This document shows, one piece after another, positions 1 through 64,000 of a stretch of DNA of 64,000 nt; within the stretch, counting starts at the first letter, position 1, and every line of letters starts with the position of its first letter. The stretch spans positions 248,001-312,000 of the forward strand of contig JAAVTG010000023.1 of NCBI GenBank assembly GCA_011947345.1, in the 5' to 3' direction. Made by a program: the position numbers and the translations under genes. A model generated the notes under the pieces. That model did no database searches. It worked only from the letters and a program-made list of their open reading frames with translations, and was not told where the DNA came from. Origin of the DNA: Phytophthora quininea. Lineage: Eukaryota; Oomycota; Peronosporomycetes; Peronosporales; Peronosporaceae.

Positions 1-255
1 CATCAAAATCGAATCGCACTTGAAGACAAGATCGGGGCCATTCGCAAGGAAATCGCGCAACTTGGGGAGCAAAAACAGCGGCTATTGAGAGAAAAGGCCT
101 ACGAACGTGTTCAGAAATGCGCCGAGGAAACTAAGTTTCTTGTGAAGCAGATTCAGCTCTCCAAGCGTGAGTTGGAGATCATGAACCCGATATTTTGTCC
201 GTTTTGCGGGTGGGTTTCCTCCGACAAGCAAATAAGTCGTAAAGATGAAGGGTAG
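1..255 (+). CDS. C-terminal end of a coiled-coil protein, partial
   Basis: Frame 1 is open from the window edge to a TAG at 253-255, giving 84 residues; the 5' part lies outside the window. The fragment is rich in Glu, Lys, Gln and Leu with heptad-like spacing, so it is probably a coiled coil. It ends in a short segment with Cys-Pro-Phe-Cys-Gly-Trp, a CxxC pair that could bind zinc or be redox active. The frame is preferred over the overlapping minus-strand ORF because of its charged helical composition and lack of stops. No family can be assigned from this end alone. Confidence 0.6.
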   Translation, partial: HQNRIALEDKIGAIRKEIAQLGEQKQRLLREKAYERVQKCAEETKFLVKQIQLSKRELEIMNPIFCPFCGWVSSDKQISRKDEG

Positions 256-440
256 GAACGACAACTACTTTAGTTTGCCTTAAATACTCAAACGAGAACG
301 TTCGGTTCCTTCTGTCGGTCTCGATAGTGTGAAAGCTTGAAAGCAACACTCGCGGTTTGACTCCGTCGCAACTCCGTTGAGCGACGGGATGCTGATTGCT
401 GCACTTTCGAATGGGACAGTAGTCTCGCTACTGTAGGGAG

Positions 441-2087
441 CTACATGATGGAGCAGCCGAACCATGACTCGTCCAATTCAGCAGCTGCCACACCCTCACC
501 TTCATCGTCCAAATGCTTCATGGCAGAGGCGATGTGCGTCGTATAGTAGGGATACCACACGTGATCGTACAGGAATCGTGCGGTGAATGAAAGATCGTCC
601 TTATACGCCTTGGCGACCTTGGTGCCGCCCCACACTCGGCTGCGCTCCACAATCCACGGTATCATGATGCGCTTCGGTCTCATCGCACGAAAGATGCGAG
701 GCATGACGTAGCGTTGGAATGCCGTCTCCGAAAACGCCTGCTCGATCGCTGGTTTAAGTGTCTCTTCCTCTAGAGCAAGCACGTTGAATAGCAAGTGGTT
801 GAGTCGCCGGATGTCGTCTTGCAAAGCCGATAGTCGATGTTGCCAGGACTCTGCCACTGAAGCAGCCGACAGCACCAGCTCGTCTTCTTGAGCAACGATT
901 ACCTCTATCAATGCGAAGATGCCTTCGTAGAAAGACACGATGTCGCGCTTGTTCACAAACTTGATCGCGACCAGCGGGAGCAGCACTTTCATCTTGACGT
1001 TGTGCTGGTTCTTGACGAACTCGACGAAGTACTGTTTGAACCAACCGAAGAACTCGCGCACATTCCAATTGAGTGGCGAGTCTACGCGGCGACTGCGCTC
1101 TAAGAAACGGTCGATCACGTAGAGTGCGTGGCGTACTGGCTCGTGCAGACCCAGCAGAAACTGCGAGTTCCAGCTCATGTCGGCCTCGTCGTTCTGTGTC
1201 AGTACAGTCGAAAACACGACATTCTTTCCCAGCGGCTTGGACACAGGCGCACTCGCGACATTAGCAAAGTCATCACTTGATAGTTCACGTCGAAGTGTGT
1301 TGGCGTCCATCCGCAGCGGCCCAAGACTCAACACGGACGATGTGAACATGGAAGAGCTTGCTTCGCTTTCGTGCTCGGAGATGGCCATCGACAAGTTGCT
1401 GGCATATTGTTGGGCATGACTTAGCCTTGAGCTGCTGTTGGGCTGAGGAGGAGGAGGGCGATAGTCGTTGCTGTTCCAGTTGACGCTGTTGGGTCTCCGG
1501 ACTCGCCCAAATGTTGAAGAACTCGGTATTCGGCGGAGTCTCGTAGCCGCTCTTGTAGTCGATAGTCGTGAGTACATGGGCCACCTGGCTAATGTCCACG
1601 AGCGGGCGTAACCTCTTGGTAGCAGGCTTCTGCACGGTTTCCGGCGGCGACCAGATATTCGAGTAGAAGACGCTCTGGTCGCTTGGCAACCGGCGCGCTT
1701 TCTTAACGCGCTCGCTCTTGACCGCCATGCTCAGCCGGCTTTTCTCGAGGGTTTGCGTTTGGCGCCAACCGGGCGCATGACCAGGCTGCGAGGCAGCACT
1801 TGGTCTCGGTGGTGCGCGGGCTTTTCCGACTGGCACTCTCTGCCAGGCAGCGTCATGGAGCTCACCTCAGCGGGCATTGCTTCAGATCTCTCTCCTGGTC
1901 TCTTTGCAGGCGCAGGCTTTACCACCAGATGCTGCGGGGTTGATTCAGGCGGTGTACCTGCTTCCTGCTGTCTTGGGCTTCCAGTGGCGAGATCGACTGT
2001 GGTCGATGGGGCAGCAAGACAGATGTGAGTCGCCAAATATCGCACTGAGAGCAGCAGACACCCTGACAGCAGATGCACGCGACTCAC
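441..2087 (-). CDS. helical, possibly hemerythrin-like protein (frame-broken)
   Basis: The C-terminal 300 residues (about 1330 to 441) are mostly alpha-helical and resemble the hemerythrin-like fold: a helix with EPVRHALYVID, a helix with KNQHNVKMKVLLP, and a helix ending in EEETLKPAI. The full set of iron-ligand His residues is not obvious, so metal binding is uncertain. The N-terminal part lies in another frame and carries a twice-occurring motif, SNIWSPPET and FNIWASPET. Removing one C near 1437 joins the two frames. A second one-base change in the A run near 1741-1744 joins ORF sequence further upstream, which begins at a GTGAGT (2087-2082) that looks like a splice donor with an acceptor near 1997. 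The true first exon was therefore not found. An ATG at 1728 is the nearest conventional start. No close family recognised. Confidence 0.5.
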
Positions 2088-3354
2088 CTGGTCTCGACAC
2101 GAGGTATTGTAGTAACGCCCTCTCGTTTCGCGCTTGACGGCGAGAATATCAAAATGACCGGCAGGCCATGCCGGACAAGTTCAAATATTCAGTGAAGACC
2201 TCTGCCACTCGGGACAAGCGAAGTAACCCAACCAGCTGGAGAAGGCGCTAATGTCTCGACTCCACAGAGAACGGACCGGCCTGCCGAGGATGTGAGATCG
2301 CGTGGGCGGCTCCACCTTCAACCATGGTGATTCGCGCCCAATACCGGGCGATGCGCGCGCTCCTACCATACATCGTCACGGTTCTCGAGACTGTAGCCAA
2401 CCCTCGCTGAGGCGCTGACTACAGTCTCTGATAACCTTTGCTGGTCGATTTCGAAGCAGGCCTAAAAACTCTGCCATCGTTGAAGTTTTGCCGTCGCTCT
2501 ACTTTCTGAGACGAACCTCGGGCCAAGCGCTGCGAATCGCGGCGATGTCCACCAACACGAGCACGCGGCATTGATCCAATTACGTATTATTTCGGAGACA
2601 TTTTATCCCACGAGAATATTGCTTACGGGGCTTCAGTGCAGCAAGTCCTGGCGGCACCTGCGTCCAGTTAATTGCTTGCATTTCCTGTGGTGTGTAAAAC
2701 ATTGCTGCGCGTAAAAGACCTCGAGTCGTGACGCCAAACTGGAGTGCTTGCTGTCAAAGTCTGCTGCCCCAAGCGGACACTTTACCCGCTCCTGAATCTA
2801 CTTGAACCCGCTCTTCTGCTTGGTGGTCTTCAACTTGAGCCGCCGCGAGAGAGACCCATGTCGGACGGATGCGCAGCCTCGCGTCGCGAGAGACTCGCGC
2901 TGGATTCCCCTGTGGTTAATAGCTCCGTCCTTCAATCCGATACGGCAATGGATTATCGAGGGCTAGTCGACCTGCAACAATCTGAAGCACTAAGCTGTGA
3001 CCCACACCATTCCTGGCCGAATTGCTAATGATCGCGTCTGCTGCATCTAAAGGATGCAAAAGCTCCTCATCTACCGACTTGCATCCATAGCCTGTGGATA
3101 GATACAGTGGTCCGAGCAAGCGTTTGTCAAGGACCAGAGCTTGACTAGAACTTGAAGTGCATCCGCCAATCACCATGCGCGTCTTTTCGTCAAAACTCGG
3201 ACGCGTAATTACCCCCTCTTGCGATCTGCGACTTGTGAGGCGAGATCTTGGGAAGCGTCGCCCACAAGCCAAAGCGAGTCCGTGCAGTCTCCACATCGTT
3301 CGATCGGGTGAGCAAGTGCAGAGGAGACGCGAGACACAAGGCCGTACAGACGCT
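2088..3354. other. no convincing gene
   Basis: Both strands contain only short ORFs of under 165 codons without recognisable domains, repeats or signal peptides. The minus ORF at 2916-3407 and the plus ORF at 2744-3028 have Arg/Ser/Cys-rich shadow-like composition. The left part may hold the first exon and promoter of the minus gene ending at 441. The right part should hold the promoter of the giant HECT gene starting at 3355. I saw no clear Inr/FPR core element there. Confidence 0.5.
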
Positions 3355-6300
3355 ATGGGGCAGCAGGCGTCGCTTCCTGCGGCAACGCAGCCGCCGGGCG
3401 ATCGCAACCAGCTGCGACCTCTCCAAGCCCCCTACGTGCCGCTCTGTGACGTCCTGAAGGCCGGGGACTCGGGCATCGCAACGTCTTCCACTAGTGACGA
3501 CTCCAAGGACGCATTGGACAGGATCTTGGAGTTTGGACCGTCGCTAAGCTGTCTACCAAAAGGTATCTTGAGTAAATAGATATTGTGTATTCTAGTAGGA
3601 TCTTATGGATCTTATGCGCTATTCTTTTATTAGAGAGCGAAGTGACTGGAAGATTGCAGACGCGCAGTCCGGAGCAGCAAATGAAGGAACTCATGAGCTC
3701 GGTTGACTCAGTGGAAGAACTCTTCCAGCACATTTCCCAGCTTGCAGGGATCCCTTCCTATGATGGGAACGACCCGGCCAGACAGGGTGTTCTGGACGGA
3801 AAAGAGACTCGGGAGACTCGATGTCCGGCATCTTTGATGCTCGTGTGGCAAGCTATGTGAGGAATCTGCAGGCTCTGTATCAGCTGACAAAGAAAGAGAA
3901 ATATCGGCACGAGCAGAGGCTGCAGGCAGCGCGAACACATGCCATATCCCTGCGGAAAGTAGCGCCGCCACCGTTGCCACTCCCCACACAGAATTGCATG
4001 AACATGGGCTGGGATTTAGTGTTGATGCTGTTGAAGGCAACGAGGAGAGACAATCCTGAGCAGTACGAACAGGCGCTGCAAATGATCAAGGACAGTTTGA
4101 AGCAGCTCAAGCCTACAGTCTACGCAGACAGCATGTATCTCGCGCCGTCGGCGTCGTCAGCATTCAATTCGCTGAGTGAATGCCTGGGTGAATTAGCACA
4201 ACCGGTGACCGATGAGATAACTGACGTTGATACCCGCATGGGAGCACGCACAATCGAAACTCTTGCAGAGGTGGGGTTGGCTCGTGGATCGCTTGCAACA
4301 ATGCTCGCTGTGGTGTTATGGCTTATGAAACAGACCCCCGACAGTTCCGTGAACTTGGAGGTCTCTCTCTCTAAACTGGCGGCGTTAAAGGAACAGCCCA
4401 TGTATGGAAAATGCGAGGCCTCAGGTGAGCTCTACAGCTGTGGACAAAACTCGTACGGTGAATTGGGAACAGGAGACGATATCGAGCGGCATCAGCTTAC
4501 AAGCGTCGCCCTTTGTGGCTGGGATGATATCCGTCAGGTGGTTAGTGGTAACGAAACGTTGGCGATCTTGACCAATGACGGGGTTGTGCTAACCTGTGGC
4601 CTGAACAAAAGTGGTCAGTGTGGTCAAGGGCATTTTGATGAAAGAGTGATGATGCTCCGCCCTGTGCAGGCTCTGCGTTCGCAGAAAATAAAGTTTATCG
4701 CAGCAAGCAATGGATGTGAACACATGATAGCACTAACGGATACTGGCTTAGCTTACTCATGGGGATACAACGATCGAGGCCAGTTGGGCCACGAAAATTT
4801 AGCCACCAAGATTCATGTTCCAAAGCTCATCGAGTCTCTCAAGGATAAAAGATGGCCTTCGCTTCTGTGAGCTATCACCACAGCGCTGTAATTACTGAGT
4901 CCGGAGATCTCTACACGTTCGGAATGAACGATTGCGGACAGCTTGGTCTAGATCACACACAACACCAATCGACCCCGCAGCTCGTCAAAAGCCTCGAAGG
5001 TACTGAAGTTTCCATGGTAGCGTGCGGCTTGTATCACACAATCATTTGCACCACGAGCGGTGAATGCTTTTCGTGCGGAAAAAACGATTACGGTCAGCTG
5101 GGTCTGACGCACAACCGCCAAATCAAGGTTCCTACACTCATTTCAATTCCGAACGAAATGGTGTGTTTTGTCGCGTGCGGGTATTATCATTCCGTTATTG
5201 TCACCACGGGAGGACGGACTTTTTCGTTTGGCAGGAACGATTACGGACAGCTTGGAATTGGGAGCAAGAACCATCAGAATGTGCCCAATGTAGTAGCTCT
5301 ATCAGCGAACACTCGAATGGTTCGCGCTACGTGTGGGTGCTATCACACTGTCATACTCTCTGAGCAAGGCCAAGTTTACGTATTTGGGCGAAATAACAAG
5401 GGACAATTAGGGAATCGAGGCAGTGCAGACGCATTGTTACCCGTACCTCTAAAAGTGCGCCCGGAGAAGAACTCTCGGAGGTGCATCGACGTGGCAGCTG
5501 GGTTTTACACCACATCGCTCATTGTTGAGCGGAAGCGCGATAACGACGATGGCGATTCCGCGCTGATGGACCAATGTTGTGTTATGTCCCTATGTGGGCG
5601 GGTCGACATTGATCGTTCAGGAGAAATTGAAGGGTTGAGCAACTTCGGCTCCATTTCTACAATTGGCGTCTCTCTTTTCCAAGGCAAATGGTTTTATGAG
5701 GTTGAAGTGGTCACTAGCGGGTTAATTCAGGTCGGTTGGATTGACGGCTACTTCCAGGGAAGCTCAGACCAAGGAGAAGGAGTAGGCGACCACACCCATT
5801 CTTGGTCGTACGACGGCAATCGTCAGAGGCGTTGGAACAGTGGCTCTTCTTCTTATGGAGAAAAATGGAAAGCTGGTGATATCATTGGGTGCCTGCTGGA
5901 CTTGAATGCGCAGGAAATGACATTTTTCAGGAATGGGGTGAATCTAGGCATTGCCTATTCGGAGTTCAAGTGTTCAAAAGAAGACAAAAGATCGGGCATG
6001 ATGCCTGGCATCAGTTTGGAACGAGGAGAGATTATCCGGATCAACCTGGGACACCAACCCTTCACATTTCCGCCGACAATTGACTTTGACAGCATTTCTC
6101 GCGCGGTTATTACCCACTCTTCAAGCGCTCTGATTCATTCACCAGTTGACGAACACACTGAAAACGACGATACGAACGGTCCACCTCCGCTAGAAGGAAG
6201 CGCTTCCGTTCTTATTGGTAACAGGTTGTATGTTATTGGGGGACAGTAGTTAACGATGCTTCTGTGTCTGCGATTGCTGAACCTACTAATCATGTGTGGG

Positions 6301-9300
6301 TATATGATCTCGAGACGAAGAGTTGGGGCAGGTGGGCAGACTTTCCAATTGGAATTCGCCATCATCAAGCCATTGCGGTCGATGACAATCAAATTCTTGT
6401 ACTTGGTGGTGAGAGCAACAGTGCGGCGTCGCGTCACATGGATTTGTATAAGTGTGCAACTACAAAGAATGCGGACGGCTCACAACCATCGTGGACGCTA
6501 ATCCAAGCCGCGATTGGTGCTGCTACGTCAATGCCCCAATCTCGTGCATTTCATACAGCTTCAACTATTCGTGTACGACTTGACGCGATAGTGTTCATGT
6601 ACGGTGGCAAGTCGGTGGATGACGAAGCCCTTGGTGATGCATGGTATCTATCATTAGACGATTATGCATGGTCCCGATTACCAAGCTCTGTGTCTTTGGA
6701 TCCTGGACCAAGAATTGGTTGTTCTTCGGCGGTGATTGGGGAGTGTGTGTATGTTTTTGGCGGTCTCGACCGTGAGGAGAGGATGCGATCGGATCTATGG
6801 CGGTACAACACGTTTGATCGTCTGTGGCATTTGTGCCACGACGATTCTATGGCAATTCCTAAAGATGCGAATGCGACTTCGAGCATTTTGACGGGCGGGA
6901 ATTCGCGAGGGGACTTACTTCCACAGGCTCGCGCACATTATAGCATGTGCTCCGATCTAGGAAATATCTGGATTTTGGGGGTGAGAACCAAGTTGGAACG
7001 TATATGCACGACATGTGGTGTTATTCGGTGACATCTCAACAATGGAACCTCGTAGATGTAACGACCCAGGGAGGGTTTGAAGGTAGCTATTCAGCAGCAC
7101 TATACATACGCACTGGAGTTGTAACGGCCTTAGCAAATGCGCAGACTATAACCGGTTGCTTCACGAGACAACGATTTTATCCTGTTTGGCGGCCACGTTA
7201 GCATCAGCGGAAAATAACGCACTCCAATAAGATCAGAAAAATATGCTCAACGGACGTATCTGGATATAATGCGGACATGACGAAAAACTTGTCGACATCA
7301 GGAAAAGCTGGTCACATACTAAGCGCTCTCCGGGCGAGATGTGGAATTGGTGAAATCCGACCGAATCAGCACTGCCTAACAGAACCTTTGGACACTGCCA
7401 TTTGTGTGCTATCACACCTGGACCGTCTGGCAGGAAATGACACCCCTGTAGAAGATTCTGACTCTGTGCAGCTGTCGAGGTGCTTGTATCGATCACTGTG
7501 TATTGACCCAAAGGAGGCAACGTTTTCAGCTTTACACTCACTGCTAGAGCATGTCTCGGCTCGATTCTTTGCCATGGATATTTCAGACGAAAACTCGACC
7601 AACTTGCCATTGATTACTCATCTGTTGTATCCTTTGTTAGTGACGATCAAATTGCTGAAGTTAAATTTCTTTGAGGTACGTTTCTTCTTGCACCCTCTTT
7701 GGAGTGTATTGACCTGACCTAATATCTTGCTGCAAATGATTAAGTTTTCAAGAAGTTGCTTAGATGGATCTGAAATTGGGTTGACAGCTAAGGCGACTCA
7801 ACCACAAGGTGTTCTCTACCAAATCCGCGAACTACTTTTCCTAATTGCGGATCACGATTCACAGCTTCCAATAACCGGTGAAGCGTTGTGGTTCTATCAT
7901 GCGGTAAAGCAAGAAGCATGCTCAGCAATCTACTATGGGTTTCAAGCACTTTTTCCGTCTTTTATGGACAGACTACAAGTTATGAACCGTTTGATGGCGA
8001 GCAAGCACAGCTCGGAAGGGGACTTTATCCCTATTCAAAAACTGTTGATTCCGATGCTGGTCCCGCGCTTCACGTCAGCTAAAACGCTGTTTCAACTGTT
8101 GAGCGATCCTGACGTACTTTTTAAAGCGGAAGGCACATCCGATGCTACAATAACAGGAGCCGTGATGGTCTTTATGAATACACTGTTAGACACGTTGTGG
8201 CGTCAAACTAAGGATGCAACCAAGACGTCGATGGATAACCCATCCAGTCTTCTGACAAGCATTGAAAGCCTCGAGGTTGCCTACGAATTTAGATGTCTTA
8301 ACATCATGCTGCGCGCCGCTGTATTTTGGTGCTCATCGTCTACTACGCATGGATGGCTGATAATCGAGTCTATCTGTGCAAAATTGGTTGCATTTATTTC
8401 GGAGCTGCTGGACCAATGTATATCCCAGAAGGAGCAACATCCAGCCATGCCGATTCTTATCCAGCGTAGTTTTCCTGGCAAACTGTTTCCATTTATTTTG
8501 CTGAGCGTTTTTCTTTGCCAGCTGTGAGGGACGCTTTGCCTGTCTTGTTGGGCCCATTCTGGCGACAGCTAGAAGGGCTCTCGGTACAACTACACGCGGC
8601 ATTGGCTGTGGTGGGCAAGGATGCCACTTTTCATGCAATTGCGAACTACAAGATGCCTGAAGCGGAGGAAATGGATGATGGCGCCGCAACAGATTTTGAG
8701 TACGATGCGCACGCAACAGTCTCAAAAGAACTAGTGGAATGTATATTGCCGAGTAATTGCGCTGAGCCCATCACGTACGGATATGTTCTCAAGAGGTTGT
8801 GGGATAAGATCACTCAATCGAAGGGATTCACATCTTGGAAAGTGAAGGACGCTCCTCCAGACGCGGAGATTCGGCGGCTCGTAATTCCTTCGGATCTTGC
8901 TAAGCTGTTTGGTTCCGAAACATTGGTGGTCCGGCACAAAATTGGTGCCGATGCTACTCATGAATTTGATGCCAAGAGAATAACATTTGCGCCAAGCAGA
9001 ACAATCCTGTCCCAGCATATCTACCCAGCAGCTGACCCAACACCAAGTAAAACTGCAATGCCCCCACCGGCCCCACCAATTTTAAAGCAAGCGTTCCCAA
9101 TGCGATACTCCGATAACATATTTAAAGAGAGTTACGAGTGGATGAAGGATCTTCAGAAGATTCTAGCATGGATCGGAAGTCATTATGCTGCAACTTTGAT
9201 TATTGGCGATGAAGTAGATAGCGCTATGACTGTCAGTGACAGGTGGCTCAACTCACCTCTATTTAGCGGAGGTCTAGAAGCAAAGGAAAACCACGTTGAG

Positions 9301-12300
9301 ATGGATCGGAATGAAGTATTCCTGAGGCAAGTAATTGACAACACGGGTAACGGCAAGAAACTTCTCGACAAAGTGCGAAATGCAATAGACCCCGGGTCAG
9401 CTCCAGGTGGTGTAAACCCCAAACTGAGAATGGCAAAATTAAAGCGGCAAGATAGTGTTGAGGCGACTCTGGAAAAGAGTGGTGGCATTGAAGCTGTGGA
9501 TCGCGCTGTTCGTGCCACCTTTGCTGCTCTCCTCAAGCATACCAACATTTCTTACACAACAGAGCCTATAACCAGTGATGGAGCCCTTGCAGATACAGTA
9601 ATTGATGCTTGGAAAGCCGCACTACAGCTTCGTCGTTGGTACGTAATAGTTATTGCTTTGTTTGCTATTCGCTCCCAGGTCACATTTTTCTTTTAAATCC
9701 AGGATCGTACGAGAACAGCAAAACTGGCTGCAGCTTTCAGGTAATACACCTCTAATTAACTAGTGTATTTAGTTTGCTGACATGACCTGTTCTTACTGGT
9801 TAGTGAGACTGGGGCTCCAAGCGCATTTTCTCCTGAAATGGATGGGAAGGAGCGACAACAAGTGCTCTATAATACTGTGTGTGAGCCTGTCATCCGTAGA
9901 GCACAGCTCCTACTGCAGTTAGCACCCGCACCAATCCACTGCGCACCATCAGCGGCATCTCCTATGAAGCTTCTTCCTGGGATCTCGATGGCAACCACCT
10001 ATGGTAGGTCTTTCAATCTCGCTTGCCTGGCCTTCTGACACAAACTAATCAGTAATACTTGACAGATTTTTCAAAGGCTACCCAAAGTGGTGAACCCACG
10101 TTAGTGTCTACGGAAGAGACCGAGGGAAAACGTTTCGCACAGCAGCTCAATAAGCTTATGGAGACAAAGTCGATGGAGGTGATGGAAGAAGAGGATGAGC
10201 AGATTCATGCGGATATTTTTCGTTCATTCAACAGACGAATACTGGTTTGGTCGCCTCGAATCGCGACATAGAGATCGAATCTCGATTTCCAGAGGATGAA
10301 ATGAGGGAAGTACTGGTTGCACATCAAATGCGTGCTGAATCTCGCCTTGAAGGTCTCAGGACCTTCATTCGTCTACTTCAGTACACAGAAAATATTCCTA
10401 GTGCTCGCTCCTATGTCATCCCGATGCTGTCATCTGCTTTCAAGCGTACTCGTCTGAATAATGCTGTAAAAGCGAAAACCATGTTACTGGGGAAAACCTC
10501 AACGGTCAAAGTTCATTACCTAGTCAACCTGGAGTTCGCTGGACCTAAATTATCCACTGCGATAGGTCACGAGTTTTTCCATCTATTGACGTTTCTGCTA
10601 CAATCATCTTCAGAACATCTGCGTCAAATTCAGCAACTTATCGAAGTTGGAACGGGAGGATCGAGTGATGTGAAGCCCTCTTCATCTACAATTCAAGCTG
10701 CCGTTCATGACATGCTTCTTGTGTTGGAAACCTGCTGTTTCCCTACAAAGGACCAGACTGGGATAATCTCTACCAAACAAACTTGGTATCGCTTTTGACC
10801 GAGCTTACCAGTTGGAAAGGATGGCAAAACTTTATTCAATACGATGCAGCAGACAGCTCAGCAACTGATCTCGACAGTACTGAGAAATATGCTATTATCC
10901 CTGCTGCTACTGGCTCGAAGTATCCAAACATTATTTGTTCTCGATATATTACGCTAGGAACTGATCTCCGAAAACTTACGATCACACACAAGACGTTTGA
11001 CGGAAGCACCGATAATACTGTAACAATGTCTCCAGCACAAGAGAATGGTGGTCTTGCTGTCTTCGATAAAGCGTTCTATCGTGGCCGATGGTATTGCGAG
11101 ATCTCTGCGCGCAGTATTGGTGATAGCCCAGTGTTTGTCGGCGTCACACCTGGGTCCGCCGATTTGAACACGTACGTCCCAGGTGAAAGGCACCTGTGCG
11201 GGATGTATCTTTACCGCGAAGGGTGTAGTGGAAATCTACTAGGGCCCGCTGAGATTCGATGGAACCGTTCTGATATTCTCGGCGTCTTATTGAATTGTGA
11301 AGAACGGCAAATTGAGTTCTACAACGGTACACAAAAGATTTACGTTGCTGCGCTGCCCTCAGGCGCGTTGTTTTCTTGTGGCTATCTCCTTTCTGTCGGA
11401 GTCAAAGATGCTGACGTTCACTGGAATCTGGCAGCGTCTGTCCCATCCAAACTATGGTGTACTAGTACTAATTTTCAGTTTCCTAACGAGATGGTTTCTG
11501 GCGGCCTAGTTGCCGTCCCTTTTGAGGGTTCGACGATCAGCTGGAACGGAAAACGCAAAGGATGCCGTCTGCATGTCATGCCTAACGGAACAACAGTCGT
11601 TGGCGGCGATGTTAGCTCTTCCGATGAACTGTTCGAAACGATCATTGCCAGTCAAGGGTTCGAGAACGAGAGCATTTTTGTCGAGTTCCGTGTTGTTGCA
11701 GCAGGAAAAGATGGACGATGCGCCTTGAGTTTTGGGATTGTTGGGGGTGACTATGCGGAATTCGATACACCTCTGAAGCACAAGGTTGATGTTAAATGGA
11801 GGAGTATTGAAGAGATACTCGATCGCGGAGTATTTGGCGTGTTATTTGACTTCGAAAAGGGTGTCGCGACCCTCTACGCCGATAACTCAGAGCCTAAAGT
11901 GTGTCACTTCAACGTCGCGGCGCTAACGAAGCCCCTTTTTCCAGCTGTGTCTGTACTTTGCAACGGCATGATATTTGACGTGAACTTTCACCCGCGTCCT
12001 CGCCCTGAGCTTCCTGCGCACGTGTTCTGTCCAGCAATTCAACATCCAAACTATCAGTTGACAACTTCAAACGAGTTCCAACTGGGGAAAATGTTGGAAC
12101 TGCAGGTTCATTATTGTGACGGAGGTGAGTTCAGCAGTTCTCATGCTGCTCGTAACATTCTTTTGGATGACACATCAGTGTATAGCTCCGCAAAGGGGGC
12201 AAATGTGAATCTAGTATTGAAGCATGAGGTGGACACCCCGATGTGTGTAAGCTACGTCAGTATACGCGGTCCCGGACCAGGATATTCTAGCCCCCTACGG

Positions 12301-15300
12301 TGTGCTGTTGTCTTCGTAACTAGTACGCCACCAGACCTAGCTCGCTACCAAGCGTTCGACAACATGATGCCGGAAGAATTTGCAGCATTACCGTTTCCAC
12401 CAAGCAACGGTCGATGCCCTCGCGACGAAAGTGTTCCTGTGGCCTACTTGGTTCTAGATAGCAATTGTGCCAACATTTCGAAGCAGTTGGCATATCCAGT
12501 TACTGGCCGGTACATCTTTGTGAAGGCAATATGTCCATCTACAGGAACAAACATCGATATTGGGTATATTGGTTTTAGTGGCATTTTCGATCGTGATAAT
12601 GGGCCTGCGTACAGCGAAAGCGCGGCGGGTTCGTATTGTTGTGAAGAATGCAAGAAGACACCGCTGTGCGGAATATTTTATGGGCAAAGAGATGACGACA
12701 GTGTTAAATTGTGTGCAGCATGCTACGATGACAATCGTGGCGATATGGATTCTGCTTACTATGTTTACTTGTCCTCTGATTCTCAAGATGAGCAAACGGA
12801 TGGGAATACGCTACTTTGCCCTCCGCGGAGGTCTTGGTATGACAAAACCGAAGCATTAGGGGTATGTTGAAGAGATCAAAATCTCCTAACGCCGGCTCCG
12901 CTGACGGTGCAGCAGCAAGTGCTACTGGTGAAACGGGACGGTCAGAAAACTTACTTAACGTGGCAAGTTTTGATGATTGTGAATTATTTTCATGCGGCCA
13001 AAACAACTACGGGGAACTCTGCTTGGGGCATTGCAACTCCACAAGCAAGCTAGAGCATGTACCCTTCTTTTCTTCCAAGGGAATTCGTGATATTTCAGGA
13101 GGTAACGAAGTTCTCGCCGTTGTGATGAAAGATGGGGCTGTTTTTACTTGCGGTCTCAATAAAAGTGGCCAATGTGGCAACGGTACGTTCGAGGAACGGG
13201 TCATTATTGCCACGCCAGTACGTGCGCTCAGTGGCATCGTGATTAACATGGTCGCTGCAGCAAACGGGTGTGAGCATATGCTAGCAGTAGCTGCTGACGG
13301 TGCAGTCTACTCGTGGGGATACAACGATCGAGGTCAGTTGGGTCTCGGATCTACGATCTCAAAAAGTCATACCCTCGCATGATTGACAGTCTCCGTGAAA
13401 AATATCACATTACAACAGCATCCGTGAGCTATCATCATAGCGCAGTTGTATCGAGCAACGGAGAGTTGTTGACGTTTGGTATGAACGATTGTGGCCAACT
13501 CGGTTTAGATCACACGCAGCACCAGCACACCCCGCAATTGGTTGATGCCTTGTCTAGCCAAATAATCACCAAGATTGCTTGCGGATTGTACCATACAGTC
13601 GCAACCACAAGTGGTGGTGAGGTATATTCGTTTGGCAAAAATGACTACGGTCAGCTTGGCCTAGGCCATGCACGTAACGTAAAATTGCCAACTTTAGTGA
13701 AGACGGCCATGGGGAGAGTGATGAGAAGATTATTGCCGTTAGTTGTGGTTACTATCATACTGTGACCATAAGCGAAAAAGGGAAACTCGTTACCTGGGGA
13801 AGAAATGACTATGGACAGCTTGGAATTGGAAGCAAAGATCACAAGAACAGCGCACAGTATGTGCCTTTACCATTGTCGTCAAAGATCACAACAGCTTCGT
13901 GTGGATGTTATCACACTCTCATCCTGATGTCTAATGGCCGCGTGATGGTATTTGGACGGAATAACAAGGGCCAACTTGGAGCTGGGTCCAGAACCTTACC
14001 GTCGGCTGACCTTCCGTTGCCCGTTCCATCAAACTCGCTCGCAAATGATGAAGTGGTTCGTATAGCTGCTGGATTTTACAGTTCGTACATCCTTACCGGT
14101 CGCTCTGGAGAGAATCGCGGCACCGATGGCACGTCTGACGATGCTAGCCAAGCGAAAGATCTCCCAGAAAACAGTTGCTTGGTGAACTCGGATGCACTAT
14201 TCGAGTCGTTGATGAAGGAGATTGATGCAAAATATGTGACGGACCCTATGATGCTCAAGCGCTCATCAGCTCAGATCAAACGCAGCTACCCACATCGAAA
14301 GTTACCACTTGTGAAGTTGCACGCAGCAGGCTGGGCAATGACAAGAGCTTTGATGTATCAATCACTTCAAGAGGCTGGCCCAAATAGTAAAAGTGCTCAG
14401 AATCGGGAAGCAGTCGTGTGAACCCAGTGCTTTCCCGGTTCATAACATTTTTGCTGGAAAACTTGAAATCATTACAAAATGACGCCTTCACGAATACTAG
14501 CACGAATCTATCGCAGACATCGAGGGCGGCATATCAACTGAGCACGTATGTGTCGCTGAAATGCGTATGTGTTGGACTACTGACTTATTTCGGCTCAAAG
14601 GCGATAATATCCCCCCACCCTCGATTGGAGACATACCATCATACTCAGTTTATGGGCAATTTTACAGGAACCAGATCCTACGTGTTCTATTAACGTGCGG
14701 TTCGGCGAACAATGATGTGGGATCAATAATTGCCAACAACTCGGTGGTCACAGCGCACGTTATTACGGGAATGAACTCCGCAGACTTGGCGTCAGCCACG
14801 ATGTGTATTCGATTGGCGATGTTGGTATTCCCACAGCACTCGATATCAGCACTCAACAAGATTCACCGTTCTATACAATCGACACCTGGATTCTCTGGAG
14901 ATATACTCAACATGCTCATGACTCTTATCGGGCTTCCTCTTCTGCTGCGACCACGCCTTTGCTCGCACGAACTGGGTCTCGAGTGCTCGAGCACTAATTT
15001 ATGCCAGGCCGCACGGTGCTTGAAGGGTGTATCGGTGACGAACGATTTTGGGGTTGCTCGTATTCAGCAAGACGCACTGGAAAGAGCGCATGTTGCGGAA
15101 GCTAAGGCAGCTGAGGTTGTAGCACTCTTGCGCTATCTCACATTTTTCCCTACCTGGAAGGTCGCAGTAAATGCTGCACTCTGCCGGGGTTTTGCGAAAG
15201 CTCAAAAAGTCGACGAACTGCTAGATACCATTTGTTCGTACTACACCAATATTCAGCAGGCGGATTCAACACCGTTACCGACAGTTGCAATTGACACACT

Positions 15301-18300
15301 CAATATGGATATTGACCCTTCATCACTGAGGAAGCCAGAGACGACGACTAGTTCTTCTCCTGAGACAGATGAAACCGTGAACAACGCGACGGAAGCCAAT
15401 CCTTCTGCTGACGAATTGAATACAGAAGCAAACAGTCGCGATAAGAATTCGTTAATGTTTTGGCAGAAGGCAAAGGATGCTATTGATGGCTTGGCTTCTG
15501 CTCTCGCAGCCGTAAGTATAGTCGGCGGACATGTTGAAGGATTTAGAGAATGTGGGTCTGTCACAATTGAAGACGACGGGGCTGACGGGTCCCCAAAGTC
15601 TGGTGTACTGTGCGGTGTTACGAAAGACACCCGTTCGGCAGATTTGTTAGCAGAGGTGGTAGTAGACTCCAGCACCGAGGTGTCTGCGTTGCCATGCGTT
15701 GAAACTAATGTGCGCGCGCTGACGTTGCCTATCACGAAACTCCAGGTTGTGGAACGCATTCCTGCTGTTGTGGATATGTTTGACGATGTTGATAATTTGG
15801 TTACAACACTTTCCTCCATGATTTACTCCGTGTTCACAGTTGGTGAAGATGCTACTACGCATACCGAACTGGATCAACCACAAAATAATTCTGTTGTCGA
15901 GATTTTGCGAGGTCGGCTCAATATGTACAAGCATCAGTTGCGATGGAGAGCGACGAAAGCACTGTCATCGATACTTAAACAGTTGCCAACCCTTCGTCCT
16001 GAACTTGTCAATGGTGATTCTCAGCTCGCGACAAGCGTGGCATACTTAATAACATCAGAAAAGCCTTTGCTTTGGAGAGGAAAATCGGAGGTGCTAGCGA
16101 TGGAGGCCGCGGCCGCTCTTCAGAAACAGTGGCTATGTGTGAAGCAGCGGCAAATTTTTCTGGACACGGAAGACGTAATTGACACTTCTCTGGACAAATA
16201 TGAATCTGAAATGTGTGATGAAGTTGTGAAAAAACTGGGAAGTGAGAACGCGCTTAGCTGGGGAATAGACGCGATTCAATCTCCTCGACGGAAAGTGAAT
16301 CATCCTTCGTTCGCGAACAATACACCAGTGGGGTTTGGAAAAGGTTTGCGAGGTGGTAAACGATCTTGTAGATCGAATGAAGGAGACCTTCCGTTTGGCG
16401 CGTGGGGTGTTCTTGTACCTCTTCCACCACTAAATGAGAACGACCAAAGTCACACTGCAGGGGCCGCTGGACCACCAATTGACTATGCTCCATTCCCACT
16501 CACTGCTCCAATTATTCGTGTCGGCCGTGCTGCCGATGCTTGTGACCTCATTGTAAACGACCGAAGCGTGAGTGGACGTCATTTCCACTTGCGTCGTCTA
16601 CGACGCGACGCTGAAGGAGGCGAGGAACAATTCGAGCTCCAAGACTTTAGCAAGAACGGTACAATTGTTAACGGCGTTCGCATCCATGGAGCCAGTACTC
16701 GCGTTACGACAGGTTCACGGATTTCATTGATTCTTTCGCGAGGTGGACTGGTGACTTATGAGTTTCAAGTTCGACCTTTACCAAGTGCTAATGGAAGTCG
16801 ACACATCCCACCACCAATCGTTACGACCCCACAGAACCCAGGGGATCTTAACATTTTGATACCAGGTCAGGAGTATCAACAACCGCAAACTCACATCACT
16901 TCACCGCAACATGTGATTCCACGAAGTCCAGCAGAACTGCAGAACCGAGGTGGTCGTGGCGCTACTAACTCATCGGATGGCCACGTCGACACCTCTCGGA
17001 GTCGCCAGACTATTACACAAGGACTACGGTTGATAACGTCCGTCACCGAAAGTGATGTGCCTCGTGCTCTCATATCCCCAAATCCTGCAGTAGATTCTCC
17101 TCGCGGAGGTGGTTATACTTCTCCTCGTTCATCCGTGCTGATAGCTCCTGGCACTCCTGCGGTCGGTTCGGCAACTGCAAATATGTTTCCGACGATGCCT
17201 ACAGGTATTCTTTCACCTGCTTCCTACCAACAGCGTGAAAGTTTTGCACCAGGTGAAGTTCCAGCTATAGTATCTCCTCGTTCCCAAGAAGGTGGCGTTG
17301 GGTCAATGCTACGCATAGCTCTTGGTCGTGATAGTGTTGGGCGAGATCCTTTTTCCCAACACCCCAGCATACCAAACGAAGTCTCCAAAACGCGTGTCCT
17401 TCGCCCCAATGGCGACGCTAGCCCGACCACTCGATCGGAACTGCAGATTCTTGCCATACGCCTTCTCTCTCGTGCTCAAGAAGCAAACATCGCGGTCAGT
17501 GTTAACGACTGTGATGAAGCACTTCGCTTGGCTTCTGGTGATATTGAGGAGGCATTTAAAGTGCTTCAGCAAGATCGTGGACTACAGTCGCGTGAGTATC
17601 CTTCAAATGTTCGTCGGTTGGCAATGGTACTTGGGAAGAGTGAGGCGGTGTGTGCTGAAGCACTCCGGTTATCAGACGGTCGTTACGGTGATGCTATTCG
17701 CTTGCTGGTGTCTGATAATTGTGAAGACTTTGAAAAATCAACTGCTGGCTCGAACAAAACCCGAGATAGCAATAGCCAAGCGGCTCGAAATGTCGGCCCA
17801 GGGTTGACTGCAGAGCCAATGATTAGTTTTCAAGATGTTAACGAGGAGAATCCGAGCTACGCACTTGCCGAGTCCAGCGCAATCTGTCCGCCAGCTTCCC
17901 TGCACAATGGCCGATCAGCTGGTAGTCCTATCAAAGCAAAGAAATTAGAGAACAGTGGTGTTAAGACGGGCCCCGATACACTCTCAACAAAGTCAGAACT
18001 TGCCCTTTGGAGCGAATGCAACAGCAGCTTTGACGATTCCATTCGCCAAATGAACGCGTTTGAGGTAGAGCTGGAGGAAGAAGCGCTGTGTCATCGCCTC
18101 GCGGGGATTCACGCACGCAGTATTCTTCTCCAAATCGTTCGGCTCTCTGACAATTCTTCTCAAAACGGGGATACCCCACTTTCCGTGCTTGGAGACCAAC
18201 TGGTTTTGCGGCGGCTGATCTCGTCCTTAAGCAGTACTAAACAGCTAACTGCTGAATCTGTGATTGAACCACAACGGCAGCTATTTCAGCAACCTCAGGC

Positions 18301-21300
18301 GCAAAAGAGCGGAAAGGCGCAGCAAATGATTACACGAATTACACGTGAATTGTTGGAGCGTGCACCCCTGCAAACGCTGGCCGAAAATCTGTCTTCGTCT
18401 CAAAGTTTATCTGTCCTCCATCGATCAATTGACCAGGTTGCAGCGGTTTCGTCCGACGTAAGTTGGTCGAGTATTACGCGGCTTGTTGAATCTCTCGTCC
18501 GAAATGACGCTAATACAGCAGAAGATGGGGATGAAGGCGACAATCCATACCAACTAAATTCGATGGAAAATGCTTTACTGGAAATAATTATGCACATTAT
18601 GTCGCGGACGCATGCGTCACCGGCGGCTACGTTAAGTTGGGATAGCTCTCCATCAAGAGCTCGTAAACTCGATGGATGTTTCCCAAAGGGACCAATCGTT
18701 CTGTCGTGTGGGCTTGAAGCCATGGTAGTCGACACGTACGAGCGTCTCTGGAGTGTACCGCCACCTGATCCATTACTCAAGCATCGGCACAAGTGGCGCA
18801 ATCGATTCTCTTCCTCACCCGGAAGTGACAGATGGATGAAATCATCAGCGGATCATGCAGTAACGCTTTGGCGACCAGTGCTACCACCAGGTCTTCAAAC
18901 GATATCAAGTCCTAAGAAATGGTTCTCTCTTGGCGATGTTGTCAAATGTGGAAATGGTGCTCCCGACGCCCCAATACTGCTCCTAAGTGATAGTGACAAC
19001 CAAGGACTTTTGCTTCCGCCTGTCAGTTTCGAACGAGTGGACGTCACGGGAAAAGGCTTGCCGAGAAATTCTGAAAGCGACCCGGACTTTCAACGTAAGC
19101 AATTGCGTTCCCTGTGGTGGCCGGTAGCGCCACCAGGATATGTGGCTGTAGGCTGCATTGCAGGAAATAAGGAAAACCCGTTCGAGCCTCCAGAGGTGTC
19201 TGCGACGCGGTGTGTACGTGAGGATATTGTGAAGCGAGTTGAAACTTTTCACTACATATGGCATGCGGCTTCACCAGCTTCCACTGGAGGCGGAGGCGTT
19301 GAGCTTCCCACGACAGTCGAAGTTGACGTTGAAGGTCAGGACGATGATGACGGTAGCGAAAAGAGCAAACGTCACACGATAGCAACACCAAGAATCAAGC
19401 AGCAGACACAGCACGGATGCAGTTGTTGCTACCCGTTGCCGATGATGTTGTCGTGCAGACCTCGCTTTGGTCTGTGGAATCTGAGTTTGGCAGTGGTCTG
19501 GTGCTTCCAGTAGTCACCCTCAATGAGTCTAATGCTGGTGAACCCGGTATTGCATTTGCCCTGGAGCTGTCAAATGATGATTGCTTGCTGTGTGCACCAG
19601 TTAGCGTGGAAAGTGTATTAGCTTTTCTTGAGGTGCTATTGCACAACCAGAAGTTATCACCCAACCAACAACAGCAAGAAACTCAGGCTAGTGCAACGCT
19701 CCTCCGCCCGGAGTTGCCGGCTGCAATTTTCACCCTTGTGCAGCAAGTACTGCGTGAAAATCAACCATCCAGTGGACAGGCTGCGGTATCTCTGGTGCGC
19801 ACTTTAATTACAGTGATCCAGCGTGGCGCGCGCTGGTATGACAAACAAGCTCTTCTCTACTGCCGTTCAAAGATCATGGCATTAAGTCAAGATCAAGATG
19901 GCGGGTTCACACTCCACTCTCTTCTCCAAGCATTCGTGGAATTAATGCTAACTGTTGAGGAACAACAAAAGGGTGAGCGTGTACGAGATCTCACAGCCAG
20001 TCTTGATCAGGACTCTGGAAGCATGCTAAGTCTACCATATCGATTCCATTTCTCCAAACAGCCTTTCGTGGAGATGCTGGTGAGTCATTCATCAAAGATG
20101 GTAGTAACTCGTCATCTCTCGGGAGAAGAGCGCAAATTCTTGCTGGATTATCGAGCTGAAGATAATTCTGCTGCCCGAGAAGTGTTAGCAGCGGAAGGAC
20201 TTGGGGTGCCTCCTGGCGATGTGTATTCGTGCCGATTTGAGCACACGCCTGCTTTGATCATGACTATGAGAGACGAAGTACAAGCAGAGATTGTGTACTT
20301 CGAGGTGACGGTTGTTGAATGGAGCATATCTGCTGGAATGGGTGGATCGCTAGCTGTAGGTTTATCTCCTCCTCCATTCCCGCTCGAAGGGGTGTTAGTT
20401 GGTGGCAATGCAGATGATGCACGGTCCTACTCATTCGCGCCATCAAACGGTCAAGTTCTCTGCGCTGGTGATACCCTCGTCGACCGGTGGCGTTGGGTGG
20501 AACCTGCTGGTGGGGTGACTACTGGGGATGTGTTTGGCTGTGGCTTACGACTTGACACCCAAGAAATCTTCTTCTGCAAGAATGGTCAACTCCTCGGAAC
20601 TGCATTCTCGAGTATCTCGCACCCGGAGCAATTGCATCCGACCATTTCATTCAATGCAGACTGTAAACTGATGGTGAATTTGGGAGCTACGGCGACGACA
20701 TCGTCCAAATCTGCCAACTTCAGCTTCCGCTTCCACTCTCTTGATTGTGACAATATCATGGGCGCTTTTGAGTGGTTTGAGCCGCTCAGCCAAGTGTATG
20801 GCGTCATGAAAGCGTTAATGGATCCGGCTAGACCCAACGCAGTCGAAGCTTCCGAGATTGCTGCGGAAGTGCAGGACGAATCGATTCCGTCAGCGCCACT
20901 TCCTGACGAATTTATGCTGTCAGCAGATAATTTCTTGTCCGAGATTTCCGAAGATGTGTGCATACATGTGGAGAGCGCACATCCGTACGACCTCGATCTA
21001 CAAGAATCACTGGTGTGTATTCCTTTAGCCACTAGTATTCGTGTTCGCTTGTCCTCTCAAAGTGAGACTGCCAGTTCCCATTGTCTCCAGATCTTGCAAG
21101 GTGGAAGCACCGCTGGTAGTGATGGTGTAACTGACGGAGGTAGTGGTGGAGGAGGAGGCGAGGCAGAAGTAAGGGCATTTACGGGAACGTGTGGAGGCCA
21201 GGAAGTTACGATTGATGGCGACACGTTTGTTTGGCGCTTTCCTGTTCAGTCCAATTTCCAATGCCGAGTCGACCGAGTGCGCAAAGGTCCATATCTCAAA

Positions 21301-24199
21301 CTTGAAGCTCGAGATACGCGACTTTCACTCGTACGCGACAAAGGATGGCAAACTGGTATCGGTGTGGCTCGGTTTGACGGAGGTGTTCATATCTGGGAAG
21401 TCCGAATCACTTTTGTGACAGCTAGCTCTAACATCTTCCTCGGAATTGCCCGTCGTGACGTGCGGTTGGACTCCTACTTGGGAAAGGACAATCGTGGGTG
21501 GGGATGGATCGGCAATCGGGCTCTTTGGCACAATGGGAGCAAGCAACGCGGAACCTATGGCGATAAATTCAAGACGGGTGATGTTGTGCGGCTTACTCTG
21601 GATCTTCGTCGTGGAACGTTGAGTTATGCTCTAAACGGTAAGGATTTGGGTGTTGCTTTTGGCCCTGGCGGAACAGGCCCCAAGCTTGAAGGCACATTCT
21701 ACCCTGGGTTTGCTCTGTACAACCAGCGCGACTCCATCGATCTCATTGGTGGTCATCGGGTCGAAGATGGGGGTCGACTCTGGTTTGCCTCGCACTGGCA
21801 GTGGCTTGGCAAGTGGGGACGATTCGTACTACAGCGAGGAAGAAGAAGATCTTGGAGGGCTGGGTGCCGAAGGAGGCTTGGGTGACGGCTCGATTCCTAA
21901 CTTCCGCTTGGAGTTGGGCATTGCGCTGAGCCAAATGGGATTCCCGATGGAGTGGTGTATTTACGCACTGCGTCATTGTGAAGATGATGCCGAGCAGGCT
22001 GCAGATTTTATCCTTGCCAATATGCATGCAATGGAGGCACTTGTTCGAGAAGAAACAGAGGCGATGGCAAGACGTGCTCGTCACCGACAGCTACTGCAAG
22101 AACAGACGCTTTCAGAGCACATGGAAAGCGAGGCATCCGAGCCATTACCATCTCCTCCTCCTGCTGAAGGGGATCTTGATGTGGTACGGTCGGCAGAAGA
22201 AGTATCGGCGGGCGATCCTGCCAGTCTGCTGCAGCAACAACAGCAATCTACTGGAGACACAAAATGGGGCGTGGCGTTTACCGCCGTCCCGGAGTTCTCG
22301 GTAACGGGGCGTCGACTGTTAGCAGCAAAGTACGGTGGCAAACTCCGTCGGCTGCATGCGTCACAACGTGTATTTACACCAGCACGCGATCGCGCGCTGG
22401 TACAACTTGTGAACGAACTGTGTGAGGCTCGTGCTGAGGCTTTATTAAGCTGTGATCCTCTACGGATGACACCTGAAGAGTTTGCTCCCACAGAGGAGCA
22501 GCTTAACGCTTTCCCCGTACTTCGCGGTATTCCTTTGGAGGCACTTCAGCGCCGCTTTTTGGTGCTGCGAAATTTCAACTGCCGTCTGCAGACTTCATTG
22601 GCTTTTATCGATTTCTCTGCCCAGGATGAACGATCCCTTCTTGCTCGTGGAGCCCGTGAACTTCGCGGCGTTGTTTTCCAGCATGTCAAGCTCGCGTGGT
22701 GGCTTGGTGTGCTAAAGGAACAGCAAGCTCCTGCTGCTGCTCGACCAGAGATTGAGGTCGATCGTCATCGGGCTCACGACGCGTTAGAGTTGTCAGAGTT
22801 GAGCGATCCCTTAGCAAGTGAAGCAGGTGAACGTGACAGTGTATTTGCTCAAACGTTCGAGCAGTTGCACGGGTTACAACCAGCACTTCTGCGCGGAGCT
22901 GACCGCGCTTTCAAGTGCCAGTTTGTTGGTGAGTTTGGTGATGATTTCGGAGGTTTGTATCGTGAGTGTCTCGCGCAGTTAAGCTCTGAGCTACAGACTC
23001 GAACGCCGTTCCTGCCTGTGTTGCGTCCGTGCCCCAACGCATTGTTGAATACCGGCGAGAACCGCGAGCTGTTCGTCCCAAACTCTCATTTGCGCACCAA
23101 TCTACGACGCGTACACATGGCGGAATTCCTTGGTAAGCTCGCAGGGATAGCTGTGAGAACGAAAACTCCGCTTGATCTCAACTTGCCATCAGTCGTGTGG
23201 AAGCTCATTGTTGGACAGCAAGTCATGCGCCACGATATTGAGGCAATTCATCAAGGGTGCTTCCAAGTTGTAGATACGATTGCCAATCTGGCAGTGCACG
23301 GTATTACCGAGGCTATGTTTGATGAGATTGTGGACGCAAACTTCACAGTTCTATCGAGTACGCGTGAGACCGTCGAGCTCGTGCCGGGTGGCAAAAACTT
23401 GCACGTAACGTGGGAGGACCGCGACGACTACGCGCGCGCTGTCGAGATGTATCGTCTTTCGGAATACGCTCCTGTGTGCAAGGACATTTCCCGCGGTTTG
23501 GCGACGATTCTTCCAGCACCCACTCTGGGGCTCTTTTCGTGGCATGAATTACGAACCCTTGTGTGCGGGAAGCCCTCCGTTGATATAGCGCTTCTACGAC
23601 GCCGTACGATATACGGCGACGGCTGCCAGGCGACAGATCCGCACATTGCCTACTTCTGGGACGTTCTCTCTGCGTTCAGCGATGAACAGAAGTCGTCGTT
23701 CCTTCGTTTCGTCTGGTAAGAGCGGCGTCTCGGAGTCTGTTTTACTTTTCCCCAACTGACGCGTTTGTTTGTGTTCGTAGGGGCCGCTCACGCTTACCTA
23801 CGCACGCGGCAGATTTCACGCAAGACTTTAAAATATCAGGGCTGCCTAAGGCTGCAGGACGCGCTGATATGTACTTGCCGATCGCCCACACTTGTACGCC
23901 CTGGTTCTTGGTTGTAAGACTCATGGCGATGTGGCTGACAATGATGGTGTATGTTGTGCTTTTTAGGCTTCTTTTCGATCGATCTGCCGGCGTATTCGTG
24001 CCGTGAAGTAATGCATGACAAGCTCGTGTACGCTATCACACACTGCCAGTCAATTGATGCGGACAACACAACTGTCGCGCAGCGAGCTGGCCAAGGTATT
24101 AATTGGACCAACACTGCTGCCGCTGCCACTGCTACCGCTGCTGCAACCGCCGCTGTTTCGAGTGTTATCGGTGGCATGGCGACGATCACTGGTGAGTGA
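3355..24199 (+). CDS. giant multidomain HECT E3 ubiquitin ligase (HERC-like)
   Basis: One gene across many frame segments. It transfers ubiquitin through a C-terminal HECT domain with the catalytic AHTC motif. Domains in order: a helical N-terminus starting MGQQAS (possible N-myristoylation); seven RCC1 repeats (4423-5530); SPRY (about 5590-6080); Kelch repeats (6190-7210); a long helical region; two SPRY-like beta domains (10950-12010); a ZZ-type zinc finger (12630-12740); a second set of seven RCC1 repeats (12970-14100); helical region; FHA (16508-16790); two UBA-like helical repeats (17430-17720); a Vps62-like segment with WRPVLPPG and WWPVAPPG (18870-19250); two SPRY domains (20280-20690, 21370-21660); UBA (21900-22030); HECT (22890-24110). 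Introns: 3563-3633, 7676-7744, 9643-9702, 9741-9803, 10004-10065, 23716-23780 and 23894-23966. Sixteen one-base frame breaks occur; correcting them gives 20,394 coding nt (6,797 residues), an exact multiple of three. HERC1/HERC2 are the nearest familiar architectures, but the combination differs. Confidence 0.85.
4423..5535 (+). repeat. first RCC1 repeat array of the HECT ligase
   Basis: Seven consecutive RCC1-type blades, each with the core form G-x-N-x-x-GQLG: SCGQNSYGELG, TCGLNKSGQCG, SWGYNDRGQLG, TFGMNDCGQLG, SCGKNDYGQLG, SFGRNDYGQLG and VFGRNNKGQLG. Seven blades make one complete beta-propeller. The reading frame changes between blades three and four at the A run 4847-4850. A SPRY domain follows directly. 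Blade order and wording match the second array at 12970-14105. Confidence 0.9.
6190..7215 (+). other. Kelch-repeat region of the HECT ligase
   Basis: Kelch blades are visible from repeated hydrophobic-GG motifs: LYVIGG, ILVLGG, VFMYGG, VYVFGG, IWIFGG (after adding one T at 6973-6976) and ILFGG, each followed by Tyr and Trp positions typical of Kelch, such as WVYDLETKSW and WCYSVTSQQW. About six blades would form a propeller. The region is crossed by four frame breaks: 6238-6242 (G run), 6973-6976 (T run), near 7150 (an extra base, no homopolymer longer than two) and 7211-7214 (A run). Confidence 0.8.
12630..12740 (+). other. ZZ-type zinc finger in the HECT ligase
   Basis: The segment has the Cys spacing C-C-x2-C, then C about nine residues on, then C-x2-C (YCCEECKKTPLCG ... 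LCAACYDDNRGD), as in ZZ zinc fingers. These bind zinc and often recognise protein N-termini or histone tails. HERC2 also carries a ZZ finger. It sits between the beta-rich SPRY-like region and the second RCC1 array. Confidence 0.65.
12970..14105 (+). repeat. second RCC1 repeat array of the HECT ligase
   Basis: Seven RCC1 blades: SCGQNNYGELC, TCGLNKSGQCG, SWGYNDRGQLG, TFGMNDCGQLG, SFGKNDYGQLG, TWGRNDYGQLG and VFGRNNKGQLG. Blade four is followed by LDHTQHQ exactly as in the first array. Frame breaks occur at the A run 13361-13365 and the G run 13711-13714. The array is followed by a helical segment and the FHA domain. Confidence 0.9.
16508..16790 (+). other. FHA domain in the HECT ligase
   Basis: The segment shows the forkhead-associated core: IIRVGRA, then SVSGRHFHL, then LQDFSKNGTIVNG. 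The conserved G-R, S-x-x-H and NGT-x-x-NG residues that contact phosphothreonine are present. This suggests phospho-dependent recruitment of partners or substrates by the ligase. It is followed by about 200 residues of Pro/Ser-rich low-complexity sequence with repeated SPR motifs, likely disordered. Confidence 0.8.
22890..24110 (+). other. HECT catalytic domain
   Basis: N-lobe motifs include FVGEFGDDFGGLYRE, LFVPNS and FLGKLAGIAVRT. The C-lobe ends with LPIAHTCFFSIDLPAYS, containing the catalytic Cys, then KLVYAI. Two introns interrupt it. The second (23894-23966) splits the catalytic Cys codon as T|GC. After the C-lobe a tail rich in Ala and Thr, from GCT/GCC-type trinucleotide repeats (24105-24160), ends at a TGA at 24197. 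Confidence 0.9.
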
Positions 24200-24265
24200 A
24201 CACTGTTTAGAACAAGCAGATAGCACTGTACGGATACGTTAAAGTCATCTACTTTATATCTTTGG

Positions 24266-25375
24266 TCATTTGTCTTTCCGGTTTGACTTTGCTGCTTGAA
24301 ATTCGTGGGGAACGGCCTTCAGGAAAGCACGCTCCCAATCGCCATGGTTAGCCACTTCGTTCAGCACGATGAGAACCGAGTCAAGATTCATGATGTGGGT
24401 GCGAACTTGCTGCTGTGAATATTCCTGTAGAGGCAATCGAGCAGTTCGAATGCCGTGCGTAGATGCCTTGGCCATCGATTCTCCCTAATTGTAATCAGTG
24501 ATTAGACCCGTAAGGCAGACACCTCAAACCAATGGCCGAACCCACCTTGCGAACAGAACGGTCAACGATACCGCCGACTATATACACGCAGGACGGATAC
24601 AACGCCTCGAGAACTGTACCTGAGTCAGGGGAGAGGTAAACGAGTTCTGCCTCGCGATAAAGCTGCTCTAGCGGTTCTTCGTGTCTTCCAATCTGTAGCA
24701 GTACACAGCGTCAAACACCGTATTCTTTTAAGCTGATTGAAGCAAAAGCGCACCTTCCAGCTCAAAGCGCCATGCTTCTTGCAAACTTCTGCAAGCTCTG
24801 GCGTGCACGAGGCAAGTTGCAACGACAAGAGTCTATCCAGTGGACATGCTTTCAGATACCCGTACACACACCCAAGCTGCTTGAAGATGCTGTTCCGTTC
24901 CTGACCAATGGAATAAAAATCAGCAAGACAGCAAGCTTTCCGAGAAAACTGTGTAGCATTCTAACCCGCTCCGTTTGCTCCACAGCAAACGCCAAGTCGA
25001 CCACCACTCGAATGCCCTCCCGTTGACCATCTTCAAGTTTTTGCTGCAACATGAATGCTATCAGGAAAATGATACCACCAAAGCAATAGTAACAACTCAC
25101 GTATTGTTCTACTCGTTGCATTCGAATCCGCTCCGTTGCTCGTTCTTCTGCTCTTCGGTCATTTGTGCGCGTTGAATCGCAAGCTGTCGAGTCTTTTCGA
25201 GCCTCTTGGTCTGCAGACGCTGGTCCTTGCGCTCGCGGCGCTTCAAACGTGTCATTTCGCGGCGGCATTGCTTGGACACTCTTCCACATCGTCGTCGAGA
25301 GCCATAGAGAAAGAAGGCGCAGTATAACGCTACAGCTGCAGCACTGATGGCCGCCGCATTTTGCCACACTTTCAT
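24266..25375 (-). CDS. TRM10-type tRNA (purine-N1) methyltransferase
   Basis: TRM10 enzymes are SPOUT methyltransferases that methylate position 9 of tRNAs using S-adenosylmethionine. The signature is clear: LVYLSPDS, VYIVGGIVDRSVRKGES and GIRTARLPL, then GDWERAFLKAVP near the C-terminus. Exons on the minus strand: 25375-25101, 25043-24754, 24692-24546, 24484-24266, all with GT-AG introns. Two one-base losses (one in exon 1 before 25101, one in exon 2 at the A pair 24959-24960) must be restored, giving 310 residues. The start is the ATG at 25375; it opens with a hydrophobic stretch (AAAISAAAVALYCAFFLYG) and a basic Lys/Arg coiled coil, which could anchor the protein or target it to mitochondria. 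It is tail-to-tail with the HECT gene and divergent from the gene at 25456. Confidence 0.8.
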
Positions 25376-25436
25376 AAGAATTTTGTGCAATTTTCATTGG
25401 ACTACACGAAATTTGTGTGCTCCAGTCAAACTTGGA

Positions 25437-25452
25437 GCTCATTTCTCAATTG
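25437..25452 (+). promoter_or_regulatory. oomycete Inr/FPR-like core promoter
   Basis: GCTCATTTCTCAATTG matches the oomycete core promoter consensus GCTCATTYYNCAWTTT at all but one position. It ends only four bases before the ATG at 25456, implying a very short leader. It supports 25456 rather than the upstream in-frame non-ATG codon as the start of the following gene. Confidence 0.6.
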
Positions 25453-25455
25453 GTG

Positions 25456-28036
25456 ATGAAGGTCAAGGTCTCCAAGAAGCGGCAGCGCTCCGGGAGCTTC
25501 CAGAGCGAGCAGGGCGAGTGTGATGATGCCCGCCAGCGACTGGAGGCCTTCCGCAAGCAGATGTTCGAGCTGCCGAGCGAAGCACCTGCGGTAACGGCCC
25601 CAGAGATGCCGCGAGTGCAGTGGAAGCAGTCGAGTCTCAAGAAGAGCAAGAAGAGGCGCGTCCAGGAGGAGACAGAGGACGTCCCAATCGTGACGTTCAC
25701 AAAGAAGAAGGACAAGAAACCGAAGAAAGAGAAGAAGGTGAAGACGGAGCCTGTAAAGAAAACAGGACCAGCGGTGGTGAAAGCACCCGGTGGATTGCCG
25801 ACTTTAAGAAAAAGGAGCAGAGTGGTGGTGAGCTTCAGAAAAAGAATCACTATCTGCAGAACCACAAGAATGATGTCAAACGGGGTGTGCTTAACGGTGT
25901 GGCCAAGGTGCAGAAGAAGACTCAGGCGGAGGTTCCTTTGGTGGAGAAGCATGAAGACGTGGACGCGCTTGAGGAAGCACTTAATGTGATTCCAAGATTG
26001 ATGGATCAAGGTATTTCGCGAGTGCAGAATGTAAAGCACCGAAAGCAGAAGAAAAGCGCGAAACCGGTCGTGCTTAACGCTGTGGTCAAAATGCAGAAGA
26101 CGACACAGGCGAAGGCATGTTTGGCGGGAAAACATGAGGAAGTGGACGCGCTTGAGGAAGTCCTTGTGAACGTCATGACGCTTGATAACCATGACAAGCA
26201 TACCTTACCAGTGCAGAACATATGCCACCAGAAGCAGACGAAAGGTGTGAAGCCGGCTGTGCTCAAGGCAGAGATCAAGACGCAGAAGAAGCCTCAGCCG
26301 GAGGCACATTTGGCGAAGAAACATGAGGAAGTGGACGCGCTTGTGAGCGCCGTGACGAGTGGGAAGCATGAAAAGGATCCAGCGCAGAAGACGAAACACC
26401 AGAAGCGTAAGAAGACTCAGGCGGAGGCCCCGCAATTGGATTTTGTAGATAAGGTGGGCGAGGAAGCGGGCCCAACAGAGCAGGCTCTTGTAAGTGTTCA
26501 CAAGGAGATTGCCGAGTACAAGAGTACGACGTCGCCTTGGAAGAAGCAGAAATCGACGAAGAATAGTAGTGCGACAGGAAGCGAAAAGATTGAAAGCAGC
26601 TGCACGAAGAACATTGTTTCTCCACAGACTGCGCCAAATCCTACTGCTAATAGTCAAGTGACCGCGCACACGGCGAGGAATCAAAAGAAAAAGCAAAAAG
26701 GAAACGGCGGGCTGCAAACAAGACAACACTGCTTGCGGAGGTAGGTATATCGACTGCAGCAACGTACTCGGAGGAGGCTGTTGATATTTCGAAAAGTGTG
26801 GCAAGCGTCATTCCAAAACCGAAAGGTTTGACAAGTGACAATCCTGAAGAGGACAGCTCGGGTGCGCAAATTCTGAAGCATAAAAATAATGTGCAGCAGA
26901 GTGTGGCCAAGGTGGAAGAAATCCTGGTGCAAAAGAAGACCGAAGCGGAGACTCTGTCGACGGAAAAAATGGAGGAAGATGTGGATCCGGTGAAGGAGGC
27001 ACTTTTCAATAAGGAGCTTGTTGAGCAACAAGTTGCGGCGCCACCTCAGCAGCAGAAAGCGAAGGACAGTGCTTTTCCGCGGAATCCTGTTGCTAATGCA
27101 GATGACTCGGAATCGGAAAGTGAGGTAAGCGACGTTGAAAACACGAGCGGCGATGAGTCTTCGCTGTTCTCGCGTCTTATCGACTCAGCTGCGAGAGAGC
27201 GGTGGGAGCTTCTGGAAGTCGGTCGTCTTGTACGGTTGTTTGCCATGCAGTGGGGGCTGCAACCTGGGAAAACGGCGTGCTTCCTCCGTGAGACTTGTCC
27301 TGAGTTGGTGAGTGTGGAGTTCCTCGAAGGATTGAGCGTGAACTTGTCGGCGAAGCAGCTTATCCAGATATTCGAGGAAGGCTCTGGCACTTCTGGGGTT
27401 CTGATCAACAAGATGGCGTCCGCTGTCGAGAATGGTCATCTGAGTGTGCAAGACCCGTCGTTTGTATCATCACTTGAGCGCCGCGTCGCCCTCCTGGAGA
27501 CGAATGGCGAGGTAATGGAGTTCTTGCATCCACTGCTGGAGAGCTTGTCGACAGTGCGCGATGTCGGCTGTCTACTTAAGCAACTGTGCGAGCACTGGCA
27601 GTTGGAGCGTTCTGTGGCCTTGGTGCAGCAAATTTTGCTATCGAATGTTTTCGATGATTTGGATGGCAACCAGGACGAGATTTTGATCGACTTACCACAC
27701 CTTAAGGGACGACTAGACTTCCCGAGCCGTTTGCACCAGGATGATGTGGACGAGAACGGGAATCTTAAGGGTTTCCTCGCAAACGAAGACAGCGAGTTTG
27801 AAGAGGAGGAAGGTAACGGGTCTGACGAAGAGGAGCTGGACGAAAGTGACAGCGAAGACGGCGAGGACCCTTATGAGGGCGAGACAGATTCCGAGGAAGA
27901 GCTTGAAATTAACAATCGACCACGGGCACGCCGCAACCAGTTTATAGAGGACGAGGCAGATGTAGGCGAAGAAGATGAAGAGGAAGAACTGGACGAGGAG
28001 CTGGAGTCTGATGACGAGTCATCAGATAGTGATTAA
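25456..28036 (+). CDS. Lys/Glu-rich repeat protein with acidic tail, likely nuclear
   Basis: About 860 residues after restoring one G near 25803 and one A in the run near 26697-26701; the corrected length is an exact multiple of three. Residues 1-100 are basic (KKSKKRRVQ, KKKDKKPKKEKK), resembling nuclear or nucleolar localisation sequence. The middle holds three tandem copies of a roughly 60-residue unit containing a KHE(E/D)VDAL core plus a degenerate later copy. A folded-looking helical domain follows (about 27170-27700, from RERWELLEVGRLV to NVFDDLDGN). The C-terminal 110 residues are almost all Glu and Asp, as in nucleolar and chaperone proteins. No enzyme motif is visible and no family was recognised. 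It is divergent from the TRM10 gene, with about 80 bp between the two starts. Confidence 0.75.
25884..26343 (+). repeat. tandem 60-residue coding repeats
   Basis: Three coding repeats begin at about 25884, 26066 and 26257 (spacings 182 and 191 nt). Each contains a V-L-N/K start, a KVQKKTQAE-like segment, then KHEDVDAL or KHEEVDAL, then a variable linker ending in a basic KQKK-type patch. The variable linker length points to older duplication with drift rather than a recent expansion. Confidence 0.75.
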
Positions 28037-28179
28037 TAAAGTTGTTTGCAATCCACTGCAAAGTTATCGATGCTATTCCACTCGATCGTGCAAAAATGGC
28101 AACTCGTTCCTGCTCCGTGAGATAAATAAAATGTTGATCGGACTCACCTACACAGGCAAACGTGCTGGAATCGACGGTA

Positions 28180-29167
28180 CTAAGTCTCCAACGTGGTTTC
28201 CACACGCTGTCGTTTTCGACGACCACCGTCATGCTCGTCCGACGACCACAGCACCGACGGTGGAAATGAAGCGGGAGCCACGGACGAGTTGGACGGCGTA
28301 AGATGCGGAGACGGGAATTTTGGCGGTAGTCCGAGGCTAGTGGCGATCGGAGTTGGTGACACCACCGCGCCCGGGACGTGCACAACCGGAGCAAACACCT
28401 GCGCTGTCGTGGTCTCTTTTGTCGGGTCCATGTTGAGTTTCATACTCGAGACGGCCGGGGCCATGCGAGCGTCCCTCTCTACTTCGTGAAACATTTCCTC
28501 CGTGCTGGCCAAGATCTGCAGCAGCGTCGGGTAGCTCGAGAACGGCGACAAGTTGACCTTATGCCTCATGTACTTGGAGCGCGTGTTGTAGCCCGTCATC
28601 TTGTCGTGTTTCTTGAGGATCTTGGAAAATCCCTGGTAGTTCATCACTGCAAAGTTCTCGAGACGGATGCACTCGCGGTAGAAGTGCACGAACGCGAACA
28701 TGAGTCGCTGCGCTTCAAAGGCCTCGATCTTCTCTCTTTTCTGTCAACAAAACAATCAACAAAGAAAAAGTTAGTTTTTAGGGATACACTTCAGTGCCGG
28801 CAACGTCGTTTACCTTGAGGTCTACCAGCACCGATCGCAGTTGCTGGTAGCGGAAGGAGCAGCGCTTCTCCTCGGCCGCGTAGAAGAGCGAGATCTTCTT
28901 GAGCTCCGCCTGCAGGTCTCTGAAGAAGGCCACCTCGAGCTGCGACTCGGCTGCCAACAAGTCACTCGTTCGTCAGCACTTCCTGCTTCTTTTCTCCGCA
29001 ATTTGACGACTATCGTTCTTACAAATGTCGCGCTGCGTGGTGGCGTGGTGGGCGGCGCGGGTCACGGCCTTGATGCGCTTCTTGAGGCTCTTGTAGTTGA
29101 GCCAGAAGGGCGCCCACTCGGGGTTGCTCTGCAGGATCTCCTGCAGCAAGCCTTTGCCGAACTTCAT
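28180..29167 (-). CDS. stand-alone SPX domain protein
   Basis: SPX domains sense inositol pyrophosphates and control phosphate homeostasis. Three clean exons (29167-29023, 28950-28814, 28740-28180) give 280 residues with no frame break. The N-terminus starts MKFGKGL and has the Lys-rich surface helix KSLKKRIKAV. The central SPX core has FAVMNYQGFSKILKKHDK, with the Lys cluster that binds inositol pyrophosphate. After about residue 180 the sequence becomes Pro/Ser/Thr/Val-rich and probably disordered, ending in a basic GGRRKRQR patch. No transporter, RING or VTC catalytic domain follows, so it resembles plant single-domain SPX regulators rather than PHO1 or VTC proteins. Confidence 0.85.
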
Positions 29168-29202
29168 GGGGACGGGTCGAGGGAGGGGTCTGTGCCAATT
29201 CG

Positions 29203-29209
29203 AAAGTGA
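29203..29209 (-). promoter_or_regulatory. Inr-like element of the SPX gene
   Basis: On the minus strand TCACTTT matches the oomycete Inr consensus TCAYTYY and is followed by CGAATTGG, close to the FPR half. It lies 36-42 bp upstream of the ATG at 29167, a normal distance. Supported only by sequence match. Confidence 0.45.
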
Positions 29210-29675
29210 AAGAAGGGCGAGGTTCCGAGCGCACAGATTCCGGCTGCGGCCATCCAATCCCCGTATGGGGCCTACACTATGGCAGATCTTCCGCCTTGCA
29301 GGCCACTTCAACGTCAGATTCAACACTCCAGGCCGGTGTCCGGTCGCGCCCAAGCGGATTGGCTGATCCGCGACGCTTGGACATGGACGGGCCAGTAACC
29401 GAATATACAGATTTTTAACGAGTTCAGCGTATAGTGGAGACCGTCTCGAAAGGCAATCTCGAATCTCGGCGCGGACAGCAGGCGAGATTCCTGCATCCGC
29501 GCGGAAAGCACGCACACGAGCACGCACTCGCCGCCATGCCAGCGCGGTGCAGGGCGAAGAGAGCGTATGCCTTCTCCTTCTTAACCACTGAAGCGAGAGC
29601 CGCCGCTTCCATACTATATTTTCTGTGTTGATGCAGCAGAAGAAGACGTTTCCGTGTGGATACATGTCTTTTCCT
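29210..29675. other. intergenic, no gene seen
   Basis: This interval upstream of the SPX gene contains only short ORFs without domains on either strand. It should include the upstream control region of the minus-strand SPX gene and perhaps that of the small + strand ORF starting at 29676. Confidence 0.4.
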
Positions 29676-30067
29676 ATGACTGGTACGGTCGTCACCTCTA
29701 CACGCATTCCCCGATTACACTCGGCTTTTCCGTTGCTCGTGTCGATTGCTGCAGTAATGGCTAGACCCTCCCCAAGTTTTGCACAGGCAGGGATGTTGTT
29801 GCCTCTGCCTGAAAAATGCGCAGCCCCTTGTCGATACAAGGCATACGGAACAACTGCTCCTCTCCTCGGAGAGGAATTGCAACGGAGCAGTGTTCAGACT
29901 GTGACTACCGGCATGTACTAGTAGTTTCCTTCAAAGGAATCTCCGCCACACCCATGCTTTCTTTGGACCTCGACTGCGTCATCGTGAGCGAGGTATTGAG
30001 TGGGTGCTACAGCGCGCAGACGTCTGAAGTTCAGACTTGGAACAACGTGACCGACGACAGCAAATGA
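29676..30067 (+). CDS. candidate small secreted cysteine-rich protein
   Basis: The first frame (start ATG 29676) begins with a signal-peptide-like N-terminus: a polar start, the hydrophobic core FPLLVSIAAVMA and a small-residue cleavage region SFAQAG. It then reads into KCAAPCRYKAYG. Adding one base at the G pair near 29850 joins the second frame, which contributes NCSS, QCSDCDY, LDC and GCYS and ends at TGA 30065. The join gives about 130 residues with seven Cys after the signal. That a Cys-rich continuation appears in the same kind of broken frame seen elsewhere supports a real gene, but there is no homology evidence and no RXLR or other effector motif. Confidence 0.35.
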
Positions 30068-30201
30068 ATACAACACACTTTAAAAGAAAATGCTACATAT
30101 ATATGTATGTTCGTAATTATAGGTCACTACCTATACCTTATGACACAAACCGTGAAGTAACATCTAAATACAGGATGTATTTCCGCTTTTGATCCCTCAA
30201 A

Positions 30202-31399
30202 ATGGCGAAGCTGCTGCGTGCTGCCGGTCCGTGCGATATCGTCCACCTCTCTCTCCGCACAGGACTAATATCCACTATCACGACAGGCAATGGCGATCTG
30301 GAGAAGGTGATTGAGCTGCGCAGCGACTGGTTTTTCCAGAACAAGAAGGGGGAGTCTGGTACGTGACAATCGCCAAGATACGCGTGTCAGCAATTAATAA
30401 TTCGTTTCTTGTCAAGTGCTGCACGTGGCCGTGGCTGAAGATCAGCTGGAGATCGTCCAGCATCTCGTGGTCAATGGTGCCATGCTTAACCTGCAGGAGA
30501 AGAAGCGCCGCTTCACGCCACTGATGCTGGCGTTGGCTCAACAACCGCCCAGTTTTCAAGAGATATTCCAAGCGCTGCTTAAGGGCAAGCCCGATCTGAG
30601 TGTGCAAGATTCATCAGGCCAAACGGTGCTGCATTTGGCCGCCGAGTACGAGGAGGAAGAGTCGCTCAAGCTGCTCCTCAAGGCCAAGGCCAAAGTAGAT
30701 GCAGTGGATGGCAAAAAGATGACGCCACTTCATGTTGCTGTCGGCAAGGGGAACTTGGAGCTCGTTCGATTGCTCATTGAAACAGGACGAGCGAATGTGA
30801 ATCCAGTGGACGCGAAGGGCAACACTCCACTGTACGTGCTGTTATTCGATAGTACAGTGATGCAAATAGTGACGGATATGGTGTAGACATTGGGCATGCA
30901 TCAAGAGCGGAGACGATCAACTGGCAATGATCAGCTATTTGGTGTCAAAGGGCGCTAAGCCTACTAAGAACAGTCACGGGAACACCCCTCTGCACTCAGA
31001 GGCCATGCATTGCGATCCGACGGGAAGCTGGCCGAGTGCAGTCGCTGAAGCTCTGACCTCTGCATTCCCGGACCTTCTAGCCGAAGTCAACAACAATGGA
31101 CTTACCGCTCAGCAAATTTTTGAGCAGGGGATTGATACCGAGGAGCCTGTTGAAGACAAAGCGCCGTCCAAGTCGGCAAAAATCGTCGTGGCAAGGTTAC
31201 TAACGATGACCTGTATCAGGACAACTCTGCAGCAGCTCGGGCTGGTACGTACATGAATTATGTTAGCAGGTGAGATGCACGAGTTTTCTACTGACTTTTC
31301 CTTCGGTGCCAACAATTTGTAGCTGCTATCGCTCACTCGAAAAAGAAGGCCTCCAAGAGCGGAAAGGAAAGTGGTGGGATGGCCCCTACCTTTGGGTAG
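30202..31399 (+). CDS. ankyrin repeat protein
   Basis: Ankyrin repeats mediate protein binding; no catalytic domain is present. Exons: 30202-30358, 30417-30831, 30887-31244, 31323-31399, all with GT-AG introns of 55-78 nt. Splicing recovers canonical repeats: SVLHVAVAEDQLEIVQHLV, FTPLMLALAQ, TVLHLAAEYEEEESLKLLL, TPLHVAVGKGNLELVRLLIE, TPLHWACIKSGDDQLAMI and NTPLH. One A must be restored in the run 31178-31182 to reach a Lys-rich tail ending GGMAPTFG, giving 335 residues and a coding length divisible by three. Five to six repeats are present. Partner unknown. Confidence 0.8.
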
Positions 31400-31767
31400 C
31401 GCTCATGTTTGCAATTCTGGCTGTCTTGAACGCATTGCTATCGACGTAGCTACAATATCGGGGACGGACTCTGGTATCGGCATCAAGATACGCAACAACA
31501 TGAATGGCTTGCTTTACTACAAGGATTATTATAGTTTTTCGTTGCGGACTAAAGCGATCGTGATGTAAAAAAGGAAGAAACGGATCGCGCACTCTAAACA
31601 AATCGCATGGAGAAGAATCGCGCAGCTCAGCGCTAGTTCCGCAACGGCACAGAAACCGATGTCAATACTCTCGGTCCCATGGTCTCCATAGTAGCCGTCG
31701 CTTACTACTTGATCATTCTCCGACTCGACACGAAGTAGAGGCCTGAGAGCAATAGTGACAACTTACA
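31400..31767 (+). promoter_or_regulatory. intergenic region with Inr-like TCATTCT
   Basis: No gene seen. TCATTCT at 31713-31719 matches the oomycete Inr consensus TCAYTYY and is about 50 bp upstream of the ATG at 31768. The FPR half is poor. It may be the start site of the Cys-rich membrane protein gene. Confidence 0.35.
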
Positions 31768-34446
31768 ATGGTGTTCTCTCTGGGAAGAGGGCTGCGGTCC
31801 GTTGTTGAAATAGCTGCGATGCTGTCTCTAATCCAAGCCGAGAGATCGACCTCTGGGTCAGGAGATCTGTCGTCGGCGGGTATTGAGGAAATTTGTAGCG
31901 TCTCCGATGGCGACAAAGCGTTTGGAATCCGAGCGGTTCCTGATACGACGTGCGGTGTCGGTGGTCTCGGCTGCTACAACGACCACTGCCGATTTTGCAA
32001 AGTGTTGGATACGTTGAAGTCGGCGCATTTCGAGAGCTGTGCCTCGCTTGGCGTCGAGTTTGCCAGCATGGCGCCTCTGGCGGTCACGACCAGTCCTTGC
32101 ACTGTTTCCATGGGCGATTCTGCGGTTGGCGTTGCAGGCATGACCGATTTTTCCTGTTTGTACGGGGGTATCGGTTGCTTCAATGACCACTGCAGATTCT
32201 GCCAGACCGAGTCGACTCCGCAATCCTCGCAGTTTGTGTCATGTTCGTGGCAGCAAAACACAACGAGTCCATCCGGTTCAGGGATAGTTGGGACTGGTGA
32301 CTCAAAGGACTCATCCAATGCAGGCCTTGAATCCATCGAGGCAGCGTCTGCCGACGTCTGCACCCTAACAGCGTCAGTAGGCGACACTGCTGCTGGAATC
32401 AACATTACGACGGATGCAAGCTGCGTTAACGGTGGCGTTGGCTGCGTTGACAGCATTTGCCGAACCTGCAAAGTCTCGAATTCGTCCCTATCCTGGTTTT
32501 TGAACGATTGCCCAGTCCCCACCAAAGTTTGCACGACGACGGTGTCCCAGGGTGACGCAGCGGTGGGTTTGAATATTGTCACGGACTCGACTTGCGCTCA
32601 AGGTGGCCTGGGCTGCATCGACGGTCTGTGTCGCTTCTGCAGAGTCGCGAACACTACCCAATCTGCTCCATACATCGACTGTAACGTGATTGCTGCGAGC
32701 CCCGTAGTACCAACTACGACACCGGTTGTCACTACGCCGGCCCCGACACCGACAGCAACGCCCACAGCAACCACTGCAGTTCAAAAGTGCACTCAGACGG
32801 TGTCGGAAGGTGACGCCGCTGTGGGTATCGCGATTATTACCGACTCTAGCTGCGCTTTCGGAGGCTTAGGTTGCATCGACCAAGTCTGCCGATTCTGTAA
32901 AACGACGACCACCGCTCAATCTGGTGCGTTCATCGACTGTCCTTCGACAATTGCCGCTCCAGCTCCGACGACAACCTCTCCAGCCCCGACTCCTGCCCCT
33001 ACTCCTGTTCCCGCAATGTCCGCACCAACGGTGCCGTCGGCTAGTAATCCAGCCATTTCTTTCAACTGCACCCGAACTGTGGCAAGTGGCGACAAGAGCG
33101 TTGGGCTCGACATTGTTTCCGACATCACCTGCAGTGATGGCGGCGTTGGCTGCCTCGACGACGTCTGCCGCTTTTGCAAGCGATTTGACACGGTTCAATC
33201 GCAGAGCTACCTCAACTGCTCAAGCATTCCCGACCCTAACGTTGGTGCTGACATCACCTTTGTCCCGATCCCGATTGTAGACGACTCTGAACCACCTGCA
33301 ACCAGAAACCTCGCCTCGACAGAAACGGTGGGCTCATCCAGTAGCTCCGGCAACTTGGAGAGCGCGAAGGCAGGCTTTGAAAGCGCTCTCGCGTCGAGTA
33401 AAGTGTGCACGGTGACGGTATCCACGGGCGACGCTAGCGTTGGCATCAATATGGTCACGGATGCAAGCTGCACAAACGGGGGACTCGGCTGTGTGAGCGA
33501 CACCTGCCGGTTCTGCAGGGTTTTCTCAACGGCGCAGTCTGCCCACTTTGGGAGTTGCTCGGACTATTCTGCTGGAGCTACACCCGCTGTCGTTCCGGCT
33601 CCAACAACCGTTGCTACTCCAGCATCGACGACGTCTACCTACGCGATCCAGCTCGAGTGCTTTCAGAAAGTATCTGATGGCGACAAGAAGCTGGGCATGA
33701 ATATCGTCACCGACATTCGATGCGGTGAAGGTGGCGTGGGCTGTGTCGACTCGATTTGTCGATTCTGCAAGTTCTTCGATACCGATCAATCTCGCGCGTT
33801 CCTGAATTGCCGCGACATTCCTGCGGCAAATTACGGCTCGGACATTAGGTTTGTTCCCATCGCACCAGTGAACGACCAGGAGTCGAGCAGCGGAGAGGCG
33901 ATCGTCTCGATCCACGAGTCGTCAGAAGCTGCCGAGGAGTCTGGTGCTTGTGCTGGTGTTGCTTTGGCTGATGGCCAGGCTCAGGGCGGCATCGGCATCG
34001 TCCTAGACACGGTTAATTGTCCCGAGGGTTTGTCGTCCGGCTGCATTGGTGACATTGGCTGCAGATACTGCAAGCGGTTCCCAACAAACATTTCGGGTTA
34101 TCTGGAGTACTGCGCAGTTGTGAACGCGACCGACATGGCATACACCGTACCAAACTACGTCGATGAAGACGCCTTGTCCGTTGACAAGAAAACCTTCTCA
34201 GTCGATGACAAAACGTCGAGTGCTCACCGCGTTTTCGAGCACGTTCGTATCGCGGTGCTTATTGGTATTGCTGCTTGCGTCGCCGTTGTAGCGGTCGTAG
34301 CGTTGGCCGCATATGGAATGAAGCGAACCGTGAAGACACTCACACGTACGGGTATCGTGTCCCCGCGATCCGCCAAGTACAATGACACTCCGGTCGCACT
34401 CGTGGCATCCACCGTCGGCGAGGTCGGCGTTATCGCTGAAGCGTAA
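31768..34446 (+). CDS. single-pass membrane protein with nine Cys-rich ectodomain repeats
   Basis: An intact 892-residue ORF without introns or frame breaks. A likely signal peptide has the core VVEIAAMLSLIQA. Nine repeats of about 50 residues follow, each with six Cys in the pattern C-x-x-x-V-S-x-GD-x-x-x-G ... D-x-x-C-x-x-GG-x-GC-x4-CRFC ... QS-x4-x-C. Linkers between repeats are rich in Pro, Thr and Ser, suggesting O-glycosylated stalks. Near the C-terminus, IAVLIGIAACVAVVAVVALAAYG is a transmembrane helix, preceded by an acidic/Lys stretch and followed by a 40-residue cytoplasmic tail. The layout is that of a cell-surface receptor or adhesin. No Pfam-type family was recognised. The next gene on the same strand is a TKL kinase, raising the possibility of a functional pair. 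Confidence 0.85.
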   Translation: MVFSLGRGLRSVVEIAAMLSLIQAERSTSGSGDLSSAGIEEICSVSDGDKAFGIRAVPDTTCGVGGLGCYNDHCRFCKVLDTLKSAHFESCASLGVEFASMAPLAVTTSPCTVSMGDSAVGVAGMTDFSCLYGGIGCFNDHCRFCQTESTPQSSQFVSCSWQQNTTSPSGSGIVGTGDSKDSSNAGLESIEAASADVCTLTASVGDTAAGINITTDASCVNGGVGCVDSICRTCKVSNSSLSWFLNDCPVPTKVCTTTVSQGDAAVGLNIVTDSTCAQGGLGCIDGLCRFCRVANTTQSAPYIDCNVIAASPVVPTTTPVVTTPAPTPTATPTATTAVQKCTQTVSEGDAAVGIAIITDSSCAFGGLGCIDQVCRFCKTTTTAQSGAFIDCPSTIAAPAPTTTSPAPTPAPTPVPAMSAPTVPSASNPAISFNCTRTVASGDKSVGLDIVSDITCSDGGVGCLDDVCRFCKRFDTVQSQSYLNCSSIPDPNVGADITFVPIPIVDDSEPPATRNLASTETVGSSSSSGNLESAKAGFESALASSKVCTVTVSTGDASVGINMVTDASCTNGGLGCVSDTCRFCRVFSTAQSAHFGSCSDYSAGATPAVVPAPTTVATPASTTSTYAIQLECFQKVSDGDKKLGMNIVTDIRCGEGGVGCVDSICRFCKFFDTDQSRAFLNCRDIPAANYGSDIRFVPIAPVNDQESSSGEAIVSIHESSEAAEESGACAGVALADGQAQGGIGIVLDTVNCPEGLSSGCIGDIGCRYCKRFPTNISGYLEYCAVVNATDMAYTVPNYVDEDALSVDKKTFSVDDKTSSAHRVFEHVRIAVLIGIAACVAVVAVVALAAYGMKRTVKTLTRTGIVSPRSAKYNDTPVALVASTVGEVGVIAEA
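31895..34115 (+). repeat. nine six-Cys coding repeats
   Basis: Cores read GDKAFGIR, GDSAVGVA, GDTAAGIN, GDAAVGLN, GDAAVGIA, GDKSVGLD, GDASVGIN, GDKKLGMN and a divergent ninth with GGIGIVLD. Repeats 4 and 5, and 6 and 8, look most alike. All six Cys are kept in every repeat except small shifts in the ninth, so disulfide pairing within each unit is likely. The first is about 31895-32045 and the last about 33945-34115. Confidence 0.85.
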
Positions 34447-34547
34447 GGCTAATGCTCTTTCACCAAGAACTCAAAGCTGCTAGTTTTGCTGCCCAGTTAC
34501 CTTAACTTTTCGTTCCACTTCATAATACGCCACTCTTCGACATGAAT

Positions 34548-35992
34548 TCAATTTCCCCATGCAGTTGATACTGTTGAGAACACGGCAGGTCTCGGTTGGA
34601 ATCTCACCGACAACGCGAACTCGCAAATAGACCAACAATTATATCACGCCTTGTCAGCTTCCCTTCTACCTGTTCTTATCGTTGTAGCTGTTATGTTGTC
34701 ACTGAGTTCGGGCGGAAGAAAGCAGGTGACATCGATCACTTCGACAGCTCGAGGATTTCGCCACCTTCCTATGTCATGGGAAGTTTCTTCTCGCATGAAC
34801 CCGTGACCGTGTCCCCATTGACCCACCACTTCCGGTCGACTACGCAGGCCGGTACCCTCGTGTACGTGGCGCTCTCGAAGAAGAAGCACAAAGTGAATCC
34901 CATCACGGACTCGAGACGCATCGACAACTCCGTCTTCTTCGGATTGAAAGTTCCTTTCGACGAGATTGAGATCGAGAGTCAAATTGGAACGGGCACATTC
35001 GGCGTCGTGTACAAGGCGTTCTACAAAGGCAAGCACATTGCGCTCAAGCGGCTACTCGCTCAGCGCTACTCGGCCAAAACTGTCCAAGACTTTAAGAACG
35101 AGCTCGATCCTGTCCATTCTGCAGCATCCGAATATTGTAGCCTTCCTAGGTGCAGTGCTGGAGCCTCCAACGTTGTGTCTTCTCACGGAGCTCTGCGCCG
35201 GCTCGCTGGCCGATTTACTTCAGCTTGCTCGGAGTAAGCAGCTCAATATCACGTGGGGCCTCACGCTCGAAATCGCTCTCGACTGCGCCAAGGCGTGCGC
35301 CTACCTGCACGCTCTAACTCCAGCCGTTCTCCATCGAGATATCAAGGTAGAGCAGGCGAAACTCTGCACTTGTTGTCGATGCTAAACGGTGTTGGTCTTC
35401 TGTAGGAGAGAACTTGTTGATCACGGAAGACTTTCGCTGCAAGTTGAGCGACTTTGGGCTCTCGCGCAGCCTCGACAAGAACACGAACGCGCAGACCATG
35501 TGCGGCACCCCTCGATGGCTGGCACCAGAAGTCTTTCGAGGCGAGGACTACTCCGAGAAGGTCGACGTATACTCCTACGGCATCGTACTATGGTAAGATA
35601 CGCCTTCTCTCGAGGAATCGCTTTGTCGTAACGATTTGGTGCTGTGCAGGGAGCTCTTTTGCTTCAAGAAGCCGTACTTGGACAAGGACGCCATCAACTT
35701 GGCCTACCTAGTCGCGCACGAGGACTTGCGCCCCGAGCTGCTGCCGCATATCCCCGAGATCCTCCACCGCATCATGAAAGCTTGCTGGGACCCGGACCCG
35801 CAGCAACGACCGTCCTTCAGCACCGTCATCTTCCTCATCGAGGAGGCCAAGAACGTCGTGCCGCTGGGGCTGGCCATCGACCTGTCCAAGAGCTTCTCGG
35901 AGGCGACGGCCGTGCAGCGCCACCACCTCTCCACGAGACCCAAGACGCCCTCGTCCAAGAAGAATTATGGCCTCACATCCGGCATGATCTAG
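34548..35992 (+). CDS. TKL-type receptor-like protein kinase (5' end unresolved)
   Basis: Kinase motifs are complete: glycine loop GTGTFGVVYKA, catalytic Lys in HIALKRL, HPNIVAFLGA, HRDIK, SDFGLSRS, WLAPEVF and a C-lobe ending QQRPSF. This is a tyrosine-kinase-like Ser/Thr kinase, a family expanded in oomycetes. Upstream in another frame is a predicted transmembrane helix (SASLLPVLIVVAVMLSL), preceded by a short polar segment starting after an AG at 34562-34563; no ATG opens this frame, so a first exon is missing. Introns: 35347-35404 and 35596-35649 (approximate). Frame breaks: G run near 34709-34711, an extra C near 35108, and a G pair at the second exon start near 35405. These are one-base changes that restore motif continuity. 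Confidence 0.75.
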
Positions 35993-36605
35993 CCAACCGC
36001 TTCAACGTGACACGCAAAGAGTTGAAGTTGTACTGTAAACCAATGAAACTATTAACCCCGTTCGTTACTTTCGAGTGACACCGTCAAAGTTGTCGACGAA
36101 ACCACAGATTGCAGTGCGGGAGTGGACCTTCATCCACCGAGGAATGCTTTTTGCGTGGGGTGCTGCCACATAGGACAGCACGACTGCAGGCCTCTGTATG
36201 GAGGGCAGCACTCATCGGGCGGCTCCTTTTCCGCGCCTCGTTGCCATGAGATGATGCGCATGGTATTTTCATTTGGCAAGTGAAAGTGTTCACAGAAAGG
36301 ACTCGTCCAATCACGCTGATCACCTTGGAAGGCTGAAGCAAAAGACTCAACACCGTCGAAAACGCAAGCGCTGGTTGCCGCCCAAAAGCGCTGCAAGCTG
36401 CTGTTTGACGAACCATGCGGTCGTCGGCTCAGTCTGATACAAAAGCCAAGTCAAAAGCCGCGAACGGAGCCCGATGACACGCCGCCGACGTGTCGAGTGG
36501 TGCCCGATTGGCTGAAACGCAAACAGGCGCCTTGCGTTTTACACGTTGAAGTGCCATACAAGCCGCCCCACGTCAGAATCCGAGCCTGAAGCCTGCGGCC
36601 CTTGA
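35993..36605. other. intergenic, no gene seen
   Basis: The interval between the kinase stop and the malate synthase promoter contains short ORFs on the minus strand only, without domains. It likely contains the kinase 3' UTR and the upstream region of malate synthase. Confidence 0.5.
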
Positions 36606-36621
36606 GCTCATTCCGCAATCT
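36606..36621 (+). promoter_or_regulatory. Inr/FPR core promoter of malate synthase
   Basis: GCTCATTCCGCAATCT matches the oomycete composite core promoter GCTCATTYYNCAWTTT with one mismatch. It lies 60-75 bp upstream of the ATG at 36681. A short AC dinucleotide run (36660-36673) sits in the predicted leader. This is the best promoter match in the window. Confidence 0.7.
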
Positions 36622-36680
36622 GCCATCGAGCGCGCACCAGCCAAGACCAACCTCCTCACAACACACACACACAGACTGCC

Positions 36681-36977
36681 ATGTCGGAGCTGACCGTGAA
36701 CGCCGCCAACGTCCGCGTGCTGGGCCACGTCTCGGACTCGTTCCGCCGCGTGCTGACGCCCGACGCGCTGCGCTTTCTCGCCTTCCTGCACGAGCAGTTC
36801 GAGCCGCGGCGCCAGGCGCTGCTGGCCGCGCGCGTTCAGCGCCAGACGGAGCTGGACGCCGGCGTGCTTCCCGACTTCCTGCCCGAGACCAAGTACATCC
36901 GCGAGGGCGACTGGAAGGTGGCGCCCATCCCGGCCGACCTGGCCGACCGCCGCGTCGAGATCACGGGCCCCGTGGAC

Positions 36978-37010
<33 letters not shown>

Positions 37011-38288
37011 TCCAAGTGCTACATGGCCGACTTCGAGGATTCGACGGCCCCCACGTGGTTCAACCAGGTGGACGGCCAGGTGAACCTCGTGGACGCCGTG
37101 CGCAAGACCATCTCGTTCACGCAGCCGCAGACGGGCAAGAAGTACGAGCTCAAGGACCAGATCGCCACGCTGTTGGTGCGTCCGCGCGGCTGGCACTTGG
37201 ACGAGGCCCACGTGCTGGTGAACGGCCAGATCATGTCAGGCTCGCTCTTTGACTTTGGGCTCTTCTTCTTCCACAATGCTCACGAGTTGCTCTCACGCGG
37301 CTCGGGCCCGTACTTCTACCTGCCCAAGCTGGAGCACCACTTGGAGGCCAAGCTCTGGAACGACGTGTTCGTCGCTGCTCAGGGCTACTTGAGCATCCCG
37401 CAGGGATCTATCCGTGCTACGGTGCTCGTGGAGACCATTGTGGCTGTCTTCCAGATGGAAGAGATCCTGTACGAACTCCGCAACCACTCGTCGGGACTCA
37501 ACTGCGGTCGCTGGGACTACATCTTCTCGTACATTAAGAAGTTCCGCAACCACCCGAAGTTCGTGGTGCCGGACCGTTCGTCGGTGGGCATGACGACGCC
37601 CTTCATGGCTGCTTATGTGAAGCTGCTGGTGCGTACTTGCCACCGTCGCGGAGCTCACGCTATGGGCGGCATGGCTGCTCAGATCCCCGTCAAGAACGAC
37701 CCGGAGCTCAACAACAAGTTCATGGCGGCGGTCATGGAGGACAAGTCGCGTGAGGTCGCAGCGGGCCACGACGGCACGTGGGTGGCGCACCCTGGCCTGG
37801 TCAAGATCGCCATGGACGCGTTCGCCAAGATGTCGGGTCCCAACCAGATCTCGTACATCCCAGAGGCTGGCAAGGACATCACTGCTGCTCAGCTCATTGA
37901 GCCTCCGACAGGCAACATCACCTACAAGGGGCTGGAGGAGAACATTGACGTCTCGCTCGTCTACACGGAGGCCTGGCTGCGTGGCAGCGGCTGCATCCCG
38001 CTGCACAACAAGATGGAGGATGCCGCTACGGCCGAAATCTCGCGTGCTCAGGTGTGGCAATGGATTCGTCACAGCTGCAAGACGGTGGAAGGTAAAGTGG
38101 TGACGAAGGCGCTAGTGCTTGACATCTTGAAGGAGTGCGTCAACAAGCGCTCTTTGAACGCCGCTGCGGGCAACAAGTGGGCTCTTGGCGGCGAGGTGGT
38201 GGGCAAGGTGCTCACGGGTGACGACATGGTGGACTTCCTCACGCTTCCGTGCTACCCGCGCATTGTGCAGCTCGGCTCGAGCATCTGA
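36681..38288 (+). CDS. malate synthase
   Basis: Condenses glyoxylate and acetyl-CoA to malate in the glyoxylate cycle, needed for growth on fatty acids or acetate. An intact 535-residue single-exon ORF, the usual length for form A enzymes. Signatures: DFEDSTAPTW, RPRGWHL, CGRWDYIFSYIKKF, RGAHAMGGMAAQIP, HDGTWVAHPGLV, and HNKMEDAATAEISR containing the catalytic Asp. The 5' third is very GC-rich at third codon positions, unlike the long frame-broken genes nearby, consistent with high expression. The C-terminus reads LGSSI, so no SKL-type peroxisomal signal is seen; location is uncertain. The gene has a good core promoter. Confidence 0.95.
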
Positions 38289-38503
38289 AGCTAATGTCCC
38301 ATCGCTACAACATGCATCCTGGCGAGCCAAGGACAAGCGATCTGAGCTGTAAGGGAGGTTAGGCGGTGGGACTTCTTGGTGACGGCAAGGTGCCGTGAGA
38401 AAATTGCAGATCGAGGTCGCTCATGGGCGAGCGAGCTCGATCACAGTGTCGTAACAATATTTTATATTGAATGCACCCGAAATTTGAAGCAAGCACAACG
38501 CCC

Positions 38504-39349
38504 TTAGTTCTCTTTTGGCTCCATCTCGACGTCATGCAGCGTCTCCAACAGCATCCAATTCTTGTAGATAAGCTCCACTTCCTGCCACTCCGCCTCATCA
38601 GTTGGACCAGTGCCGAGAGGTTCTCCACATCGCAGGTTGTTCACCTTCTGCCCCAAGCCATACCCCGCCAGCTCCGTCGGCCAATTTGGGTCGTCACTTG
38701 GCACGGTGAAACTCTGCGGGACACTGGAGCTGCCATACAATTTCTGGTATCGCTCCATTGCCGGCACAAAATACTTGTTCCAGCGCGCTTCACGAGCGCT
38801 CCAGCTGAAGTCGAGCGTCTCCAAGTCCTCGACTTGATACTGCAGCAGCTTGTGCTTGTTCCGACGCAGTTCACTTACCCAGTAGCCCAGCTTGTATCCC
38901 CAAGTAGCACGGGGCCACCTCTTATCTCGTTGAGGCACGATGAAGGACACCTGCGGCAGTAAATCTCCATACAGCGAGTGATAAGTCCTCATTGCCGTCA
39001 CCGTCACTTCTGTCCACAGGAACTGCTTCCAGTCCTCGACGTCCGGCAGTCCCAACGCCTGCAACTGCGTCTTCACACTGTCTAGATGCTGTCTTCTTGC
39101 AGGCTTCTTGGCTACTGTACAGGCCTTCAGGAACCTCGAGAGAGTGGTGCCAAGCTTCATGCCGTGCACTTCTTGGGGCCACTTTGAGTCGCTCGAGTCT
39201 TCGATGGGGACAGTATAGCGCAACGGGACGGCGCAATGACCGTGTAGACGCTGGAAGCTCTGCAGCGCAGGCACCAGGAGGTCGAACTGACGCTGCTGGT
39301 AGGAGGAGGATCGAGTGCTCACGCAGCGGAGTTGCTGAAGAGCCCGCAT
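38504..39349 (-). CDS. helicase-associated-repeat protein, possibly mitochondrial
   Basis: The ORF contains three repeats of the helicase-associated (HA) type, each about 75 residues with hydrophobic, Tyr and Trp positions: ALQSFQRLHGHCAVP ... WPQEVHGMKLG, AMRTYHSLYGDLLP ... WPRATWGYKLG and AMERYQKLYGSSSVP ... WPTELAGYGLG. Proteins with such repeats but no helicase core are common in oomycetes and diatoms; the function is not known, and nucleic acid binding is inferred from the name family only. I chose the ATG at 39349 because it yields MRALQQLRCVSTRSSSYQQRQ, a basic Ser/Arg-rich presequence fitting mitochondrial import. It is tandem with and 118 bp downstream of the lipin gene. Confidence 0.75.
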   Translation of the reverse strand: MRALQQLRCVSTRSSSYQQRQFDLLVPALQSFQRLHGHCAVPLRYTVPIEDSSDSKWPQEVHGMKLGTTLSRFLKACTVAKKPARRQHLDSVKTQLQALGLPDVEDWKQFLWTEVTVTAMRTYHSLYGDLLPQVSFIVPQRDKRWPRATWGYKLGYWVSELRRNKHKLLQYQVEDLETLDFSWSAREARWNKYFVPAMERYQKLYGSSSVPQSFTVPSDDPNWPTELAGYGLGQKVNNLRCGEPLGTGPTDEAEWQEVELIYKNWMLLETLHDVEMEPKEN

Positions 39350-39466
39350 GGCCACAGGAGAAGTACTAGTAACCTGAATAGTGGACTGTGTGATGATTCC
39401 GGTGGTGCTGTTGACTGAATGAAGAAAAGGTAATGGAATTTTATTTAGCGGAAGAACTGGATGCAT

Positions 39467-41141
39467 TTACCTGGACAAGTTTCTGCTGCTGGCGCGGAGG
39501 GAATTGGACGAGTTGTATCGCGCTTGGTCAGCTTCTTGACGAGCTCGCTCAAACTCTTCTTGCTGCAGAAGACGGGCTTGCTGCTCAGCCATCCTCAACT
39601 GCTCGCGGTCTTCAGCTAGCACGAGTTCGCGCACAGTGTAATCGTCGATGCGACCGACCTTTTCGATGGGCACACGATGCTTGAGCTTGGGTAGAAGCCA
39701 CAACATCGCGTTCGGGTCGCTGTACGACTCGTAGAGCCGAGGATCCGACACGGCCTTGACATTCGAGTACGGGTCCAACATGAAGATTAGGCTGGGGTCG
39801 ACGCCAACCTCTTCGTACGCCACGATGTCCGTTGGGCGGTTGCCGAAACCTGCCACGAAGACAGGATGTTCTATCACTCGGCCAGCGTGGATTAGTGTGA
39901 GCTGTAGCTCGTTTAGCACTTGGATTTTGAACAAATGAGGCGTCTTGTTCACCACTTCGGTGAACAGAGCACCAGTGAGTCCTGTCGAGTTGGTGATCAG
40001 CACTCCTGGTGGGAGCGGGATCGACTGTTGCACAGCGTTCTCCAAGTGTGTTCGAGAGGCTGATGCCCAGTCCAGCGGCCGCGCTGTGAGGTACACGATC
40101 CGCATGCCCAGCTCGTGCAGCTTGGTGAAGAAGTCACAAGCCCCGGCATGTAGAAAATCGTACTGGCCCAGCCTCAACGTGCGGATGTGGCCTTCCACAT
40201 CGCTAATGGTCAGTGTACCGTCCAAGTCGACCACCACCGCCGACTCGTTGGGCCCCCAGAGGTGCAGTTTTGCATCGATGTAACGCACTGTGTTAGTATA
40301 CTTTTGATAGTGCTCGAAGCGAACATGATTCGGGTGTTCCTCGGACAGATCGGCAAACAGCAAATCTTCTGGAGGGATGATGACTCCGCCCGTGATGAAA
40401 ATGCACCGCCCACGCTCTTGCAGCTCCATCTTGGTCGGTAGTTCCTTCCCGTTGACAAGAATGCGCACCATGTCCCCCACGCCAGCCTGGTAGCTGGACC
40501 GGAATCTCGACCACGAGAAGGAAACGTGCCAGGACGTCGTCAGATACTTCCCATCCGTATTCTTCACAGCCACGATATCCACCGCATTGCCCGCCATCTT
40601 GTATGTCGGCGGCGTCGTCTCGCCCTGCATTGCAGCCACCTGCAGAGCATTGCTGTTGGCACGCGGCAATCCTCCACGGAACGAGCCTGTAGACGACGCA
40701 TCATTACTGGAGCTGTCACTGCGATCAAGTCCACGTGACGACGGGAACAATTCCTCCTCTGCAGTCTCCACACTATTAGTCTCTCTGTGTCTGTAGTCAT
40801 TGGGAACAGCTCGTAATTCCCTGGAGAAACAGGCTGCGCTTGAGCGACAGGCACTTCCCCAGGTCCTCCTTCCTCCATGGGAGCGGTACTGGCCATAGGA
40901 AACACGCTCTTGGTCACTGCGGGCGTGGCAACAGGGACGGACGGTCCGCAACCGAAGAGATCGTACGACTCGTCGTCTAAGGCGCCTGTGGACACTGATT
41001 TGACCGGCGCAGGCGGCGCAGCAGGCAGCGGTGGACCGCCGAAGAGCTGCATGGCTTCCTGGTCGTCCAGCGCACCAGTGGACGCGGCCTTCACGGGCGG
41101 GGAGCTGAGGAAGGCGACGATAGCTTGACTGCAGAGTCCAT
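39467..41141 (-). CDS. lipin-family phosphatidate phosphatase
   Basis: Lipins dephosphorylate phosphatidic acid to diacylglycerol. A 558-residue protein after restoring one base at the A pair near 40800 and one C in the run 41099-41102; the corrected length is divisible by three. Residues about 30-70 carry two copies of STGALDD...LFG. An N-LIP-like domain follows (GNAVDIVAVKNTDGKYL, then ILVNGKELPTKMELQE). The LNS2/HAD catalytic domain has the DxDxT motif in VVVDLDGTLTISDVEGH, then IVYLTARPLDWA and ITNSTGLTGALFTEVV. The C-terminus is a Gln/Arg/Glu coiled coil. N-LIP and LNS2 are only about 70 residues apart, much closer than in animal or yeast lipins. Divergent from the ARM gene at 41311. Confidence 0.8.
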
Positions 41142-41310
41142 GGAGGTGAGGCGGGCCACGCACTTCGAGGTCTGGGGAAGCTCAGAACAGCGAGCTTCGT
41201 CCACGATAGCCGTTATCTTGTCGCAGACACGTACACCTGGTTTTTATGCTAAAGTTTACCTGATTTTATGAAAATAACGTTGAAGTTAATATTTGGAACA
41301 GAAACTTCCG
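41142..41310. promoter_or_regulatory. divergent promoter region, lipin and ARM gene
   Basis: The two starts are 169 bp apart and face away from each other, so this AT-rich stretch must serve both genes. No strong Inr/FPR match was seen. Confidence 0.4.
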
Positions 41311-44300
41311 ATGGACCCGCTGCTGGATCGGCTGTGGGAGCTCGCGAATGAGGACGACGACCGCCGGGACGATCGCGTCGCTGAGGCGCAGGCTCTTTGG
41401 CGAGCACTGGAGGTGCTGCTGTCGTCTCTGAGGCCCCAGGAGCTCAACGTTGGCGACGGAGCGTTCACTAAAACTCTGGCCTGCATCCGGTCGGTACTGA
41501 GCGACCCAAACTACTGGAAAATCTCTCCATCTTCCCTAAATCCAAGTGATACGACCGATCTGTCGACAGTGTTTGTGTCTGTAAACCGCGTCTTACTGAA
41601 GATTGGATTCCGTGGAGAGCAGGAACGAGCAGCCCTAATTCGAGACGGCGTGGCAGATTTGATCGTCCGTTGTGGAGATACGCAGCCGCTGCAGAAAGAG
41701 TTTTCTTTATCTTCTATTGAGACGGCTGCTGCTCTACAAACTTTGCAAACATTGGCACTGGACGCCAAGAACCGAGCAAGCCTACAAGTTTCTCACACCA
41801 TTCGATTCTGTGTGCAACTCTTGCAGAAGTACAAAAGTGTATTTTCTGTTCAGCTTCGTGGTTGCCAATTCCTCCACCAAATGACACTGGAAGAGGAGTG
41901 CAAGGAGAGAATCTTGCGTCATGGAGGGCTGCAAGTGGTTACCGATGCACTCGCACGCTTTACGGAAGAGGCTGAACTAGTGATCATAGCGCTAGATGTT
42001 TTGTTCTTCTTGTGTGTGGAGTTGGAGTACCGAGAGGATCTCAATCCGAGTCTACAAAGTCGAAGTATTGACACTTCCTCTCTACAGCGAGTTGTTAGCG
42101 CAGTGGTAGAAGCCATGCATGTTTTACAGAGTGTAGAACTCGTACAAGCCAACGGCGTTGGGGTTCTCAACTGGTACGTTGACATTTCGACCTGTATTTT
42201 TCATTGTTGGTAACAGTGTTTTGCATCTACAAGTGTGGTGATGCATGCTCCCGCTAAGCAATTACTGTGCTCACTAAATATCTGGGATATCGCGGAGAAT
42301 GGCTTATCAGCAACCGCAACGGATGAGGCTGCGTGCGATTTTGTGGCAATGCTAGACTCGATTCTTCGGGACCCAGTCGCGTATGAATCGTTACGAAAAG
42401 TGGTAAGAAGCCCTACCGAACAAGACCGCAGTCTGTCGAAGTCACGGTAAGAAGGGGTTTGTTTTAGCTGGTTATAATATTCTCACGTGATACTTTCCTT
42501 GTTAGGCTGAAAGCACTTAAGAGTCAAGTTGAAGCACTGCGTCATAGCCAGGTTGGAAGCAAGGAAAATGGTGCGCAAATGATATTCGTGGCTAGTCGTC
42601 TTCAGAATTTGATGGACGAGGAGAACAGCGAGGTCGGAGCTGTTCTTCACAAACACGTTCGGTTTGGAGATGACTTTAAAAGAACGAATTGGCACATGTT
42701 CAAACACACCCGGCTGATCAATCGTTTGCTGGAGAAGAGGACAGTGGTGATGAACTTCCTGTAGACTCGAGTGCAAGGCTAGGATATGCACATGGTACCA
42801 TTGCAGATGACGCGGATGATCTGTTGATTGGAGGAGGAACAGAATACTTCGAAAATTTCTTCGCGACGAGCAGGCAAGACATCCAGTCATGGCGACTCCT
42901 AGACATGCACTTGATGTCAGCCGAAGTGCTGTGGAAAATACATCAACCGTCACAATGCCATCGGTAGATCCGTGCACAACGTGTTCTACTCGCGCCAAGC
43001 AAATGGACAACAAAATCGATAATATCCAGAAGGACTCTGACCGCTGCGCGCTTCTCGCCAGCACAACATCAACTCCAGAAGCAGAAAATTGGCAAGCGCT
43101 GTATGAAGGAAGTGTTCGAGAGGTGATGCGCATGCAGAACGCTTTCCGTGGACTGGAAGATCGATATCATGTTGTTCTACGTCGATCTCAGGAGCAAACC
43201 AAGCTCCTAGCTCTCCAGCAAACGAGACTAGCTAGCCATTCGAACGAACAGCAGCAAGTACTCCAACGGATGCACTCTCTTGAGTCTTCGCTCGATGCGG
43301 CAGAAAGCCGATGCCAAGTTGAAAGAACCCTTCGGTCTGCGGAAGCTGCACAAAGCGAGCAGTTATCTCTGGCATTGAATGAGTCTCTGAGAGAGACCAA
43401 ATCGCTTGCAGCACAACAATCAAGTGCAGCCCGAGAGTTGCAACAAAAGGAAACGATGCGAACTGAGTACATGATGCGATCACAGGAAAGCAAGCACGAC
43501 AAACAGCGCGTCGAAATTGAGCGCGATAACGCGCTGATCCAAATCGAAATCCTGAAACAGCAAAATGTAAGTTCGCAGCTAGTATTGTCGCCATGTTTAT
43601 TCGTCCTACTAATAATTGCATTACGGGCGGGCTTCTAGAGAGAAATATTGCAGAAACTGACAGATTGCAGGCGTGAAGGACTCGAAACACTTTTAATGCG
43701 AGAAGAAGACGTCGATGCTCGACGACCTGGTATCTTTACTGAGCTGGCCAGGGCAGCAGTTGTACAGAACCCCAGTCAGCGATCTCAAGTGTGTGCTATG
43801 CCACGACGAAACTCACTTCCTGCAAATGGATTTGTTCCAGCCTCCCAGAGTGCGTTTGATAGACCCGCAAGTGTGCATCCTATCTCAAAGCAACAGCGTG
43901 GTATCGACGTGGATCTAAATGACGACCCGAACTCTATTCACACATCCGAGATACATAGCTGTTTGACGTCAATTTTCCAATCCCTTGATGCGTCAGGTGA
44001 AGGCCCTACCGATGGAGTTCACGTGGCTACAGTGCGTCGGTTTTTCATTGAAAGTGGGCTAGTTCAACCTCCAAACATGTTGCCTGCTGATGTCGATGTT
44101 GTGCTAGCGAGTGTATTAGCACAGTCACAGTCAAATCGAAAGAATTCGCTAGTACGCAAGGACTTTGAGTCTACGCTGCAAGAACCATGGGCTCCACCCG
44201 TAGGTTGGGCAAAGAAGAAGAAAGAGACCTCAACGAAGTCAGTGTCAAATGCCACAGGGGACGCCACGCGATTCCGCTTTTTCAACCAGGATGCTTTCAA

Positions 44301-45204
44301 TGAGGCGGTGACATTGATTGGCATGCGAAGATTTCCGCGGTCAGACTTGCTGTCGGTTCTTCAAACGGTGGTGGCTTTGTATTTCCGACCTTACCTACGA
44401 CTGCAGCGAACGCTTCTGGTATCAACCACAAGTCGGCGGAGTTCGTCCATTTCAACTAACGGATCTGGTCGACGATCAAGCCTAAGCATGAATTCTCCAT
44501 CTCAAGTCTGCACTCGGGCGATGAAAACCATTTTGAACGGCCTGGCACTGCATTTGGGAAATGACAACGATCATCGTCGAAACAACAGAAATGTTGGCAT
44601 CGACGGCAGTGAACTGAGATGTCATTCGTTACCACCTTCAGCAATGAATCGGTCCCACAAACGAGAAGATGTGGTCTACTCGATGCTGGAGATGAATGGC
44701 GTATTAACTCGTGAACTACGTCCGCTCGGAACTATCTGTGAATTTTACAGCTCGCAGCATCTCTCGAATGTTGCTACCGCAGCCAACGTTTCTATCACGA
44801 AGAGTGAGCTCTTTGGATTAAGCTTTGAGTTTGTGCTGAATTTTGCCGTCGACTTCGAGCTCATTCCTGCGTTCATGGACCGAGTAAGTCTCAAGCATTT
44901 ACACACGGAAGTGGCCGGACTACTCAAATCCTATTTTGCATTGCACGACAAGGACCTTCCTAGTGGTGCTGATGCCGAGACACTAAAGAAAGTGGCCTTT
45001 GGAATGATTCTTGCTCGACTCGCGCTTGAACTGTTCAGCGCCAAGCCAAACTATGACACTCCAGAACAGCAGATCACAGGGCTGCTCCAATGGTTAGACA
45101 ATTCCCCTGGACGTGAAAAGATTATGAAGAAGGCTGGGATACCGTTAGTCATTCGCTTTTCAAGGCAACTTTACAGTACCAAAACACTATCCACGAATAT
45201 GTAG
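41311..45204 (+). CDS. large ARM/coiled-coil protein, unrecognised
   Basis: Exons 41311-42173, 42234-42446, 42506-43566 and 43639-45204 joined by clean GT-AG introns. Two one-base losses (C run near 42708-42710 and near 42889) must be restored; the total is then divisible by three (1,234 residues). The N-terminal third is all-helical with repeat-like segments (QERAALIRDGVADLIVRC, RHGGLQVVTDAL) resembling armadillo repeats. The middle (about 43080-43700) is a long coiled coil. The C-terminal part begins with an EF-hand-like or helical region (SLDASGEGPTDG), then contains Ser/Arg-rich and helical segments ending near KTLSTNM. No enzyme motif is visible. It is tail-to-tail with the dynein gene; a flagellar or cytoskeletal role is only a guess from this placement and the architecture. 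Confidence 0.75.
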
Positions 45205-45208
45205 CATT

Positions 45209-48200
45209 TTACAGACAATCAAAAGTCTGGATATGCATGCTCGATCCGCTGAAAACATGTCGTTCGACCGGCAGCGAGGTTACGACACAAAGGTTAGTCT
45301 CTGAGTGGTTTGATTCCCCACATTCACGAAACAGCGGACATAAAAACTCGGTTTGGTTGTTTTTCTCCTCCTGTCGAAGAGCTTGACGGATCATGTCTAG
45401 TCCACGAGTTTTGTCCGCTGTTTTGAAGGGTGTCGCTGGGGCTTCGTTCTTATTCAGTACACACGCGCTCGAAATCTGTAAAACCACTGGGATACCCTCA
45501 GGAGAAATTGAAGAGCGTCGACGTAGTCCTTTGGAGTCAAGAACTTGGAGTTGTAAGTGCCCCGTGACTCGTAGTCCTGTGAAGAAAAATCTGTTTTCCT
45601 TTGTCGTTGTTGGGGAACCAGTCGTGGAGGATCCTCGAAGAGCGCGATGACTCGTAAACAGTTCGGGCCACACACCACAGCACCGACATGGTTGCGGAGA
45701 AAATGTTGGTGTACCGCCTCAAAGACGTACTGCATATTCCATAACCATGGCTGTTAGACTTGTGCGTCATCAACCAGTAAAAACAGCACTAAATTACGAA
45801 CCTCGGATCCTCTGAATTTGTCTAGTGGAAGCTTTTGAGGACCTTCCTCCGATTCCAGTAACGATGAAAGAGTCTTGAACCGATTCAGCAAGTGCTGCTG
45901 GAATTGATCGAGACTGCAGGTTTGTGCAGAATCTAATCGGAGAAGCTCAAGCCAGCGACCAGGGACTCGGTTCGCTTTCAGGTCGTCAAGCAGCCGCTCG
46001 ATATACGAATCTAGCGGTAGTCCACGATGAGTTACCTACAGACAATTGACAATTAGCAAGCAGCAGAGGTGACTTAACCACAACATACCATTTCCACCCG
46101 CTTCACATCCCGCAAAAGCGCTTTCCGAATTTGCTCGAGGGCACTCAATTCGTGTTCTATCAGTGCTATGATAGGTTTGCGATATTCAAATCCACTAGAT
46201 TGCCGTTTCTGGGCTGACGCATCTAAGCTTTTTAGCAATGACGAGATTGTTTCCAGTAACTGTCCGACCTCCACCTGTTGCGAAGATATCGCTGGGAGCA
46301 AGTCCTTTGGTAGTGTGTATCCTCGATTAGCAAGCCACGTAGCTAGCTGCATCACAGTTTGTTTAGACCGGTCCCGACGCTGGTTTTGCGGATCCCACAG
46401 GGATGGAGTTTCAAAGGATTGAAGCCCCTTAGCTGTTAGCGGATCTTTCACTAGTGGTCCGCATGATTCGCCGGGCCAAAACCGAGGGATGGCACTGAGA
46501 ATTGATAGCCACGGTAGTGTTGCTACTTTTCAATGGCAAATACAGCCTCTGGGATCGTCATTCGAGCAGCATCCGAAGTGGCATCGTGCAAGATTTCATC
46601 AGGGTTTCTTGGCCATGCATTGACCACCAGGTCGAGGCAACTTTTGATCAATAGCTTGTCTTGGTGGTCAGTAACCTTTGAAGAATAGGTATTATCAATC
46701 AGACTGTGAAGCGATAGTTCATTCCACGTATTATTTCCACAACCACGGCTTGCTGCAGCTCCATCGGCTTTGCGAATGATCAGAGATCGAATAACTGCAC
46801 AAAGCTCAGTGTCGCCAAACTCCACTCTCTGTTTCCACTGCGCAAACGGAAAGTGATCTCGACTGGAAACGATGGCGTGGAAAACTCCAAGCTGTTTGAC
46901 GCGAGCTTCTTCGTATTCGTTCAATACCGGCCGAGCTGACGATGCTAACGAAGTTGAAACAGTACTGGAGAACGAAAACCTCTCGAGCTCGTGCTTGAGA
47001 ATAGCAAACGTGTGGTGCAAGCACCGCTTCAAGGAGAGAAAGCTTGTCCCCCATTCCCTTTGTGTGCCAATACGGCCTATTCTAAGGGATTGGAGAGGAT
47101 CGTTCAACTGTGAGGTTCCCTTTGACAGCGAGATCCACAGTCGAAAGTCGGAATGAGTCTGTCCATCCTCCAGCGATTCGTATATATTGTCCAGCTGCCT
47201 AAGACGGCCAGGGAATGCATGGAGATTTGGAAGTACAACCCAGTAGCCTTTCCCCATTGCTACACGCAAAAGCTAGCAAATTCAACCTCGTTAGCCTGCA
47301 AAAGCTGGACGGTGTCTGTGGGGTCCATGGTAGTTCCAGCTCGTTTGGAAACATCAACGACCGCGTCAACGAAATCAATTTCTGGTCGACAAAACACAAT
47401 CAATGGCGCTTTGGAGCTTGAAAATGATCTCCACAAGTAAAACAAGTCGCGATGACGATCAGGGGCCTGTGAAAATGAGGCATAAGACGCAGCAGTCACA
47501 ACAGTATGGAGTGCTGGTTTGTTTCTGTCTGGAGTCGCGAAACTTGCGCGTCTTGATGTCGCATACACTGTGTTAAGATGCTGTAGCTCCTGGGTGGCAA
47601 ATTCTTCGATTTCATAAAGGAAACGATACTGGTGGATCGCACTGGCAAGACACATCCGAGTAAAATTATCAAGAGCTATCGGCGGCTCCCAATCACACGA
47701 ACTACTCGTGCCGAGATCAACTAGAGCTTTCCAAGCGAGATGCCCCACTTCGGTGTTTTCCATACGTAAGATAAATTGTTGGAGCGCATTAGAACCTTCA
47801 GCTATATAACACACAGCAGACCACGTATCAGCTTTCATACCTGCAGGACGGAGAGCTAGCAAACGCTTTGAGGGCCGGCACGCATCCGAAACGCTAGAAT
47901 TTCCTTTACAATGAATAAAGGCTAATAGATGAATTAACAACTCCATATTCCGATTTTCCAGACGGCCAGATGTCGAGTCTTCGTTTGGTCCCGAACGTGA
48001 TTGCTCATATTTCACGTGGTCTTCTTGCGTGCGGCGTTCGCATATTCGAGAAGCCAAAATAAATCGAAACAACAGGCGATCCTCATCATCAAGATTCATG
48101 GTAACATATTGCTGGAAAGTGCTCGTAAAGCATGCCATTGTATCTTCCAAATGAGAATCGTTTCTATTGCTGCCTTCCCAGCACGAGATAATAAACGCCA

Positions 48201-51200
48201 CACCCATTCCAGTGAGAATGAGTTTAATTGACAGCAATTGTTAATCAAGAGGCTGGACTCACGCCACGCCAAGATGGCATCGATGCATCTTTTGCAACAT
48301 CAATGTAGCTCACAAGACTATCCAATGCGTCTGTACTTTCGTCACCACTTCTGCCTTTGTATTCTCCAGCGTAGTAACAGAACTTCGATTTGCTACGATG
48401 CGCAGCGCTTTGGCATTCTCTGCGTAGACTTGCTCAACACTTTCTGTGCTGAAAAATTCCAACAATTCATCTTCCAAGCCTTCGATTTGTTCGTCACATA
48501 TCACCTTTTCTTGTAGAAGGGCCTAATTTCGGTCAGCTCACGAAGACGTCCTTGAGACTCCAACAGCTTTTGCAAAGCTTGGGTTTCCACGAATGGAGCA
48601 CTCAACTCAAAGCGAATAATAGTGAGTTGGCTTGCATACCTGAATATCCACTCTGGAATATCCTCAGCATCCGTATAAACGAAGTAGATTCTTTTGCAAG
48701 CATCACTGCCGAACTCAAAAATCGGTGCTGCAAGTGTGGATGTACTAACTCTGGAGAGCAATGAATCCGCTGAAGCTACTTCGTTATTGTCATCCGTGGG
48801 TATGCACCAGCAACGGTAGCCTCCACTCTCGCGAGCATTTGAAGGTAAATCCTGATTGATTGTATCAAACTGGGCTCGCCGACTGGAACCAACAAATGAC
48901 TGCAACTCGGCCATACGCTCTTCGCAAAGATCAGTAATGATTACTGTAGCCTCTTGCTTGATGCCATTTTCAATGGCTTTCCAAAGATCGGCCGCTGTGG
49001 TAGAGTAACCACCACGGATAACGTTAAGTTTGCTAGATTTGTGATGCTTTTGCAGCCATTCCATACCCACGCCGTACGGATCAACGAACAGAGGCATCTG
49101 AAAGCACTGTAATGCCATGATGGCGTTTTCAGTTGCACTCTCATCATCAAGAGAGATGCCATTTATACTCAGCTTAGCAATGTCAGTTTGTCTTATTCGA
49201 AAAACCGTCTGCAGCGGTAGGCGCTTAGGAGAAGGTGTTATCGAGGTAGTCTTCATCTTGTCTTTCCAAATCTCATAGAGCTCACAACGTGCCGAATGGT
49301 TCAAATATGACGCATAGGCGATGACCGCGGTTGCAAAAAGTAAATCACCTTTCCAATGCTTTGAAAACTCCGTATAGAACCTGTGCTTGTACTTCCATTT
49401 TTCACGGGTGCTCGAAAGAACTTTCCACGCTGCATTTGTTAGATGCAATAGTGCGGTTGTATCTTGCAGTTTTTCGTCCACTCGTTGCCGTTCCAACTCT
49501 GACAATTCTCTCAATTGCGTTGTGTGTTCAGCCGAGGCAGCTTGAGAATAAATCTCAAGCTTACTTTTTACCACCTGTTCCTCTGCTTCTTTCAGTAATA
49601 TCTGTTCATGGCGCAGCTGAAGCAGTTTTGGTTCGGCAAGAACAAAATCGCGAGCAAATATCATACACTTTTGAGTCCATTCGCACAACACCCCGGCAAG
49701 CACATGAATTGACGTGAAGAGGCTCGAATCAAAATCAGGGGATGTGCAGACTGGAAGCAACGAGCCAACCATTTTCTCGGTTACACGGCTCGGGACATCA
49801 AATGTGACCAGAGTTTCCCAGAATGCTGGCGTTTGCAATCCCGCGGCAACATTATCCCAATAGTTCATGATGATTTCTTCAGGATCCATTTCATCTCGGC
49901 CTTCAATGGGCTGAATTTCGAGGATAACTCCGAGGCATTCTGCAAGCTGGTATATAGACGATGGAACCTGCTTTAGAGAAACGAATTCTTTGATAAGCTT
50001 GAGTCTGTTCACTGCTTCTGCATTGACTACGAGTTCAATGGTTTCTACTTGTTCTGTACTCGAGGTTTCCTCGGATGCTTTTTCTTCTTCCTCGTCCGCT
50101 TTGAGCTCATGTTCATCTGTATTGTTAATAACGACAGCCTCATGGAATTTCCACAAGGACGCATTCAGATTTTCGAATTCCAATTGAGAATCCTTTATCA
50201 AGTCGTCGTATTCTTTTGTAATATTGTCGACCCGTTCACGTTGACTAGTCACTAAGACTGTCGCCAATTCAAGACCTTTCGTTACCTTGTCGGTTGTCAT
50301 TTTCTCTCGTTCCAAAGTGCCTGACATTCGCCGTCTATATTCCGTTTTTGCTGTGCTTCAGGTAGCAACAACTCGGCTTGAACTTGTTCACTTTTTAAGA
50401 TTTCCTCAGTTTCGTCGATAAATTGCATTCCTGCAGTAAATCGTGCCAGGTTCAACGAGACGGTGGCCTCAAGCTGTGGGTAGTGACTTCGAAATAGACC
50501 AATGTGATCAACAAGCATACTTGGATCCGCCGGTAGAGATCTTCCAGAATAATTGATGCCCTGTAGATCTGCTTTGAATTCAAAGGTGCGAGTGGCTTCA
50601 TATAATTGAACCGCGGCTTCAGCTATCTGTTCTCCACAAGCTTGGTCCATTGTGGCGTTGGATTGGGTCAGACATTTTCGAGCCACACTCACCAAAGCAT
50701 CAGATGACCATTCCCCAAAGTAATTCACGGCGCTGTTTCTCAAGATGTGGGGGTATCGCCAGAGAATTGGTGCCCAACTCACCCCAGTGTGAATACGTGG
50801 TGGAGACAATATTAATACTAACTGGAGTTTTAGTCTTACGTGACAGAAGAAATAGTCCATAATCGCATCTTAGAACGAAGAGGGCGTACAGCTGGATAAC
50901 CATCGACAACTCTTTGCGCTTCTTCTTGTAGAATCCCAAGCACTTCTTCATCTAAATCATCATGCGCAATTATATCTGACGACAATCGATGGCCCCCAAG
51001 AAATTGATCAATAATTCGATAAGGAGTTTCTTCTGGGTCGAGATACTCGTCTTTAACGACAAAAACGAGTGAGGAATCACGATTCCGGACGCTCTGAAGC
51101 ATTGCAGCACGCAAGATGGTATTCCATTTTTCTGTAATGCGGGTATTCCCCTTCTGCTCCATTTTTGTCGAGATTCGTTGCCTGCAATCGTCACATCAAC

Positions 51201-54200
51201 TTGTCGGGCAGGTATTGATGGAATGTTGTAGACACGAAAGGAGTTTTTGTTCATAAAGCACGCCAGCCTTGTTATTGTGACTGTCTTTCTTCCACGTGCT
51301 CCCAATAACAGAATCGCTTTTCTACCCATTCGCAACAGGCGACTGACTCGTAATACATGCTTAATAACGTAGGAGCATAGTATAATTTCAAGGGACTCAG
51401 CCTTACTCGAACCGTCAAGTCCGTCCCGACACATTGCCAGCATACTTCTTTCAACAGCAGCCTCTAACTTTGGCATTTCTGTAACCTCATGATATCCGTC
51501 GCGATAGACTCCCAACATACCGGTCTCGTCAACAAAAGAAAAATGTAGCTGGTTAGCAACCCAATTTTGTGTGACCGCTGAATTCTGTATCCCTGCGCTC
51601 TCCAAGCTTGCAGGAAAGAATGAATCATCTATCCCGAAGCTCGATAACGCAATATCTAAAACACGACGGTGGAAAGCGGCAGATTCGCTTGACTCCATGA
51701 GACTGTCTCCAAACACCCTTGCGCTTTCATGACACCAGAGTCGAGCCAAAGCCGGTTTCTCAGAAAGTAACATTGGAGGACAAACGTCGCAGCAAATATT
51801 TTTCACAACCTGGAATAGTTGAGCTGTGCGATAGTTGTAGTGTATCTTGAGTGAGTTGAGCAGCGTTTCTCGTGGAAGAATGCTGAAATCGCTGCTCGAC
51901 GTCAGTACTCGATATAACTTTACACTTGCTTTGATAATAATCAAGCGTACTTGGTCGGCTTCTTTTAACATTGAAGATGATGCTGCTGAATTAGAGATCG
52001 GAAGCTTTGTATCACCTGATCCAACGGACGATGCAGGACGATCCGTAGATAATGCAGGCGACGGAATTTTTCGCAAATGCTGGAGAGGTCTGCATCTGTG
52101 AAAGGTTGAAGAGCGACAGGAACGAACCTGTTCATTACGCGGACTAAGTCGGGCTTGTAAACAGGACTCGACTCCGTAATCAGTGTTTGAATTTGAACCG
52201 TCACGAACGGTAAAATATTACTGCAGGAGGTCAACTCATTTGTGTTGGGATCCACAACTGTGCCATATTCAGCTAGCATGCGAAATAATTCAAGAGCGGA
52301 GTCCATTTGACGGGTAGAGTCCAAGCAATGTAAGTCGTCGACGAATACGTAGATTGGCCGCGTCTTGTGTTCGGATGTACGAGTTGAAGCACCATTCAAG
52401 GGAGACGTAGACACCTCATCCTGACATGTAAATTCAGGTGCAGGTCCACTCCTTCCCTGGTGTTGTCGTTGAATTCTTATACGCTGGAGTGTTGTTTCAA
52501 AATACACCAACACATCACTTGCTTTCGTGTGAAAACCAACGTAAACGTCGTCAATCCCGGTCTCCTCCAACACCGTCGTCTCAGTTAAAACGGTCGATTC
52601 GGAGCCACTTGATTCAACTGAGGGGTAAGTGGTTCTTGGGCTTGCAATTTTGGAGCTGCTGCGTTTAAAAGCATCCAGGCTGAACCACATACTGTTTTTC
52701 CACAGTCTCGAGGGCCGATAATTGCGGTCGGGTAATTTGCTAGAAGCAGGAGGTTCGTTAAACAAATTGCCGCAGCAGAAGTACTTGTAGCAATAAACAA
52801 TCGATTTAGGCGCCCTCCAATACCAAGGTCTGCTTTCGGCGCATGACCACCTGGTATATTCGATGCAGGTAGTGCTTCTGATAGTGACCCTAATCTCAGT
52901 TTTGCCCAGCAATTGTAATACTCCGGCCAGGGTAGCCATTTCGAGCCAAAATCAACAGAGAACCCGTAATCATAAATCGTTTGACCGCCCGTTGTTGAGC
53001 CTGCTGTGACATTGGTGGTACTTGCTGCTAAAACGCCATTCGGGAAGTATAAAGTGATCACGCGCTTTAAAGTCGACTGGCCACTCCTTGGACCCCGAAG
53101 GATTAGATCGTACAGATATACGTGAAATTTTTGTCGTTCGAGATCGCTTGTGGTGTTTCCTACACCCCAGACAACTGCCTGTAGGAAAAGACAGTGCATC
53201 GCAGTTGATCGCTGCTTGTCACTTGTTAAACCAGTAAACTTTTTCCAGGATTGACTCAGGGAGCTGTGGAATAGCGCTAGCATCCACTGTACACGATTCG
53301 TTCGCTGATGAAAATCCCCGTACTTTTGAAAGTTTGCGCTGACAAAAGCCAATAAACTCGGCACAGTCTCCGCTACTAATGTGTCCAACACTGTGAAAAT
53401 TGGATCAGCAAACAATTCAAACTCATTCTTCTTGGATGCCTTCCAAGCTCGGTAGAGCTGTTCCCAACCATTGGTATCATCAGCAACAACTTCATTGAGG
53501 TGGACGTTTCCAACACGAGAGACAAATGATGGGGAAGCGTTTGCAAGTGAAGTACTTTCGAGCAGTATCTGTACAAACGGAGGGATGAATAACTTCTTCC
53601 CAGAAGCAAGCTGCAAACCACTTGAGGATCCAGTCACTATACCACGTAGCTCTTCAACAGCATATACTAGCTGTTCGCTCCACGTAGTATAGAGATCGCC
53701 ATCAAACACAAGCCACGTATGTATGCCCTCCGTTTTGTAGCAACGCTTCGCCTCGCAAATAAGCTTCGACAGCAGCATGTGAGAGTGATCTTCACACTCC
53801 AAGTCACATATCTGGCCAACACGAAGCGCACGGGGACATATTACAACGCATTTTGTCGGTGCCAGAAGTGCAGCGTCCATAGAATTATCAACGTCGTAAA
53901 AGTTGTTTGTCCGGACATTGTTTCGCCGTTCTTCAATTCGTTTTTGAGCTACATGGGTGACCGCCCGTGAAAGCGCTGCGTAAAGATTTGTTTTGCCTGT
54001 CTGGATATCACCGGATAGCACCGCAACACGATAGTTTCTCATCGTTTCAAATAGTTGCAGCGCCTTTTGCCCAAACTCGACTCCAAAGCGCTTCCAAGCG
54101 TTTTCGTATACGCGAATATAACTTTCAATGTCATCTTCAACAGTTTGTTGGGCCCTCATCCCACCACGCGCCATTGAATTCCCCGAGACACCCATCGTAC

Positions 54201-57200
54201 ACTACTCGAGCCCTTTAGATCTTTCGTCAACATCTCTGCGCTACAGTCACGAATTATAGCGTCAAGCAAGTAAAGGTTTTCCGCCGGAACCATGGAGCCG
54301 ATATTCTCTCGAAGTGCCGCACAAACGTGCCGCTCTTCGTCAGATTTGGCATTAGTCTCGGGCACTGCAGCGGTTCGGTGAAGCTCACTTGGTGAAGACT
54401 CGTCTTCTCTTCAGTGTCAGGTGGTATGAATGAGCCTTTCCGGTTACTTTGTCGACGCTCTTTTTCTAAATTATTCAATTCTGTTGCTCGCCGTGCGATG
54501 CTGTTAATTTGGCGCAGATTTAATAATTGCAGCACAAACACGTTACTTGCGCTGGATGGTTTAGATGGATTAAGCACAAGCTCAAACCCGCGACAACACG
54601 CAATCAAGACGGCAACGACAAGCTTAGCTAACACTCCAGCGTGCGCGAAATTCCCGCTCTGAAGCGCAAACTCAGCTAAAATGTCCATGCCGGGTGTTTG
54701 AATCATGACAGTGCGAAAGAAGTATCGTGCATCCTGCAGTAGACCAACTTTTGAATAGAATTGCTTGTGCGTTGTCAGCTCCAGCAAGAACAGTCCACCT
54801 CTTCGAAGTCGAACTTTTCTCCTGCTAGAAAGCACTGGGTCTTCATAGCAGCAAGATTGGTCATTACATGGGCGCACAGCATAGTAACCATTGATGCAGT
54901 CGATGCATTCGCAAGCTGCAAATTGTCGAAGCACAGCCATGCGCCTGACGAAGCTGTAGCCTTCACAAAGTCAAGCATATCATCAAACGAGAGTCTTCTG
55001 CTGGCGCATTGAAATATGACAAATAAACGGCCACACAAATGAGCAAATTGGGCACAGATTGTAGACTTTCCGACCCCTGCTTCACCCTCAAGACAGACAC
55101 CCTTCGCCGTTGTACTCGCTGCCTGTCCGATAGCATAATAGCAGCGAAGTGTCAGCGGCGTCACCAAAATTCCATGCGGTCCGTTGCCGAAATACTCGAA
55201 CCCATACGGCAAATGCGACGAAGTCATCACAGAAACACTAAGGACATTGTCGATGAAGTAATGGCGTGGTTGTGCCATCCAGGTCAAGCTAGGCAAGTTA
55301 TCACCACGATCTACGAGAGCTGTACTTGCATCGCTTTCGTCGACCCAGATCCCACCAATTTCATTGAGCACAGTGTTGCTGACATTGCAAAGTTGTGTCA
55401 ACAAGAGTATCACGTTTGCAAGTGTTGCTCTCGCGTGGGGATATGCAGCAACACGAATTTCTTTGCTGACAGCGTCAATATTGTCTTGTAGCGTGTTCGA
55501 AAGTTCACTCCAAGCCCGTCGTTGGTTAGGATTGCGGTTCGCTTGTTCCGATTCTGTTGTCCAAATGCAGCGAATTGCCACCAACAACGACTGCTCCGGC
55601 CAGATAAGGCACCATTTTCGAAATTCCTTGCGAGCGAGGTCGTTGGAAGCTGCACGAATCGAGGCATGTAAAATAGTTATCATGGAAGACTCCAGTTTCG
55701 GTAACCAGGTCGCCATCGGTGTGTCAGTCGTCACAATTGGGGAACCAAGTGGGAACGGCTCACCTGCAGAGCTCACCAGGGCTGTTATTTCATTGGATGC
55801 ATTGGTTTGAACACCATGGATACCTGGAAAACAGATCGAAAGAGATCTCCAAAGTTTTTCAGCGGTGGGCGTCTTCGTAAGGGATAGTGCAGTCACCAAT
55901 TCAGCGTCAGAAAGGAAGTAAAATCGTCCAAAACTTAATCGTTTTGCCTCCAGACCAATTCGAATGTCACTCTTGATTGTTTCCAATACCGCGAGGCATT
56001 GTTCCATGTTGGCAATAAGGGCTGTGGCAGGAGATTCTGAACCACCATCTTGGCGGTCGGATATAGCATTACGTACACGCAGTTCTTTGCAAGGAGGGTG
56101 ATGCCGGAGGGCAATATGGAAAGATCGGTACAGTTGAGCAGCACTACTGAAGAGGATCGCTTCTTTCGAGTCCATTCCGACAATGCCCGCCGCAAAAAAT
56201 GGTGTCAGTTTTCGCCATAAATTCTCATTGGTCTTTAGCAGCTCAATAATTTGACCAATTTCAGATACAAACGTTTGTAATAAGGCAATGTCCCTCACAA
56301 ATGGACCAGCATGGAACATACCTGACAATGCTCGAAGACGCAGTAAATGATCTTCTACAAGAGCAAGTACACTTTCGGCACACGATTTCTCAAGCGCTAT
56401 GTCCCAATCTTCGCTATTCTCATCGTTCGATACTATGAAGGTCGATAAGTCACCAGTTGAGACAAAGGAATGTCGTGATGGAACAAACCGGAAATACTTT
56501 TGCTCCCATTCACCATTCATTTCGACGAGAACTCTTTCGATGTGTTGCTCTTGGATTGCATTCGAACTAATCTCCACCACGTCATTCACAAGCTCAAACG
56601 CCCCGTTTTCAAGTAGTTTTAATAACGTAACAGGCTCGTCAGAACTAAAATCCAGCCCAATTAACTCTGATACCTCCTTCATGTGTCGTTCTTTCATCGC
56701 AGGGTTTTGTATAGCGACGATAAGCCGAACGTTTTCACGAAAGTCTGTCATCTGCTTTCTCACAGTCTCAGCCGTGATGGCAGCAGCAGCAGAATTGAGT
56801 AGAAGAACACTTGATACATTTGCAACAGTCGTAAGCATTTGTTGTAGCGCTTGTAAACCTTCCTTTCCTGGCAGCTCGAATACATTGCCGCGCAGCCAAC
56901 GCGAGTTCATCTCACGAAACTCTCTTATAGTTTTCCATAGCTGCTCATATGGCGCCATCTCCTCGGCGATATCATCCAACTTGCCAAAATCCGTGGGCTT
57001 CCATTGTAGTTTCTGTTCTTCTTTGGAGATTGTGTCCATCGCTTGTCGAAAGATGAACAAGTTATCCTTCATTTTCGCTAGCTGAACGACATAAGTTGCA
57101 GCATGCCGCAGGTCCCCTTTTTGCGAAGCCTTTAATTTCCGCCTCAAACTCCTCGAGTTCAGCTTGAAAGCGGGACCTTTTAGCAATAAACATTGTTTCA

Positions 57201-60200
57201 ATCCGTGCACGCTCGTTAACCAATGCAACCTCAGCTTCCTTCAACAGTTTTTCGATCTGACCGCGCCATTTTACAGTCTTCGCCGTCGAAGATAGCAGCT
57301 CCTGAGATAGTTGAAAGCCATTTGATGCAGTAGGGCTGTTTGCTTCGGCTTCATGACCGGTAGATAGTGTTCCAAGATTATTGTCAAGTTCAATATTGCC
57401 AATGTGCATGTTCTCCCGTTCAAATAACAAAAATCGAAGCCGCTGCTTAATGACATTTCCCTATCTTGGAGTTCGTCAAGCTTGACGGCCTTCAGAGAAT
57501 GTACAAATGCCTCTGCATCCACCAGTTCATACAAATCCAACGGCTTCTTGGCTAACCGAGCTGCAATTTCTTTGTATTGCTGCCGTAGCTCCGCGTTCAT
57601 ACGGCCTGTTCTCTGCTCGAAAGCTTCCAGTAGGCGGATTGTCCATTCAGCAAGATCCGTGTGTAGTTTTGAATTGACAATGCTACAATCAACAGAAAAT
57701 AGGCCAAGTTGCTGAGAATGCCTGTTATCGATAGCAAGCTGCATTGCAGTCGTCTGAACACGCTCCATTTCAGTTCGATAACTCTCCAGCTCGTTGTTTT
57801 CTTCCAAATGGAAACAATCAACGGAGTTTACGTAACGATGCGTGAGTGCGAAAGTCTCATACTCGATCTGTAATCTCCGTAAATATGTCAGGTTGTCTTC
57901 AATGATCGCTCGAATTCGTATTGTAGCAACGACGATATCGTCTTCTTGGGATACCACATTCCACAAAAACGGCGAGGACGTGTTTGGCAGCAGCAGGCTC
58001 CTCGAACTGCGTCTCGATTCTGCCGAGATTACAAAATAATTTAGGTACGTTGTGAAGAACATTCAACAAACGACTTGGGATATCCACGAGCGGGTTCCGA
58101 AACTGTTAGGCATATCAAGGTTAGATCATGTAAAAAATAGGGTCGTCGCTACTGTAGGAGCAAGAGTACGTATACGTACTTGAATCTGCCCGTCCTGTAA
58201 AATTAACGTTGTGAGCAGACCCGAACGTCGAATGCTGAAGTCGCTGTCTTGGTTTCCATCCTTAATTCCAAACTGCTCGAAGAAGTTTACGTAGGCTTGG
58301 ACAGACTTAATAATCAGTGAGCGGATCTGCAGTGACATGACGGCTGCTACGGTATCGAATAAATGTCGAAGCCTAAAGTTGACAGCCGCCTCCGACGCGT
58401 GGATAGAAAAAGTCTCTGCTTTGATAGCACCCTCGAACATCGTTTTTGTCACCGCATACCACTTCTCCATGATAAATGATTTCATTCTCGCCGAGTATGC
58501 GAGTTGTGCTCGCTCAAACTCGAGAATGCCAATGGGTTCAGTAACAGCGCTGACATCTGCACTCGGAACATCAATCAAAGTGATTGATGATAATAAGTCA
58601 TGCCACATATATCGAAGTGCTCGAATCTGTACATTTGACAATACCAGCAATGACATCAGCTTTGATTGCACCCGCTTTCGACGGATGGCCTTGCTTTGAT
58701 GAGCTCCCATTCGAAACATCTCGTCAACTAGTTTTCCACCTCCATGAGGTGTGTTAGATCGTTTTAAAGCTTTGGAAGATACAGCCATCATTGGCTTCTT
58801 AACGACAAGGGTTTTCATATCTTCAGTACAACCATTCAGACCGTCACTGCTTCCCCACTTCCACTTATCGGGCAGAAGAGCATGCGCAGGTACTCCATAA
58901 GGGATTCCAAGTCGAATTCGTGAAGCCTTCCGCTTTAGTAAATAGTTCAAAATTGCCTTCTTAATGCTTGCGTAATAGATATCAACGAACTCTTGGTGTG
59001 TTGCTTCCACCACACTCTCAACAGATACTCGACGATCGGAGACGCACTTGACGGCTGATGAAAAATTTCTTCTCAACATCACGGGAAATGGGGGCGACGA
59101 AGCACCGGTCAATCAGATCAGAATCGGACAAATACTCAAAATATCGTTTCTCGGATGTTGTTTCAGGTATCAATTCGTTCCGTTCTTCATGACAGTCTCT
59201 TGGCCTCTCAGCGAAAATCAGACCTCCTGTTGATCGTACCGAATGAGAAGCCACTTTCTCCGACATCAAGAATGCTGCAGTCGCCGTAAAATTGGCCCCG
59301 ATTCGATTCGAAGGAACCAAACACGAAATATTTTGATCCGGTTCAACGCAAATCGTGCGACTAAGCCGATCAAACAATTGAGGAGGCATCAGCGCTCCTC
59401 TTTTCCCTGAGGAAGCGCCGAGATGTCATCTTTTTAGTCTGTTCATCACCCACGGTTTCTGCAACAACCACGGCAGCACTGACACGACTAGTCAATGGGC
59501 TTGCCGGGCGTTGATGTCGTTTTTGAAGTTGTGTTGATCGAGGAGATGAACGCGCACCAGCAACGACTGCCAAAGATGTCGATGGAGGGCGTGGATTTGA
59601 CGAACCAAAAGAGAAATCAGGCACATCCTTGGAACGGTCGATAACGGGATTCAGTTGAATAGATGGAGAAAAGTTGATCCCGACAAGAAAGAAAACCTAC
59701 AAAAAGTAAGCGACATTTGTGTTACCCCTTCGACAGTAAAAAGTATTCAACTTACTTCGATTTTTGCACGAGCGGTGTTTGAAGAGCATCTTGAACACGT
59801 AAGTTTCGTTTGACAACGCTCTCACCAGTTCGGATTTCGTATGCAATATTTGGCACAGAATGCTAAAGTCGACAGAGAGCCTTTAGCCACACTGACGATG
59901 CGTTGGACACGGTATTTATCCGTACCGAGTCGCGTGGGGAGAGACGCCGCTGAAGTATGCGATTTTCGCACACAATTACACCGATACCAATGTTGAGCTC
60001 TACCTAATAAATCCATCGAACAATGATGCATCAGAGCAAATAGTCATAAGCAAAAACGAAGTGAAAGAAACCACTCCTACCTTTCCGGATCGGCTCATGG
60101 CGTGGCCCATCTTTTGAATTACCGCTCCAAGCCATTCTTTCGCTCTACTTGTATCGGCAGCATTACAACATGAAGCCATTTCCAAGTAGCTGAAAGCAAA

Positions 60201-60876
60201 AAGGTCCCCAATATTCTGCTCCCTCGAAATACTTCTTCTCGTGGCGTTGGTATTAGGAGCGGTAAGCTCGGGCAGACCTGGATTTGGAATGGAGAAAGGA
60301 AGGCTCGAACCAAGCGTTGTGTCCGCAACATCAACATCTACTTTGAGGCCAAACCTTTCAAGAAAGTGTTTGTCCGGTTCTGGGCGGCAAATAAGCTCGG
60401 TAAGATGGTTTGCCCGTGTATTGATTACAGGACATCGACTCACCGAATAATGGCATTCGAATGCCTAGTGGTTGGATCCGTACGAAAAATGTGCCGAAGC
60501 CTGGGATCGTAGCAGGCACTTCCATCGCTATCTACAGCGAAAAACACAAGAAATTAGGCCAAGAACATATACAGAACGATCAAGCGTTAGCTGGCGTACC
60601 TGCGTTTTCACCCAGTCACACAAGAATTTCCACACTTGCCAGCACTCCCCAGTAGTCATCGAGACCGACGTCAGCAGGGACTGGGGGTCTTGCGGGCCAT
60701 AACGCGCGAAGACTCTTGGCACTGCACGAAAGGTAGCGAGTCTTCCGGTACGCTGTCTCTATCTGCACTGGACAAGCCCCGGCTTCCTAGACGCCGCCGA
60801 CTTCTCGCGTTACCACGTGACGAGAGAGCAGCAAAATTGTTGCCTCCCGCACGACTTCCTCTTGCGAAGACTCCAT
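45209..60876 (-). CDS. divergent dynein heavy chain with N-terminal HU (CCDC81-like) domains
   Basis: A motor subunit of roughly 4,900 residues in many exons and frame segments. From N to C: a disordered start; an HU-like domain pair (see 59850-60720); a linker; a dynein tail with FVDIYYASIKKAILNYLL (near 58990), typical of single-headed inner-arm chains; AAA1 with Walker A GEAGVGKS (about 55071-55094) but Walker B reading WLCFDN; AAA2 with GDIQTGKT (about 53990-54012) and WLVFDGDL; AAA3 with GPRDCGKT (about 52695-52718) and VFVDDL; AAA4 with a degenerate GARGRKT loop (about 51285-51305); the stalk and microtubule-binding region (about 49450-50330); AAA5 with FVDPYGVGMEWLQ; AAA6 with IVFCRPEID and HSDFRLWIS; a C-terminal region with LCPLF. 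Joins are partly introns (for example at 46023-46089) and partly one-base breaks, not all resolved. An ATG at 60876 is the likely start. Location expected: flagellar axoneme. Confidence 0.75.
59850..60720 (-). other. HU-like (CCDC81-type) N-terminal domains of the dynein
   Basis: Splicing GT-AG introns joins the sequence CWQVWKFLCDWVKTQ to IAMEVPATIPGFGTFFVR, the helix plus IPG-GTF pattern of the HU fold in CCDC81 proteins. A second unit has EWLGAVIQKMGHAMSRSGK joined across an intron (about 60079-60006) to VELNIGIGVIVCENRILQ, again the HU layout. One G must be dropped from the GGGG near 60652 to connect the first helix with its upstream sequence. The following segment (HSVPNIAYEIRTGESVVKRN) continues without a stop toward the dynein tail. 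The assignment rests on motif recognition only. Confidence 0.55.
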
Positions 60877-60982
60877 GACCTGCGCTCCACAACAACAGCT
60901 AACGAACCGGGATAAAGATTAGCGGGTGACCTTTTGACCAGACACTTTGAAAGTATCTTGCATATATTCTCGATCGCCGCCG

Positions 60983-62504
<1,522 letters not shown>

Positions 62505-62637
62505 GGATGCGGAATCGACTTTGACTTGGATACTGCGGAAAAGTCTTGCGATCCAATTGTTAGAAACGGACATGATTGGTGGAAAATCCAGCGGGGTACC
62601 AAAATGTGACAAAGAGAACTTGGTGAGCTTGAGAGAG
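62505..62637. promoter_or_regulatory. shared divergent promoter of RuvB-like 1 and Mog1
   Basis: Only 133 bp separate the two start codons, which point in opposite directions. No strong Inr/FPR match could be picked on either strand. Co-expression is inferred from the layout only. Confidence 0.45.
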
Positions 62638-63268
62638 ATGCTACATCCGTTGTTTGGCGGCGCGTTGGCCTGCGAGATCCCGGACGGCTTTGCCGACGTC
62701 AGGTGGAGTCATCTCCAATAGCGTTGTCTCTAAGATGTTGTACTGAAGGTTGTGTACTGCGCTCTGTAGCTCGTTCCGTCAGGTGCCAGATAACCAGGAG
62801 GTCTTTGCCAATGCGCACACGGACCAATGCGTGATCGTAGAGCTGCTGCAGTACGAGAGCAGCGTCTCGGACGCTTCCAGCGCCCACTACTTCTTCAACG
62901 AGATCGCGCAGTCCAACGGCTGCGGACCCGACGAGGTTTCAGTGCTGCTCAACGAGGCCGTGGACGCCAAGAACGGCCCCACCATTGACAAGCCTCACGT
63001 GACCAGCATCTTCGTCGGCGACCAGCGCGTGGCCAAGTTCAAGGAAGGAGAGAATGCCAAGAACGTGGTGCGCGTGTACCTGGCCAATGTCCGCCTGCCC
63101 GACGTGACCACAGACGTGGTGCTGTCGGTGTCGGCACCCATGCGCATCAACCCAGCGAGCAGCAGTCAGGGGGCGTTCCAGTTCGAGAACAACTCGGAGG
63201 TGGCTGCCACGATATTTAAACAGGTCTTCCAGTCGTTCACAGTCAACGATTGGTCGCTGTTTCAATAA
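62638..63268 (+). CDS. Mog1/RanGRF-type Ran-binding protein
   Basis: Mog1 binds Ran GTPase and promotes nucleotide release in nuclear transport. Exons 62638-62702 and 62770-63268 (67-nt GT-AG intron) give 187 residues with no frame error, the usual family length. The N-terminus reads MLHPLFGGALACEIP, matching the family start, followed after splicing by FRQVPDNQEVFAN and DQCVIVELLQYE, the most conserved stretch. The tail FQSFTVNDWSLFQ also fits. The ATG at 62638 is chosen because the family normally starts a few residues before PLFGGA. Confidence 0.9.
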
Positions 63269-63429
63269 AGGAGAGATGACAGACGGTGTAGATGAACATG
63301 GAGGGTGGTGAACGACTGTTTTGGAGCTTTTGTGTTGAACGCGGTGAAACTGGCAGCACAAATGCTGTGAGTACTGTTAGACGAATTATTCACTATCACT
63401 ATCAGTTTTTACGATTACATTGTTCCTTG

Positions 63430-64000
63430 CTAGCTGCCGTCACTACTGCCGCTGTGATTGCAACCTGTGCCGCCAGCAATAGTGAGGCAAGATGTGGATG
63501 GGAAAATGCTCAGCAGATTGATCGTGACGGACCACACCAGTGCAAACGTCAAATAGGAGACGGTGATGACGCCCATGAGGTGACTGGAACCTCCCAATTG
63601 CTTCATGGCCTGCGTCTGCTCCTTCTGTCGGGGCAACAGTACCAAGAAGACCAACGAAAGCAGATTGACCGTGTACATGATCAACACAGTCATTGTGAGA
63701 TCGTATCTCACTCCGTAGGTGTCGTTCTGGATGCGTTCCGTCGACAAATCAAACGCACTGTCAGCATTCCTTGTGATAGCAGTTGAGAACGGCGTAGCGA
63801 GGTTATAAACCGTTGTCAGCAGGCCGTACATGGCTCCCTCGTGTCCTTCGGTAGCAAGCTCCACGTAGATGAAGGACCCCACAATGTACGATATTCCTTG
63901 AGGAATTTGCTCGATAACGGGGAATGCAAGCCAGAACCATGGCGATCGGCAGATATCCCAAATGGTCAGCAACTTGCAGAATGCGTCGATGAACACGTAC
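63430..64000 (-). CDS. BT1-family (folate-biopterin) transporter, partial
   Basis: Membrane transporter of the BT1 branch of the major facilitator superfamily, a family expanded in oomycetes. The frame is open through the window edge, so the N-terminal part is missing. The 190 residues seen include about four to five membrane helices and the conserved segment EQIPQGISYIVGSFIYVELA followed by EGAMYGLLTTVYNLA. The C-terminal part after the last helix is short and Gly/Ser-rich. The substrate cannot be told from this part. Confidence 0.8.
   Translation of the reverse strand, partial: YVFIDAFCKLLTIWDICRSPWFWLAFPVIEQIPQGISYIVGSFIYVELATEGHEGAMYGLLTTVYNLATPFSTAITRNADSAFDLSTERIQNDTYGVRYDLTMTVLIMYTVNLLSLVFLVLLPRQKEQTQAMKQLGGSSHLMGVITVSYLTFALVWSVTINLLSIFPSTSCLTIAGGTGCNHSGSSDGS

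What the first reader, a model, noticed from the sequence alone, without database searches (positions are those of the whole stretch)
58126..60876. HU (CCDC81-like) domains fused to a dynein heavy chain
The minus-strand reading continues from two HU-like units (IPGFGTF and a second unit with VELNIGIGV) through a disordered Ser/Arg/Pro segment into a dynein tail with FVDIYYASIKKAILNYLL, with no convincing stop-start pair between. CCDC81-type HU domains occur in centrosome and cilium proteins, so joining one to an inner-arm dynein would give the motor its own docking module. I know of no described dynein with this N-terminus.
Basis: partly seen in the sequence, partly recalled or inferred. Interest (0 to 1): 0.75.

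Follow-up and report, generated by a model that had tools for sequence, protein, structure and literature searches.

The report
Tandem-HU dynein with altered active site
In water moulds (oomycetes) a flagellar dynein heavy chain carries two HU domains of a kind otherwise seen in proteins of the flagellar microtubule doublet, and the main ATP-burning site of this dynein looks disabled, so it may be an anchored linker rather than a motor.

Summary
The fusion is real and not private to this genome. On the minus strand, 60876 to about 45224, lies one dynein heavy chain gene beginning with two CCDC81-type HU domains and a partly conserved linker. Relatives with the same order occur in Phytophthora, Lagenidium, two Pythium species and Aphanomyces: 20 of 39 clusters examined hold HU1, HU2, linker and tail in one model. 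Contrary: 3 clusters annotate the HU pair alone, and 11 dynein-sized models lack it. The predicted HU fold best matches chains of flagellar doublet microtubules, among them CCDC81. The window copy shows 17-19 frame changes without room for introns and few stops, all near segment ends; the neighbouring RuvB-like gene is broken too, so assembly error is likelier than decay. An HU-dynein link may already be in print (Burroughs 2017, not held, recalled). Docking and the non-motor role are inferred.

The parts
60835..60876 (-). probable start: MESSQEEVVREATI, matching a conserved N-terminal peptide (VVRESxIFAALSPRGY in several orthologues)
60336..60659 (-). HU domain 1 over three exons (60659-60600, 60531-60445, from 60380)
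   Evidence: PF14908 below cut-off; ortholog alignment; exon map; fold of an orthologue
59926..60212 (-). HU domain 2 (about 60212-60078, and 60003-59926)
   Evidence: PF18289 below cut-off; exon map; fold of an orthologue
59439..59862 (-). linker, first part: GESVVKR block, then Ser/Arg/Pro-rich segment; contains an intron (about 59755-59697) and a frame change
59054..59389 (-). linker, second part with the conserved block LFDxLSRTxCVEPDxN...PSNRI; several residues invariant in the 10 orthologues of alignment A1
56980..59022 (-). dynein tail
   Evidence: tblastn with orthologues; the DNAH7 match of P0004 begins in this part
55651..56979 (-). dynein linker region (DHC_N2)
   Evidence: PF08393 E 3.2e-65
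54602..55206 (-). AAA1 module, degenerate, with a frame change near 54814
   Evidence: PF12774 in two frames; 75 bits for the first part
55060..55086 (-). AAA1 Walker A GEAGVGKST, intact
54922..54939 (-). AAA1 Walker B WLCFDN: Asp-Asn instead of Asp-Glu
50300..54201 (-). AAA2 to AAA4 modules, with frame changes
   Evidence: PF17852, PF12780 and lid matches
48504..50357 (-). stalk and microtubule-binding domain, start of AAA5
   Evidence: PF12777 E 7.9e-10, PF12781 E 1e-9
45224..48503 (-). AAA5-AAA6 and C-terminal region
   Evidence: PF03028 and weak AAA_lid_11; tblastn to residue 5110 of 5112 of P0015
60983..62436 (-). neighbour: RuvB-like/TIP49 gene (not part of the dynein) with an exon-internal frame change; used as assembly-quality control
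   Evidence: PF06068

Best explanation
A single oomycete gene encodes an axonemal dynein heavy chain, nearest by best hits to the single-headed inner-arm class, whose N-terminus carries a tandem pair of CCDC81-type HU domains and a linker of about 250 residues. Shown: the domain order, its conservation from Aphanomyces to Phytophthora, the HU fold of an orthologue by prediction, and the missing AAA1 Walker B glutamate. Inferred: the HU pair docks the protein on or in the doublet microtubule (where CCDC81-type proteins are solved in other lineages), the linker spans to the dynein tail, and the head, which still carries a stalk and microtubule-binding domain but should not hydrolyse ATP normally at AAA1, acts as an anchored cross-link, brake or regulator between doublets rather than as an ordinary motor. 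I hold the identity at about 0.9 and this mechanism at about 0.45.
Against: No RNA or protein evidence was available. 3 of 39 clusters (P. ramorum, P. cinnamomi, P. cactorum) annotate the HU pair as a separate short gene, and 11 dynein-sized models begin in or after the linker and lack the HU pair, apart from 19 residues of HU2 in P0017. Gene predictors over-merge here: P0003 and P0016 also swallow the neighbouring RuvB-like gene. HU Pfam scores shown lie below the curated cut-offs, and full-length scans at E up to 0.001 list HU2 for P0020 and P0028 but no HU model for P0005 and P0021. The structure model has mean pLDDT 61.5, high only in the two HU cores, and the other four models score 40-58. 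Docking on the doublet rests on fold analogy. Loss of the glutamate does not prove loss of ATPase.
Confidence: 0.55

Rival explanations
1. Same fused gene, but an active inner-arm motor: AAA1 still hydrolyses with other residues, and the HU pair is simply an extra docking module.
For: Walker A is kept in 26 of 29 readable orthologues; the AAA lids, stalk and AAA5-6 are recognisable.
Against: Asp-Glu in 0 of 29; in five clusters the aspartate position itself is T, A, C or R, and in four it is E. The sensor-1 asparagine and the LPDN stretch of solved dyneins are not matched in the P. infestans piece. Orthologue models with AAA1 in one piece score 100-149 bits against PF12774 (P0005, P0020, P0028), while the ten loci of this genome that match positions 1-327 in one frame score 469-529.
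Confidence: 0.22
2. The HU pair serves transport or assembly (basal body, centriolar satellite or cargo adaptor) rather than docking on the doublet.
For: Human CCDC81 is linked to centrosomes, and Burroughs 2017 proposed a cargo-adaptor role (both recalled; the paper is not held).
Against: The first 8 fold matches are doublet microtubule structures, though what has been solved by cryo-EM biases that list.
Confidence: 0.18
3. Two neighbouring genes, an HU protein and a dynein, merged by reading and by gene predictors.
For: Three short HU-pair models; 11 dynein-sized models without the HU pair; merging with the RuvB-like gene happens in two models.
Against: Coding conservation continues through the linker in 10 aligned orthologues of at least four genera with no shared start. 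The short P. cactorum model P0035 is contained letter for letter in the fused models P0006-P0008 of the same species and ends where the window has an intron.
Confidence: 0.07
4. The gene is real and fused, but the copy in this genome is a decaying pseudogene.
For: 17-19 frame changes with no room for an intron, about 1.3 per kb; some other dyneins of this genome keep open frames of up to 1891 residues.
Against: Internal stops are 0 in 4328 codons aligned to P0005, 2 in 4646 to P0015, 2 in 4505 to P0008 and 1 in 4556 to P0016, all within 14 residues of a segment end. The neighbouring RuvB-like gene, expected to be essential (recalled), has an exon-internal frame change too, and several other AAA1 loci are split between overlapping frames.
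Confidence: 0.15

Closest known systems
Single-headed inner-arm dynein heavy chains (DNAH7, DNAH12, DNAH3)
   Same: tail, DHC_N2 linker, AAA ring with lids, stalk and microtubule-binding domain; best full-length PDB match DNAH7, E 1e-120
   Different: the DNAH7 match begins at residue 457 of P0004 and residue 208 of DNAH7: the HU-linker part stands in place of DNAH7's own N-terminus; AAA1 Walker B glutamate and sensor-1 motif lost
CCDC81-type tandem HU proteins of doublet microtubules (sea urchin CCDC81; T. brucei CCDC81 HU domain-containing protein; Tetrahymena IJ34 and CCDC81b)
   Different: part of a dynein heavy chain instead of a separate protein; only 13-20% identity to those four chains
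HU/IHF clades of Burroughs et al. 2017 (PMC5499826, not held)
   Same: recalled: defines the eukaryotic CCDC81 HU clade and mentions Dynein-VII
   Different: could not be read, so whether it shows this fusion is unknown

Membership tests
Dynein heavy chain | DHC_N2 linker, AAA modules, stalk and D6 region in order | tested here: met
   window pieces; full orthologues P0005 and P0020
Dynein heavy chain | AAA1 Walker A | tested here: met
   GEAGVGKST in the window; GxxxxGK[S/T] in 26 of 29 orthologues
Catalytically active dynein motor | AAA1 Walker B Asp-Glu | tested here: not met
   Asp-Asn in the window; Asp-Glu in 0 of 29 orthologues
Single-headed inner-arm class (DNAH3/7/12) | groups with this class in a phylogeny | tested here: inconclusive
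   best PDB matches only; no tree was built
CCDC81 HU domains | curated PF14908 and PF18289 cut-offs | tested here: inconclusive
   7 of 7 N-termini match both at E up to 1, but below cut-off in the member shown and in the window; PF14908 is precomputed for P0033 and P0034
CCDC81 HU domains | tandem HU fold as in solved CCDC81 | tested here: met
CCDC81 protein itself | separate protein without a dynein motor | tested here: not met
   tail and motor follow in the same model in 20 of 39 clusters; other HU-CCDC81 loci exist elsewhere in the genome
Microtubule inner protein | location in the doublet lumen | not testable with these tools
   needs cryo-EM or tagging

The most novel reading that the evidence does not exclude
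Oomycete flagella contain a conserved pseudo-dynein: a heavy chain that gave up motor function for a structural role, anchored by its own built-in HU pair of the microtubule-inner-protein kind, and forming a passive or regulatory cross-bridge between doublets.
Probability: 0.35. Interest if true: 0.8.

Novelty: new variant of a known kind. Interest (0 to 1): 0.57.

Why it matters
How each inner-arm dynein finds its place on the doublet is a long-standing question; a dynein with a covalently attached doublet-type module would make one such anchor directly visible and testable. A conserved dynein heavy chain without the AAA1 glutamate would also be a natural case of a motor turned into a structural part.

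Tried and rejected
Two-gene reading: kept only as a rival at 0.07. Scoring candidate introns between neighbouring frames without a reference gave many ambiguous sites and was replaced by comparison with orthologues. A PDB sequence search with the P. infestans HU region alone gave four weak hits, E 1.5-1.9, all NcdE; the profile gave three, two of them CCDC81 chains, at E 0.6-0.8, not significant; the fold search was the informative test. L008 (C264) was examined as a possible paralogue and set aside: matches of 19-33% identity, no P-loop found in its AAA1 piece. Paper searches: 10 of 10 used; no title or abstract start in those listings describes an HU-dynein fusion, but listings were partial (15 of 25, 15 of 86, 25 of 52) and the papers were not read through. 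The 'Walker B' hits in the passages of PMC12637542 and PMC11971395 were author names. PMC12399478 was seen in one passage. PMC2239267 was seen in outline and passages and PMC3471859 in passages; neither identifies this gene in the parts seen. No phylogenetic tree and no dN/dS was made (no orthologue DNA was to hand).

Full report
What is in the window. The minus strand from 60876 to about 45224 carries one large gene. Its upstream neighbour, a RuvB-like (TIP49) gene, ends at 60983. HU1 lies on exons at 60659-60600, 60531-60445 and from 60380; HU2 at about 60212-60078 and 60003-59926; the linker runs from 59862 to 59054; the dynein tail starts near 59022. Pfam finds HU-CCDC81_euk_1 and HU-CCDC81_euk_2 in the right order, both under the curated cut-offs, and then DHC_N2 (E 3.2e-65), AAA_6, an AAA lid, AAA_8, the stalk, AAA_9 and the D6 region in successive open frames.

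Is it one gene? A read-through query limited to its first 440 residues, with candidate lengths set by a 2422-residue protein, found 4 clusters, all Phytophthora, at 49-55% identity over 98-100%. A second search from P. infestans P0004 (residues 1-1050; only the 1862 candidates sharing most words were scored) gave 30 clusters, including Nothophytophthora, Lagenidium giganteum, Pythium brassicae, P. oligandrum, P. insidiosum and Aphanomyces stellatus (31% identity over the whole region). A third search, by profile and restricted to short proteins (205-653 aa), gave 7 clusters. Of the 39 clusters in all, 20 hold HU1, HU2, linker and tail in one model (HU1 partial in P0014 and P0016); 9 have linker and tail but at most a trace of HU; 4 are dynein without linker; 1 (P0032) has HU1 and motor pieces only; 5 are HU-only short models, 3 of them with both HU units. 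The length limits favour fused models in the first two searches and split models in the third. Against fusion: the three HU-pair models, the 11 dynein-sized models without the HU pair, and the over-merging of the RuvB-like gene in P0003 and P0016. For fusion: conserved blocks run through the linker in 10 aligned orthologues, with invariant residues in the block LFDxLSRTxxVE...SNRI, and no methionine column is shared by more than 6 of 10. P. cactorum is annotated both ways: its short model P0035 is contained letter for letter in the fused P0006-P0008 and ends where the window has an intron. I hold one gene at about 0.93.

What kind of dynein? The best solved relative of the P. infestans orthologue is DNAH7 (E 1e-120), followed by chains of entry 8glv (Chlamydomonas, recalled), DNAH12 and DNAH3; the DNAH7 match begins at residue 457 of P0004. 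No tree was built. The AAA1 module is degenerate: Walker A GxxxxGK[S/T] is kept in 26 of 29, but the Walker B pair is Asp-Asn in 19, Glu-Asn in 3, Thr-Asn in 2, and Ala-Asn, Glu-His, Asp-Asp, Cys-His and Arg-His in one each; Asp-Glu in 0 of 29 (5 of 34 rows were dropped as second hits in P0019 and P0022 or fragments of P0032). From the same genome I fetched 20 of the 68 AAA_6 matches, most of them the top-ranked ones: 19 have DEF (17 distinct sequences), and the exception is another divergent dynein on C264. Alignment to solved dyneins also shows the sensor-1 region replaced.

Is the window copy intact? Against P0005, 4328 codons align at 57% with no internal stop, 17 frame changes without intron room and 8 intron-sized gaps; against P0015, 4646 codons at 63% with 2 stops and 19 frame changes; P0008 and P0016 give 18 frame changes each, with 2 stops and 1 stop; these stops all lie within 14 residues of a segment end. 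A decaying gene with so many indels should also have gathered several nonsense changes (inference). The neighbouring RuvB-like gene has an exon-internal frame change as well. The break density, about 1.3 per kb, is high compared with open frames of up to 1891 residues in other dyneins of the genome. I judge assembly error likelier than decay, but cannot exclude decay.

How it may work. Shown: architecture, conservation, predicted fold, altered AAA1. Inferred: the HU pair docks on the doublet; the linker, with one strongly conserved block that could bind a partner, reaches to the tail; the head keeps a stalk but does not cycle ATP normally at AAA1, so it serves as an anchored cross-link or regulator. 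That an AAA1 Walker B glutamate change blocks dynein motility is recalled general knowledge.

Novelty. The listings of my ten paper searches show no described HU-dynein fusion, but some listings were partial, the key paper, Burroughs et al. 2017, is not held, and I recall its abstract linking CCDC81-type HU with Dynein-VII. NCBI already names the P. infestans protein a dynein heavy chain. What I did not meet in those listings and passages is the combination with a uniformly altered AAA1 site. I therefore file it as a new variant of a known kind.

Noticed in passing
G000:C264:116245-116871 (L008, L031): A second divergent dynein-like locus in the same genome: AAA1 piece with no recognisable P-loop and one in-frame stop; its matches to the HU-dynein are only 19-33% identical.
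   Followed up: partly
window 62436-60986: RuvB-like/TIP49 gene with an exon-internal frame change just after Walker A, suggesting indel errors in this assembly.
   Followed up: yes
G000:C83:98378, C371:33137 and C55:19926, C23:326712 and C471:30664 (L004-L007, L009-L011): Other HU-CCDC81 loci, perhaps three distinct kinds; C371/C55 and C23/C471 score alike and may be duplicated haplotypes.
   Followed up: partly
window 59383-59246: Within the otherwise variable linker, a block LFDxLSRTxCVEPDxN...LxPSNRIxxNFT is strongly conserved in oomycetes; possible partner-binding motif of unknown role.
   Followed up: no
window 60876-60835: Conserved N-terminal peptide (VVRExxIFxxLxPRGY in orthologues) ahead of HU1, also present in Pythium oligandrum and, with F for Y, P. 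insidiosum.
   Followed up: no
window 36609-38285 (+) and 39470-41212 (-): Malate synthase with an intact frame, and a lipin/LNS2-type protein.
   Followed up: partly
P0022-P0025, P0027: Unnamed relatives in which even the aspartate position of the AAA1 Walker B pair has changed, suggesting continued loss of constraint on this site.
   Followed up: no
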